A stretch of 64,000 nt of DNA from Thermoplasmata archaeon (GTDB lineage: Archaea > Thermoplasmatota > Thermoplasmata > Thermoplasmatales > Thermoplasmataceae), in the NCBI GenBank assembly GCA_021817255.1, contig JAKAVO010000003.1, positions 1 through 64,000 on the forward strand, in the 5' to 3' direction. The notes under the pieces were generated by a model. The model was given only the letters and a program-made list of their open reading frames with translations, did no database searches and was not told where the DNA came from. Both the position numbers and the translations under genes were made by a program. Shown here one piece after another: positions 1-64,000 of this stretch. Position 1 is the stretch's first letter, and each line of letters starts with the position of its first letter.

Positions 1-673
1 GATCTACTGTTACCATAGTATTTCTCATCTGCAGCGCGTATGTTGGCAAAAGAGCCACTACAAGAGTTGCAATGGGGAGAAAGCCGTGGTAAAGGACATC
101 TCCCATGTATGAGAAAATGTTGTGGTATGTCACTCCTGGTGTTACGGCATGGCCAACTGGGAATATAGTAATATCAACAGCAAAGAAGATCAGGAATATC
201 ATTCCTATCCAGAAATAAGGTATTGATGATACAAGCATGCCAGCTGAAGATATTAGGGAATCTCGAGCGGTTCCCCTTCGCCAGGCTAGATAAATGCCCA
301 GTATTATTCCAAGTCCCGCCGCAATTAGAGTTGCAGTTCCTACAAGGAACAAAGTCCATGGGAGTCTCTGCATAATGACAGAAGAAACATTTTCAGGATA
401 GTAATAAAATGATATACCAAGGTTTCCGTGAGCCAATTCTACGAGGTACCTTCCATATTGATAAAATAAATTTGGATTGTTAAGGCCAAATTCACGGGTT
501 AACCTGGCAACTACAACTGGATTGCCAATTTGCCCGCCCCCTCCACCAAACATATTTGCCATTACCGGATTGCCAGGAATAATTCTGGGCAGGAGGAAAT
601 TAAGTGTTATTGCGCCGTACGCAATAATAAGGGTATTTATGAATCTGCGGATTAGATATCTCTTTTCTATCAA
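1..673 (-). CDS. ABC transporter permease, DppB/OppB type (partial, runs off left edge; probable TTG start)
   Basis: Own translation of the minus strand: (M)IEKRYLIRRFINTLIIAYGAITLNFLLPRIIPGNPVMANMFGGG...LVGTATLIAAGLGIILGIYLAWRRGTARDSLISSAGMLVSSIPYFWIGMIFLIFFAVDITIFPVGHAVTPGVTYHNIF...; typical DppB N-terminus and permease loop. Not in the supplied ORF track because the ORF is open at the edge. Confidence 0.88.
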   Translation of the reverse strand, partial: MIEKRYLIRRFINTLIIAYGAITLNFLLPRIIPGNPVMANMFGGGGGQIGNPVVVARLTREFGLNNPNLFYQYGRYLVELAHGNLGISFYYYPENVSSVIMQRLPWTLFLVGTATLIAAGLGIILGIYLAWRRGTARDSLISSAGMLVSSIPYFWIGMIFLIFFAVDITIFPVGHAVTPGVTYHNIFSYMGDVLYHGFLPIATLVVALLPTYALQMRNTMVTVD

Positions 674-679
674 AAGTTT

Positions 680-2554
680 CTAATCCTCTTCCTTTTCCGA
701 TTCCTTTTTCTTGCGTGTTCTAAGTACAACAGCGGCAGCAACAACTGCTAGGATACCAACCACCGCACCCACGATGATAATCTTATTTGTTGTGGTGAAT
801 AGAGATGTCTGATTCTGATACTTCAGGATTTGCATGTGCTCTATGCTGATCATCCATGCGATGTTGTAATTTGGAGTGTTGTCTATGACAGTATGATTGT
901 TGTATGTGAAGAATGTTGGAGGATCATCTATCATTATGAGTGGAAGCTGATTTGCTATAGCCTGCTGTATCTTGTTAAGGTAACTCTGTTCCATTGTAAG
1001 GTTGGGCGTAGAGGCTGCCTCTGAAAGAAGAGTATTCACCGTGGTATTGTTATATCTTTCCACATTCCATCCATGAGTCCATGAGAATTTCCCGATAGGG
1101 GCACTCGAATTTGCAGCAAATAATGTGTTGAGAACAGACCATGCTGTTGGTGATGCTCCTGTGAACCCGAAGTAGGTCATCTGGAAGTTGCCATATCCTA
1201 CGTAATCTGCCCAGTTTGCAAACGTCTCAGGTGTATAGGTTGTCTTGATTCCGAACGCAGTAAGGTTCTGGGATATGATCTGTCCTGCTGTCACCCAGTC
1301 TGCAAGTGGAGGCTCAATTAATGTGATCTGAACTTGTGTTCCATTTGGGTAGTACCATTCTCCATTGGTCTTCGTGAAACCACCTTTAGTCATCATGTTA
1401 GCTGCAGCTGTTAAGTTGTAGTGGTAGAAGGGCAACCCTGTTGGAACCTGGTTTCTGAAAGTGTATGGAAGTCCACCATTTGAACCGTTAAGCCCTGCAC
1501 CTGCCAGTGCTACCTTGTTTATGTAGTGCTTGTTGATTGCAAAGGCAACGGCTTTTCTTAAATCGGTGTTGTTAAAGGGGGCGACCTTATTATTTAGCCA
1601 TGCGTAGAATGTATAAGTTGAAGGTGCACTTACGCTTTTAAGATAATTGAGTTTTGCGAATAGGCTTGCATCTGTATATGGTCCCCAGAATGCATCAATG
1701 CTCTTGCTTTCCAAGGCTGCTGTTGCATCAGATGTTGTCTTGAAGAACTCCCAGATCATCCTTGCGTAGTCTGGAGCACCGTTGAAGAAATTCTTGTTTG
1801 TTTTGAAGTCAGCACCGCTTACTGTTGTCATACTGGTAAGCATGACTGGACCATCTGTGATAAGTTTCGATGCGTTATATGAACCTGAAGTTATGTTTGT
1901 TGCGTAGTTCGTAAAGCTGGATATATTTGCAGTATACGGGCTATTTCCCCAGACTGCCGGTATTATTGGCTCAGTTCCTATTTCGTAGAGGAGCGGATTA
2001 TAATACTTTTTCATGTGGAATACCACTGTATAAGTGCTTGTAGCGTCAATGCTCGCTACATACTTGTTAAGGGAATTAAAGTCAATGCTTGGATGATTCA
2101 AGATAGATTGAAATGTGAAATTCACATCTTTGGAAGTTACAGGATTTCCATTGCTCCATGTGGCGTTTGTCACCATGTTGAAAGTAAACAGCTTACCCTG
2201 GTCTGATATGTTGTAAGACTTGGCAAGCCACGGTACTACACCACCACTTGCTCCTGGGTATAGCAATGAACTGTAGAGCAGCGCTGAAATATCTCCAGCA
2301 GTGCTTGTAGCTGTTACTGGGTTTAAATCAGTAAGTGGCCCCTGGACAGAACCAAATATAAATGTACCATTCGTATCAACCACCGCTACCTTTGAGGCTG
2401 GTGTTGCAGGTGAGTTTGCTGGTGAATTGCCAGCCACATAGCTCCCTGAACTTCCTAAAACCATCAGAAATACTATGGCAAAACTCGCTATAACTATTGG
2501 TATAGATTTCTTTTTATCAAAACGTTTTGACATAAAATCGACAATAAAATCCAT
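680..2554 (-). CDS. ABC transporter substrate-binding protein, peptide/oligopeptide family (SBP_bac_5), N- and C-terminal TM segments
   Basis: Signal/TM N-terminus, DppA-like body (VPWLAKSYNISDQGKLFTFNMVTNATWSNGNPVTSKDVNFTFQ), C-terminal TM anchor plus KKKES tail; directly upstream of the DppB-type permease. Confidence 0.9.
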   Translation of the reverse strand: MDFIVDFMSKRFDKKKSIPIVIASFAIVFLMVLGSSGSYVAGNSPANSPATPASKVAVVDTNGTFIFGSVQGPLTDLNPVTATSTAGDISALLYSSLLYPGASGGVVPWLAKSYNISDQGKLFTFNMVTNATWSNGNPVTSKDVNFTFQSILNHPSIDFNSLNKYVASIDATSTYTVVFHMKKYYNPLLYEIGTEPIIPAVWGNSPYTANISSFTNYATNITSGSYNASKLITDGPVMLTSMTTVSGADFKTNKNFFNGAPDYARMIWEFFKTTSDATAALESKSIDAFWGPYTDASLFAKLNYLKSVSAPSTYTFYAWLNNKVAPFNNTDLRKAVAFAINKHYINKVALAGAGLNGSNGGLPYTFRNQVPTGLPFYHYNLTAAANMMTKGGFTKTNGEWYYPNGTQVQITLIEPPLADWVTAGQIISQNLTAFGIKTTYTPETFANWADYVGYGNFQMTYFGFTGASPTAWSVLNTLFAANSSAPIGKFSWTHGWNVERYNNTTVNTLLSEAASTPNLTMEQSYLNKIQQAIANQLPLIMIDDPPTFFTYNNHTVIDNTPNYNIAWMISIEHMQILKYQNQTSLFTTTNKIIIVGAVVGILAVVAAAVVLRTRKKKESEKEED

Positions 2555-3309
2555 ATATTAAAACGTTATCAACGCTTTTATATCAGGTAAAATTGATTAT
2601 ATCTTGTTGTAAAGCAAACCTATTGTTAACTAATTCTGCCAATTTATTAAGTGTAAAAAGAAAAGTATTTAATACTTATGATACGGATCATTGTGCGAGA
2701 AAAAATTTTTCCAAAAACACAAGTGAATAACACAGTCATTTTTGTGAAAGAATTGAACCATTTGCCACAGAGAAGATATGGGGCTTATCTTGCCAATTTC
2801 CATTAATCATGAAAGTTATGCCAACACTAAGAATTGTCTATATATAGCATGCTTATTATCCGAGGGTGACGTCCAGGTGCTGGGAGGACGCATTCAAGTT
2901 TGGTGGTTATAAGTTTATGACAGTTCTTCAGTTTGTTCCTGGCTTAGTTAAGTTTGGACTCATTCTGCCCGTCATAATGGTGCTCCACAGTCTTGTCGTT
3001 CACTATCCTCTTCATTATGGATTATCATTTAAATCAAGATTGGTGCAGCGTTTATCCAATTGACAGGTTCAGCCCGCTTTTCTTGTTGTTTAATATGTAT
3101 ACATTTGATCCCTATCTTCAAATTAACTGACTTAGCTTCATAAAGAAATAGTAAACCTGTGAAAGACTATGCACCAAAATACTTCCATTACAACCGGAAA
3201 CAATATACGGAAAACGCGTACTAATAAAAATATTTGGATAAAAAATGATGAACTGAAGAATTTAGGTGCTGAACACTCTTAAGCCATTAAATATAAGTCA
3301 GGGCTACGG

Positions 3310-4410
3310 CTAGGGGAATTCCTTGATCATGAATTTCCTGAACGGTTTCACAGCGTGAACCAGTGACATATCTTCTTCGTATACATCAGCAACAACATTT
3401 ATATTGTCATCAGCTGGCAACTTTTTAAACCAAACATTAACCTCGCTTGCATTTGTTAACTGGTTGTTTCCATATCTATTGCCGATGTTGTCAATAGTCA
3501 CTGACCCCCGCGGCCTTTCAACACAGTTTCTCGGTTCAATCAATTTATTTTCTTCTCCTTTGGGAAATCTGAAAGTATATTTCAGGGACAGTTCTGTTCC
3601 TGGTTTTGCTATCATTTCCTTATTGTAAAGAACTCCCTTCTCTTTTTCTGTTAATCCCGGCCTCGATTTTGCCCTTATCCTGATATAGTTGCGGGAGGAT
3701 ATTTCTGCAACCGCGTCAAGATCCTCATCTGATGCAAGTGGGTCTCCTATAAGGACAGTATCTATGCCATCGATAGCAAAAAGTTCCTCGGTAGCTCTTC
3801 CGGGGGTCATATGCCTGAACGATTCAACTGTTGTCCTTGTATGCAATCCAGAAGAGTGGACAAATGCAAAGAGAGGTATTCCAAAGTGAGAGTATGCTTC
3901 TGCCTGTTGCTTTACAAACTCCAGTGAAATTCCTGATTCAAACTTGGGGTAATAATTAAAACTTGCCTGCATCTGGGTTCTATCGGCACCAGCAGCAATT
4001 ATCTCCTCAAGGTCTTTATAAAAATAATGGCAACCATTAAGTTCCACCTTCAGTCCCGCTTTGTTTTTCGTAAAGTCCGATACCTCCTTGTTTGAGAATC
4101 CGTCATCAAGCCTCAGTGATGCGACTCCAGCTTCCTTGAATGGAGATAGATTGTCTATTGTGGCTCCGAATATCCTCAGGGCGAATGGAGAGATGTCCGT
4201 AACTATTTCCATGCCAACTTCATGAACTCTCTTGGAAATAACCGGCATCTCGACCTTTACCCTCTCTGGATCAGACCCGGGTCTCTGCATGCTGGTGAAT
4301 ATCCTCTTGTAGCCTTTTTTAGCAGCCTTCTCTATATATGCAATGTTTTCCTCCACACTGAACTCCATTCCGGTAAATATTGAGATGCCTATGTTTCTCG
4401 CGATTACCAC
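3310..4410 (-). CDS. DUF871/MupG-family TIM-barrel protein (6-phospho-N-acetylmuramidase-like)
   Basis: N-terminus MVIARNIGISIFTGMEFSVEENIAYIEKAAKKGYKRIFTSMQRPG and ISPFALRIFGA...LSPFKEAGVASLRLDDGF resemble the DUF871/MupG family. Confidence 0.8.
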   Translation of the reverse strand: MVIARNIGISIFTGMEFSVEENIAYIEKAAKKGYKRIFTSMQRPGSDPERVKVEMPVISKRVHEVGMEIVTDISPFALRIFGATIDNLSPFKEAGVASLRLDDGFSNKEVSDFTKNKAGLKVELNGCHYFYKDLEEIIAAGADRTQMQASFNYYPKFESGISLEFVKQQAEAYSHFGIPLFAFVHSSGLHTRTTVESFRHMTPGRATEELFAIDGIDTVLIGDPLASDEDLDAVAEISSRNYIRIRAKSRPGLTEKEKGVLYNKEMIAKPGTELSLKYTFRFPKGEENKLIEPRNCVERPRGSVTIDNIGNRYGNNQLTNASEVNVWFKKLPADDNINVVADVYEEDMSLVHAVKPFRKFMIKEFP

Positions 4411-5378
4411 CTGAATGAGTCTACCATAGCAACCCTGAGTTCGTGAGAACCATCTTCCCTTCTCTGTTCATAATAGAAAAGGAAGCTATTCTTGAATCTG
4501 ACAGTATCAACATATCTTATAGATGCCCCATTCGGTCCTTCTATGTAGGGTTCTGAAACAGATAACCTGTTAAAAGTTTTAAGGTCAGTGGAGAAAGCAA
4601 TTCCACACTTTTCTTCATAATTCTGTTCTATCTTGTACGCTCCATCATAGAAAGCTACAAAACCACCATCAATCCTGGCAATTGAGCTTATCCTTGTCGT
4701 GCTTGAGTCCCAACTGTCTCCAAGGCCGATTACCTCTCCTGCCCACTTGAAGTTTATTCCATCACTGCTTATGGCCAGACCACTCTTAGAAGTTGTGAGG
4801 CCAGTAGCAAATGCATCACCAGTAGAATGAAGGTTTGGCTCATTCTTGGGAGGTAATGGAGCAAAACTCACATACATCATGTAATAATCCCCTACCTTCA
4901 TAATCCATGGGTCTTTTACGCCACTGGTTCCTAGCATATCTCCATCAAGCACTTTCTTTCTCGATGATATATCGAATTTTTCAACTGATTCAGCTTCAAC
5001 ATAGTCTATTTGCCACATATTGTTTTTGGGATTCACATAGCTGAAATACAGTCTGAAATTCTTCCCAGTGTGCAAAAGGCAACTTCTTTCTATAGACGGG
5101 GCACCATCAAGCATATTCTTGTTAATTTCAAATACATCCTCAAAATCTGTTCCATTTGTGCTTTTTGCGACCCTGTTAATCGTGCCTCTTCCCTCTCCTA
5201 CGGGCCTTCTTATCCTGTATGTGAGATATAGAATATCATCCATTTCAAAAATAGATGGTGCACCAACCCAGTTTCCCTGTTTCTTCTCAACTGGCTCTCT
5301 TACCACTTTCGACTCGTGTATGTTGAACTTTGGGAGATTTAAAATTTCCCTAGAGTTTTGTTTTTTGGAAACTATCAT
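4404..5378 (-). CDS. Glycosidase-like protein, five-bladed beta-propeller type (GH43/GH130-like)
   Basis: GAPSIFEMDDILYLTYRIRRPVGEGRGTINRVAKSTNGTDF, VKDPWIMKVGDYYMMYVSF, SGLAISSDGINFKWAG: repeated propeller-type motifs; stop overlaps the MupG-like start. Confidence 0.65.
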   Translation of the reverse strand: MIVSKKQNSREILNLPKFNIHESKVVREPVEKKQGNWVGAPSIFEMDDILYLTYRIRRPVGEGRGTINRVAKSTNGTDFEDVFEINKNMLDGAPSIERSCLLHTGKNFRLYFSYVNPKNNMWQIDYVEAESVEKFDISSRKKVLDGDMLGTSGVKDPWIMKVGDYYMMYVSFAPLPPKNEPNLHSTGDAFATGLTTSKSGLAISSDGINFKWAGEVIGLGDSWDSSTTRISSIARIDGGFVAFYDGAYKIEQNYEEKCGIAFSTDLKTFNRLSVSEPYIEGPNGASIRYVDTVRFKNSFLFYYEQRREDGSHELRVAMVDSFRW

Positions 5379-5939
5379 GTTTGAGAAATTTCCTTTAATT
5401 ATAAATTGTTTTGGTTATGGGCAATAGGGAAATATCTCGCCTGTTACGGTTTAAATACAGATCCCAAATAAATCGGCAAAATGCTGATTGCTATGATGTC
5501 GGGCACAGTCCTACAAACTTCAACTAACTTTAAACAGAACTTAGAAGCACTTATATTAACGGGAATTAGGAAAGATGTTCCGATGTTTCAGCCTTGTCAG
5601 AAATTTCTTATGGAGTTTGATTCTCTCTGGGGGCATCTGCTAATTTTCACATGGCAAGGGTAAGCCACCAATATTCAGATAAACCGGATCAACTCACTGT
5701 GCAAAAAGAATCCAGAAGTTTCACAATTGAAAAATTATGAAACCCGCAGAGAATAATAGGTAGTACACCTCTTGCCTGTGAAACTTGCCCACAGGGATCA
5801 AAACGGATGTTAAGTTAGCAGGGAAATGCTTAGAATTATATAACATTCAGATGATATTCAAACATCTATTGAAATTAACTGATAATCTCCTGCCTTCATG
5901 AATACAAAATTTAAATATCCTGGAATTACTGGCTCTACC

Positions 5940-6959
5940 ATGAAATTTATTTCTGTGGACGGTGGGGCGACAAAGACCATTTCAATCATTTATGACGAAG
6001 ATGGAGAAATATTATCAGCGGGGCTTGCTTCTTCATCAAACTTCCGGAACGTGGGCGTTAAGGAAGCCAGTTCGAACATTATGAAATCAATGGACGATGC
6101 TGTTAAAAGAAGTTCCACGGACTGGAGTGAAATTGCATTTTGCACATTTGCTTTGGCTGGGGTAAAAGATTCTGATCAATCCACTTCTGTAATAAACGAC
6201 TTCATCTCAAGGTACAGTATGATTCAAAAATATGAACTTCTTAATGATGGTGAAGCAGGCTATAGATGCAGATTCCCTGGAAAAGATGGCATAATCGTTG
6301 CTCCGGGCACGGGCATGATTTCTTATGGAAGATCCGGAAGCCTGTTTGACCGCTGCAGTGGATGGGGATGGTTTATTGGGGATGAGGGAGGCGCTTTTTA
6401 TCTGGGAAGAAGGGCAATACAGGAAGCGGCTAAGATCGCTGATGGCAGATCAGACTGTGACGGCCTGCTTCTAAATTCTATCATGGATAAATTCAATGTA
6501 AACGAACCCAGAAAACTCGTAAATGAAATTTATAAGGATAAAATAGAAATCAGGAAAATAGCCTCAATTGCCGCCATTCTTTCGGAAAACGCAAGGAGAG
6601 GTGACAGTGCTTCAAGATCCTTAATTGAGGAGGGTGCAGCAGAAGCTGCGAAATGCGCCATAGCACTTCTAAAAAAATTCAAAAGAAATGATATCCAGGT
6701 AAGCGGATATGGAGGAGTCTTCCGGGCCGGGGATTTATATTGGAAACCATTTACCGAGAAAATTCTTGAGAAATTTCCAGATACCTCATTCAAGAAACCT
6801 CTTTCTGGTTATCACGCTGTGCTTGGTTCTATGCAGATCGTACTTGAAAGGCATAATCTCATGTTGAACGAGGAAGATATTGAAGAGAAAGCGATAAACC
6901 TGGATAAGATAATTAAGAAATTACCCTCAGATGAGTTGAAATCAGATCTTATGATGTGA
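5940..6959 (+). CDS. BadF/BadG/BcrA/BcrD ATPase family kinase, N-acetylglucosamine-kinase-like
   Basis: MKFISVDGGATKTISIIYDEDG phosphate-1 motif; VAPGTGMISYG; GWGWFIGDEGGAFYLGRRAI as in NAGK-type kinases. Start moved to 5940 from the ORF-track 5898. Confidence 0.82.
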   Translation: MKFISVDGGATKTISIIYDEDGEILSAGLASSSNFRNVGVKEASSNIMKSMDDAVKRSSTDWSEIAFCTFALAGVKDSDQSTSVINDFISRYSMIQKYELLNDGEAGYRCRFPGKDGIIVAPGTGMISYGRSGSLFDRCSGWGWFIGDEGGAFYLGRRAIQEAAKIADGRSDCDGLLLNSIMDKFNVNEPRKLVNEIYKDKIEIRKIASIAAILSENARRGDSASRSLIEEGAAEAAKCAIALLKKFKRNDIQVSGYGGVFRAGDLYWKPFTEKILEKFPDTSFKKPLSGYHAVLGSMQIVLERHNLMLNEEDIEEKAINLDKIIKKLPSDELKSDLMM

Positions 6960-7280
6960 GAAGCTTTCCAAATTTTTTATCTCATTAAAATCATTTTTTA
7001 AATTAACGATTAAAGTGTGTTTTGCAAATTATGTGCAGATAGCATCCGGATGGAAATGCCCTGTTTGAGTAAGAAGGCCGATGCCATTTGTCCAATCCAA
7101 AGGTCAAAGCCTGTGTTATGAAGCAAAATCTCTGAAAAGGCAGATAAATGAATGACCGTGACGGATCAAGAATTGCAGGATGAGAGGAATTTATTCAAAG
7201 ATAAACCCGCGAGCATTTTGGGGTATTGGCATATTATAACTGAAAGAAAGAGATAAGTAGTTACGCAATATTCAACGGAT

Positions 7281-8879
7281 ATGAATATGGAGTTGAAGGA
7301 CCTGGGGCAACTCCTTCAGATTTCACTGCCTCAGGATGGCATATCAAGATGGAAAGGCATTTTAGAGGAAGTTATCCCTGGAAGTATAGTAATCCAGGGT
7401 GCCAACGTTTCCAATGGAAAGGACATTCAGGAATTTATAAAAAAAGTTCAATTGATTTATGATGATATTGGAATTCCTGATTCGAGAAAACCCCTCATCG
7501 GGATTACTCATGAAGGAGGATGGATTAGCAGAATTCATGATATATCCAATAGCCCTGGAAACATGGCTCTGGCAGCCACGGGCTCCACCGAATACACTTA
7601 CTCAACATACAGGGCAATGGGACAGGAACTTTCTTCGTTAGGCATAGACTGGAACCTTGCTCCTACAGTGGACCTGAACACTAATCCGGAAAATCCAATC
7701 ATAGGAGTCAGATCGTTTGGCGATAACCCCGCAGAAGTATCGAAGCATGCAAAAGCAGCCTGCAAAGGCTTGAGGGATGCTGGCCTCCTGGCTTGTGCCA
7801 AACACTTTCCTGGACACGGAGATACTCAGCGTGATTCCCATCTTGAGCTCCCTGCAGTGAACAAAAAGCTCACTGAAATGAGCCGCACTGATCTGGTTCC
7901 ATATGTAGATCTAATTAAGGATGGAGTGGATTCTATAATGATTTCACACATATTCTATCCTGACATAGGAGGGGACTCAAAACCCATTCCCGCTTCTCTC
8001 TCTGAAAGGGTCGTAGGACGACTTCTGAGATCGCAGATGGGCTTTGATGGGCTGGTTGTGACTGATTCACTTTCAATGTCTGCTGTTGCTGAGAATTTTC
8101 CTGCTGAACAAGCCACAAAAATGGCAATAAAGGCTGGAGTCGACATACTTGAATGTGCCAAGCCTGAATATTATATGGAAATATTCCACTCCCTGCAGGA
8201 TTCAGTAAAATCCAGAGAGATTAGTGCAAATAGGATTGAGAAGAGCCTTGAACGGTTTAACTCTCTTAAAAACATCCTGTCTGTACGCAAATCTTCTTAT
8301 TTTCCTTGGCCCAAAAGTATTCTTGAAAACGTTACCTCTGCTTCTGTAAACGCATCCATCACAATTCTGGGAAAGGGTAAACTGGATGTAGGAGCTATCA
8401 AAAAAGCAGGTTCTCTTAACTCAGTCTTTTTTACAAGGTCAAGATTGCTGGAGGAAGAATTTTCCGCAAGAAAGACCAGCCCAGTTACAGAAATAATCAA
8501 ATCATGGGGCCACGAGACCCATACAAACCTTGTTCTGCCAAGAAACCTGCCGGAAGAAAGAATCAGGGAAAATGTTCAACTACTTTCTTCGAAGTTGAAT
8601 GCTGGTGATTTTCTTGCTGTCTTCCTGAACGATTCTACCGCTTATTCCCAAAGTGGAATTGAAGTCCCTCCTCAGATCAGGTTTATTAATGAACTCTTTC
8701 CTTATTTTGGGAACAGGCTGATTGCAATAGGCACCGGGACACCCTATGAAGCATCTCTTCTCCCGGGGGATATGCCATACATTTCCGCCTACAGTTTTGA
8801 ACAACCCTCATTATCGGCAGCTATTGGCGTCCTTTCCGGAGCTATCCCACCTTTAGGAAGGGTACCTGTCAGAATATAA
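7281..8879 (+). CDS. nagZ: Glycoside hydrolase family 3, NagZ-like beta-N-acetylhexosaminidase
   Basis: NagZ-type KHFPGHGDTQRDSHLELPAV loop and GLVVTDSLSM nucleophile motif; no signal peptide evident, so probably cytoplasmic. Confidence 0.85.
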   Translation: MNMELKDLGQLLQISLPQDGISRWKGILEEVIPGSIVIQGANVSNGKDIQEFIKKVQLIYDDIGIPDSRKPLIGITHEGGWISRIHDISNSPGNMALAATGSTEYTYSTYRAMGQELSSLGIDWNLAPTVDLNTNPENPIIGVRSFGDNPAEVSKHAKAACKGLRDAGLLACAKHFPGHGDTQRDSHLELPAVNKKLTEMSRTDLVPYVDLIKDGVDSIMISHIFYPDIGGDSKPIPASLSERVVGRLLRSQMGFDGLVVTDSLSMSAVAENFPAEQATKMAIKAGVDILECAKPEYYMEIFHSLQDSVKSREISANRIEKSLERFNSLKNILSVRKSSYFPWPKSILENVTSASVNASITILGKGKLDVGAIKKAGSLNSVFFTRSRLLEEEFSARKTSPVTEIIKSWGHETHTNLVLPRNLPEERIRENVQLLSSKLNAGDFLAVFLNDSTAYSQSGIEVPPQIRFINELFPYFGNRLIAIGTGTPYEASLLPGDMPYISAYSFEQPSLSAAIGVLSGAIPPLGRVPVRI

Positions 8880-9057
8880 TATCGAAATATTTCTGTTTTC
8901 ACCATATAGGCGGTTTGCATATTGAGTGTCTGCGCCTATTTCATAAGAGAGAGAAAAAATTGATAGTGGCATAATTAATTTATTTGACCGGCGGCATATT
9001 CCTTTAACGCATGAAAGAAGAAATCTAATAGGATTTCCCAGTTCTATGGTTTTAAGA

Positions 9058-9729
9058 TTAAAGTGGAAAGTCCATGCTGCCGAAAGCTTTCTTCCAGTCG
9101 TCCAGAAATCTTGACAATCCTTCACTTGTCTTTGGATGGGCAGGCAGTTTGGAAAGAACATCGAATGGAAGTGTTACAACGTCTGCACCAAGAATCATAG
9201 ACCTCAATACATGGAGTGGGCTCCGTATGGAAGCAACAAGAATGTTTGTCTTCAAGTCGTAGTTAGTGTAAATAGTTTTAATCTGCTCTATCAGGGCCAT
9301 TCCATCTTCAGCTATATCATCAAGCCTTCCAACAAATGGAGAGACATAGCTGGCACCTGCCTTGGCTGCAAATAAAGCCTGGATTCCATTGAAGATAAGT
9401 GTTGAATTTACCGGAATTCCCTTGTCGGAGAGTGCGTTTGTAACCTTCAGCCCAACTGAATTAAAAGGAACTTTCACAACAGCATTCTTGCCCAATTCCC
9501 TTATTTTAAGAGCCTGTTTCACCATGTTGTCGTAGTCTTCAGCTATGACCTCAATGCTTACGGGCCCAAGCGTTTCATTCAAAATTTTAGTAACGATTTC
9601 CCTGAATGAACCGCCATTCTTCATCTCCTTAGCTATCAGTGACGGATTTGTAGTTACTCCGTCAAGCAGCCCCAAGTCATTGGCCTGCTTTATTTCATTT
9701 ATATTTGCCGTATCAAGAAATAGTTTCAT
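9058..9729 (-). CDS. Transaldolase / fructose-6-phosphate aldolase-like (short TalC/MipB type)
   Basis: [90 protein letters not shown]. Confidence 0.93.
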
Positions 9730-10681
9730 ATTTTTTCTCCTCCCTGAATGATTTTACACCAGCAGCAACTATATCACTTACACCCATATGAAAATAATCA
9801 AATAGATCCCATGATTTGCCAGATTTGCCAAAGGAATCCTTCATGCCAACCCTCACAACAGGCACCGGATATTCCTCTGATGCCACTTCACAAACGCGGC
9901 TTCCCAGCCCATTGAATATGGAGTGTTCTTCAGCTGTAACAAAATGCCCCGTTTTCTTTGCATATTCCAAAATATTTGCCCTGTCAATTGGTTTTATGGA
10001 GGACACATTAATGACTGCTGTGTCAATTGCAAGTTCCTTCAGGTTCTCAGCAGCTTGAAGGGCAAAGGAAAGCATCGAGCCGCTGGCAAAAATGGTTAAA
10101 TCACTTCCATCCCTTATCACTGTATTCTTTCCTTCCCTGAACTCATACCCGTCTTCGTTTATTACAGGGAATTTTTCCCTGCTTAACCTTACATAATATG
10201 GAGTCTTGGTTTTTTCAACAAGATAATCCATTACAGATGCTGTTTCAACTGAATCGGCCGGGACAATGACCTTCATGTTTGGAAGCCCGCTCATGAGGCC
10301 TATATCCTCGACCATCTGGTGGGTTGCTCCATCTTCGCCAACCGTTATTCCTGCGTGTGTCACGACAAATTTTACATTTATGTTATTATAACATACGGAC
10401 TGCCTGATCTGTTCATATGTCCTTGTAAGAAAAATAGCAAATGTTGATACAAATGGCTTTAGTCCACTCAAAGCCATTCCAGCGGCTGTTGTAACCATGG
10501 ACTGCTCTGAAATGCCCATGTTGAAGAATCTGCCTGGAAATTCTTTGCCAAACGCTCCTGTCTTGGTCGAACTGGAAAGGTCTGAATCAAGCACCACAAT
10601 GTCACTGTGCTTCTTTCCCAACTCTACCAGTTTCTCTCCATACATATCCCTTAAACTTTCAGTTTTCATAACTCTTAGCAC
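9713..10681 (-). CDS. Transketolase C-terminal subunit
   Basis: [63 protein letters not shown]; overlaps both neighbours, operon-like. Confidence 0.94.
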
Positions 10682-11525
10682 CTATTTCATTTAAAGCCTT
10701 TTCAAACTCTTCTTCAGAAGCTGGTGGAGAACCATGGTATTTGGGATTGTTTTCCATGTAGCTCACACCCTTTCCTTTAACCGTGTTGGCTATAAGGAAT
10801 ACGGGCTTGTCAGAACTCTGTTTTGCAAAATCCATAGCTCTTTCAATATCATTAAAATCATGCCCGTTAAATTCCATGACATTCCACCCAAAGGACCTGA
10901 CTTTTGAAGAAATATCACCCATTGGCATGATGTCTTTCGTAAATCCGTCAAGCTGGATTCCATTCTTATCAAGAATAGCAACCAAATTGTTCAGTTTGTA
11001 CTTGCTTCCTGCCATAAGTGACTCCCAGATGCTGCCTTCCTCTATTTCCCCATCACCAAGGATGGCAAAAACCCTGTATTTTTCATTCTTGATCTTTGAT
11101 GCCATTGCCATTCCAACTGCAACACCAAGCCCCTGCCCAAGTGAGCCCGTAGAAGATTCAACGCCCGGTACTCCCCTGTGCACATGGCCTTCGAGTTTTG
11201 AATTCAGCTGCCTGAAGTCCATCAGGAGTTCCTGGGGAAAATAACCTCTAAGCGAAAGAATGCTGTAAAGGGCAGGCGATGCGTGGCCCTTGCTCATTAT
11301 GAGCCGATCCCTGTCCGGGGAATTCGGATCATGAGGATCAACCACCATTTCCCTGAAATATAGATCTGTCAATATATCAATTATGCTAAGGGAACCACCC
11401 GGATGCCCACTCTTTGCCTTATATACCATCCTGATTATAAGCGATCTTGCATTCTGGGCTATTTTAAAAAGCGTCTGGTTATCCGGAGTTTTGTCCCGAA
11501 ATTCTGAGTCACTATAGAAATCCAT
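10659..11525 (-). CDS. Transketolase N-terminal (ThDP-binding) subunit
   Basis: SGHPGGSLSIIDILTDLYF; MSKGHASPALYSIL; GDGEIEEGSIWE ThDP motif. Confidence 0.94.
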   Translation of the reverse strand: MDFYSDSEFRDKTPDNQTLFKIAQNARSLIIRMVYKAKSGHPGGSLSIIDILTDLYFREMVVDPHDPNSPDRDRLIMSKGHASPALYSILSLRGYFPQELLMDFRQLNSKLEGHVHRGVPGVESSTGSLGQGLGVAVGMAMASKIKNEKYRVFAILGDGEIEEGSIWESLMAGSKYKLNNLVAILDKNGIQLDGFTKDIMPMGDISSKVRSFGWNVMEFNGHDFNDIERAMDFAKQSSDKPVFLIANTVKGKGVSYMENNPKYHGSPPASEEEFEKALNEIGAKSYEN

Positions 11526-11596
11526 CTCTCGAACTGCCTCGATTTTCTCTATATAAAATGAAATTAAAACTTTTTCTATTTTTCTAAACTAAAAAC

Positions 11597-12667
11597 TCAT
11601 GAGATGTCGTGGCCAGTCTTTCTTAGTTGGAATTCCTCCCCCTCGGGCAGTATGCCTGTTGCAAAGAAAATTATCTTGACCTTGCCCTTGTATATATCAT
11701 CCGTTTCCTGCCGGATTATAATGTTTGCCCCGGATGAGACCTTATCCTTCATATAAAGCATTGCCCTCTCCCTTTCTTCAACTGTCAATGTATCATCTCC
11801 GGATATGCTAAGGAGCAGTCCTCTAGCCTTGGACAAGTCGGCAGAATTAAAGGGTGAATTTAAGGCAGATTCACATGCCTCCATTATTCTCTGCTCTGGT
11901 GAGGAGTCAGAAATGCCGACACCAAATATCCCAAGGCCGCCCAGTTCCAAAATTTTTTCAAGATCAGACAGTTCAGTGTTTACTGTTGCGCTTTTGGAGA
12001 CGCTCTCTATTAGGCCTTCAATTGCATTCATCATTATAGAGTCAGCAAATTCCAGTGCAACATTAAACAATTTCTTAGGGGCATATTTTCTTATCCTGTC
12101 ATTTTCAAAAAGAATGAGCGAGTCACTGAACTGCAATAATTCACCTTCACCTTTCCTGGCATTTTCCATCCTTTTCTTTCCTTCACTTGCCATTGGAAGA
12201 GATGCGATGCTGATGACAATAGAATTCCTTTCCTTTGCCTTCATTGCAAGAAAAGGAGAAGAGCCAGTACCTGTTCCACCACCAAGGCCGGTTACAATTA
12301 TGGCAATTTTTACCCTGTCAAGGCTTTTTTCAATTTCCGTTTGCGATTCCCTGGCTGCCGCATTTCCAACCTGGGGATCAGCTCCCGCACCCCTTCCTTT
12401 GGTCAGTTGTTTTCCTAAAACGATTTTCTCCCTGACATCTATCCGGTTTAGATGGGATGCGTCAGTGTTCGCTGCCGCAAAGGAAATTTCGCAATAGGGA
12501 GAATTGAAGTTTCTTGATACCATCCTCTTAATGGTGTTGGAGCCGGCACCACCCATGCCAAATATTTTTATCCTGAGCTTATTCTCTTCAATAAGTTCAG
12601 TTAATTTATCCTTTGAGGTGCCGTAATTTTCCTCTTCCTCATCAAAAGCAGGATTTCCTGAGATCAT
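11597..12667 (-). CDS. ftsZ: Cell division protein FtsZ
   Basis: IFGMGGAGSNTIKRM; GLGGGTGTGSSPFLA tubulin/FtsZ signature; T7-loop-like NTELSD. Confidence 0.9.
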   Translation of the reverse strand: MISGNPAFDEEEENYGTSKDKLTELIEENKLRIKIFGMGGAGSNTIKRMVSRNFNSPYCEISFAAANTDASHLNRIDVREKIVLGKQLTKGRGAGADPQVGNAAARESQTEIEKSLDRVKIAIIVTGLGGGTGTGSSPFLAMKAKERNSIVISIASLPMASEGKKRMENARKGEGELLQFSDSLILFENDRIRKYAPKKLFNVALEFADSIMMNAIEGLIESVSKSATVNTELSDLEKILELGGLGIFGVGISDSSPEQRIMEACESALNSPFNSADLSKARGLLLSISGDDTLTVEERERAMLYMKDKVSSGANIIIRQETDDIYKGKVKIIFFATGILPEGEEFQLRKTGHDIS

Positions 12668-12858
12668 AATGAATAATTGTATCTGAATATATAAGTTATC
12701 TTTTTCTGTGCTCTTAATTCTATAATATATTCGAAGCTAACATAAAATTTTTTGATTTTAAACAAAACTATAGTGCTCGCATCAATCCTTTTTCCCGGCA
12801 AACTTAAAGAATGTGCAGCCAGGAAAATTCCAAAGAAAGGGTTGCGAATTTTACGGCA

Positions 12859-14475
12859 TTATTCCTGATTATTCGCAAGATACTTTTCCCTTATCTTCTT
12901 TTTGTCCACTTTGCCGGTAGATGTTAACTCGAAGGATTCCACTTTTACGTACTCATCTGGCATCCAGAATTTCTCGATCTTTCTCTGTTTGACAAACTTC
13001 TTAAGGAATTCATCAACCTCTTCTTTCTTAACAGTTTTTTCAGATGTATAGAATGCAACAGGCCTTTCTCCCCATTTGCCATCCTTTTTCCCAATTATGG
13101 CTACTTGGTCAATTGGGCCATATAGTCCCACAATGTCTTCAAGGATTAGTGAAGGTATAAACTCTCCTCCGGATTTTACTGCATCCTTTTCCCTGTCCAC
13201 GATGCATAGATATCCATTCTCATCTAAATAGCCGAGGTCACCTGTGTGGAGCCAACCTTCTGCCCAGAGTTTTTTCGTAGCCTCTGGATCCTTGTAATAC
13301 TCTTTAGTGAGATAAGGCGCCCTGACTAGAATTTCACCAAAATCGTAGCCGCCGATAACAGCATTTTCATCTTTTGCCTTCAATATCTTAATTTCAACAA
13401 ATGGCCCGGGAATGCCTGCCTTAATTCCGTATTCTTCGAGGGCATCTTCATCTAAATTCTGAACCTGGCTGTTTATTGTGGAAAGTGATACCAAAGGTGC
13501 TGTCTCTGACAGCCCATATGCTCCAATGACTTTGATATTCATCTCCTTGGCCTTCTTCTTCAGTTCACTTGTAAGCGCCCCTCCTCCTATAATGCATTTC
13601 AGATTTAATTGCGGGAGAATTTCTTTTCCCGATTTTGCTGATATCAGCATGTACAGGATGGATGGCACCATTGCCGTGGCACTTACATTCTCGTTTTTCA
13701 TCAGATCCAGTATTTTCTCAGGATCATACCTTCCAGGAAGCACATATTTGACGCCCTTCAAAAGGAATAGCTGGGGCAACCCCCACGCATGGACATGAAA
13801 CATGGGAACCAAGGGCATAAGGGTAGTCCTCGAACCCAGTGAAATTGGGTAGTCTGAGATTGTGTTGGCTATTGAAAATGCATGCAGAACTATGTCCCTG
13901 TGTGTGAAAGCCACGCCTTTAGGCATCCCGGTTGTCCCGGATGTATAAAAGATTGTTGCAGTGTCATCTTCAGATACATGCGGCAAAGGTATATTGTCAG
14001 TTGTTTTTAGAAGGTCCTCAAAGTAGATAACATTTTCAAAGGGAAAGACAGTGTGATCACCGGAAGTGCGGTATATTATCCAGCCTTTTATAAAACCAAA
14101 CAGATCTTTGTATTCAATGAACCTCTTTGCGATTTCATCCCTCAGGATAAGGTAAGAGTCTTCTGCATGCTGAATTGTATAATAAATCAACTCGACGGGG
14201 TATCTTATGTTTACCGTGTGCAAAACGGCACCGGCAATTGGGACAGCATAAAAAGACTTCAGAAAATTTATTGTGTCCCAATCCAGGATTCCAACTTTAT
14301 CCTTCGGCTGGACCCCGATTTTAATAAGCCCTTTCGCCAAAGCATTTACATCATTATGAAAGTCAACGAAGCTGGTCCTGCCAAATTCTGAATCTACAAT
14401 TTCCTGGTTCGGATTTCTTACAACGCTGCTCTTTATCAGGTTTCCCAAATTTAACTCGTATTTTACAAATGACAT
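12859..14475 (-). CDS. AMP-forming acyl-CoA synthetase (fatty-acid-CoA ligase family)
   Basis: ATIFYTSGTTGMPKGVAFTHRD; GWLHTGDLGYLDENGYLCIVDREKDAVKSGGEFI. Confidence 0.93.
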   Translation of the reverse strand: MSFVKYELNLGNLIKSSVVRNPNQEIVDSEFGRTSFVDFHNDVNALAKGLIKIGVQPKDKVGILDWDTINFLKSFYAVPIAGAVLHTVNIRYPVELIYYTIQHAEDSYLILRDEIAKRFIEYKDLFGFIKGWIIYRTSGDHTVFPFENVIYFEDLLKTTDNIPLPHVSEDDTATIFYTSGTTGMPKGVAFTHRDIVLHAFSIANTISDYPISLGSRTTLMPLVPMFHVHAWGLPQLFLLKGVKYVLPGRYDPEKILDLMKNENVSATAMVPSILYMLISAKSGKEILPQLNLKCIIGGGALTSELKKKAKEMNIKVIGAYGLSETAPLVSLSTINSQVQNLDEDALEEYGIKAGIPGPFVEIKILKAKDENAVIGGYDFGEILVRAPYLTKEYYKDPEATKKLWAEGWLHTGDLGYLDENGYLCIVDREKDAVKSGGEFIPSLILEDIVGLYGPIDQVAIIGKKDGKWGERPVAFYTSEKTVKKEEVDEFLKKFVKQRKIEKFWMPDEYVKVESFELTSTGKVDKKKIREKYLANNQE

Positions 14476-14802
14476 TAGAAATAAATAATAACAATACTAT
14501 TGAAATTTGCCACTAATTCATTTTTATTAAATAGGAAGGGGAGTTTTTCCTGCATGATATAAGTCGATTCTTCTGTGGGCATGTTTATTTTCTTAGTATA
14601 ATTATATTTTGTCAATCATAGCCATATATTTATAATAAATGGCAATATTATTAGATATCCCACTTTATGCGCAAATAACGGTCTCAGGGAATGGTTAGTA
14701 CCGATAAATGCCGTATTTTACGGGTTCGGAACTTAACCAACTTTCATCATTTAAGTATTTTTTGGAAAAACGCTTTTATGAGATAATGCAGATTATCCAA
14801 CA

Positions 14803-16551
14803 ATGGAATCAACAATTAAAACTGGAAAAAAATTAAGTAAAAGGCCCAGATTAAAAAAAGAATTAGGTTTTTACGAATTGCTGATTATTGGAATTGCCGG
14901 ATCTTTGGGAAACGGTGCCCTTTTTGGAACAATTGACATGGTTGCCGGTGCAGGGCCAAGTGCAATACTTGCCTTTGTCTTTGGAGCCTTTATATATCTC
15001 CTTGTAACCTTCACTTATGTAGAGTTGAGCAGAGTATACCCGGAAGCTGGTGGACCAACCAGATACAGCATATACACGCATGGGCGTTGGACTAATTTGA
15101 TAAATTCCATGGCTGACATACTTTGGTATTTGTTTATACCGCCAATTGAAGTTGTCGCAATAATAATTGGTTCTGGATTCTTCTTTCCCGGATTGTTCGT
15201 AACAAGTTCAGGATTCCCGACATTTGATGGTGGGCTGCTTGGCGTTGTACTGCTTTTGACCTTTATACCAATAAACTACTTTGGCATCAAGCAATTCGGG
15301 AAGACAAGCAACTGGATTGGGGTGGTAAAACTTGTGTTCTACCTTGCAATGGTAATAGGCTTGATCGGTTTTGTATTTGATGCTAAGAACCTGTTCAAAT
15401 ATGGTTTCTTTACAACCCACACGCCAATTGTATCCTTCCTGTCAATAATGCCACTTGCCATGTATGACTTTGGAGCAACCAGGGTCATACCTGACCTTGC
15501 AGAGGAAACAAGGCACAAGGCAGATGTTACCAAGGCAATGATTTTCACTGTAATTATTGAATCCCTGATATACATCGGGGTTGCGTTTGCAATTATTCTT
15601 GGTTTCCACTGGAGTTCTTTCGGAGTGAAGCCAGGAGATTTCGCAGCACTTACAAGCGCCCATGCCCTTGTTGGTTTGAACCCATTCTTTGTGTTTTCAC
15701 AAAGATCAGGCTTTTACTGGATATTTATAGCTGCTTTGATCACAGGTTTCCTTGCCCCATATGTTACAGGCTATATCTATGCAGGAAGTGGATCGAGAGT
15801 GATGATGGCTATTGGCAGGTCGGGATTTATTAACAAAAGGCTGCAGTCAATCAACCTAAAGCATTCAATACCATTGGTGGCGTTAGTAAGCTTCACGATG
15901 ATAGGCGCAATAATAGTGTTTTTATCCGCACCGATTCCTTCAATTTACAGCTTCATAGATGATGCTTCAGCCGCAGGATATCTTGGGCTTGCCGTTACAC
16001 CTATAGCATTGATGGTATCAAGGAGGCAGGGAGTAACAAAGGAGACGGACAAATTCAGGGGAATGTGGATTATTGCACCCCTTTCAGTTGGGCTAAGTTC
16101 CCTGATTCCTTTCTGGGCTGGATGGCCATCAGAACCGTATGCAGTATTTCTAATGTTCATTGGAGCTGCGATGATAGGCATAATTTCAAAGGTAAAAATA
16201 GGCGCCAGAAATGCAATATGGTATGTTGTTTACATTTTGTTTATTACCCTTATGACTCTGATTGGCAGTGACGGGTTTGCAGGAACAATCACCTCCCTGA
16301 ACTTTGCCTCTGTTGGGGTACATTACACATTTGCCTTATCACTGCCTGCGTCATGGGGAACCCTTATACCATTTGACTATGCAACTCTTCTTATCTTTGT
16401 TATTTCTATGGCTGTCTTTTATCCGTGGGGAGTTCTCTCCGGTTTCAAGGCACAGTTCGACCATCCGGAATTTACCAGGCCTGTTCTGGACGATCTTGGC
16501 ATTGGGAGCGGGGCAGTAGCCGAAAATGTTCAAAGGGCTGAGGAGCTGTAA
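14803..16551 (+). CDS. APC superfamily amino acid permease
   Basis: Multi-TM protein; ELLIIGIAGSLGNGALFGTIDMVAGAGPSAILAFVFGAFIYLLVTFTYVELSRVYPEAGGPTRY. Confidence 0.85.
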   Translation: MESTIKTGKKLSKRPRLKKELGFYELLIIGIAGSLGNGALFGTIDMVAGAGPSAILAFVFGAFIYLLVTFTYVELSRVYPEAGGPTRYSIYTHGRWTNLINSMADILWYLFIPPIEVVAIIIGSGFFFPGLFVTSSGFPTFDGGLLGVVLLLTFIPINYFGIKQFGKTSNWIGVVKLVFYLAMVIGLIGFVFDAKNLFKYGFFTTHTPIVSFLSIMPLAMYDFGATRVIPDLAEETRHKADVTKAMIFTVIIESLIYIGVAFAIILGFHWSSFGVKPGDFAALTSAHALVGLNPFFVFSQRSGFYWIFIAALITGFLAPYVTGYIYAGSGSRVMMAIGRSGFINKRLQSINLKHSIPLVALVSFTMIGAIIVFLSAPIPSIYSFIDDASAAGYLGLAVTPIALMVSRRQGVTKETDKFRGMWIIAPLSVGLSSLIPFWAGWPSEPYAVFLMFIGAAMIGIISKVKIGARNAIWYVVYILFITLMTLIGSDGFAGTITSLNFASVGVHYTFALSLPASWGTLIPFDYATLLIFVISMAVFYPWGVLSGFKAQFDHPEFTRPVLDDLGIGSGAVAENVQRAEEL

Positions 16552-16843
16552 AATTTATTTTTAATAACTTTTTTTTAAAAAACCAAACCCCTTTTACTTA
16601 TCAAAAGTATATAAAGGGCTAAAAATATTATATAAGAAAGTAAGACTACACTTTATAGCAGATCTATAAACAATTTCAGCGATTTAAATAACAGGGACAA
16701 TTGGTCTTGAAAGTATTCGGGTCCTCCGGCCCATATGATTTGAATGTATTTGGCCTGAATATATAATGCCCAAAAGCAACCGGATGGAATCAGAAAGAAT
16801 ATCTTGGCCAGATTAAGAACTTTACAAGGAGTGTGATGATAAA

Positions 16844-17752
16844 ATGAGAAAAGGTGCCATTAAAGAAACAGAGCAGAATCAGGAGCAATTTCTAGCGAGA
16901 AGGAATGTTTTTAAGAAATCTATGAAGAAGAATCTATATTACCTGCTGTTCGCCCTACCCGTTCTGATATATGTAATAGGCCTGGCTATAATTCCAGCTA
17001 TTACTGTGGTATATGACAGTTTTATTGGCAGAAACGGGTATACATTGGCCAACTACATGGCCCTTCCATCCTACGGCTTGTATGGGGCATTAATTAACAC
17101 CATGATGGTAAGCGTGGGTGCCCTTCTGATCCAATTAGGAATAGCCCTTGCAATTGCAATGGTGCTGATTAGGCCTTTCAAAGGAAAGAAAGCCTTTTCC
17201 ACTTTGGTTATCATGCCTCTGGGAATTTCTACAGTAGTTAGTGCTTTTGTATTCTCAATCATTTTCCAGGCTGTAGGCGGATATGCAAATTCAGCTCTGG
17301 TTTCTATTGGTTTAAGGCCTATTGACTGGTTTAATACCAATAGCTCTTCACTTGGAGTTGTAATGTTTTCTGACTTCTGGAAGAACACACCACTGGTTGC
17401 CCTGATATTGTACGGAGGGCTCTCGTCACTGCCGCCTACCCTGTATGAAGCTGCCTCAGTAGATGGGGCTGGAGCCTTTAACAGGTTTATCCACATCACA
17501 TTGCCCAATATTGCGCCTATTATGTCTATTGCCCTGCTTGTCAGGGGTGTGAGTGAATTTAACATATTTGCCCTTCCTCTTGTTATAGTAGGATACCATC
17601 CGTTGATTCTGAACACCCTTATTTTTGAGAATTATTCATCACTTCAGACCAGGAATATTTCTTATGCTGCTGCTACTTTGCTTTTAGCTATTATAATGAT
17701 ATATTCTATTATTGTAGTAAGGCTTGGAGGTGCCAGGGATCATGTCAACTAA
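16844..17752 (+). CDS. Sugar ABC transporter permease, MalF type
   Basis: Six-TM permease with EAA motif LYEAASVDGAGAFNRFIHITLPNIAPI. Confidence 0.9.
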   Translation: MRKGAIKETEQNQEQFLARRNVFKKSMKKNLYYLLFALPVLIYVIGLAIIPAITVVYDSFIGRNGYTLANYMALPSYGLYGALINTMMVSVGALLIQLGIALAIAMVLIRPFKGKKAFSTLVIMPLGISTVVSAFVFSIIFQAVGGYANSALVSIGLRPIDWFNTNSSSLGVVMFSDFWKNTPLVALILYGGLSSLPPTLYEAASVDGAGAFNRFIHITLPNIAPIMSIALLVRGVSEFNIFALPLVIVGYHPLILNTLIFENYSSLQTRNISYAAATLLLAIIMIYSIIVVRLGGARDHVN

Positions 17753-18569
17753 CCGCGGAAAATTGGGGACCTATATCGCAGTCATCATACTTTCAATAAT
17801 TTTCATTTATCCGTTGTGGATCTTGATCATTTATGCATTTCAGCCTGCATACCTGACATTTGACAAGCTTTATCCAAGCCAGATTCCGCTTGCATTCACA
17901 TTAAGCATTCTGGTCCAGTCGTTTAAGAAAGTGGATCTTATTGGTCCGCTTACCAGAAGCCTCGAAGTTGCCTTCATGGTGGGTTTGATTGCAATTGGCC
18001 TGGGAATCCCAGCTGGTTACGGACTTTCAAAAATTACTTCCAAGCTGTCCAATAAGCTGGTTGTCTTCCTTTTTGTAATTAACATGATGCCAGGGCTTGT
18101 GGTAGCAATCCCAATTTCCATTTATTTCCTTCACGCCAATCTTGACAATACAGTGTTTGGAGTTGCGTTGGCACAAGAACTCGTTGTTTTGCCATTGTCT
18201 GTGTTTATAACACTGAGTGCTTTCCGAAGCTTGCCCCGTGATCTTGAACATCAGGCGAGGGTAGATGGGGCATCCTTATCTTCCACGTTCTTTAGAATAC
18301 TAATTCCGATGATCAGGGTACCGATTATTGTGGCCTTTCTGCTGGCATGGATGACATCGTGGGATGAATTTACATATGCAGTTATAATTGCGCCAATAGT
18401 GCCAACAGATTCGACTTTCCCGGTCACACTGTACAATTACGTTTCCAGGAATTTGCCATTGGAATCAGCCACATTTGCCCTTGTAGCTACAATTCCGGTA
18501 ATTATACTTGCGGCAGTACTTCAAAAGTACTTGAAGGGACAATATTTATCAGGAGGTCTTGTAGGATGA
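17742..18569 (+). CDS. Sugar ABC transporter permease, MalG type
   Basis: EAA motif LEHQARVDGASLSSTFFRILIPMIRVPI; ATG 17742 overlaps the end of the previous ORF. Confidence 0.9.
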   Translation: MSTNRGKLGTYIAVIILSIIFIYPLWILIIYAFQPAYLTFDKLYPSQIPLAFTLSILVQSFKKVDLIGPLTRSLEVAFMVGLIAIGLGIPAGYGLSKITSKLSNKLVVFLFVINMMPGLVVAIPISIYFLHANLDNTVFGVALAQELVVLPLSVFITLSAFRSLPRDLEHQARVDGASLSSTFFRILIPMIRVPIIVAFLLAWMTSWDEFTYAVIIAPIVPTDSTFPVTLYNYVSRNLPLESATFALVATIPVIILAAVLQKYLKGQYLSGGLVG

Positions 18570-19588
18570 CAACAAAAATGAGTTATGAGAATGTATATAA
18601 ATTATATGGTAGCAAGAGAGTATTGAACAAATTGAATCTTGATGTCGAGGAGGGTGAATTCCTGGTAATTCTGGGGCCTTCGGGCATGGGCAAGAGCACG
18701 CTTCTAAGGACGACCGTTGGCATAGAGGACATAACTGCAGGCAAGATAGTGCTTGACGGTGAGGATATAAGCAAACTGCCGCCAAACAAGAGAAATATAG
18801 CCATGGTGTTCCAGAACTATGCTTTATACCCAAATATGACAGTATACCAGAACATAAACTTTCCACTGAAAATGGCAAAGTTTGACAAGGGCGAAGCAAA
18901 GCGCAAAATTGAGGCAATTGCTGAAACGCTTAAGATAGGAGATGTCCTTGAAAGGAATATCAACCAGTTAAGTGGTGGTCAGAAGCAAAGGGTTGCACTT
19001 GCCAGGGCTCTTGTAAGGGATCCCAAGATTTTCCTTCTTGACGAGCCACTCAGCAATCTTGATGCAAGAGTCAGGTTTACCGCACGGGCTGAACTTAAAA
19101 AGATTCAGAAAGAGCTGGGCCACACTTTTGTATACGTAACCCATGACCAGACTGAAGCTGCAACGCTTTCAGATAGGGTTGCCGTACTTAGGGATGGCGG
19201 GATAGAACAGATAGGGGTATACGATGAAATTCTGAACGAGCCGAAGAGCAAATGGCTTGGAGATTTCGTTGGAGAATACCCAATGAATTTTGTGGATGGG
19301 GACGTTTTAAACAATCCAGGAAATATTATAGGCTTCAGGGATCATTGGACCAGTGATGGAAAAGATCTGACCGGATTGGTTCAGCTGTGCACCCAGGAAG
19401 AGGATAGTTTCCACGTCAGTTGCAGCGTAGATGGGGATAATCCCGGTGAAGATCAGGACAAAGAGGAAGTAAGGCCCATTATAGTAAAAACTAGCAAGAG
19501 GTATGAAGTCGGGTCAAAAATAACTTTTAGCCTGAAGAGATATAATGTTTACAACCCTGAAGGCTCTCTCCTTCGGGTAGTCAAGTGA
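18566..19588 (+). CDS. Sugar ABC transporter ATP-binding protein (MalK/UgpC type)
   Basis: Walker A GPSGMGKST; signature LSGGQKQRVALARALV; Walker B FLLDEPLSNLDARVR; C-terminal TOBE-like region. Confidence 0.95.
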   Translation: MTTKMSYENVYKLYGSKRVLNKLNLDVEEGEFLVILGPSGMGKSTLLRTTVGIEDITAGKIVLDGEDISKLPPNKRNIAMVFQNYALYPNMTVYQNINFPLKMAKFDKGEAKRKIEAIAETLKIGDVLERNINQLSGGQKQRVALARALVRDPKIFLLDEPLSNLDARVRFTARAELKKIQKELGHTFVYVTHDQTEAATLSDRVAVLRDGGIEQIGVYDEILNEPKSKWLGDFVGEYPMNFVDGDVLNNPGNIIGFRDHWTSDGKDLTGLVQLCTQEEDSFHVSCSVDGDNPGEDQDKEEVRPIIVKTSKRYEVGSKITFSLKRYNVYNPEGSLLRVVK

Positions 19589-19829
19589 CCTTAATTTTTT
19601 TAAGCAATAAAACTTCACTTTTATAGATTTGGAATTCATACATTCATCGTCTATAAGAGGTTTACAATTATTCTCTGATCAATTCTCGGCCAAGATTTAA
19701 TTCTCTAAGATAAGTGATACACCTAGTGGCATTTTATAATTGGCAATTCTTCATAAAGTTGCATTGATTAAAAAAATGAGTTAATTTGATTCAAAAAAAT
19801 AATAAAAAAAGTAGTGGTTATTTTAAAAA

Positions 19830-21242
19830 TTATGCACCAATAGGTGCGTATGTGCCGTTTTCGTATTCGTTTGCAACTTTCTGGTTATAGTTTGTTTGCA
19901 AGAACTGGTACATTGCTTTGTTTTGACTTGAAAGTAATGAGGGGATGTTCGTCCACGAAGAAGTGTGATCAACGACTATTGCCGTCCATGCCTTATCCAT
20001 AAAGGTGTTCCATTGTCCAATCCATGAAACAGGTGACCTCAGGAATACACCACCTTGTATAGCTGCCAGCGATTCATTTGCCACAGTGTCATTTGAGCTG
20101 TACGATTTCATTCCAAGTTTTGTAAGGTTGACTGATCCAGGCCACTGGTAATACATCATTGAGTAAGAGTTGGAAGCAAGTCCAGTGTAGGTTGCCCAGT
20201 ATGAAGTCTTGTAGTCGGGTGAGAAATACTGGCTCAGGTTATACATATACTCCATTGCCTGAATATCTCCACTGTCATTGAACAACATTGGGTTTCCTCC
20301 AAACTGAACCATCCACTGGTAAAGTTCCGTTGGTGTGCTTGCTCCGCCGTGGCCCTGCATGTTTATTTCCCCAACACCATATTTCTTGTAAAGGATTTTT
20401 GCGTCATTGTACAATGCAGTGTATGTAGTAGGCACTTTGCTTATTCCGGCTCCCTGCAGTGCAGTGTAATCTACCCAAACGAGGGGTATGTTTACGAGCT
20501 GGGTTAAGAAGTATACGCCTCCAAACTGTTGTACTTCAACGCTGTTCAAACCAGATATTGAACTAATTACTCCTTCACCTGCTGTAATCTTTGCAGCATT
20601 TACTGAGGCGAGGTAATGATCATAGACTAAAACTCCCACGTCTAAATTATCAACGGTCATCACAACGTTTGCGTGCGAACCGCCTGTAACAAGAGATGAT
20701 ACTTCTTCAACCATGGATGCGGCTGTGATAAAACTCACTGTAACATCTATGTTTGGGTATTTATTCATAAAGTTGTTGATTACGCCCGTGATATATGACT
20801 CATCTGCTGCGCTTATGCTCGTGTAATAAGTTACATCTGCTGTTGCATTGCTTTTGCTATAGATTGATGGAACTGCGCTACTAGGAGTGCTGTTATAGGC
20901 TCCTTGATCCACGGGAATAAATCCTGTATGCACTTCACAAGCTTTCTGTACTGCTGGGCTCATAAGATACGCCATCAATTGGGCGGATGCTGCTGGTGTT
21001 GACCCATTTTTCATTTCGGCTACTACACAGCCACCAAGCAAATGCTCTGAATTGCTCGGACCACTAACCCCTGTATACACATATAGTGTATTGTTGGATT
21101 TTGCTGGCGGTGTTGACGTCTTGACCAGATTTTTATAATCAAGTCCGACGAAAGAACCGACTAGGACAAGCACAACAACAACTGCTATTATGGGTATCAG
21201 TTTGTTCACTTTTTTCGGTTTTGGTTCTATTGGGTTTTCCAT
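19830..21242 (-). CDS. Extracellular sugar-type solute-binding protein with apparently rearranged segment order
   Basis: N-terminal TM anchor; usual late segment (LGGCVVAEMKNGSTPAASAQLMAYLMSPAVQKACEVHTGFIPVDQGAY) precedes the usual first strand/helix (VTYYTSISAADESYITGVINNFMNKYPNIDVTVSF); neighbour of a MalFGK-type operon. Confidence 0.82.
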   Translation of the reverse strand: MENPIEPKPKKVNKLIPIIAVVVVLVLVGSFVGLDYKNLVKTSTPPAKSNNTLYVYTGVSGPSNSEHLLGGCVVAEMKNGSTPAASAQLMAYLMSPAVQKACEVHTGFIPVDQGAYNSTPSSAVPSIYSKSNATADVTYYTSISAADESYITGVINNFMNKYPNIDVTVSFITAASMVEEVSSLVTGGSHANVVMTVDNLDVGVLVYDHYLASVNAAKITAGEGVISSISGLNSVEVQQFGGVYFLTQLVNIPLVWVDYTALQGAGISKVPTTYTALYNDAKILYKKYGVGEINMQGHGGASTPTELYQWMVQFGGNPMLFNDSGDIQAMEYMYNLSQYFSPDYKTSYWATYTGLASNSYSMMYYQWPGSVNLTKLGMKSYSSNDTVANESLAAIQGGVFLRSPVSWIGQWNTFMDKAWTAIVVDHTSSWTNIPSLLSSQNKAMYQFLQTNYNQKVANEYENGTYAPIGA

Positions 21243-21353
21243 TTTCGATCTTTCCTACATTGAAAACATTATATATAAGTTTAAAAAATATTTAAATACT
21301 GATTTTACTCAATTGATACTCTATATTAAAATGGACGTTAAAGTATATTAGAA

Positions 21354-23213
21354 TTAATTTAAAGTGAATCTCAATTCATGGTCTATTTTGCCGTAATTTT
21401 TGGATACTCTGTTCAATCTTACTGCTGCCCTTATCAGTCCAAGGTGGCTCAGTGCCTGGGGGAAATTACCCAGAAGTTCCCCGGTGTTAAAGTCTATTTC
21501 TTCTGATATTAGTCCAAGATGGTTAGAATGTGAAACAATTTTGTCAAGAATGGATCTGGCCTTTTTGACATTTCCCATTATTATGAGGTCCTCAACATAC
21601 CAGAATGAAAGAAGCGAAAATGCGTTGTCGTTTGACGAAAAATTGTCACTTTCGTTATATCTCTTAAACAGGTATCCGTCAACCATCAGATCTTCTTCAA
21701 TTTTCTTAATAGTTCCGAGGATATAGGGGTGATCTGGCGGAAGAAATCCCAGGAGAGGCAATCTTAACAGTGATGCATCAGTGTTTTTTGATCCGTAAAA
21801 TTGCATGAAGGAGTTGTGCTCCGGGCTATATGCTTTTTCCATCACATCTTTCTTAATCTGCTCTGCCTGAATTTTCCATTCTGTTATCGGTGCAGAAAAT
21901 TCCAATCTTTTTGACATCTCAATTCCTCTCTGGAAAGCAGACCATGCGATTACCTTGGAATAAGTGTAGTTCAATGGCTCAGACCTGAATTCCCATATGC
22001 TGGAGTCTCCGTATTTCCAGATCTCTGTTAATTTTCCCAGGATATTTCTTACAAAATTCCATAAGTATGTGTTAATAGTGCCTGCATTTTTTGAAACATG
22101 GTATATTGCATTAATTAGGCTGCCAAATTCATCTATCTGCAGCTGTTCCGCTGCCATATTACCGACCCTGACCGGGGATGACTTTTTGTATCCTTCATAA
22201 TTTATGAGTTTTTCCTCGAGGTTCTGGTATTCGTTTATTGTGTAAATTGTTTTAAGGTTTCCATCAGTTTTAACCCGTTCCATAACATCGTACAGAAATT
22301 TGATTGATTCTCCCTTGTAGCCAAGCATCGAAAGCGACTCTATCACATATGCAATATCCCTTATCCATGCAAATCTGTAATCATAATTCCTGTCCCCGCC
22401 TATGGCTTCAGGCAGGCTTGCAGTAGGTGCTGCAACCATAAGCCCGGTAGGTTCATAAATTAGGCCTTTCAATACTAAAGCTGACCTTACGACCTCGTGG
22501 TTATAAAGCAACGGAAAGTCCCCTTCTGATACCCATTTATTTTGAAATTTAGCTGTCCCCTCCATTAAGTCAAAGGACTTGAAATCGCTTATCTTCTGGA
22601 CATGCCTCATTCCGTAAAAGACAATAATCCAGCCTCCACCGTTTTTATCAGTTGTGAAGTTTGAAACTATTTTCTCTCCCGAAGACCTGAAGCTAAAGTC
22701 TGAAGATATACCAACATATTCGTTTTCATACCTAAACATAAATCCATTCTTATGCTTGATTGTCTCCTGGGGCTTATTGCCAAAATGAAAGGAGAGTTTT
22801 ATTTCTGCCTTGACTTTTACGCCTTCCACAGGTGTTTCAACATACCTGTGGATTTCAGGAAAGTTAATTGTAGTATACTTTGATGTGGGTATGAAGTCTG
22901 TAACCCTCAGGATTACGTGCTTATCTCTTTTAAACTCAGTAACAAGAATATTTGTATTGTCAATATAATACTGGCTTGCCTCAACTCCTTCAGCATCTAC
23001 TGGCTGAATAGAAAACATTCCACCTTTCCTGGTGTCAAGAATGGAATCAAAAATAGGATCTGAATTAAAGTTTGGAAGGCATGCCCAATCGATTGTGCCA
23101 TTCATGCCAACGAGGGCGGAAGTACGGTTGCTTGCAATTATTCCATGGTGTGCAATCTTTAAATATTCCTCGGAATTCAGCTCAGAAAGTGAAATTGATT
23201 TTCTGGAAGGCAT
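21354..23213 (-). CDS. Glycoside hydrolase family 15 (glucoamylase/trehalase-like)
   Basis: HHGIIASNRTSALVGMNGTIDWACLPNFNSDPIFDSILD; NYDYRFAWIRDIAYVIESL; ASLLRLPLLGFLPPDHP. Confidence 0.9.
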   Translation of the reverse strand: MPSRKSISLSELNSEEYLKIAHHGIIASNRTSALVGMNGTIDWACLPNFNSDPIFDSILDTRKGGMFSIQPVDAEGVEASQYYIDNTNILVTEFKRDKHVILRVTDFIPTSKYTTINFPEIHRYVETPVEGVKVKAEIKLSFHFGNKPQETIKHKNGFMFRYENEYVGISSDFSFRSSGEKIVSNFTTDKNGGGWIIVFYGMRHVQKISDFKSFDLMEGTAKFQNKWVSEGDFPLLYNHEVVRSALVLKGLIYEPTGLMVAAPTASLPEAIGGDRNYDYRFAWIRDIAYVIESLSMLGYKGESIKFLYDVMERVKTDGNLKTIYTINEYQNLEEKLINYEGYKKSSPVRVGNMAAEQLQIDEFGSLINAIYHVSKNAGTINTYLWNFVRNILGKLTEIWKYGDSSIWEFRSEPLNYTYSKVIAWSAFQRGIEMSKRLEFSAPITEWKIQAEQIKKDVMEKAYSPEHNSFMQFYGSKNTDASLLRLPLLGFLPPDHPYILGTIKKIEEDLMVDGYLFKRYNESDNFSSNDNAFSLLSFWYVEDLIIMGNVKKARSILDKIVSHSNHLGLISEEIDFNTGELLGNFPQALSHLGLIRAAVRLNRVSKNYGKIDHELRFTLN

Positions 23214-23339
23214 CAACAGACAATGCAACTAGTTATAAATTATTTGTTTTTAATTGTGATTATTGTGTGGATGATTTCGATCCTTCAGGGAAGTTTAAAA
23301 TGCGGCCACAGTAGCAAATCAGGCTCCCTCACTGCCGTT

Positions 23340-24884
23340 TTAATTTGATGCTTCAAGCTTTTCCTCCTCTACAAGGTTCACAGATCTTCCTGCCCTTGCA
23401 GCGACATCCGGCTTAAGTTTTACAGTTCTTACTGCATATAGCAGCGCAAATGCAAGATAGCCAAATGATGCCAGGACTGCCTCGCTTATGGGGAACACCG
23501 GAGGCACAATGGATTCATATAGCACCCAGGCAAATATCACTGTAGCAGTTATAGGCAGCACATAGTGCTCAGTTATGTGGACAAAGATGAATATTCCATG
23601 GTGCTTTTCCTTCAGGCGGTAAAACAGCGTCATTACACTTGTATTTAACAGAATGTGTGTTATTATCAACCCAAAAAGTGCGATAGTTGTCAGAAAATCG
23701 AAACTGTTTGCAAGAACGTTTGAAACAATACTGCTTGATGATCCGTAATCGAAAAGGGAGAAAATCGAGTGCCCCATTAAGGCGTTTATCATAACCGTTC
23801 CGCCAATTGAGAGGATGGATGCAATGGTGCCAATGAAGATCAATGCCTTATGGGGAGTGACATATTTTTCATGCAATTCTGCAAAGTAATGCGGAAGCAC
23901 ACCGTCCCTCCCCATTGCAAAATAGACTCTCCCGGCATTTGACTGCATGGCAACAGAATCAGAGAACGCTGAATTGAAAGCGACCAACGACAGCATGACT
24001 CCACCTGCAACCCCTGTATATGCAGTGGCAACTATTATGCCGGGTATATGCGCAACAGCAAATGATGACATCAATGACACACCCCAGCCTACTGTTAGGG
24101 CATATGCAACTTCAGTCAGGACCACACCAACTATTATCAGCCCAAATACAAGGCTCCTTGTAATTGCCCTGCTGTTGACAGCTTCTTCCCCAAGTGGTGC
24201 AGAACCTCCATAACCTATAAAACTCGTCAACCCGAATATCATTCCCAGGCCCAATCCGCTTAATGGCCCTCCCACTTTATGGAAAACTGCAGACTTTGTA
24301 AATGGATCAAAAACAGCAAGAGTGTTGTCTTTTGCCTCAATAATTATAATTGCAGAGAGGACGCCTAAAAAGATGACTTCGAAAAATGCGGCAATCCTTA
24401 CATATTTCATCTGTGGCCGGATTCCAAGTATTGAAAGAATGATGGGCGCTAAAACGAATACGAGGATAAAAGGTATCCATATCCAGCCTGGAAGTGTAAT
24501 TCCAAGAAAATATGAAAGAACGCCTGGAAGCACGATTCCGCCAACGTACACTGGTATAGCTGCAGTGCTTGCAATCTGGTACATGACATAGAGCAATCCA
24601 CTTGTTATGGCAGGAGTTGGGCCAAAAGCTGTGCCGATATAGCCATAATATCCGCCTGCACTTGCATGCCTTTTTGACAAATGGTACAACGTATTCACTT
24701 CGAGAAACATTGTAAGCGTAGCGATCAGGAATGCTAGAGGTGTGAGAAAGAAGGCGAACGCAGCTGCTGATGTTATAAACGCAACTGTGTCACACGCAGG
24801 TGCCATGGCAGCAATCTCTTCTGCGATTGCACCCCATACCCCTACCTGCTTTTTCATCAATCTGTACGGTTGTTTTTCAGTCAT
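23340..24884 (-). CDS. APC superfamily amino acid permease
   Basis: Multi-TM APC layout; KKQVGVWGAIAEEIAAMAPACDTVAFITSAAAFAF...YHLSKRHASAGGYYGYIG. Confidence 0.85.
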   Translation of the reverse strand: MTEKQPYRLMKKQVGVWGAIAEEIAAMAPACDTVAFITSAAAFAFFLTPLAFLIATLTMFLEVNTLYHLSKRHASAGGYYGYIGTAFGPTPAITSGLLYVMYQIASTAAIPVYVGGIVLPGVLSYFLGITLPGWIWIPFILVFVLAPIILSILGIRPQMKYVRIAAFFEVIFLGVLSAIIIIEAKDNTLAVFDPFTKSAVFHKVGGPLSGLGLGMIFGLTSFIGYGGSAPLGEEAVNSRAITRSLVFGLIIVGVVLTEVAYALTVGWGVSLMSSFAVAHIPGIIVATAYTGVAGGVMLSLVAFNSAFSDSVAMQSNAGRVYFAMGRDGVLPHYFAELHEKYVTPHKALIFIGTIASILSIGGTVMINALMGHSIFSLFDYGSSSSIVSNVLANSFDFLTTIALFGLIITHILLNTSVMTLFYRLKEKHHGIFIFVHITEHYVLPITATVIFAWVLYESIVPPVFPISEAVLASFGYLAFALLYAVRTVKLKPDVAARAGRSVNLVEEEKLEASN

Positions 24885-24947
24885 TAGGCATCAACGAATA
24901 ATATTAGCATACTACTAATCTATAATAAGATTTCTATTGAATCCCAT

Positions 24948-25364
24948 TCAGTCATGTATCTGTTCTATTGTTCTTCCATGAGGGCATTTTGATGGTTTGC
25001 CCAGTTTTAAAAACATAGCATCAATTGAACTGTGGTCAACCAAGTAATCAATCTGTTCCGCAAGCGTGCATGCCCTGTCCAGATCCATTCCATAAGTCAC
25101 CATGAGAGTTTCAAGTATCCTATGGTTTTCCTCAATTTCATGATAGAAAGACGTTCCTCTTATGGTTAGGTTGATCATGCCTTTAAGCCGCGTAACAAGT
25201 TTCTTTTTTTCAAGCCTCGTAACAAGGTTCAATGCTGTCGGGGACTTTATGTTAAGTATTTCTGACAGATTGACGAGCCTGATGGGGAACTCCTGCTTGC
25301 CAAATTCGCCAATGGCGATCAGGCAATCCCTCTCTTTTTTGGTCAGGAATTTTAAATCATTCAT
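24948..25364 (-). CDS. Winged-helix transcriptional regulator, DtxR/MntR-like
   Basis: RLVNLSEILNIKSPTALNLVTRLEKKKLVTRLKGMINLTIRGTSFYHEIEENHRILETLMV...ACTLAEQIDYLVDHSSIDAMF. Confidence 0.7.
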   Translation of the reverse strand: MNDLKFLTKKERDCLIAIGEFGKQEFPIRLVNLSEILNIKSPTALNLVTRLEKKKLVTRLKGMINLTIRGTSFYHEIEENHRILETLMVTYGMDLDRACTLAEQIDYLVDHSSIDAMFLKLGKPSKCPHGRTIEQIHD

Positions 25365-25452
25365 TGTTAGTATTGATCTAATGAAATTATGACTATAATA
25401 CTTTCCCATTTTTTTCCAATAAAGTTTTTATAAAAATACCCAATATTAGCAT

Positions 25453-26262
25453 ATGGCAACAGGAGTCCTAATTTCGGCAGCAGAATTGAGAGATCGCCTT
25501 GAAGAAATTGCAACGCTGGATTGCCGTTACAGGCTGGCTGAACCAGAATATGGTTCAAACAGGTTTCTTGAGTCTCATATACCTGGTGCTTTTTTTATGG
25601 ATCTAAACGATCATCTTGCCTCAAAGGTTGGCAAGACCGGTGGAAGGCATCCATTGCCTGATATTGACTGCCTGAAGGAAAGGCTGGAAGAGGCAGGCAT
25701 ATCAAATGATACTGAAGTAGTATGCTATGATGATAATTTATCCGGTGCCGGAAGATGCTGGTTTCTTCTTAGATATATGGGGTTAAGCAATGTCAGGGTG
25801 CTGAACGGAGGATTTCAGGAATGGGAATCAGGCAAATTCCATACTGAAAAGGGAAAGAGCATTTTTCGCAGGAGAGGGCATGTCAATGTCAAATTGAATG
25901 AGGGTATGCTTGCGACTTATGTTGATATTCTCAATTCTGATGGCAACCATAAAGTTATTGATGCCAGGGAGGCGTACAGATATGAGGGAAAAGAAGAGCC
26001 AATTGATAAAATTGCAGGGAGAATTCCAGGCGCCATCAATATTCCGCATAGTGAATTGATGGAAGGTGCAAAACTCAAATCCCGGGAAGAGCTCAGGAAC
26101 TATCTTAAAGGGGTGAAAGACGGAGATATCCTCTATTGCGGTTCTGGTGTTACCTCATGTGTTAATCTTCTTGCAATGGAAGAACTTGGAATAAAGCCCC
26201 GGTTATATGTTGGGAGTTACAGCGACTGGATCAGCAGGAACCTGGAAGTTGAAAAGTCCTGA
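25453..26262 (+). CDS. Sulfurtransferase, tandem rhodanese domains (thiosulfate/mercaptopyruvate sulfurtransferase)
   Basis: HIPGAFFMDLNDHLA; VIDAREAYRYEGKEEPIDKIAGRIPGAINIPH; active-site ILYCGSGVTSCVNLLAME. Confidence 0.93.
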   Translation: MATGVLISAAELRDRLEEIATLDCRYRLAEPEYGSNRFLESHIPGAFFMDLNDHLASKVGKTGGRHPLPDIDCLKERLEEAGISNDTEVVCYDDNLSGAGRCWFLLRYMGLSNVRVLNGGFQEWESGKFHTEKGKSIFRRRGHVNVKLNEGMLATYVDILNSDGNHKVIDAREAYRYEGKEEPIDKIAGRIPGAINIPHSELMEGAKLKSREELRNYLKGVKDGDILYCGSGVTSCVNLLAMEELGIKPRLYVGSYSDWISRNLEVEKS

Positions 26263-26346
26263 TCTAAATGAATCGGTCTTAATTTCAAAAAACGTCTTGT
26301 TAAAAATTTAAAAACATATTAATAAAATCGCTATAATGAAGTGGTA

Positions 26347-27516
26347 ATGATGAGGGACATCTACATAGTATCCGCAAAAAGAACCCCCCATGGAAAATTT
26401 GGAGGATCCCTGAAAGGAACAGGTGCTACAACTCTTGGGGGAATTGCTGTTAAGGGAGCACTTGAAGCTTCCGGGCTCAGCCAGGATTCAATAGAAGAAG
26501 TTATTTTTGGCAACGTTATTCAGGCTGGAAATGGCCAGAACCCTGCAGGCCAGTGCAGTACCTTTGGAGGCATAAGGCCTGAAGTTACCAAGAATACAGT
26601 CAATGTCGTATGCGCTTCCGGCATGCTGGCTATAGAGAATGCTTACAGGGAAATAGCACTTGGTGAGAAAGATATAATCATTGCAGGCGGAACTGAAAGC
26701 ATGAGCAGGGCCCCGTATCTTGTTTCAAGCAATTTCAGGTATGGTGTGAAGAACATGTTTGGAAAAAATGAAGCGTTTACAGATTCTATGTACAATGATG
26801 GATTGCTGGATGCATTTTACCTCAATTCAATGGGATATTACGCAGATCTGACGTCAGCCAAATACGAGCAATCGAGGAAGATTGTTGATGAATTTGCTTT
26901 GCAAAGCCAAGAAAGGGCACTTAAAGCTTCAAAGAGCGGCTACTTCAGGGATGAAATTATTCCCATGGATGAATTAGGGTTTGATGAAGGAATTAGGGAA
27001 ACAAGCATGGAAATGCTTTCCAAATTGCGCCCGGCCTTTAATAAAGATGGAGTTAACACAGCCGGAAATTCATCACAAATTTCGGACGGGGCATCGGCAG
27101 TTGTCCTTGCATCACAGCAGGCTGTTGAACAATACAACCTGAAACCAATTGCAAAAATTAATGGGTTCTGGTCATCCAGCATGGACCCGAGGGATTTTAT
27201 TGAGGCGCCAATCAAATCAACAAAAGAGCTTCTTGACAGGAATGGATGGAACATGAAGGATTTTGATTTGGTTGAGCATAATGAGGCTTTTTCAGGTGGA
27301 TGCATTTTGCTCAGAGACCAGCTTGGAATCAACAACGATTCCTTCAATGTCAATGGCGGGGCAATTGCGTTCGGGCACCCCCTTGGCAGCAGTGGTTCCA
27401 GAATAGTGGTTACTTTATTGCATGCGCTTCGCCAGAGAAAATTGCAGAAAGGAATTGCAACTCTCTGCCACGGTGGAGGTGGTGGGCATTCCATGGCAAT
27501 TGAGGTGGTTAACTGA
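26347..27516 (+). CDS. Acetyl-CoA C-acyltransferase (thiolase)
   Basis: NVVCASGMLAIENAYREI; AGGTESMSRAPY; NVNGGAIAFGHPLGSSGSRIVVTLLHAL. Confidence 0.95.
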   Translation: MMRDIYIVSAKRTPHGKFGGSLKGTGATTLGGIAVKGALEASGLSQDSIEEVIFGNVIQAGNGQNPAGQCSTFGGIRPEVTKNTVNVVCASGMLAIENAYREIALGEKDIIIAGGTESMSRAPYLVSSNFRYGVKNMFGKNEAFTDSMYNDGLLDAFYLNSMGYYADLTSAKYEQSRKIVDEFALQSQERALKASKSGYFRDEIIPMDELGFDEGIRETSMEMLSKLRPAFNKDGVNTAGNSSQISDGASAVVLASQQAVEQYNLKPIAKINGFWSSSMDPRDFIEAPIKSTKELLDRNGWNMKDFDLVEHNEAFSGGCILLRDQLGINNDSFNVNGGAIAFGHPLGSSGSRIVVTLLHALRQRKLQKGIATLCHGGGGGHSMAIEVVN

Positions 27517-28361
27517 AAATCTCTGTTATAGGATCGGGGACTATGGGAAGAGGCATAGGGCAGGTATTTGCCCAGGGAGGCTATTCTGTCACGCAGGTGG
27601 ATGTAAATAAGGATGCACTTGCCCTTGCAAAAGATTCAATTTATGATTCACTCAGCAAATTGGAAAAAAAAGGCCTTTTACGCGAAACTCCGGAAACAAT
27701 ATTAAAACGTATAAGTTTTTCCACTGAACTCGATTCAATTTCTGATAGTGATATTGTTATAGAGGCAGTTTTTGAGAGGTTGGATGTGAAGAGTGAAACA
27801 CTTAGGAAAATTTCAGCCGTTGTTAGGGAAGATGCCTTAATTGGCTCCAACACATCCTCAATTTCAATAAATCTTCTGTCTTCAAGTGTCAGGAATCCTG
27901 AAAGGTTCATGGGAATTCATTTCTTCAATCCCGTTCCGGTGATGAAACTTGTAGAATTGGTTTCATCAGAAAACACGTCGGGCGATCTTCTAAAGAAAGT
28001 TTCTGAACTCCTCGTATCTATTGGCAAAGATCCGGTTCATGTGAAAGATTTCCCTGGATTTGTATCAAACAGGGTTTTAATGCCCCTCATAAGGGAAGCA
28101 ATTCTCGCACTTGAGGAATCAGTTGCCAGTGCATCTGACATTGACAAAACCTTTCGCCTGGGCATGAACCATCCAATGGGCCCTTTGGAGCTGGCAGATT
28201 TTATTGGCCTTGATGTGTGCCAGGACATCATGGAAGTGTTGTACAACAACTACGGAGACCCAAGGTTTAAACCACCAGTCACATTAAGAAATCTTGTGAA
28301 TTCGAAGAAACTTGGAAGGAAGAGTGGTGAAGGGTTTTACAAATATGGTGATAAGAAATGA
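27513..28361 (+). CDS. 3-hydroxyacyl-CoA dehydrogenase (probable CTG start overlapping the thiolase stop)
   Basis: KISVIGSGTMGRGIGQVFAQGGYSV Rossmann motif begins upstream of the first ATG (27543); IHFFNPVPVMKLVELV; DFPGFVSNRVLMPLIREAI. Confidence 0.9.
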   Translation: MKISVIGSGTMGRGIGQVFAQGGYSVTQVDVNKDALALAKDSIYDSLSKLEKKGLLRETPETILKRISFSTELDSISDSDIVIEAVFERLDVKSETLRKISAVVREDALIGSNTSSISINLLSSSVRNPERFMGIHFFNPVPVMKLVELVSSENTSGDLLKKVSELLVSIGKDPVHVKDFPGFVSNRVLMPLIREAILALEESVASASDIDKTFRLGMNHPMGPLELADFIGLDVCQDIMEVLYNNYGDPRFKPPVTLRNLVNSKKLGRKSGEGFYKYGDKK

Positions 28362-29119
28362 AAAATATCATTGTTGAAAAAGAAGGGAGGATATTAAAAG
28401 TTCTCATAAACAGGGAGAAAAAGCTCAATCCTCTGGATATGGAAACGATTGAAGAGATAGGAGAAGCGCTAAAAGATGAGTCGTATATTGGCATAATTGC
28501 CGGAAATAACAAAGCTTTCAGCGCGGGAGCAGACATAAATGCCTTCCTGGGCCTGGATCCGGCTACAGCCTTTGACTTTGCCAGGCGCGGACATGAAGTA
28601 ATGGACTTCATTGAAGAAAGGCAGATGCCCGTTATAGCTGCAATCCACGGTTTTGCCCTTGGAGGCGGATTTGAACTGGCAATGGCTTGTGACCTGAGAA
28701 TTTCCCATCCTGATGCATACTTTGGATTGCCGGAAATTACACTTGGAATTATTCCCGGTTTCGGAGGCACACAGAGGTTGAGGCGCCTGGTTGGTGAAAA
28801 TAAGGCCTTTGAACTTGCATCATTGGGATCCAGAATTGATTCCAGGACTGCACTTCAACTAGGCATATTAAGCGAGATATCTGAAAAATACCTTGAAAGG
28901 GCAGGTGAAATTGGGAAGAAATATGAATCTCTGCCTTACGAGTCTCTCGCTTATATAAAAGAATTGACCAGAAATAAGGATCAGGATTTATTCGGCAGAG
29001 AAAAAGAATACTTCGGCAACATGTTTAAAACGGCAAACCAGAAGGAGGGGGCAAGTGCCTTTGTGGAGAAGAGAACTCCGGCGTTCAATTCCAGTATTAA
29101 TAAAAACCTATTTGAGTAA
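28358..29119 (+). CDS. Enoyl-CoA hydratase/isomerase (crotonase family)
   Basis: GNNKAFSAGADINAFLG; VIAAIHGFALGGGFELAMACDLRISHPDAYFGLPEITLGIIPGFGGTQRL. Confidence 0.95.
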   Translation: MKNIIVEKEGRILKVLINREKKLNPLDMETIEEIGEALKDESYIGIIAGNNKAFSAGADINAFLGLDPATAFDFARRGHEVMDFIEERQMPVIAAIHGFALGGGFELAMACDLRISHPDAYFGLPEITLGIIPGFGGTQRLRRLVGENKAFELASLGSRIDSRTALQLGILSEISEKYLERAGEIGKKYESLPYESLAYIKELTRNKDQDLFGREKEYFGNMFKTANQKEGASAFVEKRTPAFNSSINKNLFE

Positions 29120-30118
29120 GATAAAACCACTTTTTAGTTCATTAACTTCCTGGCTCAGGGCTCCTGTCTCCTTTTCATTCAGGATACCAGACTTGTTGTA
29201 AAATTCTGTATATTTCTCGCCACTGTCCGGGAATACTGTATAAACCTTTATGTTAGGGGTTGATTCAGCTACTTTCAGAGCACCCATAAAGTTGGCGCCT
29301 GAAGAAAAGCCAACATACAAACCGCATTCCCTTGCAAGTTTTTGGACCCCATTTCTTGCATCCCCTTCATTAACGTTCACCATGAAATCGACGAGTGAAA
29401 TATTTTTTTCAACTATGACCTTATCTTTTGCCTTTAAGAAATTTCTGACTCCCTGGATATACGAAGTTTGATCTGCATGAAGCATGTAAACGGTGATATT
29501 TTTATTCCGGTTCTTAAAATACCGGGCATTGCCAATAATTGAGCCACCCGTTCCCATTGCTATTGCAACTGCATCAGGCAACCCTCCCATTTGTTTTTCT
29601 GCCTCCGGCCCTGTCGTATAAACGTGTGCCAGATAGTTAAATATGTTTCCATGCTGGTGAAGGAATACATATTTGCCAGGTTCTTTTGCGGCAAGATCCA
29701 TAGCTGTATTAATTGCCACCTCAGTCTTTGTTGTTTCTGGCGGTTCATCTGTTTCAACTATCCTTGCACCTGATTTTTTAAGTACCTCCTTTGTGCCATC
29801 TGACGTGCCAGGAGGAATAAATATCATTGCCTTCATCCCCAGGCGCCTGCAAATGTTGGCAATAGCTATTCCTGTATTTCCGGATGTCCCTTCCACAAAT
29901 ACTTTTTCTTCAATGTTCTTTTCAGCGTGCAGCAGGTGGTCAATCATGAAAAATGCACCCCTGTCCTTGATTGATCCGTATGGGTTAAAATATTCAAGTT
30001 TTGCAAAGACGGCGGAGCCATTTGATAATTTATAAGTGAACATTGGAGTGTTGCCAAACCCTTCCCTGTAAAAATCATCCCTGATTAATTCGCATTGCTT
30101 TTCGACGTCTTCCTCCAT
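29108..30118 (-). CDS. PLP-dependent cysteine synthase family protein
   Basis: KLEYFNPYGSIKDRGAFFMI (PLP Lys); VEGTSGNTGIAIANICRRLG; AMGTGGSIIGNARYF. Confidence 0.88.
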   Translation of the reverse strand: MEEDVEKQCELIRDDFYREGFGNTPMFTYKLSNGSAVFAKLEYFNPYGSIKDRGAFFMIDHLLHAEKNIEEKVFVEGTSGNTGIAIANICRRLGMKAMIFIPPGTSDGTKEVLKKSGARIVETDEPPETTKTEVAINTAMDLAAKEPGKYVFLHQHGNIFNYLAHVYTTGPEAEKQMGGLPDAVAIAMGTGGSIIGNARYFKNRNKNITVYMLHADQTSYIQGVRNFLKAKDKVIVEKNISLVDFMVNVNEGDARNGVQKLARECGLYVGFSSGANFMGALKVAESTPNIKVYTVFPDSGEKYTEFYNKSGILNEKETGALSQEVNELKSGFILLK

Positions 30119-30198
30119 AGACCGGCATATGAATATTCGTTATTATTGTTTATTGGTTTTTTGAGAGTAACTTATGAATAGTGAGACTTAATAGGGAC

Positions 30199-31287
30199 AT
30201 GATTAAATTGTCTGATTATAACAAGGAAATTGCTGAAGGCTTTGAATTGCTCACACAGGGAGAATTCGAGAAGAGCCTGGAAAAATTCATAACTGCCATT
30301 GATCTGGATTCAACAAGGCCTGATGCCTATTCGCTTGCATCTGAAGCATTCGCCCAGATTGGTGATATTGATAATGCAAAGACGCATGCTGAACTGGCCT
30401 ATAAAATGGATTCGGAAAAACCAGAGTATATGTTGCAATTTGCTTCTATGCTCTATGCAACAGGAGATAGCGAGAAAGGATTGCAACTTGCAAACGATAC
30501 CCAGAAGAAGGGTGATATGCCTGAGGTCCACCTCTTAAAGAGCAATATTTACATGGATATGGAGGAAGATGCTAAAGCACTGAAAGAAGCTAAGATTGCA
30601 TATGAAATGGGCAAAACTCCTATTTACAGGACAAACTATGCCATAGTCCTTAAGGAGGCAGGAAAAATAAAAGAGTCAACCGAACTCCTGAAAAAGAATG
30701 CAGAGGAAAATCCCGAGGATCTTGATGTTTTATACCTGTTGTTTCAGAACGAACTGGCGGAAGAACACTATTCTGAAGCACTGAAGTACATTGAAAAATG
30801 TGTTGCACTTAACGATGCTGAACCATTGTTCTATTCAGAAATTGCATCTATGATGGAAGACTTTGAGGACGATGAGCTTGCAGAAAAATACTACAAGAAA
30901 GCGTTTGAAGTTTCGGGAAATGAACCTGAACTTGCGATGGAACTCTGCGAATTTTACTATTCCAGTGGCAAAACGGACCAGGCAATTGAGGTCCTGGGCA
31001 GTTGCCATAATGATGAAGACCCTGAATACCACTTAATGATGGGCAAATTGTTGCTTGAGAAGAAAGAGTTCAACAAGGCAATGGGATTCCTCGATGTTGC
31101 AATAGAAATGGCTGATGACCCTGAAGCAAAGATGGTGAAAGGGCAATGCCTGTATGAAACAAATAGGCTGGGTGAAGCCGAATCCATTTTAAAGGAGGCT
31201 TTGAAACAGGATTTCAATGCAGAGTACGTTAATTCACTCTTAAACAAAATATGGTGGAAAGGAAATAGGAAAAAATTCAAACTATAA
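30199..31287 (+). CDS. TPR-repeat protein
   Basis: Repeated TPR helices (ALKEAKIAYEMGKTPIYRTNYAIVLKEAGKIKESTELLKKNAEENPEDLDVLYLLFQNEL). Confidence 0.85.
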   Translation: MIKLSDYNKEIAEGFELLTQGEFEKSLEKFITAIDLDSTRPDAYSLASEAFAQIGDIDNAKTHAELAYKMDSEKPEYMLQFASMLYATGDSEKGLQLANDTQKKGDMPEVHLLKSNIYMDMEEDAKALKEAKIAYEMGKTPIYRTNYAIVLKEAGKIKESTELLKKNAEENPEDLDVLYLLFQNELAEEHYSEALKYIEKCVALNDAEPLFYSEIASMMEDFEDDELAEKYYKKAFEVSGNEPELAMELCEFYYSSGKTDQAIEVLGSCHNDEDPEYHLMMGKLLLEKKEFNKAMGFLDVAIEMADDPEAKMVKGQCLYETNRLGEAESILKEALKQDFNAEYVNSLLNKIWWKGNRKKFKL

Positions 31288-31600
31288 TATTTAAGCCATT
31301 TTGATCTAAGACAACTTCATAAATTTTTAAATTAGGGCATAAAGCATAGTCGCCCATTGATTCTGGCAAAGGGTTTTCAAGAACCTCTCCATCCCTGAGA
31401 TTAAAAACAATATGGTGTGACGGGCACATTATCCTTTCACCAGAAAGTGGCTTGCAGAGAAATAATGGCCCACCCTTATGGGGGCATTTTGAATTGAAGG
31501 CAAAGTAATTCTCATCCTGCTTCAGGACTGTTATGTCTATATTTCCATCCTGAATCCTCTTCCTTCCCTTCGGGTCAAAGCCCTCTAAACTCACTAACAT
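31277..31600 (-). CDS. Rieske [2Fe-2S] ferredoxin-like protein
   Basis: CPHKGGPLFLCKPLSGERIMCPSHHIVFNLRDGEVLENPLPE: Rieske CxH...CxxH ligands. Confidence 0.9.
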   Translation of the reverse strand: MLVSLEGFDPKGRKRIQDGNIDITVLKQDENYFAFNSKCPHKGGPLFLCKPLSGERIMCPSHHIVFNLRDGEVLENPLPESMGDYALCPNLKIYEVVLDQNGLNIIV

Positions 31601-31604
31601 CCTA

Positions 31605-32579
31605 TCAGGCTGAGACCTTTTTATTCTTTTCCAGGTTTACAAATTTCCAGTCGCTTTTTACGGATCCCATTCCACGCTTTTTATGGACATAGTTGATAGC
31701 ACTCAATGCTGCGACTGACCCCTGGCCTGCAGATATTACAGCCTGCTTGTAAGGAATATTGGTGACATCTCCTGCTGCAAATACTCCCGTTCTGCTGGTA
31801 TTCCCATTCATGTCGATTATGACTTCATTTTCCTTGTTCATATCAACGAAACCCTTCAGCATTTCAGTTTTTGCTATGTATCCCATTTCAACAAATACAG
31901 CTTTTACAGGCAGTTCCTCATTTGGGCCGCTCTTCTTCTTCAATGAAACGGCATTGACCGTTTTATCTCCGAGTATTTCATCAACTTCACTCTCATAGAT
32001 GAACTTCACATTATCCAATGATTTTGCTTCTGCAATCATCTCCTCTGAACCTGAGATCCTGTTTCCTTTCTGTGTAACATATACATTTGAGGCAACTGTC
32101 CCAAGATAGAGTGCAGCCTGCAATGCATGATCCCCTGCGCCAGCAACAAGTACATCCTTTTTCCTGAAAAGGGGGCCATCACAGATTGAACAATAAGAGA
32201 CTCCTCTGCCTTTGAATTTCTCTTCGCCTTTACAGCCAAGGTCTCTGGGTGTCTTCCCGAATGCAAGGATTAAGGCATCGCTCTCATATTTTTCCTCAAC
32301 ACCTTTCAAAACAAAGTGGCCGTTTTCCTCGCCCACCTGCCTTATCTCGTCATAAACAAACTCTGTTCCATACAGCTGCGCCTGGCTTTGAAATTTTGAA
32401 GCAAGATCAAAGCCGGAAGTGCTGTCAAAACCTGGGTAGTTCTGGATATCCGTGGTCAGCAATCCCTGGCCGCCTATATCCTTGGTAACCACAAGTGTTT
32501 TCATGCCCTGCCTGGAAGAGTAGATTGCAGCACTTAATCCCGCAAATGCTCCTCCAATTATGATTATATCATATTTCAT
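31605..32579 (-). CDS. trxB: Thioredoxin reductase
   Basis: IIIGGAFAGLSAAIYSSRQGM; active-site CSICDGPLF; GVFAAGDVTNIPYKQAVISAGQG. Confidence 0.95.
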   Translation of the reverse strand: MKYDIIIIGGAFAGLSAAIYSSRQGMKTLVVTKDIGGQGLLTTDIQNYPGFDSTSGFDLASKFQSQAQLYGTEFVYDEIRQVGEENGHFVLKGVEEKYESDALILAFGKTPRDLGCKGEEKFKGRGVSYCSICDGPLFRKKDVLVAGAGDHALQAALYLGTVASNVYVTQKGNRISGSEEMIAEAKSLDNVKFIYESEVDEILGDKTVNAVSLKKKSGPNEELPVKAVFVEMGYIAKTEMLKGFVDMNKENEVIIDMNGNTSRTGVFAAGDVTNIPYKQAVISAGQGSVAALSAINYVHKKRGMGSVKSDWKFVNLEKNKKVSA

Positions 32580-33011
32580 TTAGTTCAACAGCTTTTTTAG
32601 TTTGGCATCAAGCATTGCTTTTGGGACGGCTCCAATGCTTACATCCGCAACCTTGCCGTTCTTAAACATTATTACAGTTGGAATGCTTGTAATATTGAAT
32701 GAAGAACTCACCTCAGGGTTAGCGTCCACATCCACCTTGGCGAATGAAATCTTGCCATGGTATTCATTTGCAAGTTCTTCAACTATTGGTGAAAGAAATC
32801 TGCATGGAGCGCACCATGATGCCCAGAAATCCACGACCATTATCTTATTCTTCTTGACCTCATCATTGAAATTTCCATCTGTTAATTCTGCCGGTTTCAC
32901 TCTTTTTACCTCCGTTGTTTTATTCTCTTCCTGAATTCTAGCCATCATCTTTCTTCTAATATTTTCCAGTTCTAAATCATCATCAGACATGTTCCGAATT
33001 CTATTGGACAT
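32580..33011 (-). CDS. trxA: Thioredoxin
   Basis: VDFWASWCAPCRFLSPIVEELANEYHGKISFAKVDVDANPEVSSSFNITSIPTVIMFKNG; start placed at an internal Met. Confidence 0.93.
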   Translation of the reverse strand: MSNRIRNMSDDDLELENIRRKMMARIQEENKTTEVKRVKPAELTDGNFNDEVKKNKIMVVDFWASWCAPCRFLSPIVEELANEYHGKISFAKVDVDANPEVSSSFNITSIPTVIMFKNGKVADVSIGAVPKAMLDAKLKKLLN

Positions 33012-33092
33012 AACTGGGATGTTTATGAATGTTACGGTTTTGGACAAAGCATGCAAAACCATTTATATTAAAATTAGATATGTAGATCTAAT

Positions 33093-33476
33093 ATGAAGAT
33101 TACATCCAGGACAAGTTCCGAGATAGCTTGCTGTTCTGACTTGCTTGAATCTGTATTCAATTTCGGAAAAACAGACGTATCCGTTTATTATGCCCTGACC
33201 CCTGGAAAATGGGTAAAAGTCGACGATATATCAAAAGATATTGGCAGGGATCAGAGTACTGTCTACAGGTCTTTGCAGAAACTTCTGAACATGGGGTTCG
33301 TTATGAGAGATTCCGGAGTTATTCAGCGTGGTGGCTATTACTATCAATACACCCTTTCCATATCGCCTAAAATAGATAAAATAGTAAAGGAAAAAATAGA
33401 TGAACTTACTGAAAGGCTAAAAAGCCTTTCCAGAGATCTCGTAAGGGAACTTGAGTCGAGGGAATTGCTGCAATAA
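33093..33476 (+). CDS. Winged-helix transcriptional regulator (TrmB/MarR-like)
   Basis: YYALTPGKWVKVDDISKDIGRDQSTVYRSLQKLLNMGFVMR HTH; divergent from trxA. Confidence 0.78.
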   Translation: MKITSRTSSEIACCSDLLESVFNFGKTDVSVYYALTPGKWVKVDDISKDIGRDQSTVYRSLQKLLNMGFVMRDSGVIQRGGYYYQYTLSISPKIDKIVKEKIDELTERLKSLSRDLVRELESRELLQ

Positions 33477-33481
33477 ATGGA

Positions 33482-34444
33482 TTATCTTACCATTGAAATG
33501 AATCTCTGGGCCTCTTCAACAACCCTGACTACCCTGTAGCCATCGTTTCCGTTTGCTATTTTGGTATGTTCTCCATCCACAAATTTGACAAACTCTGCAA
33601 TTTCCTCTGAATAGAGGTTCCCCTCTTTAAACTCCGTCACTCTTTCATCGTTTACCTCAACTGAGGAGTTGATTGATGTTCCGAAAAAGTTTTTGCAAAC
33701 AATTTTTCTATCCTGGGTAAGAATCGTGAGATCGTTTGAGAATGGGTCCATTGCCCTAGATGATAAAGCAGTGGCGAAACCTTTTTCAAACTCCATGTTC
33801 ACAATCATGGTTTCATCGATCATCTTCTCTTCAGGAATCCTGAAAGCAGTTACCTTCCGGGGGAACCTGTTATGAAATGAGATTAAAGTATCAATCACGT
33901 GTACACCAGTTCCCATTACAGATCCGCCTCCAACCTTTTCAGGCTCTGTCCACCATTTGCTCTCGGATGTCTGTTCTCTTGCAGATTGTTTGTGGGTCCA
34001 CAATCCTGAAAGATATTTAATTGAATCGTCTGGCTTCAGGATATCATTCTTTATGAATTCTGCAGCTGGGTGCATTCTGAGGTGAAACCCTATTGCAAGC
34101 TTTACTTTTTTCTCCCCTGCAAGGGAAATGAGTTCCTTTGCGTCCGCTGCCCTTAAAGTCATCTGTTTTTCAAGCAAAACATTCTTGCCACTGTTTATAG
34201 CTTTTTTTGCATGTTCAAAGTGCATGAAATTTGGAGAACCCACATAAATTGAATCAATGTCTTCTGAAAGCATCTCTGAATATGCCGGGAAGTATTTGCA
34301 GGAGAATTTGTCTGAGACTATGCTGCCCTTCTCCTTATTTCCAGTTGTTATTCCCACAATTTCGTTGCCACTCTCCAAAATTGCTGGCATTACCCTATTA
34401 ATTGCATGGTTTCCAATACCGACAATTCCAAATTTCATAGTCAA
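33482..34444 (-). CDS. Gfo/Idh/MocA family oxidoreductase
   Basis: KFGIVGIGNHAINRVMPAI; YVGSPNFMHFEHAKKAINSGKNVLLEKQMTL. Confidence 0.92.
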   Translation of the reverse strand: MTMKFGIVGIGNHAINRVMPAILESGNEIVGITTGNKEKGSIVSDKFSCKYFPAYSEMLSEDIDSIYVGSPNFMHFEHAKKAINSGKNVLLEKQMTLRAADAKELISLAGEKKVKLAIGFHLRMHPAAEFIKNDILKPDDSIKYLSGLWTHKQSAREQTSESKWWTEPEKVGGGSVMGTGVHVIDTLISFHNRFPRKVTAFRIPEEKMIDETMIVNMEFEKGFATALSSRAMDPFSNDLTILTQDRKIVCKNFFGTSINSSVEVNDERVTEFKEGNLYSEEIAEFVKFVDGEHTKIANGNDGYRVVRVVEEAQRFISMVR

Positions 34445-34538
34445 ATATAGTAAGTCCGTTAATAATCTATTCGATTTCTTTCAGTTATCCGAGATTAGTT
34501 GTCAAATCTTTAAATACGCAAATTCAATATAAATTTAA

Positions 34539-35354
34539 ATGGCTAACCCTAAAAAGTCGAATAAGCAGAAAGAGGAAGAACTCAGGTTATTAATTCAGAA
34601 GAGAAAAAGAATTTTTGCAATGGCTATAACATTGGTGATTGCAATAATTGTGGTTATTGGTGTAGTGGTAGGATCAGGAATCATGAACTCATTGTTGCCG
34701 TCAAGTTCAGGTTCAAACTCAATAACCAGCGGACAGTTCATAAAGATGAGCAGTTCTGATGCTTCCACTTCAAGTGGAGTGAATATATATTACCTGTCAT
34801 GGGGAGGATGCCCTATTGGTGCCTCTGACAGCTGGTTCATATATAATTACGTGCATACACAGGACCCTAGCCTTAAGAATTCGACAATCTACAATAAGAT
34901 GCATTTCAGCGATCCTAACGAAAGCCCAACCAACATACCAGGGCTTCTTTTTAATAATTTCTCATATACCTTAAGTGGGATAAGTTACAACTTCCATGTG
35001 ATTTACGTTTACGGCCAATACCTTCCTCCGGATGGGCCTTCGTCTGTAAGCTCGGGATCAGCTGTGTTGAAGGAATATTTCCCCTCATCGATTTCATCAT
35101 TGTTCCTTAAATATGAAACCCAGGACCCCACAACCGGCTTGGGAGGGCAGGCAATTGCAAATTACGCAGGCCACCTTACATCAAGCTTAATTGTTACCGG
35201 CCCTTCAGGAACTTACTATGCGGAAGGCGAGCTGTACAATCCGTCATCAATCAAGGGCATTCAGCCAACTATTTTAATAGAAACCTTGTCACAGTATTCA
35301 GGGATAACAACTTCAACATCGGCATTTGGAACTGCAGTAAGCTCGGTCGTCTAA
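34539..35354 (+). CDS. DUF929 family protein (membrane-anchored)
   Basis: N-terminal TM; IYYLSWGGCPIGASDSWFIYNYV and YGQYLPPDGPSSVSSGSAVLKEYFPSS resemble the archaeal DUF929 family. Confidence 0.7.
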   Translation: MANPKKSNKQKEEELRLLIQKRKRIFAMAITLVIAIIVVIGVVVGSGIMNSLLPSSSGSNSITSGQFIKMSSSDASTSSGVNIYYLSWGGCPIGASDSWFIYNYVHTQDPSLKNSTIYNKMHFSDPNESPTNIPGLLFNNFSYTLSGISYNFHVIYVYGQYLPPDGPSSVSSGSAVLKEYFPSSISSLFLKYETQDPTTGLGGQAIANYAGHLTSSLIVTGPSGTYYAEGELYNPSSIKGIQPTILIETLSQYSGITTSTSAFGTAVSSVV

Positions 35355-35373
35355 TCCATAGAGTTCTGTTCCA

Positions 35374-36426
35374 ATGGATATTTACGCTGACTTTCACAAT
35401 TTAAAAAAAATTTTTTTATCGCTTTTAATATTTTGTTCCCTTATTGAAATGTGGCATGCCGGAGTAATATCAGCAATCGATGTTCTCATTGCCTCAATAG
35501 CACTATCATCTGCAATCGCAATTTTGTACCGGTTGGTAATGGAGGATACGGCATATCACGAGGTCTCTTCTGTCTGGATATTTTCTTTTATAGCTTACAC
35601 GTTTATTAGAATGGATTTTGCAGGAAGTTATCCGAATCTGCTGAAATTATTTGGAAGTGGCCCTTTTTTGCTGGACACTCTTCTCTGGGTGCCTTCAGGC
35701 CTTTTCATAATCAATTTCCTGACACATATTAATGCTGGAAAGAACAAATATGAAACAACACCGGATTCAGACACTTCTTTTCATTACTGGCTAATTTCCG
35801 GAACTGTTGTAGGCATGGGGATAACAATAGATTTGTCCGGAATGACACACGGAAACGTATTCATCTTTCCCGATTCCGTTGCCATTCCAATCTATTACGG
35901 GCTCATCGTTTTGCTTTCACAGTTCAATTTCAAAATTACAAATGGAAGGAGCATCAATGGCATCATTATGGTTCTGTCCTTTTATTCTGGCCTTGCAATT
36001 TACAAGAATGCACTTTCAGGAATATCACCGCCAATAATTACAATAGCAATCGAACTGGTTTTGCTGCTGCTGTTCTTCTGGTCAGTGATGAAACCGGAAC
36101 AGAGGGAGGGCATTTACACAGGGTCGGTTATTGCATATCCCCACTACAGGATGAAGTTCTCCCTTGTTGTCCTCTGGTTTATAATTCTATACTTTACTAT
36201 CCCTAAACAATACCAGCTCGTGGAATCCCTATTAATTTTCCCACTGACCTTCTTTGCAGAATTTGCCGTTGATCTCCTGAAGGGAGTGATTGCATCTGCA
36301 CATTCCGGGAAGGGAGGCATTATTGGCGGTGCAGGGCCCTTCGACAGCCTCTACTCAACCTTCTCTTACACAATTTTTATTTACCTGGTTTTTGAAATAT
36401 TCGTGTTCAGCAGGTTTTTCATTTAA
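35374..36426 (+). CDS. Multi-TM membrane protein, possibly DUF1614-like
   Basis: Many hydrophobic segments; C-terminal HSGKGGIIGGAGPFDSLYS. Confidence 0.5.
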   Translation: MDIYADFHNLKKIFLSLLIFCSLIEMWHAGVISAIDVLIASIALSSAIAILYRLVMEDTAYHEVSSVWIFSFIAYTFIRMDFAGSYPNLLKLFGSGPFLLDTLLWVPSGLFIINFLTHINAGKNKYETTPDSDTSFHYWLISGTVVGMGITIDLSGMTHGNVFIFPDSVAIPIYYGLIVLLSQFNFKITNGRSINGIIMVLSFYSGLAIYKNALSGISPPIITIAIELVLLLLFFWSVMKPEQREGIYTGSVIAYPHYRMKFSLVVLWFIILYFTIPKQYQLVESLLIFPLTFFAEFAVDLLKGVIASAHSGKGGIIGGAGPFDSLYSTFSYTIFIYLVFEIFVFSRFFI

Positions 36427-36450
36427 TGTTTTTAAATAATCAAATGGCCC

Positions 36451-38280
36451 CTAACCACGCTCCATTCTCTGGGCATTCTTGATTTTCCTTATTTCCATAT
36501 TATAGGCATCAGCAATTTCCGATAGTGTAAGCGTCCCCAGAACTACGTCTGGCTGGCCTTCATTATACACTATGAGCTTGCCTGATGGCTCCTTTGTAAG
36601 CCTGTTGAGTGCATTATGCAAATTATCATTGCTCTCAATAAGCGGCGGGTCTTTCTGCATAACACTTTCAATTTTTGCCTCATAATCGGTGTCCACAGGT
36701 ATATCCTCTATTGACAGGTATCCTTCAAGTTTTCCATTATCTTCTACGACGATCCCTTTGGTCCTGCTCTCCCTGATCTTGTTTATTGCAGAGCGCAAAG
36801 TATCATCCCTGCTGATCTTGATATAATCCTTTTTCATGGCAGTATATACTGGAATGTCGTCCATTATGGGGTTTTTATATTCATCCTCATGGGCAGGGGA
36901 CTTGCTTCTGTCCAGGACCTGTGATTTGTAGATAGAAAGCTTCCCGCTTACAAAATAACTTATTGTTGTGGCAAGCATCAAAGGAATGAACAGTGCATAT
37001 GATCCGGTCATTTCCGTACCCATAATGATGATTGCAATTGGAGCCTTTGAAGCGCCGCCAAACATGGAAATCATTGAAACAATTATGATCTCATCAACAC
37101 TTAGGAATGGAAACAGTACCCTTAGCGGTATTGCAATTGCAGCACCTAAAAACGCACCAATTACAAGCCCCGGCGCAAAAACTCCACCTGATCCTTCAGA
37201 ACCAATGGTAAATGATGTGGCAACGGTTTTAAGGATGAAGAGCACGATAAATATGAGGAATAAATACAAATATCCGGCTCCGAAAATAGACAGATTTCCA
37301 TCGAGCATCTGTTGGACCCATCCATACCCCAGTCCAAGAACTTCGGGGAAAAAGATGGCCATAACGCCGACAATAGCTCCTCCTATTGCAGGCTTTGCAT
37401 AAGGAGAAATTCTTTTTGCCATAGAAAACAGCTTTGTTACCCCATAAAACGTCTTGATGTAAAAGATGGCTGCCAGCCCGGATAATAAGCCTATTATGAG
37501 ATATGCAAGGAGGGAGACAGGATGAAAGAAGCCAATAACTGTTGTGGTTGGAATAAGAAATATGGTTTTATATCCTGTGTAGTACCCGAATATGGAATAC
37601 CCAACAACAGATGCAATCGTGGATGGAATCAACGCTTCCGTTTCAAAGTCGCGCTTGTAGAGAATTTCGGTGCTAAGTATTGCTCCGCCAAGTGGGGCAA
37701 GAAATATGCTCCCTATGCCTGCTCCTATGCCAGATGCCTCAGCAATCCTCCTGTCGTGGTCATCAAGATGGAAGATGTCAGATAAAAAAGATCCGAAACC
37801 AGCTGCAATCTGGGCAGTAGGGCCTTCCCTTCCGGCACTGCCGCCTGAACCAATGGTGATGGCTGAAGCAACAGTTTTGATCAGTGGGATTCTCTTCCTT
37901 ATCCTTCCCCCATCGTTGTGGAATGCACTGATCGCTGCGTCAGTTCCATGGCCTTTAGCCTCAGGCGCTGTCTTGTTCAGGATGATTGCGACTACCAACC
38001 CACCGATAATAAGGGAAATGGGGAAGTACAGGTAATGGGCACTTGTGGAATAATGATATGGAGAAAGGCCGGAAACCAATCCTGATCTTGGAGGTGCAAA
38101 ACCTGAAATTCCGATCAATAAATAAGTTGTAAAAAATTCTATGGTGATATAAAGAGCAATAGCCCCCAACCCAGCAACTATGCCAATTAAGGTGCCAATT
38201 AGGGCCCACTTGCCAGTTGCGGTTGACATCATTTTCCTGTACAACCTCGATGCCACGGGAAAACGATCAGAAAACGGCAT
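36451..38280 (-). CDS. ClC family chloride channel/antiporter with C-terminal CBS domains
   Basis: GSGGSAGREGPTAQIAAGFGSFLSD; GSEGSGGVFAPGLVIGAFLGAA; tandem CBS-like repeats at the C-terminus. Confidence 0.94.
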   Translation of the reverse strand: MPFSDRFPVASRLYRKMMSTATGKWALIGTLIGIVAGLGAIALYITIEFFTTYLLIGISGFAPPRSGLVSGLSPYHYSTSAHYLYFPISLIIGGLVVAIILNKTAPEAKGHGTDAAISAFHNDGGRIRKRIPLIKTVASAITIGSGGSAGREGPTAQIAAGFGSFLSDIFHLDDHDRRIAEASGIGAGIGSIFLAPLGGAILSTEILYKRDFETEALIPSTIASVVGYSIFGYYTGYKTIFLIPTTTVIGFFHPVSLLAYLIIGLLSGLAAIFYIKTFYGVTKLFSMAKRISPYAKPAIGGAIVGVMAIFFPEVLGLGYGWVQQMLDGNLSIFGAGYLYLFLIFIVLFILKTVATSFTIGSEGSGGVFAPGLVIGAFLGAAIAIPLRVLFPFLSVDEIIIVSMISMFGGASKAPIAIIIMGTEMTGSYALFIPLMLATTISYFVSGKLSIYKSQVLDRSKSPAHEDEYKNPIMDDIPVYTAMKKDYIKISRDDTLRSAINKIRESRTKGIVVEDNGKLEGYLSIEDIPVDTDYEAKIESVMQKDPPLIESNDNLHNALNRLTKEPSGKLIVYNEGQPDVVLGTLTLSEIADAYNMEIRKIKNAQRMERG

Positions 38281-38333
38281 TACTCCAGCTCACACTCGCA
38301 ACTTAGCCAAGGCAATTGAAATCCCGGCCCAAA

Positions 38334-38591
38334 TTAATTTTGCTCTCTTCTGTTAAGATTTACCTTTTCCGGGAAGGTGAGCAGCAGAATGGCATCTCCA
38401 ATAGATTTTATCCACCTGAATGGAATAGATATCGGGATGCCTTCGCCTACAACTTTCATGTTTGTATCTTTTATCAAAAGGCCGTAAACATTTCCCGTTT
38501 CGAAATCCAATATTACATCGTAAACATTGCCTACTAAAATCCCCTTTTCTGTATAAACTGGTTTTTCAAGCAATCCATCAGTTGAAATCAT
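38334..38591 (-). CDS. PRC-barrel domain protein
   Basis: KPVYTEKGILVGNVYDVILDFETGNVYGLLIKD; IPFRWIKSIGDAILL. Confidence 0.82.
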   Translation of the reverse strand: MISTDGLLEKPVYTEKGILVGNVYDVILDFETGNVYGLLIKDTNMKVVGEGIPISIPFRWIKSIGDAILLLTFPEKVNLNRREQN

Positions 38592-38595
38592 CTAT

Positions 38596-39162
38596 TCACC
38601 GCTTACAATATTCTATAAAGGATTTGAACATTTCTATACCATATTGAGTGTTTTCAACCTCGGGATGGAACTGTACCCCAAACATGGCCTTTTTATCTGA
38701 ATAAAAAGCTTGGACTTTGCAATTCCTGGAATTCGCGCAGATCTGGAAGTCTGAAGAAATTGAAAGCATCTCATCATTATGGTTTTCCCAGGCTATGATC
38801 TCGGATGGAACATTCTTGAATATGCCCCCCTGGTTGAAGAAAGTTACCTTTGTCTTTCCAAACTCAGGAACAGGTGAGGCCCTTACTTCACCTTTAAAAT
38901 GCAGGGCCATGAACTGGGCACCTATGCAGATTCCAAACACAGGCACTGTTGTTCCATCCAGAATCTGTGAGATTTTCCCAAGTTTTGGTATTTCATTTGT
39001 TATGCTCGGAGCGCCGCCTGAGAGTACCCAGCCGTCTGCATCAACAACCTGGCTAAAATCTGCGTCATTATCGATAATTTCTGACTCAACTCCAAGGGAC
39101 CTAAGCGCTTTCCACTCTTTATGGGTCCACTGCCCCCCATTGTCAACTACATAAATTTTCAT
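38596..39162 (-). CDS. guaAA: GMP synthase glutaminase subunit (GuaA subunit A, class I GATase)
   Basis: MKIYVVDNGGQWTHKEWKALRSLGV; VFGICIGAQFMALHF; GVQFHPEVENTQYG. Confidence 0.92.
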   Translation of the reverse strand: MKIYVVDNGGQWTHKEWKALRSLGVESEIIDNDADFSQVVDADGWVLSGGAPSITNEIPKLGKISQILDGTTVPVFGICIGAQFMALHFKGEVRASPVPEFGKTKVTFFNQGGIFKNVPSEIIAWENHNDEMLSISSDFQICANSRNCKVQAFYSDKKAMFGVQFHPEVENTQYGIEMFKSFIEYCKR

Positions 39163-39362
39163 AGCCTTAATTTCCGTATTCTGTTTTGCAATTTCTATAT
39201 ATCGGATCAACTACCCTTATATGTTAAGGATGCCTTAGGTTAAAATAGGGTTAAATTCCCAGAAATTGTCACAGAAATTAATGATATATTGAAATAGGTT
39301 GAAAAAATACTATTAAAAGTCTTACTAAAGGTTTATAAACTTGTTAACTATAACGTTAATAT

Positions 39363-39578
39363 ATGCAAATTTCTCTCCCTATCATTCATGACCTAGGAAA
39401 TGAGTTTGTCGTGCGAGACGTTTCCCCGGAGTTGATCAATAGAGCTGTTTTTGACAATAAAGGCAACAAAGTAGGCAGGATTGTCAGAATTATTGGCCCT
39501 ATTTCCGATCCGATGGGAGTAGTTGTCATTTCCAAGAAATTTGAATCTGAAGATAAGAGAGTGTTTGTCAGAAATTAG
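39363..39578 (+). CDS. H/ACA RNP component Gar1
   Basis: Small beta-barrel protein (INRAVFDNKGNKVGRIVRIIGPISDPMGVVVI) directly upstream of TFB, a common archaeal arrangement. Confidence 0.8.
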   Translation: MQISLPIIHDLGNEFVVRDVSPELINRAVFDNKGNKVGRIVRIIGPISDPMGVVVISKKFESEDKRVFVRN

Positions 39579-39587
39579 GTGATTAAA

Positions 39588-40520
39588 ATGGAAAAAGAAA
39601 GAAAGAAAATAGAACAGATTGAAAAATGCCCAGAATGTGGCTCCACAGATTTATCCAGGGATTATGAAAGAGGTGAACTGGTATGCAATAAGTGTGGCAT
39701 TGTTATTGATGAAAGCTATATTGATCAGGGACCTGAATGGCGGGCCTTTGACACTGAACAAAATGAATCCAGGGCCAGAGCCGGATCACCAATGACTTTT
39801 ACACTTCATGATAAGGGTCTTTCAACAGATATCTCATGGAAAAATAAGGATTCATATGGCAAATCCATTCCTACAAGAAACAGGGCACAGTTGTACAGGT
39901 TGAGAAAGTGGCAGAAGAGGATAAAGGTTTCAAATGCTGCTGAAAGGAATTTGTCACAGGCTCTTCAGGAAATGGAGAGGATGGCATCAAACCTGAGCAT
40001 TCCAAATGATGTCAGGGAGACTGCAGCAGTAATATACAGAAAGGCAGTCAAACAGAACATGATCAGGGGAAGGAGCATAGAAGGAGTTGTAGCCGGCTCA
40101 CTATATGCAGCTTGCAGAATAACAAATGTTCCGAGAACACTTGATGAAATTGCATCCATAACAAGAGTAAAGAAAAAGGAAATTGGGCGTACTTATCGTA
40201 TCATGAGCAGGTACCTTCAGTTAAACATTATGCCTTCAAAACCGGAAGACTATCTTAACAGGTTTTGCAGCAAGCTCAAATTATCGCTGGACACAAGAAA
40301 ACAGGCTGCAGAAATTATAAAACTTGCACAGGACAATGACCTGACTTCAGGAAAGGGGCCAACAGGAGTAGCCGCAGCAGCAATCTACATTGCGTCAATT
40401 TTGATGAATGAGAGAAGAACCCAGAGATCAGTTGCTGAAGTTGCAGGTGTTACTGAGGTAACAATAAGGAACAGGTACAAGGAACTGACTGAAAAACTGA
40501 ACCTTGAAGTTCAGGAGTAA
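39588..40520 (+). CDS. tfb: Transcription initiation factor IIB (TFB)
   Basis: Zn ribbon [42 protein letters not shown]; two cyclin-like repeats. Confidence 0.97.
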
Positions 40521-40735
40521 TCAGTTCCATATATTTTTTTTACAATTTCCACTATCTTCAGGAATTCATCTGTAATGCTGTAGATGGAAGAAAGTTTTAC
40601 ATTTCTGATTTCAATTGCCAGTTCGCCTGGCGATCTTCTTTCCAATAGTATATCTTTATTGTTCTCCGGAAGGGCAGATTTGGCGATCGCATCAAGAAGA
40701 GTTGATTCTTCAGTTAAAAGTATTTTTATATCCAA
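40511..40735 (-). CDS. KEOPS subunit Pcc1-like protein
   Basis: 74 aa; [36 protein letters not shown] resembles Pcc1; short, so tentative. Confidence 0.5.
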
Positions 40736-40744
40736 TATGGCAGT

Positions 40745-41194
40745 ATGCCTATTTCCTTAATTACCTTTCAAAGAACAGGCAATCCAATCTTTTTGGAAAA
40801 GGTAGAGCTATTAAAACGCATGCCAAAGTGTAGTGCGATGAACAGAATCATAAAAATTGATGATCAGTCACTATTAAAGAATTCAACTTTTGCTGGGACG
40901 CTCAGAATGACAGCATTCGATCATTTTTTGCCTCTGTTTCTTAAGGAGGCATTTGCATGTTCCGGAGAAGTGTATATTTCGGCGGCAGAGGCAGGTGGTA
41001 TTGATGGAATATATATTTATGACCCGGTGGAACAGACTGGAACTTGTTTCACAGGCAGCAATGAGATTGCCAGGGATTTCTATTCAATGAACCTTGGCCT
41101 GGAATTCTTTTCCAAACAGAATTTTGGTAAGTATTTCGGCTATCAGGAAGATAAATTGAGAGTTCTGGCAAATGGAATTATTCCATGTGGTTGA
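40745..41194 (+). CDS. Hypothetical protein
   Basis: Continuous 149-aa ORF divergent from the Pcc1-like gene; no family recognised. Confidence 0.55.
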   Translation: MPISLITFQRTGNPIFLEKVELLKRMPKCSAMNRIIKIDDQSLLKNSTFAGTLRMTAFDHFLPLFLKEAFACSGEVYISAAEAGGIDGIYIYDPVEQTGTCFTGSNEIARDFYSMNLGLEFFSKQNFGKYFGYQEDKLRVLANGIIPCG

Positions 41195-41450
41195 AATTAG
41201 GATTGCTGAAATTTCGATTTTTTATCACATAAGACGGTATATGTGGACATAAATTCAACTCCTTTCCCAAGACTTTCATAGATGGCAAGTCACATAATTA
41301 GTTTAAATCTATCTCAATCCAGTAGATTTATGAAATATTGTAAACACCACGTTTAACAATTTATGGGATAATGTCGAGGGAAAGCTTATCGGGAAAAATA
41401 TTTCAAAAAGCCTTAAATTGAGAAAAGACATAACTGCCGAAGAAACCAGG

Positions 41451-41535
41451 GCGGAGGTTGCCGAGCTAGGTCAAAGGCGGCAGACTCAAGATCTGCTTCC
41501 GTAGGGGTTCGCCGGTTCGAATCCGGCCCTCCGCA
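41451..41535 (+). tRNA. tRNA-Leu (anticodon CAA)
   Basis: gcggagg/cctccgc acceptor; anticodon stem-loop gcaga-ctCAAga-tctgc; long variable arm; T arm gccgg-ttcgaat-ccggc; discriminator A. Confidence 0.93.
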
Positions 41536-41586
41536 TCTCAATTACGAAAGAGTGGTTGCTGTGTGCAGGTTATAAAGAAGTACTTA

Positions 41587-41735
41587 CTATAGATTTTTGT
41601 TCTCCATATCTGGATCGTTTACAGGGAAAAAACTTATTGGCAGAAATTTGTTATGCATTTTGTCCAGAAAGTCCGCCAGTTGATAAATTGTCTTGTCCTT
41701 GAATTTCATCACTTCGATGAAAGAGACTGTCGAAT
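41587..41735 (-). pseudogene. Truncated C-terminal remnant of the protein encoded at 54444-54875
   Basis: Minus-strand STVSFIEVMKFKDKTIYQLADFLDKMHNKFLPISFFPVNDPDMENKNL* versus NSAFSFIEVMKFKDETIYQLADFLDKMHNKFMAISFLRVNDPDFEFKKL*; same stop position. Confidence 0.85.
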
Positions 41736-41937
41736 ATTAATCGAACTCATAGGCAATACTGGAATAAAGAATGGCCTAAAGATATCTGCTGATATTGACA
41801 TGGGATTACATGAAACGGGTAAGGTTGTGGCCGATGAAGACCTGAAAAATGCAAACCTGATCATGGATGATTTCCACGGTAACTGGAATTATACAATTGG
41901 ATCCAGAGATAATACAAATAGGGATATTATTAGTTAA
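41736..41937 (+). mobile_element. Remnant of an ISAzo13-like (Rhodopirellula-type) transposase C-terminus
   Basis: GLKISADIDMGLHETGKVVADEDLKNANLIMDDFHGNWNYTI resembles the ETG(K)...DEE(M)...FHGxWNYTI tail of this transposase family; no catalytic region present. Confidence 0.65.
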
Positions 41938-42016
41938 CACCTGCTTAGCATACAATTTTGATTTGGAAAAGATAAAATAAGACACTCACATAATTACATG
42001 TGAAGATACGAAGAAT

Positions 42017-42220
42017 GTGACTGTTTCAGATGAACTCTATGAGAATCTGGCTTTAATGAAGCAGCTTGGGGAGAGCTTCTCAGATGTAATAGACAGATTA
42101 GTGCATAGAAGGAAAGTGAAGACATTTTACGGCAGCCTGAGAGGAAGCAAATTCCTTGATGAATTGGAAAGTGAAGTTAAGAGGGGCAGGAAAGAGTCAA
42201 AACAGAGAGAATTCAAATGA
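42017..42220 (+). CDS. VapB-like antitoxin (ribbon-helix-helix type)
   Basis: VTVSDELYENLALMKQLGESFSDVIDRLVHRRK; ATGA overlap with the following VapC reading frame. Confidence 0.8.
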   Translation: MTVSDELYENLALMKQLGESFSDVIDRLVHRRKVKTFYGSLRGSKFLDELESEVKRGRKESKQREFK

Positions 42221-42610
42221 TTGTTCTGGACACATCGTATTTAATTTCAATAGATAGAGGAGATCCTGGCTTAGGAAGCAAAATAAGGCTGCTGGATGAG
42301 GGGGGTCTTCCTCACCGATATCGCACACTTCGAAATTTTCAGATCAGGGGCGAAAATGGGTCAGAAAGAGCATTCATTCTTTTCTAACTTGTTCAGTGCC
42401 TACGAAATACTGCCGTTTAACACTGAATCCTCAAGGAGAGCGTCAATCATTCAAGAGAAACTGGACAAGGTGGGGTTGGAAGTAAACATTATGGATGTGT
42501 TGATCGCGGGGACACGCCTGGGTCATGGTATATCAAGAATTGCCACAAGAGACAAAGATTTCAAAGCAATTGCCAAAGTGGAACAATTGCTTGCAATGAA
42601 CGGACTCTGA
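42217..42610 (+). pseudogene. VapC-like PIN-domain toxin, frameshifted at a G6 tract (42300-42305)
   Basis: Frame 1 MIVLDTSYLISIDRGDPGLGSKIRLLDEGG, then frame 2 VFLTDIAHFEIFRSGAKM...MDVLIAGTRLGHGISRIATRDKDF; both halves are PIN-like and adjoin at the G tract. Confidence 0.8.
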
Positions 42611-42780
42611 GCCTGAAGCCTATTCTCCGGCTGGCAGCCATAAAAAAAAACAGTTCCGTTCTTGGAATTCACTTTTCCTGCGGCAAATTGAAAAATGATA
42701 ACAAAAAAATGGCCTCTGCATCCCATGCAATGGTACGAATCCTAATTTTTTCACATCTTTTGGGACCTATAATTGTACTG

Positions 42781-43323
42781 TCATCCTTCAAAGCAGATAT
42801 CTTCTATTTTGCTGTAACTTCCCATTTCATCTATTTGTGAGATTCTAGCGAAAACTGTTTTGCAGATTCTTTTCTCCCCAAACTGTTTTCGAGCTTCGTC
42901 TTTTATCTTCATAAGCAATTCTTCAGATAGGTCGTGCTCGACAATTGCAAGAGAAATATGCGGGATATAATACTCAAGTCCGAAGTTTTCCCGGGCATCT
43001 TCTTCGGATATGCCAGTTATGTTTACAAGGCTTTGATGAAACTCAATTGTTTGTTGTTATTCTGCAGTGAGGAACAGCACTGAGTTCCCGAAACTGTCAG
43101 GTGTTCCAATTGTCATGTCGAAAGCACGCCACGATTTGCACTCGTTTCTTACTGCATTAAGCCATTTGAGATTACCGTCAAGACCATTGGGCGCCTTGAC
43201 AGTCACATGTAATTCTACGGCTCTTGGGAGCCAGTTTTCCGGATGTTTGCATAGAAAAGAGACTGTTTCAGAAAAAATTGGATTATAGTATCCCACACCC
43301 GACCAGGCTTTTGGAAATTTCAT
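42781..43323 (-). pseudogene. 2H phosphoesterase / 2'-5' RNA ligase-like protein with an in-frame TAA at 43057-43059
   Basis: ELHVTVKAP (HxT) before the stop; TIEFHQSLVNITGISEEDARENFGLEYYIPHISLAIVEHD (HxS) in the same frame after it, ending TGA at 42781. Confidence 0.72.
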
Positions 43324-43362
43324 AAGACAAAATTCACCACGCACCGAATAAAAGGATGAAAA

Positions 43363-43611
43363 TCAGCCTGTAGAAACTGCTCCTTTCTTGTTTCCCAGCG
43401 CTATATATTTCCTTAGTGCCAGAATAGTCCATACAGCTTCTATAACGCCAAATGGCCATGTTCCAGAAAGAAATCCGTATGCCGAAGAGCCTATACAGGT
43501 CAGTCCAAACAGAAGGGTATAATTTCTGGATTTCGGTTCCATCGCATAGAAGATAAGCATTATAGCCAGATCGATTGCACCAAGAATATTGAGCACTGAA
43601 AGCGGCTCCAT
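43363..43611 (-). CDS. Small membrane protein
   Basis: 82-aa ORF with about three hydrophobic segments; no family recognised. Confidence 0.5.
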   Translation of the reverse strand: MEPLSVLNILGAIDLAIMLIFYAMEPKSRNYTLLFGLTCIGSSAYGFLSGTWPFGVIEAVWTILALRKYIALGNKKGAVSTG

Positions 43612-43716
43612 GGCTGAGAAGTCAAAACTAATATAAGAATACAGGCATTTATTAATGTTTTAAATTAATTCCAGCAGGATGGAAGGCAAAACTGGCAGGA
43701 CAGCCATGTGGCAAAT

Positions 43717-44787
43717 TTAGCCACTTTTTTGAAAAATAAAAATATATTCATGCTTAAAGACGTAGAATCCCCCCCTTAAGGCCCTATATCTCCATAGGTC
43801 CTTTTCTTCTCTCTTTGCACGGGTCCGATCAAAATTCTTTACAACAATTGATTTCAATCTAAAACCTAATGAAGTAATTCTGTCCATAGTGTGAAAGCCC
43901 AGAGGAATCCATGATCCAGCAGAATATTTATCACCGATAACAACAGCCAGATATCTATCCCTCTCCAAGTGACTGGACAAGTTCCTCACCACATTTTCCA
44001 TCATTTTAAGAAATGATTCCTCGTCAGCAGCATTTGAGAGATCATTTTGGGCGGAGCTGAATTTGATGATATCCCAGTAAGGTGGATGGAGTATGATCAA
44101 TTTTGCATCCTTTTTGCCATGATCGGATAAAATCCGTGATATGTCAACTGACTGGCTATCACCCACAACCACTTCCTGAAACAACTTTTTATCTTCATCT
44201 TCAGGCGAGTTCTTTTCTTTCGCAATATCTGCTGCTTTTTGGGAGAGTTCTATTCCAATGCAACTTCGCCCAAGCTTTTTGCACTCGATTAAGGTAGTTC
44301 CGCTCCCAAGGAAACCGTCAACCACAACATCCCCCTTTTTAGTATATCGCCTGATCAGCTGGTTTGGAATTTGTGGTATGAAATTACCCCAGTAATCTGC
44401 ATTGTGATCTCCCGAACTGTCTCTTTTGCCAAATATCCAGAGGCTGTCTGTCAATATATCCTGGTATAATTTCCATTTATTGAGATCTATGTCATTTAAC
44501 TTGGAGAATTGTTGAGATGTAATGCTTTTGACAAATCTGTTGATATAATAAACAGCTCTTTCCTTTGTTCTGGACTCAACAATTTGTTGAATGTCTTCCA
44601 GAATCAACCTCCTGATAAAATTGGAATCGTAGCCTTCTTCTGATATAATTAACTGCCTGATGGAAACTGGATCAAGAAATTCGACCATGGATCTGGCTTC
44701 TCCCATCTTTATGCGAATTTCTTCAATATTTTTGCATTCCCTGGCCTCATGCAATAATTGAACCAGTTCAACTATGTTTGTATCCAA
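43717..44787 (-). CDS. Orphan DNA methyltransferase (amino-methylating N4/N6 class)
   Basis: Motif I VVDGFLGSGTTLIECKKLGRSCIGIEL; motif IV-like LIILHPPYWDIIKFS; no endonuclease gene adjacent. Confidence 0.8.
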   Translation of the reverse strand: MDTNIVELVQLLHEARECKNIEEIRIKMGEARSMVEFLDPVSIRQLIISEEGYDSNFIRRLILEDIQQIVESRTKERAVYYINRFVKSITSQQFSKLNDIDLNKWKLYQDILTDSLWIFGKRDSSGDHNADYWGNFIPQIPNQLIRRYTKKGDVVVDGFLGSGTTLIECKKLGRSCIGIELSQKAADIAKEKNSPEDEDKKLFQEVVVGDSQSVDISRILSDHGKKDAKLIILHPPYWDIIKFSSAQNDLSNAADEESFLKMMENVVRNLSSHLERDRYLAVVIGDKYSAGSWIPLGFHTMDRITSLGFRLKSIVVKNFDRTRAKREEKDLWRYRALRGGFYVFKHEYIFIFQKSG

Positions 44788-45040
44788 TTTCTAACCCTTC
44801 CTGTCTGTTAATGAAATTTGAGATACAATATTATAATTTTCTATAAATGATGGTATTATTTGAACACATGTGCAGATTTCCAATGCATAATCTTTCCTAT
44901 GTTTGTAATGAATGCCCTCCCTTCTGATATAATCGCGGTGTGGAAGAAAATTTCAGAATAAACCGCACCGGGATATGGGTAAATGCCTTTAAGAAGCACT
45001 ATTTCCTGAATTATGCACTAAATGCATTAAAAAAAGGCGG

Positions 45041-45412
45041 TTGAGGAATCTTGTCCTTTTCTTTATTGGGCAACCTCTAATTGAAATCGTAAAAAAAGAG
45101 AAAGTAATATTGCATTCCAAAAGATATGGACATATGTCATGGGTGCCAATCAATGCGGCTGAGCACACTATACTCAACTTTGTATCCAAAATGGGAGAAG
45201 GCAAAAGACTGACTGTGTTGAGTTTTAAAAAAGACAGGTTCGTTTCATTCTCCCTTGAATCCGGCAATATACTGATCAATGAAAGTGGATTCAAACACGA
45301 AACCATCACTGTATCAAAAGAAGATTTGAAAAAGAAGGTCAAAGATATACTGGCAACAGAATTCCCCCGAAGCCATAAGGTTCAGATTACAATGAAACAG
45401 GTTAAAAATTGA
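45041..45412 (+). CDS. Hypothetical protein
   Basis: 123-aa ORF with plausible composition; no family recognised. Confidence 0.5.
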   Translation: MRNLVLFFIGQPLIEIVKKEKVILHSKRYGHMSWVPINAAEHTILNFVSKMGEGKRLTVLSFKKDRFVSFSLESGNILINESGFKHETITVSKEDLKKKVKDILATEFPRSHKVQITMKQVKN

Positions 45413-45462
45413 CATGCATTGATGTTCAACAGGGCTATATTTATAAGTAACTGATAAATGGC

Positions 45463-46509
45463 ATGGAGTTGAAGCAGGTAAGCTCAGGAAGAGATTCGTC
45501 AGTATCGACCATTATAGGCACTCTTTTGCTTATAGCAATAACAGTGATACTCATGACCACTTTGGGCATCTTTCTCTTTTCAAATGCCCCAAAGGGCAAC
45601 CCAGTAACTCCGAGAATGAACATCCAGCTTACTGCGGATAAAGTGAATTATTCTAACGAATATTTAATGTTGGTCCAGTCCGTCACTGAGAAAATACCAG
45701 TTAGTTTTATAAAATTGGAGTTTGTTGTAAGCGGCCAGAACAGCCCTATTATTATACCTCTCAGAGACAGTTCCACTTACTGCAGTTATCCGATTATGAT
45801 GCATATGTGTTATTCATTTAACCCGTCCGGAAATTATGCTGTTTCGCAGTTTAATAGCTCTGTTGTCATGCGAATTTATGTTGCGCCAAGGATGAATCTT
45901 TCCTATATGTCTGTTATTGATATGAGTTCTGACTCAATAATTGCCGGTTCTCCGGTGACTGGTTCAACTGTTTCAGCAAGTTCAAACCATTTTGAGCCAT
46001 TCATTTCAAAACAAATGAGTTTTCAAAGTTTGACTTACAATCAACTGAATACCACAACGCCTGCCGGAATAACCTATTCAAATGAATCTCTATTCTTCCC
46101 GGAGAGCTCAAGCCAGGATATTTTTGAATTCAATTCTTCCAAGCTCAGCTTATCCCTCAATAAAAACAAAGAATTCTGGTCGCACAGCACTCCATTTCCA
46201 TATATCCAGTTAAATTCTAAAACGGTTAAAAACTATGGGCTTTACGCTGCCAGCAATATTTATGTCTCAAAAAATAGCAATTTATCTTTTAATGCAACAC
46301 TGTCAGAACCGGCTTTCATGAGGATATCACAAATTGGAAATTCCACCAATGCTTTCATTCCAGTCAATAAGACAGATTTTAATTACAATTATTCAGGCAA
46401 AGACGTTCTCAATGTGAGCAGGACTCTCAGGATGGTTGCAGGCTATTATGCCATCCAGATATTTTATCTCTATATCAACGACAATGGAATTATAGCATTC
46501 AAGATATGA
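45463..46509 (+). CDS. Archaeal type IV pilin-like protein
   Basis: SSGRDSSVSTIIGTLLLIAITVILMTTLGIFLF resembles the archaeal pilin N-terminal domain; Asn/Ser/Thr-rich ectodomain. Confidence 0.75.
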   Translation: MELKQVSSGRDSSVSTIIGTLLLIAITVILMTTLGIFLFSNAPKGNPVTPRMNIQLTADKVNYSNEYLMLVQSVTEKIPVSFIKLEFVVSGQNSPIIIPLRDSSTYCSYPIMMHMCYSFNPSGNYAVSQFNSSVVMRIYVAPRMNLSYMSVIDMSSDSIIAGSPVTGSTVSASSNHFEPFISKQMSFQSLTYNQLNTTTPAGITYSNESLFFPESSSQDIFEFNSSKLSLSLNKNKEFWSHSTPFPYIQLNSKTVKNYGLYAASNIYVSKNSNLSFNATLSEPAFMRISQIGNSTNAFIPVNKTDFNYNYSGKDVLNVSRTLRMVAGYYAIQIFYLYINDNGIIAFKI

Positions 46510-46576
46510 ATACATTTCTTTATCGCTAAATGGTCAAATAAGAAAATTTTTTAACTACAAAGAATATAACAGGTAT

Positions 46577-47926
46577 GTGACCATCTCTCCCATTGAAGAA
46601 CGTTATGGAAGGCCAGCAGTAAAATCAATTTTTGAACAGAGCCACAGGTTGAATTGTATGCTTCAGGTGGAAATAGCTGTGGCTGATGCACAGATAAAAA
46701 ATGGAGTTATTCCTCAGGGAAATACAGGCCCTCTCAAAGATATTCTGAAAGATGGGGTAAATGAAGAGAGAATGAAGGAGATTGAAAAGGAAACGAAACA
46801 CGATATCATGGCTTTCATAAGAACAGTAGAAGAGCAATCAAACAATGCCTTCAAGTTCCTTCACTTTGGCCTGACTTCCAATGATGTTATTGACACTGCT
46901 ACCGCCCTCCAGATGAAAGACTATTTTGTGTACCTGATGAATGATCTCAATGAAATTCAGGTGGCACTATCCCACCTTGTAGAAAAATATAAGAAAACCC
47001 CAATGCTGGGAAGAACCCACGGTCAGCACGCCAGCCCAATTACATTCGGGCTGAAGATTGCTACATACCTCTCTGAATTTAACAGGCACACAGAAAGAAT
47101 GAGAGAACTGAAGGGGAGAATCCTGACAGGAAAGGCGCTAGGGCCAGTTGGAACAGGCGCAGCCATGGGCAGGAATGCGTTGAAGGTAAACAGAGATGCA
47201 ATGGCCTCCCTCGGATTGAATTACGAAATTGCCACAGGCCAGCTTGTCGATAGGGACAGGTATGTTGAATTTCTGCAGGCTCTTGGGAATATTGCGATGA
47301 CATGTGAAAAGATAGGTACAGAGATCAGGAATCTCCAAAGGCCTGAAATATTTGAAGTTATGGAATATTTTGAATCTGAAACGCAGGTTGGCTCGTCATC
47401 CATGCCAAGCAAGAGAAATCCTATTGAATCGGAAAATGTGTGCAGCCTTGCCAGAATGATAAGGTCTTTTGCTGTTCCGGAAATGGAAGGCGCTATCACC
47501 TGGCATGAAAGGGACCTTACTAACAGTGCACTGGAAAGATTTACATTGCCCTATTCATGCATCCTCACAGATTTTATTTTAACAAAACTTACAAAAATTT
47601 TAAGAACATTATATGTTAATGTGGAGAAAATGATGGAAAATCTTCTTTCTTCTCCATTGTGTGTATCTGAGAACCTCACAGCACAGCTAACGCTAAAGGG
47701 AATTGGGCGGACAGAAGCACACGAACTTGTACGGCTTGTATCCATGAAATTCTATGAAGGCAATGAAAATCTCCACGATATCCTGATGCAGTCCCGGTTC
47801 GGGAATTTATTTGATGAAGAGGAACTGTCCAGAATGTCCAATCCACTTGGCTTTATCGGATCGTCCTCAGAAATTTGTGGTTTGATGTTAAAAAATACTA
47901 AAGAATTGCTGGGGGAACCCTCATGA
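46577..47926 (+). CDS. purB: Adenylosuccinate lyase
   Basis: GRTHGQHASPITFG; fumarase/aspartase signature GSSSMPSKRNPIESE. Confidence 0.96.
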   Translation: MTISPIEERYGRPAVKSIFEQSHRLNCMLQVEIAVADAQIKNGVIPQGNTGPLKDILKDGVNEERMKEIEKETKHDIMAFIRTVEEQSNNAFKFLHFGLTSNDVIDTATALQMKDYFVYLMNDLNEIQVALSHLVEKYKKTPMLGRTHGQHASPITFGLKIATYLSEFNRHTERMRELKGRILTGKALGPVGTGAAMGRNALKVNRDAMASLGLNYEIATGQLVDRDRYVEFLQALGNIAMTCEKIGTEIRNLQRPEIFEVMEYFESETQVGSSSMPSKRNPIESENVCSLARMIRSFAVPEMEGAITWHERDLTNSALERFTLPYSCILTDFILTKLTKILRTLYVNVEKMMENLLSSPLCVSENLTAQLTLKGIGRTEAHELVRLVSMKFYEGNENLHDILMQSRFGNLFDEEELSRMSNPLGFIGSSSEICGLMLKNTKELLGEPS

Positions 47927-48498
47927 ATTTATCAGTACAGTCACAGATAATCCAGATACTTAAAAAAGACGAGAGATCAATTTCCGGAATCAAAAGCGAC
48001 CTGGAAGGCGTAGGGTTAAAACTGCATAGGCTCACACTTTCAGGATATCTGAGTGCCATGGTTGAAGCAGAAATACTGAAGGTAAAGGAAATAAAGCCTG
48101 CGAAAGTGTATTCCCTAAACCAGAAAGGCACAGTATCGCTTTATCGAAAGATTGGGAAGGCAATTAAAGAAACTTTTTCGGAAAATCATGGAGACATCTG
48201 CCTCTCATTTTTGTATTATACTTTCCAGCGGCCCATTTTTATCAGGGAGTTTGAATTGTGTGACATAGATCTTCCGAAAAATTACAGAAAATCATTCTCA
48301 ACAAAGAAAATAACATATATCAAGTCATTCCAGGAAACTGGCATCGAAATTCCTGAAAATGAAATGATAATAGAGCCGGAAAACATAAACAATACACAGG
48401 TGCTCAGAATAATGCGGAACCTGATTCTTTCCCAGAACAATCTGATGACAGAAACTTCGCTTGTGGACATGGAACAGAAAACCCTTGAAGACATATGA
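47923..48498 (+). CDS. Winged-helix-type protein of unknown function
   Basis: SQIIQILKKDERSISGIKSDLEGVGLKLHRLTLSGYLSAMVEAEILKVKE; ATGA overlap with purB. Confidence 0.65.
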   Translation: MNLSVQSQIIQILKKDERSISGIKSDLEGVGLKLHRLTLSGYLSAMVEAEILKVKEIKPAKVYSLNQKGTVSLYRKIGKAIKETFSENHGDICLSFLYYTFQRPIFIREFELCDIDLPKNYRKSFSTKKITYIKSFQETGIEIPENEMIIEPENINNTQVLRIMRNLILSQNNLMTETSLVDMEQKTLEDI

Positions 48499-48565
48499 AG
48501 AGAAAGTTAACCTAGCAGCCTGTTGTGAATGTAACGTTTTAATACAGACTTAGCATAGAGTCCCA

Positions 48566-49624
48566 ATGAAGAGCCTGCCAGGTAAGTCTGTATACAATGG
48601 CCATTTGCCTTTAGGATGCACAATGTGTGCAAAGGGGGCTAAAATGGTTTTGTTTGTGTCAGGCATTTGTGATGCAAAATGCTTTTACTGCCCTCTTTCC
48701 GAACAGAAGAAAATGAATGATGTAATGTTTGCAGATGAGATGCCACTTGCCAACATGAAAGATGCCATATTTGAAGCAAAAATGATTCAGGCAACTGGAA
48801 CTGGCATAACCGGGGGTGACCCTCTTAAGTTTTATGAAAGAACCGCTGAATACATAAGGATACTGAAGGAAGAATTTGGAGATTCCCACCACATACATCT
48901 CTACACTATCAGCGGGTCAAAGAAGGCAATAGAAACTGTTGCAAAGGCCGGGCTTGATGAGATAAGATTCCACCCTCCGGAAGAGATCTGGCAGGTTATG
49001 GACAAGTCAGTCTTCAAGGACAGGATCAAGTGGTCCAGGGATATGGGAATGAGTGTTGGCATAGAAGTCCCAAGCCTGCCTGGCAGGATAGAGGATACAA
49101 GAGCCCTCGTTGACTTCAGCAGAAGGATGGATCTCGACTTCATCAACCTCAATGAACTGGAATTTTCCGAAACAAACTATGGCAATTTGCTTGGCAGAAA
49201 TTATGAAATTAAAAATGACGTTGAATCCGGCGCAAAGAATTCCCAGAACCTGGCAATAGATATGGTAAGGGAAAACCCGGATTTTACAGTCCATTACTGC
49301 TCAGCTTCATTCAAGGATGGGGTACAGCTAAAGAATCGCCTGAAGAGAAGAGCTAAGAACGTCGCTAAACCCTACGATGTTGTGACGAAAGATGGCACCA
49401 TAATCAGGGGAATAATTCAGGGTGGCCCGGTGGAAGAGATGGCCCAGGCACTCCTGAACATAGGCATTTCAAAATCCGAAATGCAACTGAACAAGGTAAA
49501 GGGAAGAATTGAAATTGCACCGTGGATCGCCGAAGATCTGAAGGGAAAACTTGATTACGAAATTTACCAGATTGAAGAATACCCAACATGGGACGCTATA
49601 GAAGTGGAAAGGGTTAAAATTTAA
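48566..49624 (+). CDS. Radical SAM protein
   Basis: SGICDAKCFYCPLS (CxxxCxxC); GTGITGGDPL SAM-binding motif. Confidence 0.92.
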   Translation: MKSLPGKSVYNGHLPLGCTMCAKGAKMVLFVSGICDAKCFYCPLSEQKKMNDVMFADEMPLANMKDAIFEAKMIQATGTGITGGDPLKFYERTAEYIRILKEEFGDSHHIHLYTISGSKKAIETVAKAGLDEIRFHPPEEIWQVMDKSVFKDRIKWSRDMGMSVGIEVPSLPGRIEDTRALVDFSRRMDLDFINLNELEFSETNYGNLLGRNYEIKNDVESGAKNSQNLAIDMVRENPDFTVHYCSASFKDGVQLKNRLKRRAKNVAKPYDVVTKDGTIIRGIIQGGPVEEMAQALLNIGISKSEMQLNKVKGRIEIAPWIAEDLKGKLDYEIYQIEEYPTWDAIEVERVKI

Positions 49625-49633
49625 GTGAATTCT

Positions 49634-50293
49634 TTACTCTCTGCTCTTTCCAGCTGATTCAATTTTAATGATCTTTCTGTAGCTCATCGAACCATCTTCA
49701 ATATCTTCATACTCCTTTATGATGAGCCTTCTCGAGTTGAAACCTATTACAAAAGATTCATATTCTCCGCCTTCTCCGGCAACATTAATACCAATCTTTT
49801 CCTTTATTTGTAAAAGTTCCTTGATAAAACTATGGCCAATCAACCTTCCCAGGTCCTTTTTTCCTAAACCCTCTGCCGATACACTCACTATCATTGGCAA
49901 TATGCCTGACTGCAGAACATATCCCAGCTCTTTCTCCTGGTCCATTAACCAGAGTGGCGTAAAGGAGAGAAGGTTATTCTCTGTGCAGAACCTCTCGATT
50001 CTTGTTTTCTGGAAGTTAGAGGCTATTGCACCGCTGATGACTGCTTCCGCTTTTAGTGATTTTGCAATTTCCTTCAACCTGCCATAAAAATTATTCTCAC
50101 CTACAAACTCAGTCTCAAGGCCAAGGAGGCGGGCGACCTCATTTGCAAATCCTGAATTTGGAACGTGGAACATTTCTGAGTATTGATCAGGCTTCACAGT
50201 CAGGCACTTTACAATCTCCATGCCCTGCTCCATTGCAATTAGCGTGGAAAAAAATGAGTCCTTTCCCCCGGACAAAAGTGCGATCGCTTTCAT
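49634..50293 (-). CDS. Diphthine-ammonia ligase family PP-loop ATPase (Dph6)
   Basis: [26 protein letters not shown]-loop; [25 protein letters not shown]. Confidence 0.85.
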
Positions 50294-50335
50294 TTAAACT
50301 TAAATAGCATCCTTATATTTCATATTGGTGAAAAA

Positions 50336-50809
50336 ATGGTATTGAAAGTAGGAGACGTAGCACCAAATTTCGAATTGCCTGACGCAAAAAACAAAGTGAG
50401 AAAGCTTTCTGAATTTCAGGGCAGCAACGTTGTTCTGGCGTTCTTCCCTGGAGCATTTACTGGCGTTTGCACAAAGGAAATGTGTTCATTCAGGGATTCC
50501 ATGTCTGCATTCAATGAGATGAAAGCAAAGGTGTTGGGAATCAGTGTTGATACCCCATTTTCCCTTGCTAAATTTGCAGAAGTGAACAATCTCAACTTTG
50601 ACCTGCTGAGTGACCACGGAAAGAATGTAATAACAGAATATGGAATAGTCCATAAGAACTTCATAGGGCTTCCAAAGCTGGATGTTTCAAAAAGATCCGT
50701 ATTCATAGTTGACAAGAAAGGCAAAGTTGCTTATGCCTGGGTTTCAGAAGACCCCGGAAAGGAACCTGATTATCAGGCTGTAAAGGATAAGTTAAAGTCT
50801 CTGGACTAA
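50336..50809 (+). CDS. Peroxiredoxin (Bcp/AhpE-like)
   Basis: [25 protein letters not shown]. Confidence 0.94.
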
Positions 50810-50889
50810 ACTTATTTTTGTATTAAAAAAAATTTCTAATTATTTTTTGGGCATGTCGGAGTTTTGCAGATTTAATTTTAAAAAAAATT

Positions 50890-53800
50890 TTAAGGTTCAT
50901 CAGATAGTTTTGAGGGCCACCAGTTATATTTCCTGATAATGCGCATGATCGCCGGAATAAAGAGTGGCCAGCTTATGAATGTATCAATTAATACACCCAG
51001 CCCGACACCTATTCCAATTTCCTGAATGAGTGGAATAGCGCTGAAATAGAGTGCTGCGAAGGTGACAAACAGGAGCGTTCCCAGAAGCATGATCACGCTT
51101 CCATTCTCTGTTACGCTGGTTACAACTGCATCACGGAGCCCTGAACCCTTTATTACTTCTTCCCTGACCCTGGTTATCATGAAAATGTCATAGTCGAGCC
51201 CTACGGCCAGCAATGTGATGAAAACGAACACAGGCATAAAAATTACGACAGGAAAACCCTGAATATAGTGGAATATTACGTATGTAACTGAAAGCGATGC
51301 AAGCACAGCTGCCATGACCATTATTACCAGTCTCAGTGGCGTCAGCACAGAAGAAAGCTGGATCAGAAGGATAATAAAGATTGTAACCGCAAGGATTGGA
51401 AGCAATTGCGAGAATGAAAGTTGTGTTGTATGCAATGCATTTGACAGGCTCTCCGTTAATCCACCTACAGAAACTGCATATGTTGATTGTGTGTGGGGAA
51501 TCGATTTTATATTTCCATAAAGTGTGTTGACAGTTGTTATGGCCTTGTTTCCCCATCCTATATTGTATGTCTGAAAAACTATTTCCACATAATTTGGATT
51601 GCTGCTGCTGATAAAGGTACTGGTCTGGTTAACGTATAGCGCTGCGGCAGCAGGCGTCACATTTGATGGCGTATAACCAGTATAATATCCATACGGCCTT
51701 CCTGGGCCAAGCACTTCTGAAATGCCTTTAGTGTTAATTGTGGCATTCTCAATTTGCAGCACTGTTGACATTTCCCCTTTATTCACAACTCCGTTGGAGA
51801 CAAGGGGATGAGGGAGTTGGACAATCTCGAAGCTTCTGTCAAAGAAATCTCCATTGAAACTGTCATTAACTATCTGTATTGCTGTAGTTGCCTGGCTTTG
51901 CGGCAGAAGCTTCAATATGTCAATGCCTGAAGGTGTAACTGTGTAGACTGCAAGTCCTACTATTGATATGACAACAAATACAGCAATCATAGCCTTTGCG
52001 TGTCCAGTTGAGAACGTTCCAACTGAATGCAGGTGTTTATGGCTTCCCTCGTGGAACTCCCCGCTTTCTGTCTTCTTAAAGATTTTCCTGCCATACCTGT
52101 GGAGAATTGACAGCAAAAGCGTATTTGCCGCAATTAAGGCGACAGTAACCCCTATGGCATTTGCAAAGCCTGCATCACTGAAGAACGGAATGTCAGCGAG
52201 CCACAGCACAACTTCTGACAGAATTACAGTTAACCCGGAAGTGAAAACAGCGTGGCCTGCCCATCTGGCTGTAACCACAGTAGGCCTGTCAGTCTTTTTT
52301 CGGAGTTCAGACCTGTATCTTGCCATAAGATAAACTGTATAATCACTGCTCAGCCCAAGCACGAATATGAGAAGAAGCGTAGGAGTAATAAATGATGCTT
52401 CCGAATGTAAAACATATGTATACAAATACCCGATTATGCCAAGGGACACAATAGCGGAAATTATAAACATAAGGATCGGGAGGAATGCCGCTTTTACCGA
52501 TCTGAAAAACAGCCCAACCACAAGTATTGAAAGGAGTATGCCCACCCCAAGCGCCTTGATGATCCCTGATGATATTTCTCCGGAAAGCTGGCTTGCAAGT
52601 TCGTTTGAACCGGCAACAAGGAACTTGCTTCCCTTAAAATCCGAAGTTGCATTGTTTGCAATGGATTGAACTTTAACACTCACCTGGTTCGAATAGTTTC
52701 CATTGAAAGAATAAATGAATATGGAAGTGCTTTTATCAAAACCGACAAAATTGTGGTAAAGATAGGGTGTGGGGACAATGGGCATATCCTGCAACGGGTA
52801 ATTTGCCATGAATTTATTGACAACTGAGTTCACAGACGTTGAATTCAGCACCATCCAGAGATATCTTGGAAGATAATTTTTATTAGCATGGAAAAGAGGA
52901 TTGCCACTGAAATCTTTTAATGTTGAGCTTTTTGTTAGCATTACTGAGGTGGAATTTAACTGCAGCCCGGTTGCCGGCAGGCTAAGGTTATACTCCAAGA
53001 ATGCCAGGTGTACCAGTGATACATTGTCAGTGGATGTTATGAGGCTGGAGAGGCTATTTGCAGACTGGGCACCCGCGTAGTTCAGGAATTGCAGTGAAAG
53101 ATTCACGGTTTCATTCATGGTGCCCGCCATATACGATTTTAAACTCTGGTTCAATATTACAAATTGCCCAATCGGGTATAATCCAGTTAAAGACTGATTA
53201 AAACTCTTGTTTTCCAAACTGAATTTGGCCCCTGTCTGTAATGAGCTTATCAGTCCAGCAGGACTTTTTAAAGTGGCATTCACATAACTGGAAAAAAGGT
53301 TTGTATACTGTTCCTGAAGCCCAAACTCAGGGGAGAAGGAGATTGCCTTTAATACAGAGTTGTACGCATATGATTCAGCCTGGGTTACATTCTTCGATGT
53401 ATTGTAATAGCCCATAAATGATTTATAATAGATCTCTTCCGGAATAAGGAATATCGAAGTGCTGCCGTTAACCCCGTATTCTATTTTATTAATGCTGGCT
53501 GCTGCCTGGTAATTTGCAGAGATGAGTTTTTCTATCCCTGCAGTATAATTTTGAAGCGTGGATCTTTCAATAACTACTATGCTTTCAGTTCCTGTATAAT
53601 TTTTAGTGGTCTTAAGATATGAGTCCATTCTATTCTGAAAACTAATGAGGGCATTCATGCCGGATGAGGTTGTGGTTGGAATATTCTGGACTACTATTAT
53701 CAACTGGGAGGAACTATTGGATTTTCCAGCATCCGATGGATCAAAATACCTTGACACTTCTGATGTGGCATTGGCAGACATGGATTTTCCGGTTCCGAAA

Positions 53801-53946
53801 CCGTTCGTTATATTGAAACTCGTATGTGAGAAAACAAGGAGAGCTCCATAACCCATCAAAACAATAAGTACTATCCAGATAACAATTATTTTGCCACTAT
53901 TTTTTGAAACTCCTCTTCCTATTTTCTCGAAGACGGATTCGAACAT
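50890..53946 (-). CDS. MMPL/RND family transporter
   Basis: 1018 aa; TM segments around large ectodomains; GLSSDYTVYLMARYRSEL and AVGLDYDIFMITRVREEV motifs. Confidence 0.92.
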   Translation of the reverse strand: MFESVFEKIGRGVSKNSGKIIVIWIVLIVLMGYGALLVFSHTSFNITNGFGTGKSMSANATSEVSRYFDPSDAGKSNSSSQLIIVVQNIPTTTSSGMNALISFQNRMDSYLKTTKNYTGTESIVVIERSTLQNYTAGIEKLISANYQAAASINKIEYGVNGSTSIFLIPEEIYYKSFMGYYNTSKNVTQAESYAYNSVLKAISFSPEFGLQEQYTNLFSSYVNATLKSPAGLISSLQTGAKFSLENKSFNQSLTGLYPIGQFVILNQSLKSYMAGTMNETVNLSLQFLNYAGAQSANSLSSLITSTDNVSLVHLAFLEYNLSLPATGLQLNSTSVMLTKSSTLKDFSGNPLFHANKNYLPRYLWMVLNSTSVNSVVNKFMANYPLQDMPIVPTPYLYHNFVGFDKSTSIFIYSFNGNYSNQVSVKVQSIANNATSDFKGSKFLVAGSNELASQLSGEISSGIIKALGVGILLSILVVGLFFRSVKAAFLPILMFIISAIVSLGIIGYLYTYVLHSEASFITPTLLLIFVLGLSSDYTVYLMARYRSELRKKTDRPTVVTARWAGHAVFTSGLTVILSEVVLWLADIPFFSDAGFANAIGVTVALIAANTLLLSILHRYGRKIFKKTESGEFHEGSHKHLHSVGTFSTGHAKAMIAVFVVISIVGLAVYTVTPSGIDILKLLPQSQATTAIQIVNDSFNGDFFDRSFEIVQLPHPLVSNGVVNKGEMSTVLQIENATINTKGISEVLGPGRPYGYYTGYTPSNVTPAAAALYVNQTSTFISSSNPNYVEIVFQTYNIGWGNKAITTVNTLYGNIKSIPHTQSTYAVSVGGLTESLSNALHTTQLSFSQLLPILAVTIFIILLIQLSSVLTPLRLVIMVMAAVLASLSVTYVIFHYIQGFPVVIFMPVFVFITLLAVGLDYDIFMITRVREEVIKGSGLRDAVVTSVTENGSVIMLLGTLLFVTFAALYFSAIPLIQEIGIGVGLGVLIDTFISWPLFIPAIMRIIRKYNWWPSKLSDEP

Positions 53947-54307
53947 GTCCCCTTTATTTTATTAATGTATTAATGACTTACTTCCTGGCAAAAGAAGATA
54001 AAGAATATAATACATTAAATTTCACTAAACTCAAACCTTGAATGTTGCAGAAATTTATCATTTTTTCCAAACCAAAAAGCCCTTTGCAAAAGGTTAACTT
54101 GGCACTTCGTCCGTTTGATCAGCAAACCTGAACTGCCAGTTTTTTCAACAGTATCCACTTATCCTCAAAACATGAATTTCATTTTCTGTGAAGAAGTCAT
54201 TGTTTCAAAATAGTGTTAGATTGTTTGCCTTGCATTCATTATCAAAGGAGACAAATCCTAAAATACATTAATCAGCATTCAATTACTGACATACCTCAGA
54301 AGGTTTT

Positions 54308-54392
54308 GCGGAGGTTGTCGAGCTAGGTCAAAGGCGATGGATTCAGGGTTCATTCCCGTAGGGGTTCGCCGGTTCGAATCCGGCCCTCCGCA
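54308..54392 (+). tRNA. tRNA-Leu (anticodon CAG)
   Basis: Same acceptor, D and T arms as the 41451 copy; anticodon stem-loop atgga-ttCAGgg-ttcat (one G-T pair); long variable arm. Confidence 0.88.
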
Positions 54393-54592
54393 TCTCAATT
54401 ACGAAAGAGTGGTTGTTGTGTGCAGGTTATAAAGAAGCACCTTCTATAGTTTTTTAAACTCGAAATCCGGATCGTTTACCCGCAAAAAACTTATTGCCAT
54501 GAATTTGTTATGCATTTTGTCAAGAAAGTCTGCCAGTTGATAAATTGTCTCGTCCTTGAATTTCATCACTTCGATGAAAGAGAATGCCGAAT
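54308..54592. repeat. 285-nt duplicated segment, copy 2; partner 41451-41735
   Basis: Gap-free alignment to copy 1; here the minus-strand ORF running in from the right is intact. Confidence 0.9.
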
Positions 54593-54875
54593 TGGCTGTC
54601 TCAGCGAGCCTGCTGTATGCCAATTTCAGATTAGCATAGCCGTTCTCCAGGTATCCTTTTTGTTTAAGTTCTTTCACGTGTTTAAAGGCAGTTTTCCTGC
54701 TCATTCTTTTTGGCATACCCTCATTTTCTCCATCAACAAGCTTTACTATTTCTGATTCCAGGAACATATTGCTTAACAAGCCAAAGTTTTCACGGCTTTT
54801 ATGTTGTTCTAGCAATGCTTCTATTATTGCATTGCAATACCAACAGTCTTTGGCATATTTTAATTCGGCATTCAT
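54444..54875 (-). CDS. Hypothetical HTH-like protein; full-length relative of the fragment at 41587-41735
   Basis: MNAELKYAKDCWYCNAIIEALLEQHKSRENFGLLSNMF...MSRKTAFKHVKELKQKGYLENGYANLKL; start moved to ATG 54875. Confidence 0.7.
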   Translation of the reverse strand: MNAELKYAKDCWYCNAIIEALLEQHKSRENFGLLSNMFLESEIVKLVDGENEGMPKRMSRKTAFKHVKELKQKGYLENGYANLKLAYSRLAETANSAFSFIEVMKFKDETIYQLADFLDKMHNKFMAISFLRVNDPDFEFKKL

Positions 54876-55111
54876 AATATACATTATACTTACAGTGCAT
54901 AAATATTCTTCTTTATAATATAGTATTTGCTTCTGCACTGAAAGTGGACTTGCCAGAAGAATAGAAACCGAGTGGTGAAGCACCTTTTTGGCACGAATTC
55001 CACAGCGGAGATTTAACCCAAATTCTCTGAATCAAATGAATAATGAACGTGATTCTATCCCAAATAGTTTGCAGAAACATAAATATTTGAAGTGCGAGTA
55101 GATAGCATGAT

Positions 55112-56029
55112 ATGAAGGTACTTGTATTGGGTGGAACAGGCTTCATCGGAAGAAGACTGGTGAATAACCTGATTTCTTCAGGGAAAGACGTCACGCTTGC
55201 CACTTCAGGCAAATCACCGAATCCCTTTGGGGACAGAGTTTCTATACTCGTTGCAGACAGGTTTAGCAGGGAAAGCATGAACAATGCATTTTCCGGAGAC
55301 AGTTATTTTGACGTGGTGTTTGACACTGTTGGATACAGATCGCTGGATCTCCGCAATTCCCTTGAAGCGCTTAACCGGAAGTGCGGAAAGTATGTGTATA
55401 TCTCTAGTGCAGCCGTTTACAGGGGAAAAAAAGGAATACTCAGTGAGAAGGATTTCGATGCGGGTAAGCAGGATTATGCCGGGCCTGGCCTTGAAAAATC
55501 CTATGAACAGGGAAAGAGATCCTCAGAAGCATATTTGCTGAATAATGCCAGCATCCCAGTGGCAATAGCAAGGTTTCCAAATGTAATGGGTTATGATGAC
55601 AGTACGTTGAGGTTTCAGGATCACGTTGCAAGATTGGTTGATGAAAAAGAATTCAAGTTCCCAGAACGCGAGGGCAGGAGAAATAGCGTATGGGTTGAGG
55701 ATGCCGGCAGGTTTCTCGCCTGGCTCGGCTCCAGCAATATAACGGGAGTATACAATGGTGCTTCAGCTGATTCAATGAAAGCGAGCGAATTCATATCAAA
55801 AATGGCATTTTTCCTTGGAACAAGTGCACGGATCGTTGCACAGCCAGAACTATCAAACTCACGCTATTACACTAAGGAAGATTTCATACTTGATGTATCC
55901 AAAGCGGAAGAAAGTGGATTCAGATTCACTCCAACAACAGAGTGGCTTGAGAAGGAAACGAAAAGTGCAGCAGAACATGGCAACTCATCTCCAAATTCGG
56001 AAGACTATGCCAATCAACTCTTCCCTTAA
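55112..56029 (+). CDS. NAD-dependent epimerase/dehydratase family protein (extended SDR)
   Basis: MKVLVLGGTGFIGRRLVNNLISSGKDVTLATSG Rossmann motif. Confidence 0.9.
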   Translation: MKVLVLGGTGFIGRRLVNNLISSGKDVTLATSGKSPNPFGDRVSILVADRFSRESMNNAFSGDSYFDVVFDTVGYRSLDLRNSLEALNRKCGKYVYISSAAVYRGKKGILSEKDFDAGKQDYAGPGLEKSYEQGKRSSEAYLLNNASIPVAIARFPNVMGYDDSTLRFQDHVARLVDEKEFKFPEREGRRNSVWVEDAGRFLAWLGSSNITGVYNGASADSMKASEFISKMAFFLGTSARIVAQPELSNSRYYTKEDFILDVSKAEESGFRFTPTTEWLEKETKSAAEHGNSSPNSEDYANQLFP

Positions 56030-56331
56030 ATTCGCCAGTTTATGCCCTATAGCAACGAATAGCGGGCTTAGGCCTATTTTTTTCTGGAAAAAATAGGAAA
56101 AAGGTAAAGAACAACTAAGCCGCGGTATCATTTCCTGGATTTAGAACCATCCCCAGATGCTGCATCAAATGAAGTCCTGCAATATCTACGTCCGCTATTT
56201 TTTCCATGTTCTTTTTTTTACAGGATAATCCATCCCACAAATGAGAGTTGCTGAGGCGCACGGTTCATCTTGTATCAGAATTAAATGGAGGGCGATTCAC
56301 AGCAAAAAAATGAAATAAATCACTACGATTC

Positions 56332-56856
56332 TCAGGATTCGGCCAGGTCAATATACATTTTGATTTCACTATAATATCTGCCATTTCTCTTTATTGCTTT
56401 GTCAAGTTTTCCGTTCTCCCTGAATCCAATCTTCCTGTAAAGTTCATATGCCTTTGCGTTTGAGGAAAATACATCAAGCGTGACTACTTCAAACTTCCCT
56501 CTGCATGCTTTAATCATTGCTTCAAGCAAAGACCTGCCTATGCCTCTGTTCCTGTATTCTTTTGCCACTGCAATCCCAAGAGTGGCAACGTGGCCCACTT
56601 CTGATCCTGGGCGGTTTGAGTGGACATCGCATAAACCAACCACATGTCCATCTTCCTCTGCAACAAAGCATAAGGCGTCTCCCTTCAACACTTCCCTGTA
56701 AAGGTTGCTGAACCACGATACCTCACTTGGATAATCTGGCTTTACTCGGTAAAAAATAAGGCCAAGGTCTCTGTTCTCATTTTCCATTTCATCGTAAAAC
56801 GAGTAATAGTTCCTGATGATGTCATCCATGTCTTTCCATTTGAGTTCCCTGATCAT
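56332..56856 (-). CDS. GNAT N-acetyltransferase (RimI-like)
   Basis: HVATLGIAVAKEYRNRGIGRSLLEAMIKACRGK; VFSSNAKAYELYRKIGFRENG. Confidence 0.9.
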   Translation of the reverse strand: MIRELKWKDMDDIIRNYYSFYDEMENENRDLGLIFYRVKPDYPSEVSWFSNLYREVLKGDALCFVAEEDGHVVGLCDVHSNRPGSEVGHVATLGIAVAKEYRNRGIGRSLLEAMIKACRGKFEVVTLDVFSSNAKAYELYRKIGFRENGKLDKAIKRNGRYYSEIKMYIDLAES

Positions 56857-57374
56857 GCCGGCAGAATATAGATAACTTGTAGGTATTTAAGGCGTTGCCC
56901 CTGATCGCCTTTGGCCCCTCGTTAGATAAGCTTTCATCCAGTGCCTCATTCCCCCTAATAAATATCAAATGTCCAGTCCTATCACATTATAAGGAAAATG
57001 GGATACTCCTGAATTCATTGAGTATGAACACGCGTGAGGGAGAATAATTAAATATAGTTTAATGGGTTATAATGGGTAGTGATAGGAAGTTGGACTGGAA
57101 ATTAGAAAGGCTGTATGGCCGTCTCTTTAGGTGCGAATATCCTTTAAATCAGCCTAACAAAAATAAATCTAAAAATGAAACTCAACATTAAAGGGCTCAT
57201 AATCATGCTACTTCAATTTGCAAACAAGGCACGGGGACCATAGCTTAAGTAGAGAAGGCTTAGCAGATCACACAAGCTCGCATAAATTCGTTAAGTGGAA
57301 ATCCAAGGGGAGATATAGAAATAAAACAATGCGATCGAATAAAGCTGCGTATTCAATGGCCAGGAATTTGAGGA

Positions 57375-58604
57375 GTGAAAATGATTGAACAGGATGGGAC
57401 CGAAAACTTACCAGCGGAATTTAAGATTTTTGTCACTCTAAAATCAATTATAGCTCTTGGTGGTGGTTTTTTTACTGTATTGTTGCCGTGGATGATTATT
57501 TCCCTTACAAGATCTGCACTTCTTACTGGAATTGGCGAGGGAATAGTGGCAGTGCCCCTGTTAACAAGTTTCATAATTGGAAACACGGTAGATAAGTTAA
57601 AAAACAAAGCTAACGCCTTTGCTCTAAGTTTATTAGCGATAACATTTTTTTCTTCCCTTCTCCTATTTTCCCTCTATTCAAGAATGACCGTTCTCATTGC
57701 AATTGCCATATTCATGCCTGCGTTGATAATCTCTTATTTTGGAGATGTCCAGACCACTATCAGTTCATTTTTTGACAAGATACTCTTATCTGGATCAAAT
57801 TTGAAGAAGGGTGTTTCTCTTAGTCGAGGAACAAGTTCTCTTGCAAAAATTACTGGAATTGCTATATTCGCTCCTCTCATCTCCTTCGGATTGGGGGTTT
57901 CTGTTTATTTTCTGGCAATAATCTATCTATTGTCGTTTCTCATTTTTCTCTTTATCAGAAAGGCATTGTCAACAAACAATTCAGGAGATAATCCAACTGA
58001 AGCGGGGGATATTTTTTCCGGCATTAGGAAATTTCTATCTTTCCCTGTCTTGAAAGAACTGGCTTTAATTGCTATTGTGGTTAATTTCTTTTTTGGCATG
58101 ATTGTTGTTGGCTTTACACTAATGATAAATATTTATTTCAACCTTGGAGGAGCCTATCTCAGTTATATCCTTGGGATATGGGCTATAGGTGATGCTGTAG
58201 GCAGCTTAATGGCTGCAAGGATCAAGAACGCCAGCGGTTCATTTGTTTCAATTTCTGTTGTGGTCTGGGGAATCCTTTTTGCCGCTATTTATTTATTATC
58301 CTCGAATTACCTGTATTACCCGTTGCTTCCTGTGGTTTTCTTAATAGGCCTGGTCTCAGGGATTATGAATGCCTTAATCTATGGATTTATGCTCAAAAAT
58401 ACAGGGGAAGAAGCCATTGGATCCACATTCGGCTCCTTCAATTCACTTTTTGGGGGCATCACTTTTCTTTCAGGCATGATTTCTGGAGTGATACTGGTAT
58501 ATCTTCCCGCTCCCAGTCTTTTCCTGCTAATGGGAATCTCAACAATGATAACAGGAATTGTTTCCAGGCTAATTTTTAAAAATCTGAATAAAGTCTCACT
58601 TTGA
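57375..58604 (+). CDS. MFS transporter
   Basis: About 12 hydrophobic segments with MFS-like layout; GTG start, ATG alternative at 57381. Confidence 0.78.
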   Translation: MKMIEQDGTENLPAEFKIFVTLKSIIALGGGFFTVLLPWMIISLTRSALLTGIGEGIVAVPLLTSFIIGNTVDKLKNKANAFALSLLAITFFSSLLLFSLYSRMTVLIAIAIFMPALIISYFGDVQTTISSFFDKILLSGSNLKKGVSLSRGTSSLAKITGIAIFAPLISFGLGVSVYFLAIIYLLSFLIFLFIRKALSTNNSGDNPTEAGDIFSGIRKFLSFPVLKELALIAIVVNFFFGMIVVGFTLMINIYFNLGGAYLSYILGIWAIGDAVGSLMAARIKNASGSFVSISVVVWGILFAAIYLLSSNYLYYPLLPVVFLIGLVSGIMNALIYGFMLKNTGEEAIGSTFGSFNSLFGGITFLSGMISGVILVYLPAPSLFLLMGISTMITGIVSRLIFKNLNKVSL

Positions 58605-58849
58605 TCAATATGGGCGTGATAAAACCAAATTAGATTCTCCTTTATTTATTAGTTTTGAAGATGCTATATCTCAATTGCCCTCTATCGAAATGTGTGGAGT
58701 TAACTGTGTTTAATTTACATAATAATAGGGGAAATTATCTGATACAGTTGTATTATATATGAACCGGTGGCATGCTTATGGAAATACTTATTTAATAGGT
58801 AGTGTTATCTAATATAATCACGTGGAAATAACAGTTAAGTTATTCTGGG

Positions 58850-59452
58850 ATGATGAAGATGAGAGAACTGCCACTTTATAAAATCAGAGACCTCGCATTT
58901 GAATCGGGTAGATCAGTCTACAATATTCAGCAACTGGCCAATTTGGTTGGTAGATCAAAAGAAATAACAACAGTCTATTTCAACCGGTTAGTTGAAAGGA
59001 AAATGGCCGCAAGGCTCCTCAGGGGTAAAATTTCCTTTTCAGATAATGATTTCATAATCGCCACACAGCTTGTTGAGCCCTCATATATATCACTTGATTC
59101 TGCTCTCCTGTTTCATGAAATCACAAATCAGGTTCCAGCACAAATACAGTGTGCAACTCCAGTAAATTCAATTCAATTCTTAGAACATGGGATAGTGTAC
59201 CATAAAATTCACCCAAAATTATTTTTTGGATATCAAAGGTACAGGATTGAAAAGAGCTACATTTTTGTTGCTGACCCCGAAAAGGCTCTAATAGATGGTT
59301 ATTATTTCAACATGTACACCATTGACGATCTGCTTTCAATGTCAGAAAACATGGACTTCACAGAAGTTCGAAAACAGATTGCAAACTATGATGGGAGAGG
59401 AGGCAAGAAACTTAAGGAGGCATTAGCATTATTGGCAAAGAAGAACTATTGA
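58850..59452 (+). CDS. AbiEi-like antitoxin / transcriptional regulator
   Basis: N-terminal HTH (YNIQQLANLVGRSKEITTVYFNRLVERKMAARLLRGKISFSD); YISLDSALLFHEITNQVP...FGYQRYRIEKSYIFVADPEKALIDGYYF; stop overlaps the nucleotidyltransferase start. Confidence 0.82.
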   Translation: MMKMRELPLYKIRDLAFESGRSVYNIQQLANLVGRSKEITTVYFNRLVERKMAARLLRGKISFSDNDFIIATQLVEPSYISLDSALLFHEITNQVPAQIQCATPVNSIQFLEHGIVYHKIHPKLFFGYQRYRIEKSYIFVADPEKALIDGYYFNMYTIDDLLSMSENMDFTEVRKQIANYDGRGGKKLKEALALLAKKNY

Positions 59453-60177
59453 AAATATCCAAAGTGAGGGGATTGCGTCCCTGGCAAATGGAGAAACACT
59501 ACCTGCAAGCTATCATCCTGAGTTTACTCTCCGATTACAGCCTTGTATTCAAGGGTGGCACATATCTCTGGTTTTTTTACGGGTTACAGAGATTCTCAGA
59601 AGATCTTGATTTTACTTCAACAGGTAAGATTCCATCGAATATCGCCCGGAAAGTTTCAGATGGCGTCAGGATTTACGGAATGGAAAATGAACTCAGGGTA
59701 ATTACAGATAATTCAACCACTTTCTCTTTTAGAATAATTGCGAATGGCCCATTAAATACAGGAATTAAAGACCGATGCGCCGCGTACGTGGAAATCAGCA
59801 AGCATGAGAACGTTCTGGAAGAGAGAATTCCATTGAAAATAGATTTCCCTGAATATTCGATTCCCGTCAGGCGTATTTCAGGAATGAATCTTGATGAAGT
59901 TAGTTATGAAAAAGTCAGAGCAATACTTACAAGAAAGAAGAACAGGGATATTTTCGATCTATATTATCTTGCAAACAGCAAGAAGGTATTATTCAGGCAA
60001 GATCTGATAAATAAGAAACTGGAGTTTTATAAAATGAATTTTTCTGCAGATTCATTTGCCCATGAACTTAATTCAAGAGCACAAAGGTTTGGGAAAGACT
60101 TGAAAAACCTTGTTTTTGGTGAACTCCCTGACTATGATGAAGTTGTAAAGGCCTTAGATAAATGGATTCATTCATAG
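59449..60177 (+). CDS. AbiEii-like nucleotidyltransferase toxin
   Basis: LVFKGGTYLWFFYGLQRFSEDLDFTSTG (GG[TS]...R.S.DLDF); VRAILTRKKNRDIFDLYYL; TTG start overlapping the AbiEi TGA. Confidence 0.88.
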   Translation: MKISKVRGLRPWQMEKHYLQAIILSLLSDYSLVFKGGTYLWFFYGLQRFSEDLDFTSTGKIPSNIARKVSDGVRIYGMENELRVITDNSTTFSFRIIANGPLNTGIKDRCAAYVEISKHENVLEERIPLKIDFPEYSIPVRRISGMNLDEVSYEKVRAILTRKKNRDIFDLYYLANSKKVLFRQDLINKKLEFYKMNFSADSFAHELNSRAQRFGKDLKNLVFGELPDYDEVVKALDKWIHS

Positions 60178-60273
60178 ATTATATCCCTAATCCGTGTAAA
60201 GATCGAAGAGATTGCTTAGATTGAAACTAAGTAGGCATATGATTGATATGCCCGTCAAAGAGATAAAATGTTT

Positions 60274-63200
60274 TCACAATTCACCAAATGAGTCCTTTAT
60301 TCTTTTCCTTCTCCTCCTTCCTCTGAAGTATGAAACCATTGCATATATGTAAAGGATTATTCCTGTATAGATTAAAATGTTCAAGAAGAGATAGACGGGA
60401 GAACTGTATGATATTGTTCTGATGTTGGAATTAACCGTAGAACCGCCCTGAAGCACTGCAACCACCCTAAATTCGTATTTAGTTCCCGGGTAAATTCCAT
60501 TTACGAATGCAATATCATTGGAATTGGGTGCAATCTTAATTTCATTCCACGTTGCCTGCCCCGAGCTCTTATAATCTATCAAATAGTAAGAAACAGATGT
60601 GGAAGAAAATGAAATGGACCAGGATATGAACGATGTGAAGAAGAATAGTGGCATCAACCTGTCAATGGTAATTGCCAGCGGAGCTTCCAGCAGGGTGACA
60701 AGATCTGGTTGAAGCAGGATTATCTGGCTGGTTTCATTCTGGCTCATCGTGTAGTTTTTGCTAACAGGATAGAAATTCGTGGCCTGAGCCTGCACAAGGC
60801 TTAATCCGGATGGCAACCATATGGAGAAATACCCAAATTTATCGCTGTATGCATTCCCGCTGCTGTATGATAATTTAGTTGACCCAATTGGAATTGCCAG
60901 CCCATACTTTGCAGCGTAATATCCGTTTTCGACCGTTCCATTCAGGTAATAACCTTTCCCTGTGCCAGCAAGTGAATAGGGCAAATAAGTGGCATTCTCT
61001 CCCGGTTGAATTCCAAGAAAGCCTGACGCGTTTAAATAACTTCCCCTGAAGTCACTAATTGAATACTTTATGTATTGTGGAGTAACAGAATATACAATGA
61101 TCCCGTTATGGTTATAGATTTCAGTTCCGTTGGACAATGTTAAATTTGCGCCTATAGGGGAAATGTCAAATGAAAGATTCACCGGCATCTCCTTTTCATA
61201 AACTTTAGGATTAGTATTTGCAAACCCATAACTTCCAGCGTAAAATCCCGTTGAACGTGTGCTCAGATTGCTATATGCCCCAATGGATGAATAATTAGTC
61301 TGGTTATTTAATTCAACCACAGAAGTGTAATCTATGCGTGAAGTGAAATTCGCAGTGAAGTTTGATGAATCAGGATATTGAAATTGCAGCTTTAATGGCT
61401 TGACAGTTGGAAGTTTCAGATCAAACCTGTAGATCAGCGTAAGATAATGGTAAAATTTGATCTTCAATGATTGCCCTGAGATGGCCTTGAAGCTGTTTGT
61501 TGATGATATGCTTCCATTGACACTGAATTTCTCACCGTTCACACTCTTTATATACATGTCCATTGGGCTGGACTGGTTCAGTTCCATGAAAGTGTGGAAG
61601 CCAGAAGCAGATTGAAAATTCCCTGATGGGCTTGATAAGTTGTACTCAAATTTTATTCCTGAAGTTTCATTTAATATTCTGATTGCTGAGCATGCCGTCC
61701 GGTTAAAAGGATAAATTTGCAAACCGGAAGTTGCCTTATTCACAGATGAAAAGCTATTGTTAAATTTTGCAGACGATATGAAGGAAGTTCCACCGCTGGT
61801 TGGAAGCCCCTTTCCATTGCTGATATTGAAGACAATGCTCGCATTGGTTCCATAAAGTTGCTGCGGGAATATCTGCAGGTGCTCAGTGGTATTTCCAACA
61901 GTGATAGAAAGGGAATCCACATTAAAGGATACAATGGCATCCTTCGTAACCACTTTTCCAGTGCCGATATACCTTTCTTTGAAATAGCTGCCCGCCCTGA
62001 ACACTTCATAGAAAGATGATCCTGACTGGCAAATCCCTGCCTCAATCATTGAAGGCTGGCCACCGGCTGCAATGCCGCTGAATGACCTGTAGCCATTGCC
62101 GGAGTTTAGAGCAGGAGACTGGGTTATGTTTGCCCGGATATTGAAGGAAGATGTGTTGATTATTCCGTAATTCAGCCTGTATCCATATGAAGAATATATT
62201 CTGGATATATCTCTGGCAATAAGCCCTCCGTTAATGTATCCAAGCCCGGTAACCGGATTCCAGCCATATGTTGCATTGTAATATCCATTATTCCCGCCGG
62301 TAACGGGCACAATTGCCTTCCCATATTGGTTTGTCCTGGAAATATTGTAAAGAAGCGGGTTTATTTTCCCGAGTTTTCCATGAAGATATTGATCTATAAG
62401 AATAAAGGAAGCCGCAGTAATTGGAGTTGCAAGGCTAGTTCCTCCAAGTGTAAACACATTCCCCCTTGAAAAGACAGCCACGCCTCCGCTGTTAGGATTG
62501 GCGACTGCAGATATATCAGGAACGCCTAATGAATCTCCGTGAAACCCGGTTGCATTCTGGTAGGACGGTGCTGAAAAGTATGTGCTGTATCCCCCACCAC
62601 TTTTATCCCAACCTGTTTGTGTATACTGCCCGCTTGAATAACTTATGGAAGTCCCTCCGACAGAAGTCACGTACGGATCACCGGCCGGAAAATTAACAGT
62701 TAATCCTTTTGTCCCATCATAGGCTCCCTGGTCACCCGATGCCGCGAATACATGAATATTCTTCCTGTCTGCATTTTGAAAAGCCTGGTTATATACGCCC
62801 ATCAAACCATTGGGCAATGATGATTCTGCTATTCCCCAACTCATGCTCAGCCCCTGGATTTGGCTAAGGTTGTTAATTGTATAATTAACCCCGCCCTGAA
62901 GATAGCCAACTTCAGCATTTGGAACAGTCACCAGATCTATATGTGCTTTTGGTGCTATAGAATGAAACCATTCAACATCAGTTGCAGTCTCCAGCGACCA
63001 GGTTGAACTGACATTAGCCGGTGAGCCATAAGGGTAGTAATAAGATATATTTGCACGTGGCAGATTATACGTAGAGTCAAAAGTCTGGAGGTCGTAACTT
63101 AATGAAGGATCACCATATGCATCAACAATAGCTATGGTAAACCCCTGCCCACATATGTTGCTGCCATAAAATCCGGACAGATTATAGGCTTCTCTAATCT

Positions 63201-63441
63201 GGCTTACATTATAGGGATGCCCCTGCCCGCTCACTTCCGGCATAAGGTTCTTAAGCACAAATTGAGGAGATTCCGTCAGATTCCATGCCAACCCCTTCCT
63301 TTCATTAGTTTGATTCGTGATCATGTTTTTGCCCACTTTACCAACTCCTGCATTGGCAGAGTTGCCACTGGGCGTTAGAAACGTTAAACCTGAAGTAATC
63401 ATCAGGAATGTGACCAAAAAAATTATTGATTTTTTCAACAT
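60274..63441 (-). CDS. Peptidase S53 (sedolisin) with FN3-like C-terminal domain and TM anchor
   Basis: Signal peptide; SLETATDVEWFHSIAPKAHIDLV (Glu/Asp); FAASGDQGAY; GGTSLATPITAASF (Ser); C-terminal TM then RGRRRRKR. Confidence 0.9.
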   Translation of the reverse strand: MLKKSIIFLVTFLMITSGLTFLTPSGNSANAGVGKVGKNMITNQTNERKGLAWNLTESPQFVLKNLMPEVSGQGHPYNVSQIREAYNLSGFYGSNICGQGFTIAIVDAYGDPSLSYDLQTFDSTYNLPRANISYYYPYGSPANVSSTWSLETATDVEWFHSIAPKAHIDLVTVPNAEVGYLQGGVNYTINNLSQIQGLSMSWGIAESSLPNGLMGVYNQAFQNADRKNIHVFAASGDQGAYDGTKGLTVNFPAGDPYVTSVGGTSISYSSGQYTQTGWDKSGGGYSTYFSAPSYQNATGFHGDSLGVPDISAVANPNSGGVAVFSRGNVFTLGGTSLATPITAASFILIDQYLHGKLGKINPLLYNISRTNQYGKAIVPVTGGNNGYYNATYGWNPVTGLGYINGGLIARDISRIYSSYGYRLNYGIINTSSFNIRANITQSPALNSGNGYRSFSGIAAGGQPSMIEAGICQSGSSFYEVFRAGSYFKERYIGTGKVVTKDAIVSFNVDSLSITVGNTTEHLQIFPQQLYGTNASIVFNISNGKGLPTSGGTSFISSAKFNNSFSSVNKATSGLQIYPFNRTACSAIRILNETSGIKFEYNLSSPSGNFQSASGFHTFMELNQSSPMDMYIKSVNGEKFSVNGSISSTNSFKAISGQSLKIKFYHYLTLIYRFDLKLPTVKPLKLQFQYPDSSNFTANFTSRIDYTSVVELNNQTNYSSIGAYSNLSTRSTGFYAGSYGFANTNPKVYEKEMPVNLSFDISPIGANLTLSNGTEIYNHNGIIVYSVTPQYIKYSISDFRGSYLNASGFLGIQPGENATYLPYSLAGTGKGYYLNGTVENGYYAAKYGLAIPIGSTKLSYSSGNAYSDKFGYFSIWLPSGLSLVQAQATNFYPVSKNYTMSQNETSQIILLQPDLVTLLEAPLAITIDRLMPLFFFTSFISWSISFSSTSVSYYLIDYKSSGQATWNEIKIAPNSNDIAFVNGIYPGTKYEFRVVAVLQGGSTVNSNIRTISYSSPVYLFLNILIYTGIILYIYAMVSYFRGRRRRKRIKDSFGEL

Positions 63442-63491
63442 GATTTCCCGGTATTGGAAATTTTATTAATATATGTATCATTTTCGGTATA

Positions 63492-64000
63492 TTGGATGAG
63501 AAAAAATTTCTGGTAAGCAAATTCAGGGAATATTACATGAATAATAAACTGGTTTATACTGAACGGCTGAGCCAGAGGGAAATAGGATTTATTCCATTTG
63601 ACGGAAAGATGATCAGGCATATGAATGCTGAGAACCAGCAACAACTGCAAATGCTTATTTCGGATTTTAATCCAAGGCATCTTTACCATTCTGTAGCATA
63701 TTACAAATATCCAGATAAAAGATCAATGCAGGAAAAACAGTGGACTGGTGCGGAATATGTCTTTGATCTGGATGCCGATCACATCCCCGGAGCAGATAAA
63801 ATGCCATATGAACAGATACTTCAGGATGTTAAAATCCACACAATGAGGCTCATAAACAAGTTTTTGCTCGGGTATCTGGAAATAGACCCCGGCAGCCTTT
63901 CCCTATATTTCTCAGGTGCGAGGGGATACCATGTCCATATCAGGAATGACGCGTTTTACCAGATGAATTCAGACCAGAGAAGAGAAATTTCAAATTTAGT
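63492..64000 (+). CDS. priS: DNA primase small subunit PriS (partial, runs off right edge; probable TTG start)
   Basis: Own translation: LDEKKFLVSKFREYYMNNKLVYTERLSQREIGFIPFDGKMIRHM...EYVFDLDADH...LYFSGARGYHVHIRND. Confidence 0.92.
   Translation, partial: MDEKKFLVSKFREYYMNNKLVYTERLSQREIGFIPFDGKMIRHMNAENQQQLQMLISDFNPRHLYHSVAYYKYPDKRSMQEKQWTGAEYVFDLDADHIPGADKMPYEQILQDVKIHTMRLINKFLLGYLEIDPGSLSLYFSGARGYHVHIRNDAFYQMNSDQRREISNL

Follow-up and report, generated by a model that had tools for sequence, protein, structure and literature searches.

Gene clusters for inferred PTS-free catabolism of imported bacterial muropeptides in a wall-less Thermoplasmatales archaeon

Introduction

Murein salvage is known from bacteria. 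In Bacillus subtilis, it is represented by the operon murQ-murR-murP-amiE-nagZ-namZ, and Tannerella forsythia has a PTS-free MurNAc route consisting of MurT, MurK and MurQ. Staphylococcus aureus carries the operon mupG-murQ-murP-murR, and Staphylococcus MupG acts on a 6-phosphorylated disaccharide (PMC6262408). The same study presumed another role for archaeal MupG-like proteins, as archaea are devoid of murein, and expected other functions in remote members of the family and in archaea (PMC6262408). Secreted archaeal peptidoglycan hydrolases that kill bacteria were the subject of a 2025 study, which left undecided whether bacteria themselves are a resource (PMC12352652).

Here, we analyzed a window of 64,000 nucleotides (contig C26:1-64000) from a Thermoplasmatales archaeon, along with the rest of its genome (1.32 Mb in 54 contigs, 77.7% complete) and related genomes. 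The genus is inferred to be Cuniculiplasma. We read the window as carrying one module of a PTS-free pathway, encoded at two loci, with which this wall-less archaeon catabolizes imported bacterial muropeptides in the cytoplasm, with a probability of roughly 0.8; enzyme activities, substrates, import and the order of the steps are inferred. The individual parts are already known, and the murein catabolic gene set in archaea is without earlier report: in the openly licensed literature searched, no murein catabolic pathway in archaea was found.

Like the B. subtilis operon, the archaeal gene set brings together NamZ, NagZ, an AmiE-like serine hydrolase and MurQ. It differs in showing neither the PTS transporter MurP nor the regulator MurR, which are replaced by an ABC importer and BadF/NAGK kinases, and further in its enzymes without signal peptides, in the stem-peptide enzymes encoded in the same cluster and in its archaeal host. 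As in S. aureus, a MupG-family gene lies beside murQ, but an ABC importer and a kinase occupy the place of PTS MurP, and archaeal MupG is only about 25% identical to bacterial members, its gene being overlapped by a propeller partner gene. PTS-free import, a sugar kinase and MurQ are shared with T. forsythia, to which the archaeal pathway adds an Opp-type importer, NamZ/NagZ, peptide enzymes and the MupG module. Bacterial mupG genes also occur beside a BadF-type kinase gene, namely on plasmids of Priestia megaterium (L094) and Latilactobacillus curvatus (L104; with a GPH symporter by the pair, the 3 kb seen being free of PTS genes), so this pairing is not unique to archaea; the stretches seen contain no Opp importer or propeller gene, however. 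The secreted hydrolases (PMC12352652) likewise have archaea acting on bacterial murein, whereas the enzymes described here are cytoplasmic and catabolic, and GH25 and M23 hydrolases were not found in ten genomes.

Importer, Kinase and Glycosidase Genes of the Window

The genes of interest occupy the left end of the window:

2 to 673, minus strand: 3' part of an OppB-type permease gene, truncated at the contig end, with the remainder on contig C41 (L011:2-385); intact in syntenic relatives
680 to 2554, minus strand: OppA/SBP_bac_5, a family-5 solute-binding protein (PF00496, 1.9e-56)
3310 to 4410, minus strand: MupG/DUF871 (GH170-type) TIM-barrel protein (MupG_N, 1.2e-57; MupG_C, 3.4e-10)
4404 to 5378, minus strand: GH130/GH43-like five-bladed beta-propeller protein; 7-bp overlap of its stop with the mupG start
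5898 to 6959, plus strand: BadF/NAGK/MurK-type sugar kinase, candidate amino-sugar 6-kinase (PF01869, 5.5e-32)
7281 to 8879, plus strand: GH3 NagZ-type beta-N-acetylhexosaminidase, predicted to be cytoplasmic (PF00933, 1.2e-72)

All genes named in the first-pass annotation were found at these positions, and its remark that the four enzymes lack obvious signal peptides holds, as no hydrophobic N-terminal segment is seen in them. OppA does carry hydrophobic segments, at both its N-terminus and its C-terminus; among solved structures, a Thermotoga mannoside-binding protein is closest to it.

The kinase meets the PF01869 cut-off and remains far under that of the NagK equivalog (74 bits versus 370), and its orthologues are present in the NamZ-MurQ clusters of relatives. 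The suggestion that it stands in for PTS phosphorylation fits insofar as its family is common to MurK and NAGK, but the closest solved relative is a broad Sulfolobus hexokinase, with MurK only second, and substrate data are lacking. That 6-phosphorylation is within reach of this kinase family follows from NAGK, which adds a phosphate to C6 of both MurNAc and muramyl dipeptide (PMC9477735).

The GH3 enzyme contains the NagZ loop KHFPGHGDTQRDSH (of the KHFPGHG...DSH type) and a VVTDS nucleophile motif. It scores 174.2 bits against NCBIfam PRK05337, under the cut-off of 207, and is therefore described as NagZ-like rather than filed as an equivalog. Its gene adjoins mupG in locus L017 as well and lies near it in locus L019. 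Chitobiose routes, too, can employ GH3 NAGases, NAGK-type kinases, NagA and GlcN6P deaminase. The murein label could thus be an over-reading of a general catabolism of amino sugars (chitin, GlcNAc or glycoprotein glycans), with GlcNAc oligosaccharides as the substrates of GH3, kinase, NagA and deaminase, the more so as the best PDB matches of the window GH3 are the beta-N-acetylglucosaminidases 6k5j and 4zm6 and not the classical NagZ of Gram-negative recycling. We nonetheless consider this improbable, given that MurQ, NamZ, a YkfC-like NlpC/P60 protein, LdcA and a dipeptide-epimerase-like protein, all of them associated with murein, are encoded in shared clusters.

The Inferred Contig Junction and Two MurQ Clades

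The first-pass annotation had noted that MurQ is not in the window. This is correct, but it does not extend to the genome: a search with MurQ models retrieved two genes in the genome, one of which adjoins the window start on another contig. The start of contig C41 repeats about 60 bp of the left end of the window identically and continues the OppB reading frame, after which the order is OppB, OppC, OppD, OppF, MurQ1. The join between C26 and C41 is inferred and is backed by the gene order in relatives; murQ is linked to mupG across this junction in the window genome and contiguously in the relatives. Beyond MurQ1, C41 encodes a type I phosphodiesterase/nucleotide-pyrophosphatase-like protein (L011:4407-6326) and a sulfatase-like protein (L011:6499-8034), both without hydrophobic N-termini.

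MurQ1 exceeds the cut-offs of both TIGR00274 (315.6 bits versus 302) and PRK05441 (360.7 versus 168). MurQ2 meets that of PRK05441 (298) and stays under that of TIGR00274 (239). With one mis-extracted row set aside, every one of the 30 MurQs aligned retains E83 and E114 (E. coli numbering). In the tree, the MupG-linked MurQ1s form one clade (support 100/100) and the MurQ2s of the second cluster another (88/93), which suggests two MurQ lineages. The bacterial side of this tree consists of nine plasmid-collection sequences, for which reason no donor lineages were inferred.

MupG and Its Propeller Partner

The protein encoded at 3310-4410 matches the Pfam families MupG_N (195.7 bits, cut-off 24) and MupG_C (40.5 bits, cut-off 24.4). 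By sequence it matches PDB entries 1x7f and 2p0o, as it does by fold, for which only the N-terminal domain is reliable; the structure model is poor in the C-terminal third. In the alignment, archaeal MupG forms a divergent branch in which the RLDxGF and N..P columns are kept and the bacterial GPWxxxDG loop is absent. The catalytic residues of MupG have been called enigmatic (PMC6262408). MupG was found in five of 300 genomes of the class and in none of the six other genomes of the same genus that were sampled.

The propeller gene adjoins mupG in six out of six loci seen. The protein reaches 22.6 bits against the GH130 family PF04041, under the cut-off of 26, and a sequence search for its relatives yielded nothing significant. 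The best Foldseek matches of its AlphaFold model (pLDDT 78) are GH130 phosphorylases; the modeled fold is GH130-like, without defining a role for the protein.

The gene order of the module is kept in relatives, among whose named records is Candidatus Sysuiplasma superficiale; a closer relative is the MAG WH5.bin35 (78% identity). In three genomes from another family of the class (G056, G040 and G072), propeller-MupG-MurQ1-OppF-D-C-B-A forms one contiguous stretch. In G008, propeller-MupG-MurQ1 is embedded in a larger cluster that also comprises NlpC, epimerase, kinase, GH3, NagA, AmiE-like, MurQ2, phosphodiesterase and sulfatase genes, and WH5.bin35 has the genes for sulfatase, propeller, MupG and GH3 side by side. 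Phosphodiesterase and sulfatase genes adjoin the propeller gene in L019, and L017 has a sulfatase gene too.

MupG is the least certain step of the pathway: its substrate may be a 6-phosphorylated disaccharide made by a kinase, or else MurNAc-6-P that polymer linkage sites already contain, as hinted at by the neighboring phosphodiesterase. In a variant of our main interpretation, MupG and the propeller protein would handle 6-phospho-MurNAc that brings its phosphate from the wall, from linkage sites of teichoic or other polymers, and that is freed by this phosphodiesterase, which would make a kinase step on the disaccharide unnecessary. The action of the Staphylococcus enzyme on a 6-phosphorylated disaccharide (PMC6262408) and the phosphodiesterase- and sulfatase-like genes beyond MurQ1 and in L019 are in line with this variant; as both genes are absent near MupG in some relatives and there are no data on polymer or phosphodiester specificity, we regard it as rather unlikely.

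The Second Cluster

The second locus, on contig C46, encodes a kinase, an AmiE/PBP4B-like serine hydrolase, a SIS protein (GlmS/NagB-II-like), NagA, MurQ2, an epimerase-like protein, a GH3, an S15 peptidase, NamZ and an NlpC/P60 protein. C46 breaks off within LysA; it shares an overlap (364 bp, 98.6%) with contig C5, which carries LysA, NamZ2, LdcA and a large binding protein. An amidase had likewise been noted as not in the window; the AmiE/PBP4B-like serine hydrolase of this cluster is a candidate for it. With MurQ, NagA and a NagB-II/GlmS-type SIS protein present in the genome, the module syntenic in relatives and the catalytic motifs of GH3 and MurQ kept, the wall-fragment salvage proposed in the first-pass annotation is supported at the sequence level.

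NagA scores 272.9 bits (cut-off 225.65), and the NamZ_N and NamZ_C domains of NamZ (GH171) exceed their cut-offs. The NlpC/P60 protein has 3h41 as its best PDB match (2.3e-21), which we take to be the gamma-D-Glu-DAP endopeptidase YkfC of B. cereus. In the window genome, it contains DCSGF, HVGLY and MIH; with this Cys-His-His motif, an SH3 and YkfC as closest relation, it qualifies as a putative YkfC-type enzyme whose activity is inferred. The KxK and DxD motifs occur in ten out of ten copies of the epimerase-like protein, which attains 220.5 bits against its best NCBIfam model, under the 500 required. LdcA meets both peptidase S66 domains (PF02016 and PF17676) and remains under the cut-off of PRK11253 (112 bits versus 378). 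Below equivalog cut-offs are thus LdcA and the epimerase, as well as the kinases and the SIS protein. Most if not all copies of the GH3, epimerase and AmiE-like proteins carry their motifs; the strict motif patterns were not matched by a small number of GH3, NlpC and NamZ copies.

LysA also lies in the clusters of G178 (L078:2017-3261) and G024 (L079:14077-15279). No match to DapB was found in these two genomes, which is compatible with the use of imported DAP. DapB is present, however, in the window genome and in the same-genus genome G067, where LysA may therefore serve lysine synthesis; as proof of external DAP, LysA is weakened accordingly.

Distribution across the Class

Of 300 genomes of the class, about 15 carry the second cluster. 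MurQ scores above its cut-off in 18 of the 300, NamZ in 16 and both in 15 (Fisher p = 1.7e-21), a p-value that describes association only, since related genomes are not independent. In most of the 15 shared genomes, MurQ and NamZ lie within about 15 kb, with other cluster genes alongside. One carrier, G067, is a single-contig chromosome of the same genus with 1,938,699 bp and about 37% GC. The chromosome of Cuniculiplasma divulgatum S5 measures 1,938,699 bp with 37.3% GC (PMC5155288), and G067 is inferred to be this cultured strain.

Bacterial contamination of the metagenome assembly would also account for such genes, as several of the families are best known from bacteria and the genome is fragmented and incomplete. 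The second cluster, however, is also found in separate MAGs and in two 99% complete genomes of one contig each (G067 and G178); four other genomes of the class carry the MupG module in unchanged gene order; and archaeal MurQ1 and MurQ2 form their own clades relative to the nine bacterial sequences. Contamination was therefore rejected as having a negligible chance, although it is refuted outright for the second cluster only, whose archaeal origin is secured by its recurrence in the presumed S5 chromosome.

In this S5-like genome (L075:13319-20000, L076:121-1692), epimerase and GH3 are separated by an insertion that encodes a third BadF-type kinase, a TrmB regulator, a GH31-like protein and a MalFGK-type sugar importer. 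The same genome encodes an S13 D-Ala-D-Ala carboxypeptidase (PBP4-type; L076:16409-17557) without obvious signal peptide, which is found again in the clusters of eight relatives. Further MurQ genes are present in three genomes (G316, G324 and G473) from two other families of the phylum, and a divergent MurQ is encoded on a 2.9-kb contig of G235 (L089).

Proposed Pathway and Its Implications

Recycling of the archaeon's own murein was rejected, as MurC did not score above cut-off in any of eight genomes. Lysis of bacteria by GH25 or M23 hydrolases was dismissed too: in a search limited to these hydrolase families, none was found in the ten genomes, which leaves the source of soluble murein fragments unexplained. 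This gap counts against the pathway proposed here, as do the divergent MupG, the hexokinase-like match of the kinase, the several proteins under equivalog cut-offs and the unmeasured activities. In its favor, gene content, collinearity, conservation, the catalytic motifs of MurQ, GH3, epimerase and AmiE-like proteins, the lack of secretion signals in the enzymes and the failure of MurC to reach its cut-off were all observed directly; the activity of every enzyme, like the substrates, the import step and the step order, is inferred.

We slightly favor the view that wall-less archaea, including the cultured C. divulgatum, partly live on bacterial walls, taking up whole muropeptides via an ABC importer and using their sugar, lactyl and peptide parts (DAP included) in a cytoplasmic, PTS-free pathway with two MurQ lineages, one of them with a new MupG-propeller pair. 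In the main text of the accounts of this species that were consulted, PMC5155288 among them, no peptidoglycan or muram- terms were found. The conserved cluster in acid-living Thermoplasmata, with one carrier matching a type strain in genome size and genus, offers a concrete test of archaeal use of bacteria and suggests that, in acid mine drainage, archaea are trophically linked to bacterial walls.

According to the proposed scheme, muropeptides would be taken up by the Opp-type ABC importer. Their stem peptide may be trimmed and recycled by the YkfC-like NlpC/P60 protein, LdcA, the AmiE/PBP4B-like hydrolase and the Ala-Glu epimerase, with LysA putatively converting meso-DAP to lysine. From the glycan ends, GlcNAc and MurNAc would be released by exo-cleavage through NagZ-type GH3 and NamZ. 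BadF/NAGK-type kinases are predicted to produce the 6-phosphates, and MupG to cut 6-phospho-MurNAc glycosides. MurQ would then remove D-lactate from MurNAc-6-P, and NagA and the SIS deaminase could lead to fructose-6-P.

In the window, the salvage locus is adjoined at 9058-11525 by genes for a fructose-6-phosphate aldolase/transaldolase (above the TIGR00875 cut-off) and for a transketolase split into two halves (named by eye), at which GlcNAc-derived fructose-6-P could enter. Just downstream of the transketolase genes, at 11597-12667, lies a gene for an FtsZ-like protein, also named by eye from its sequence.
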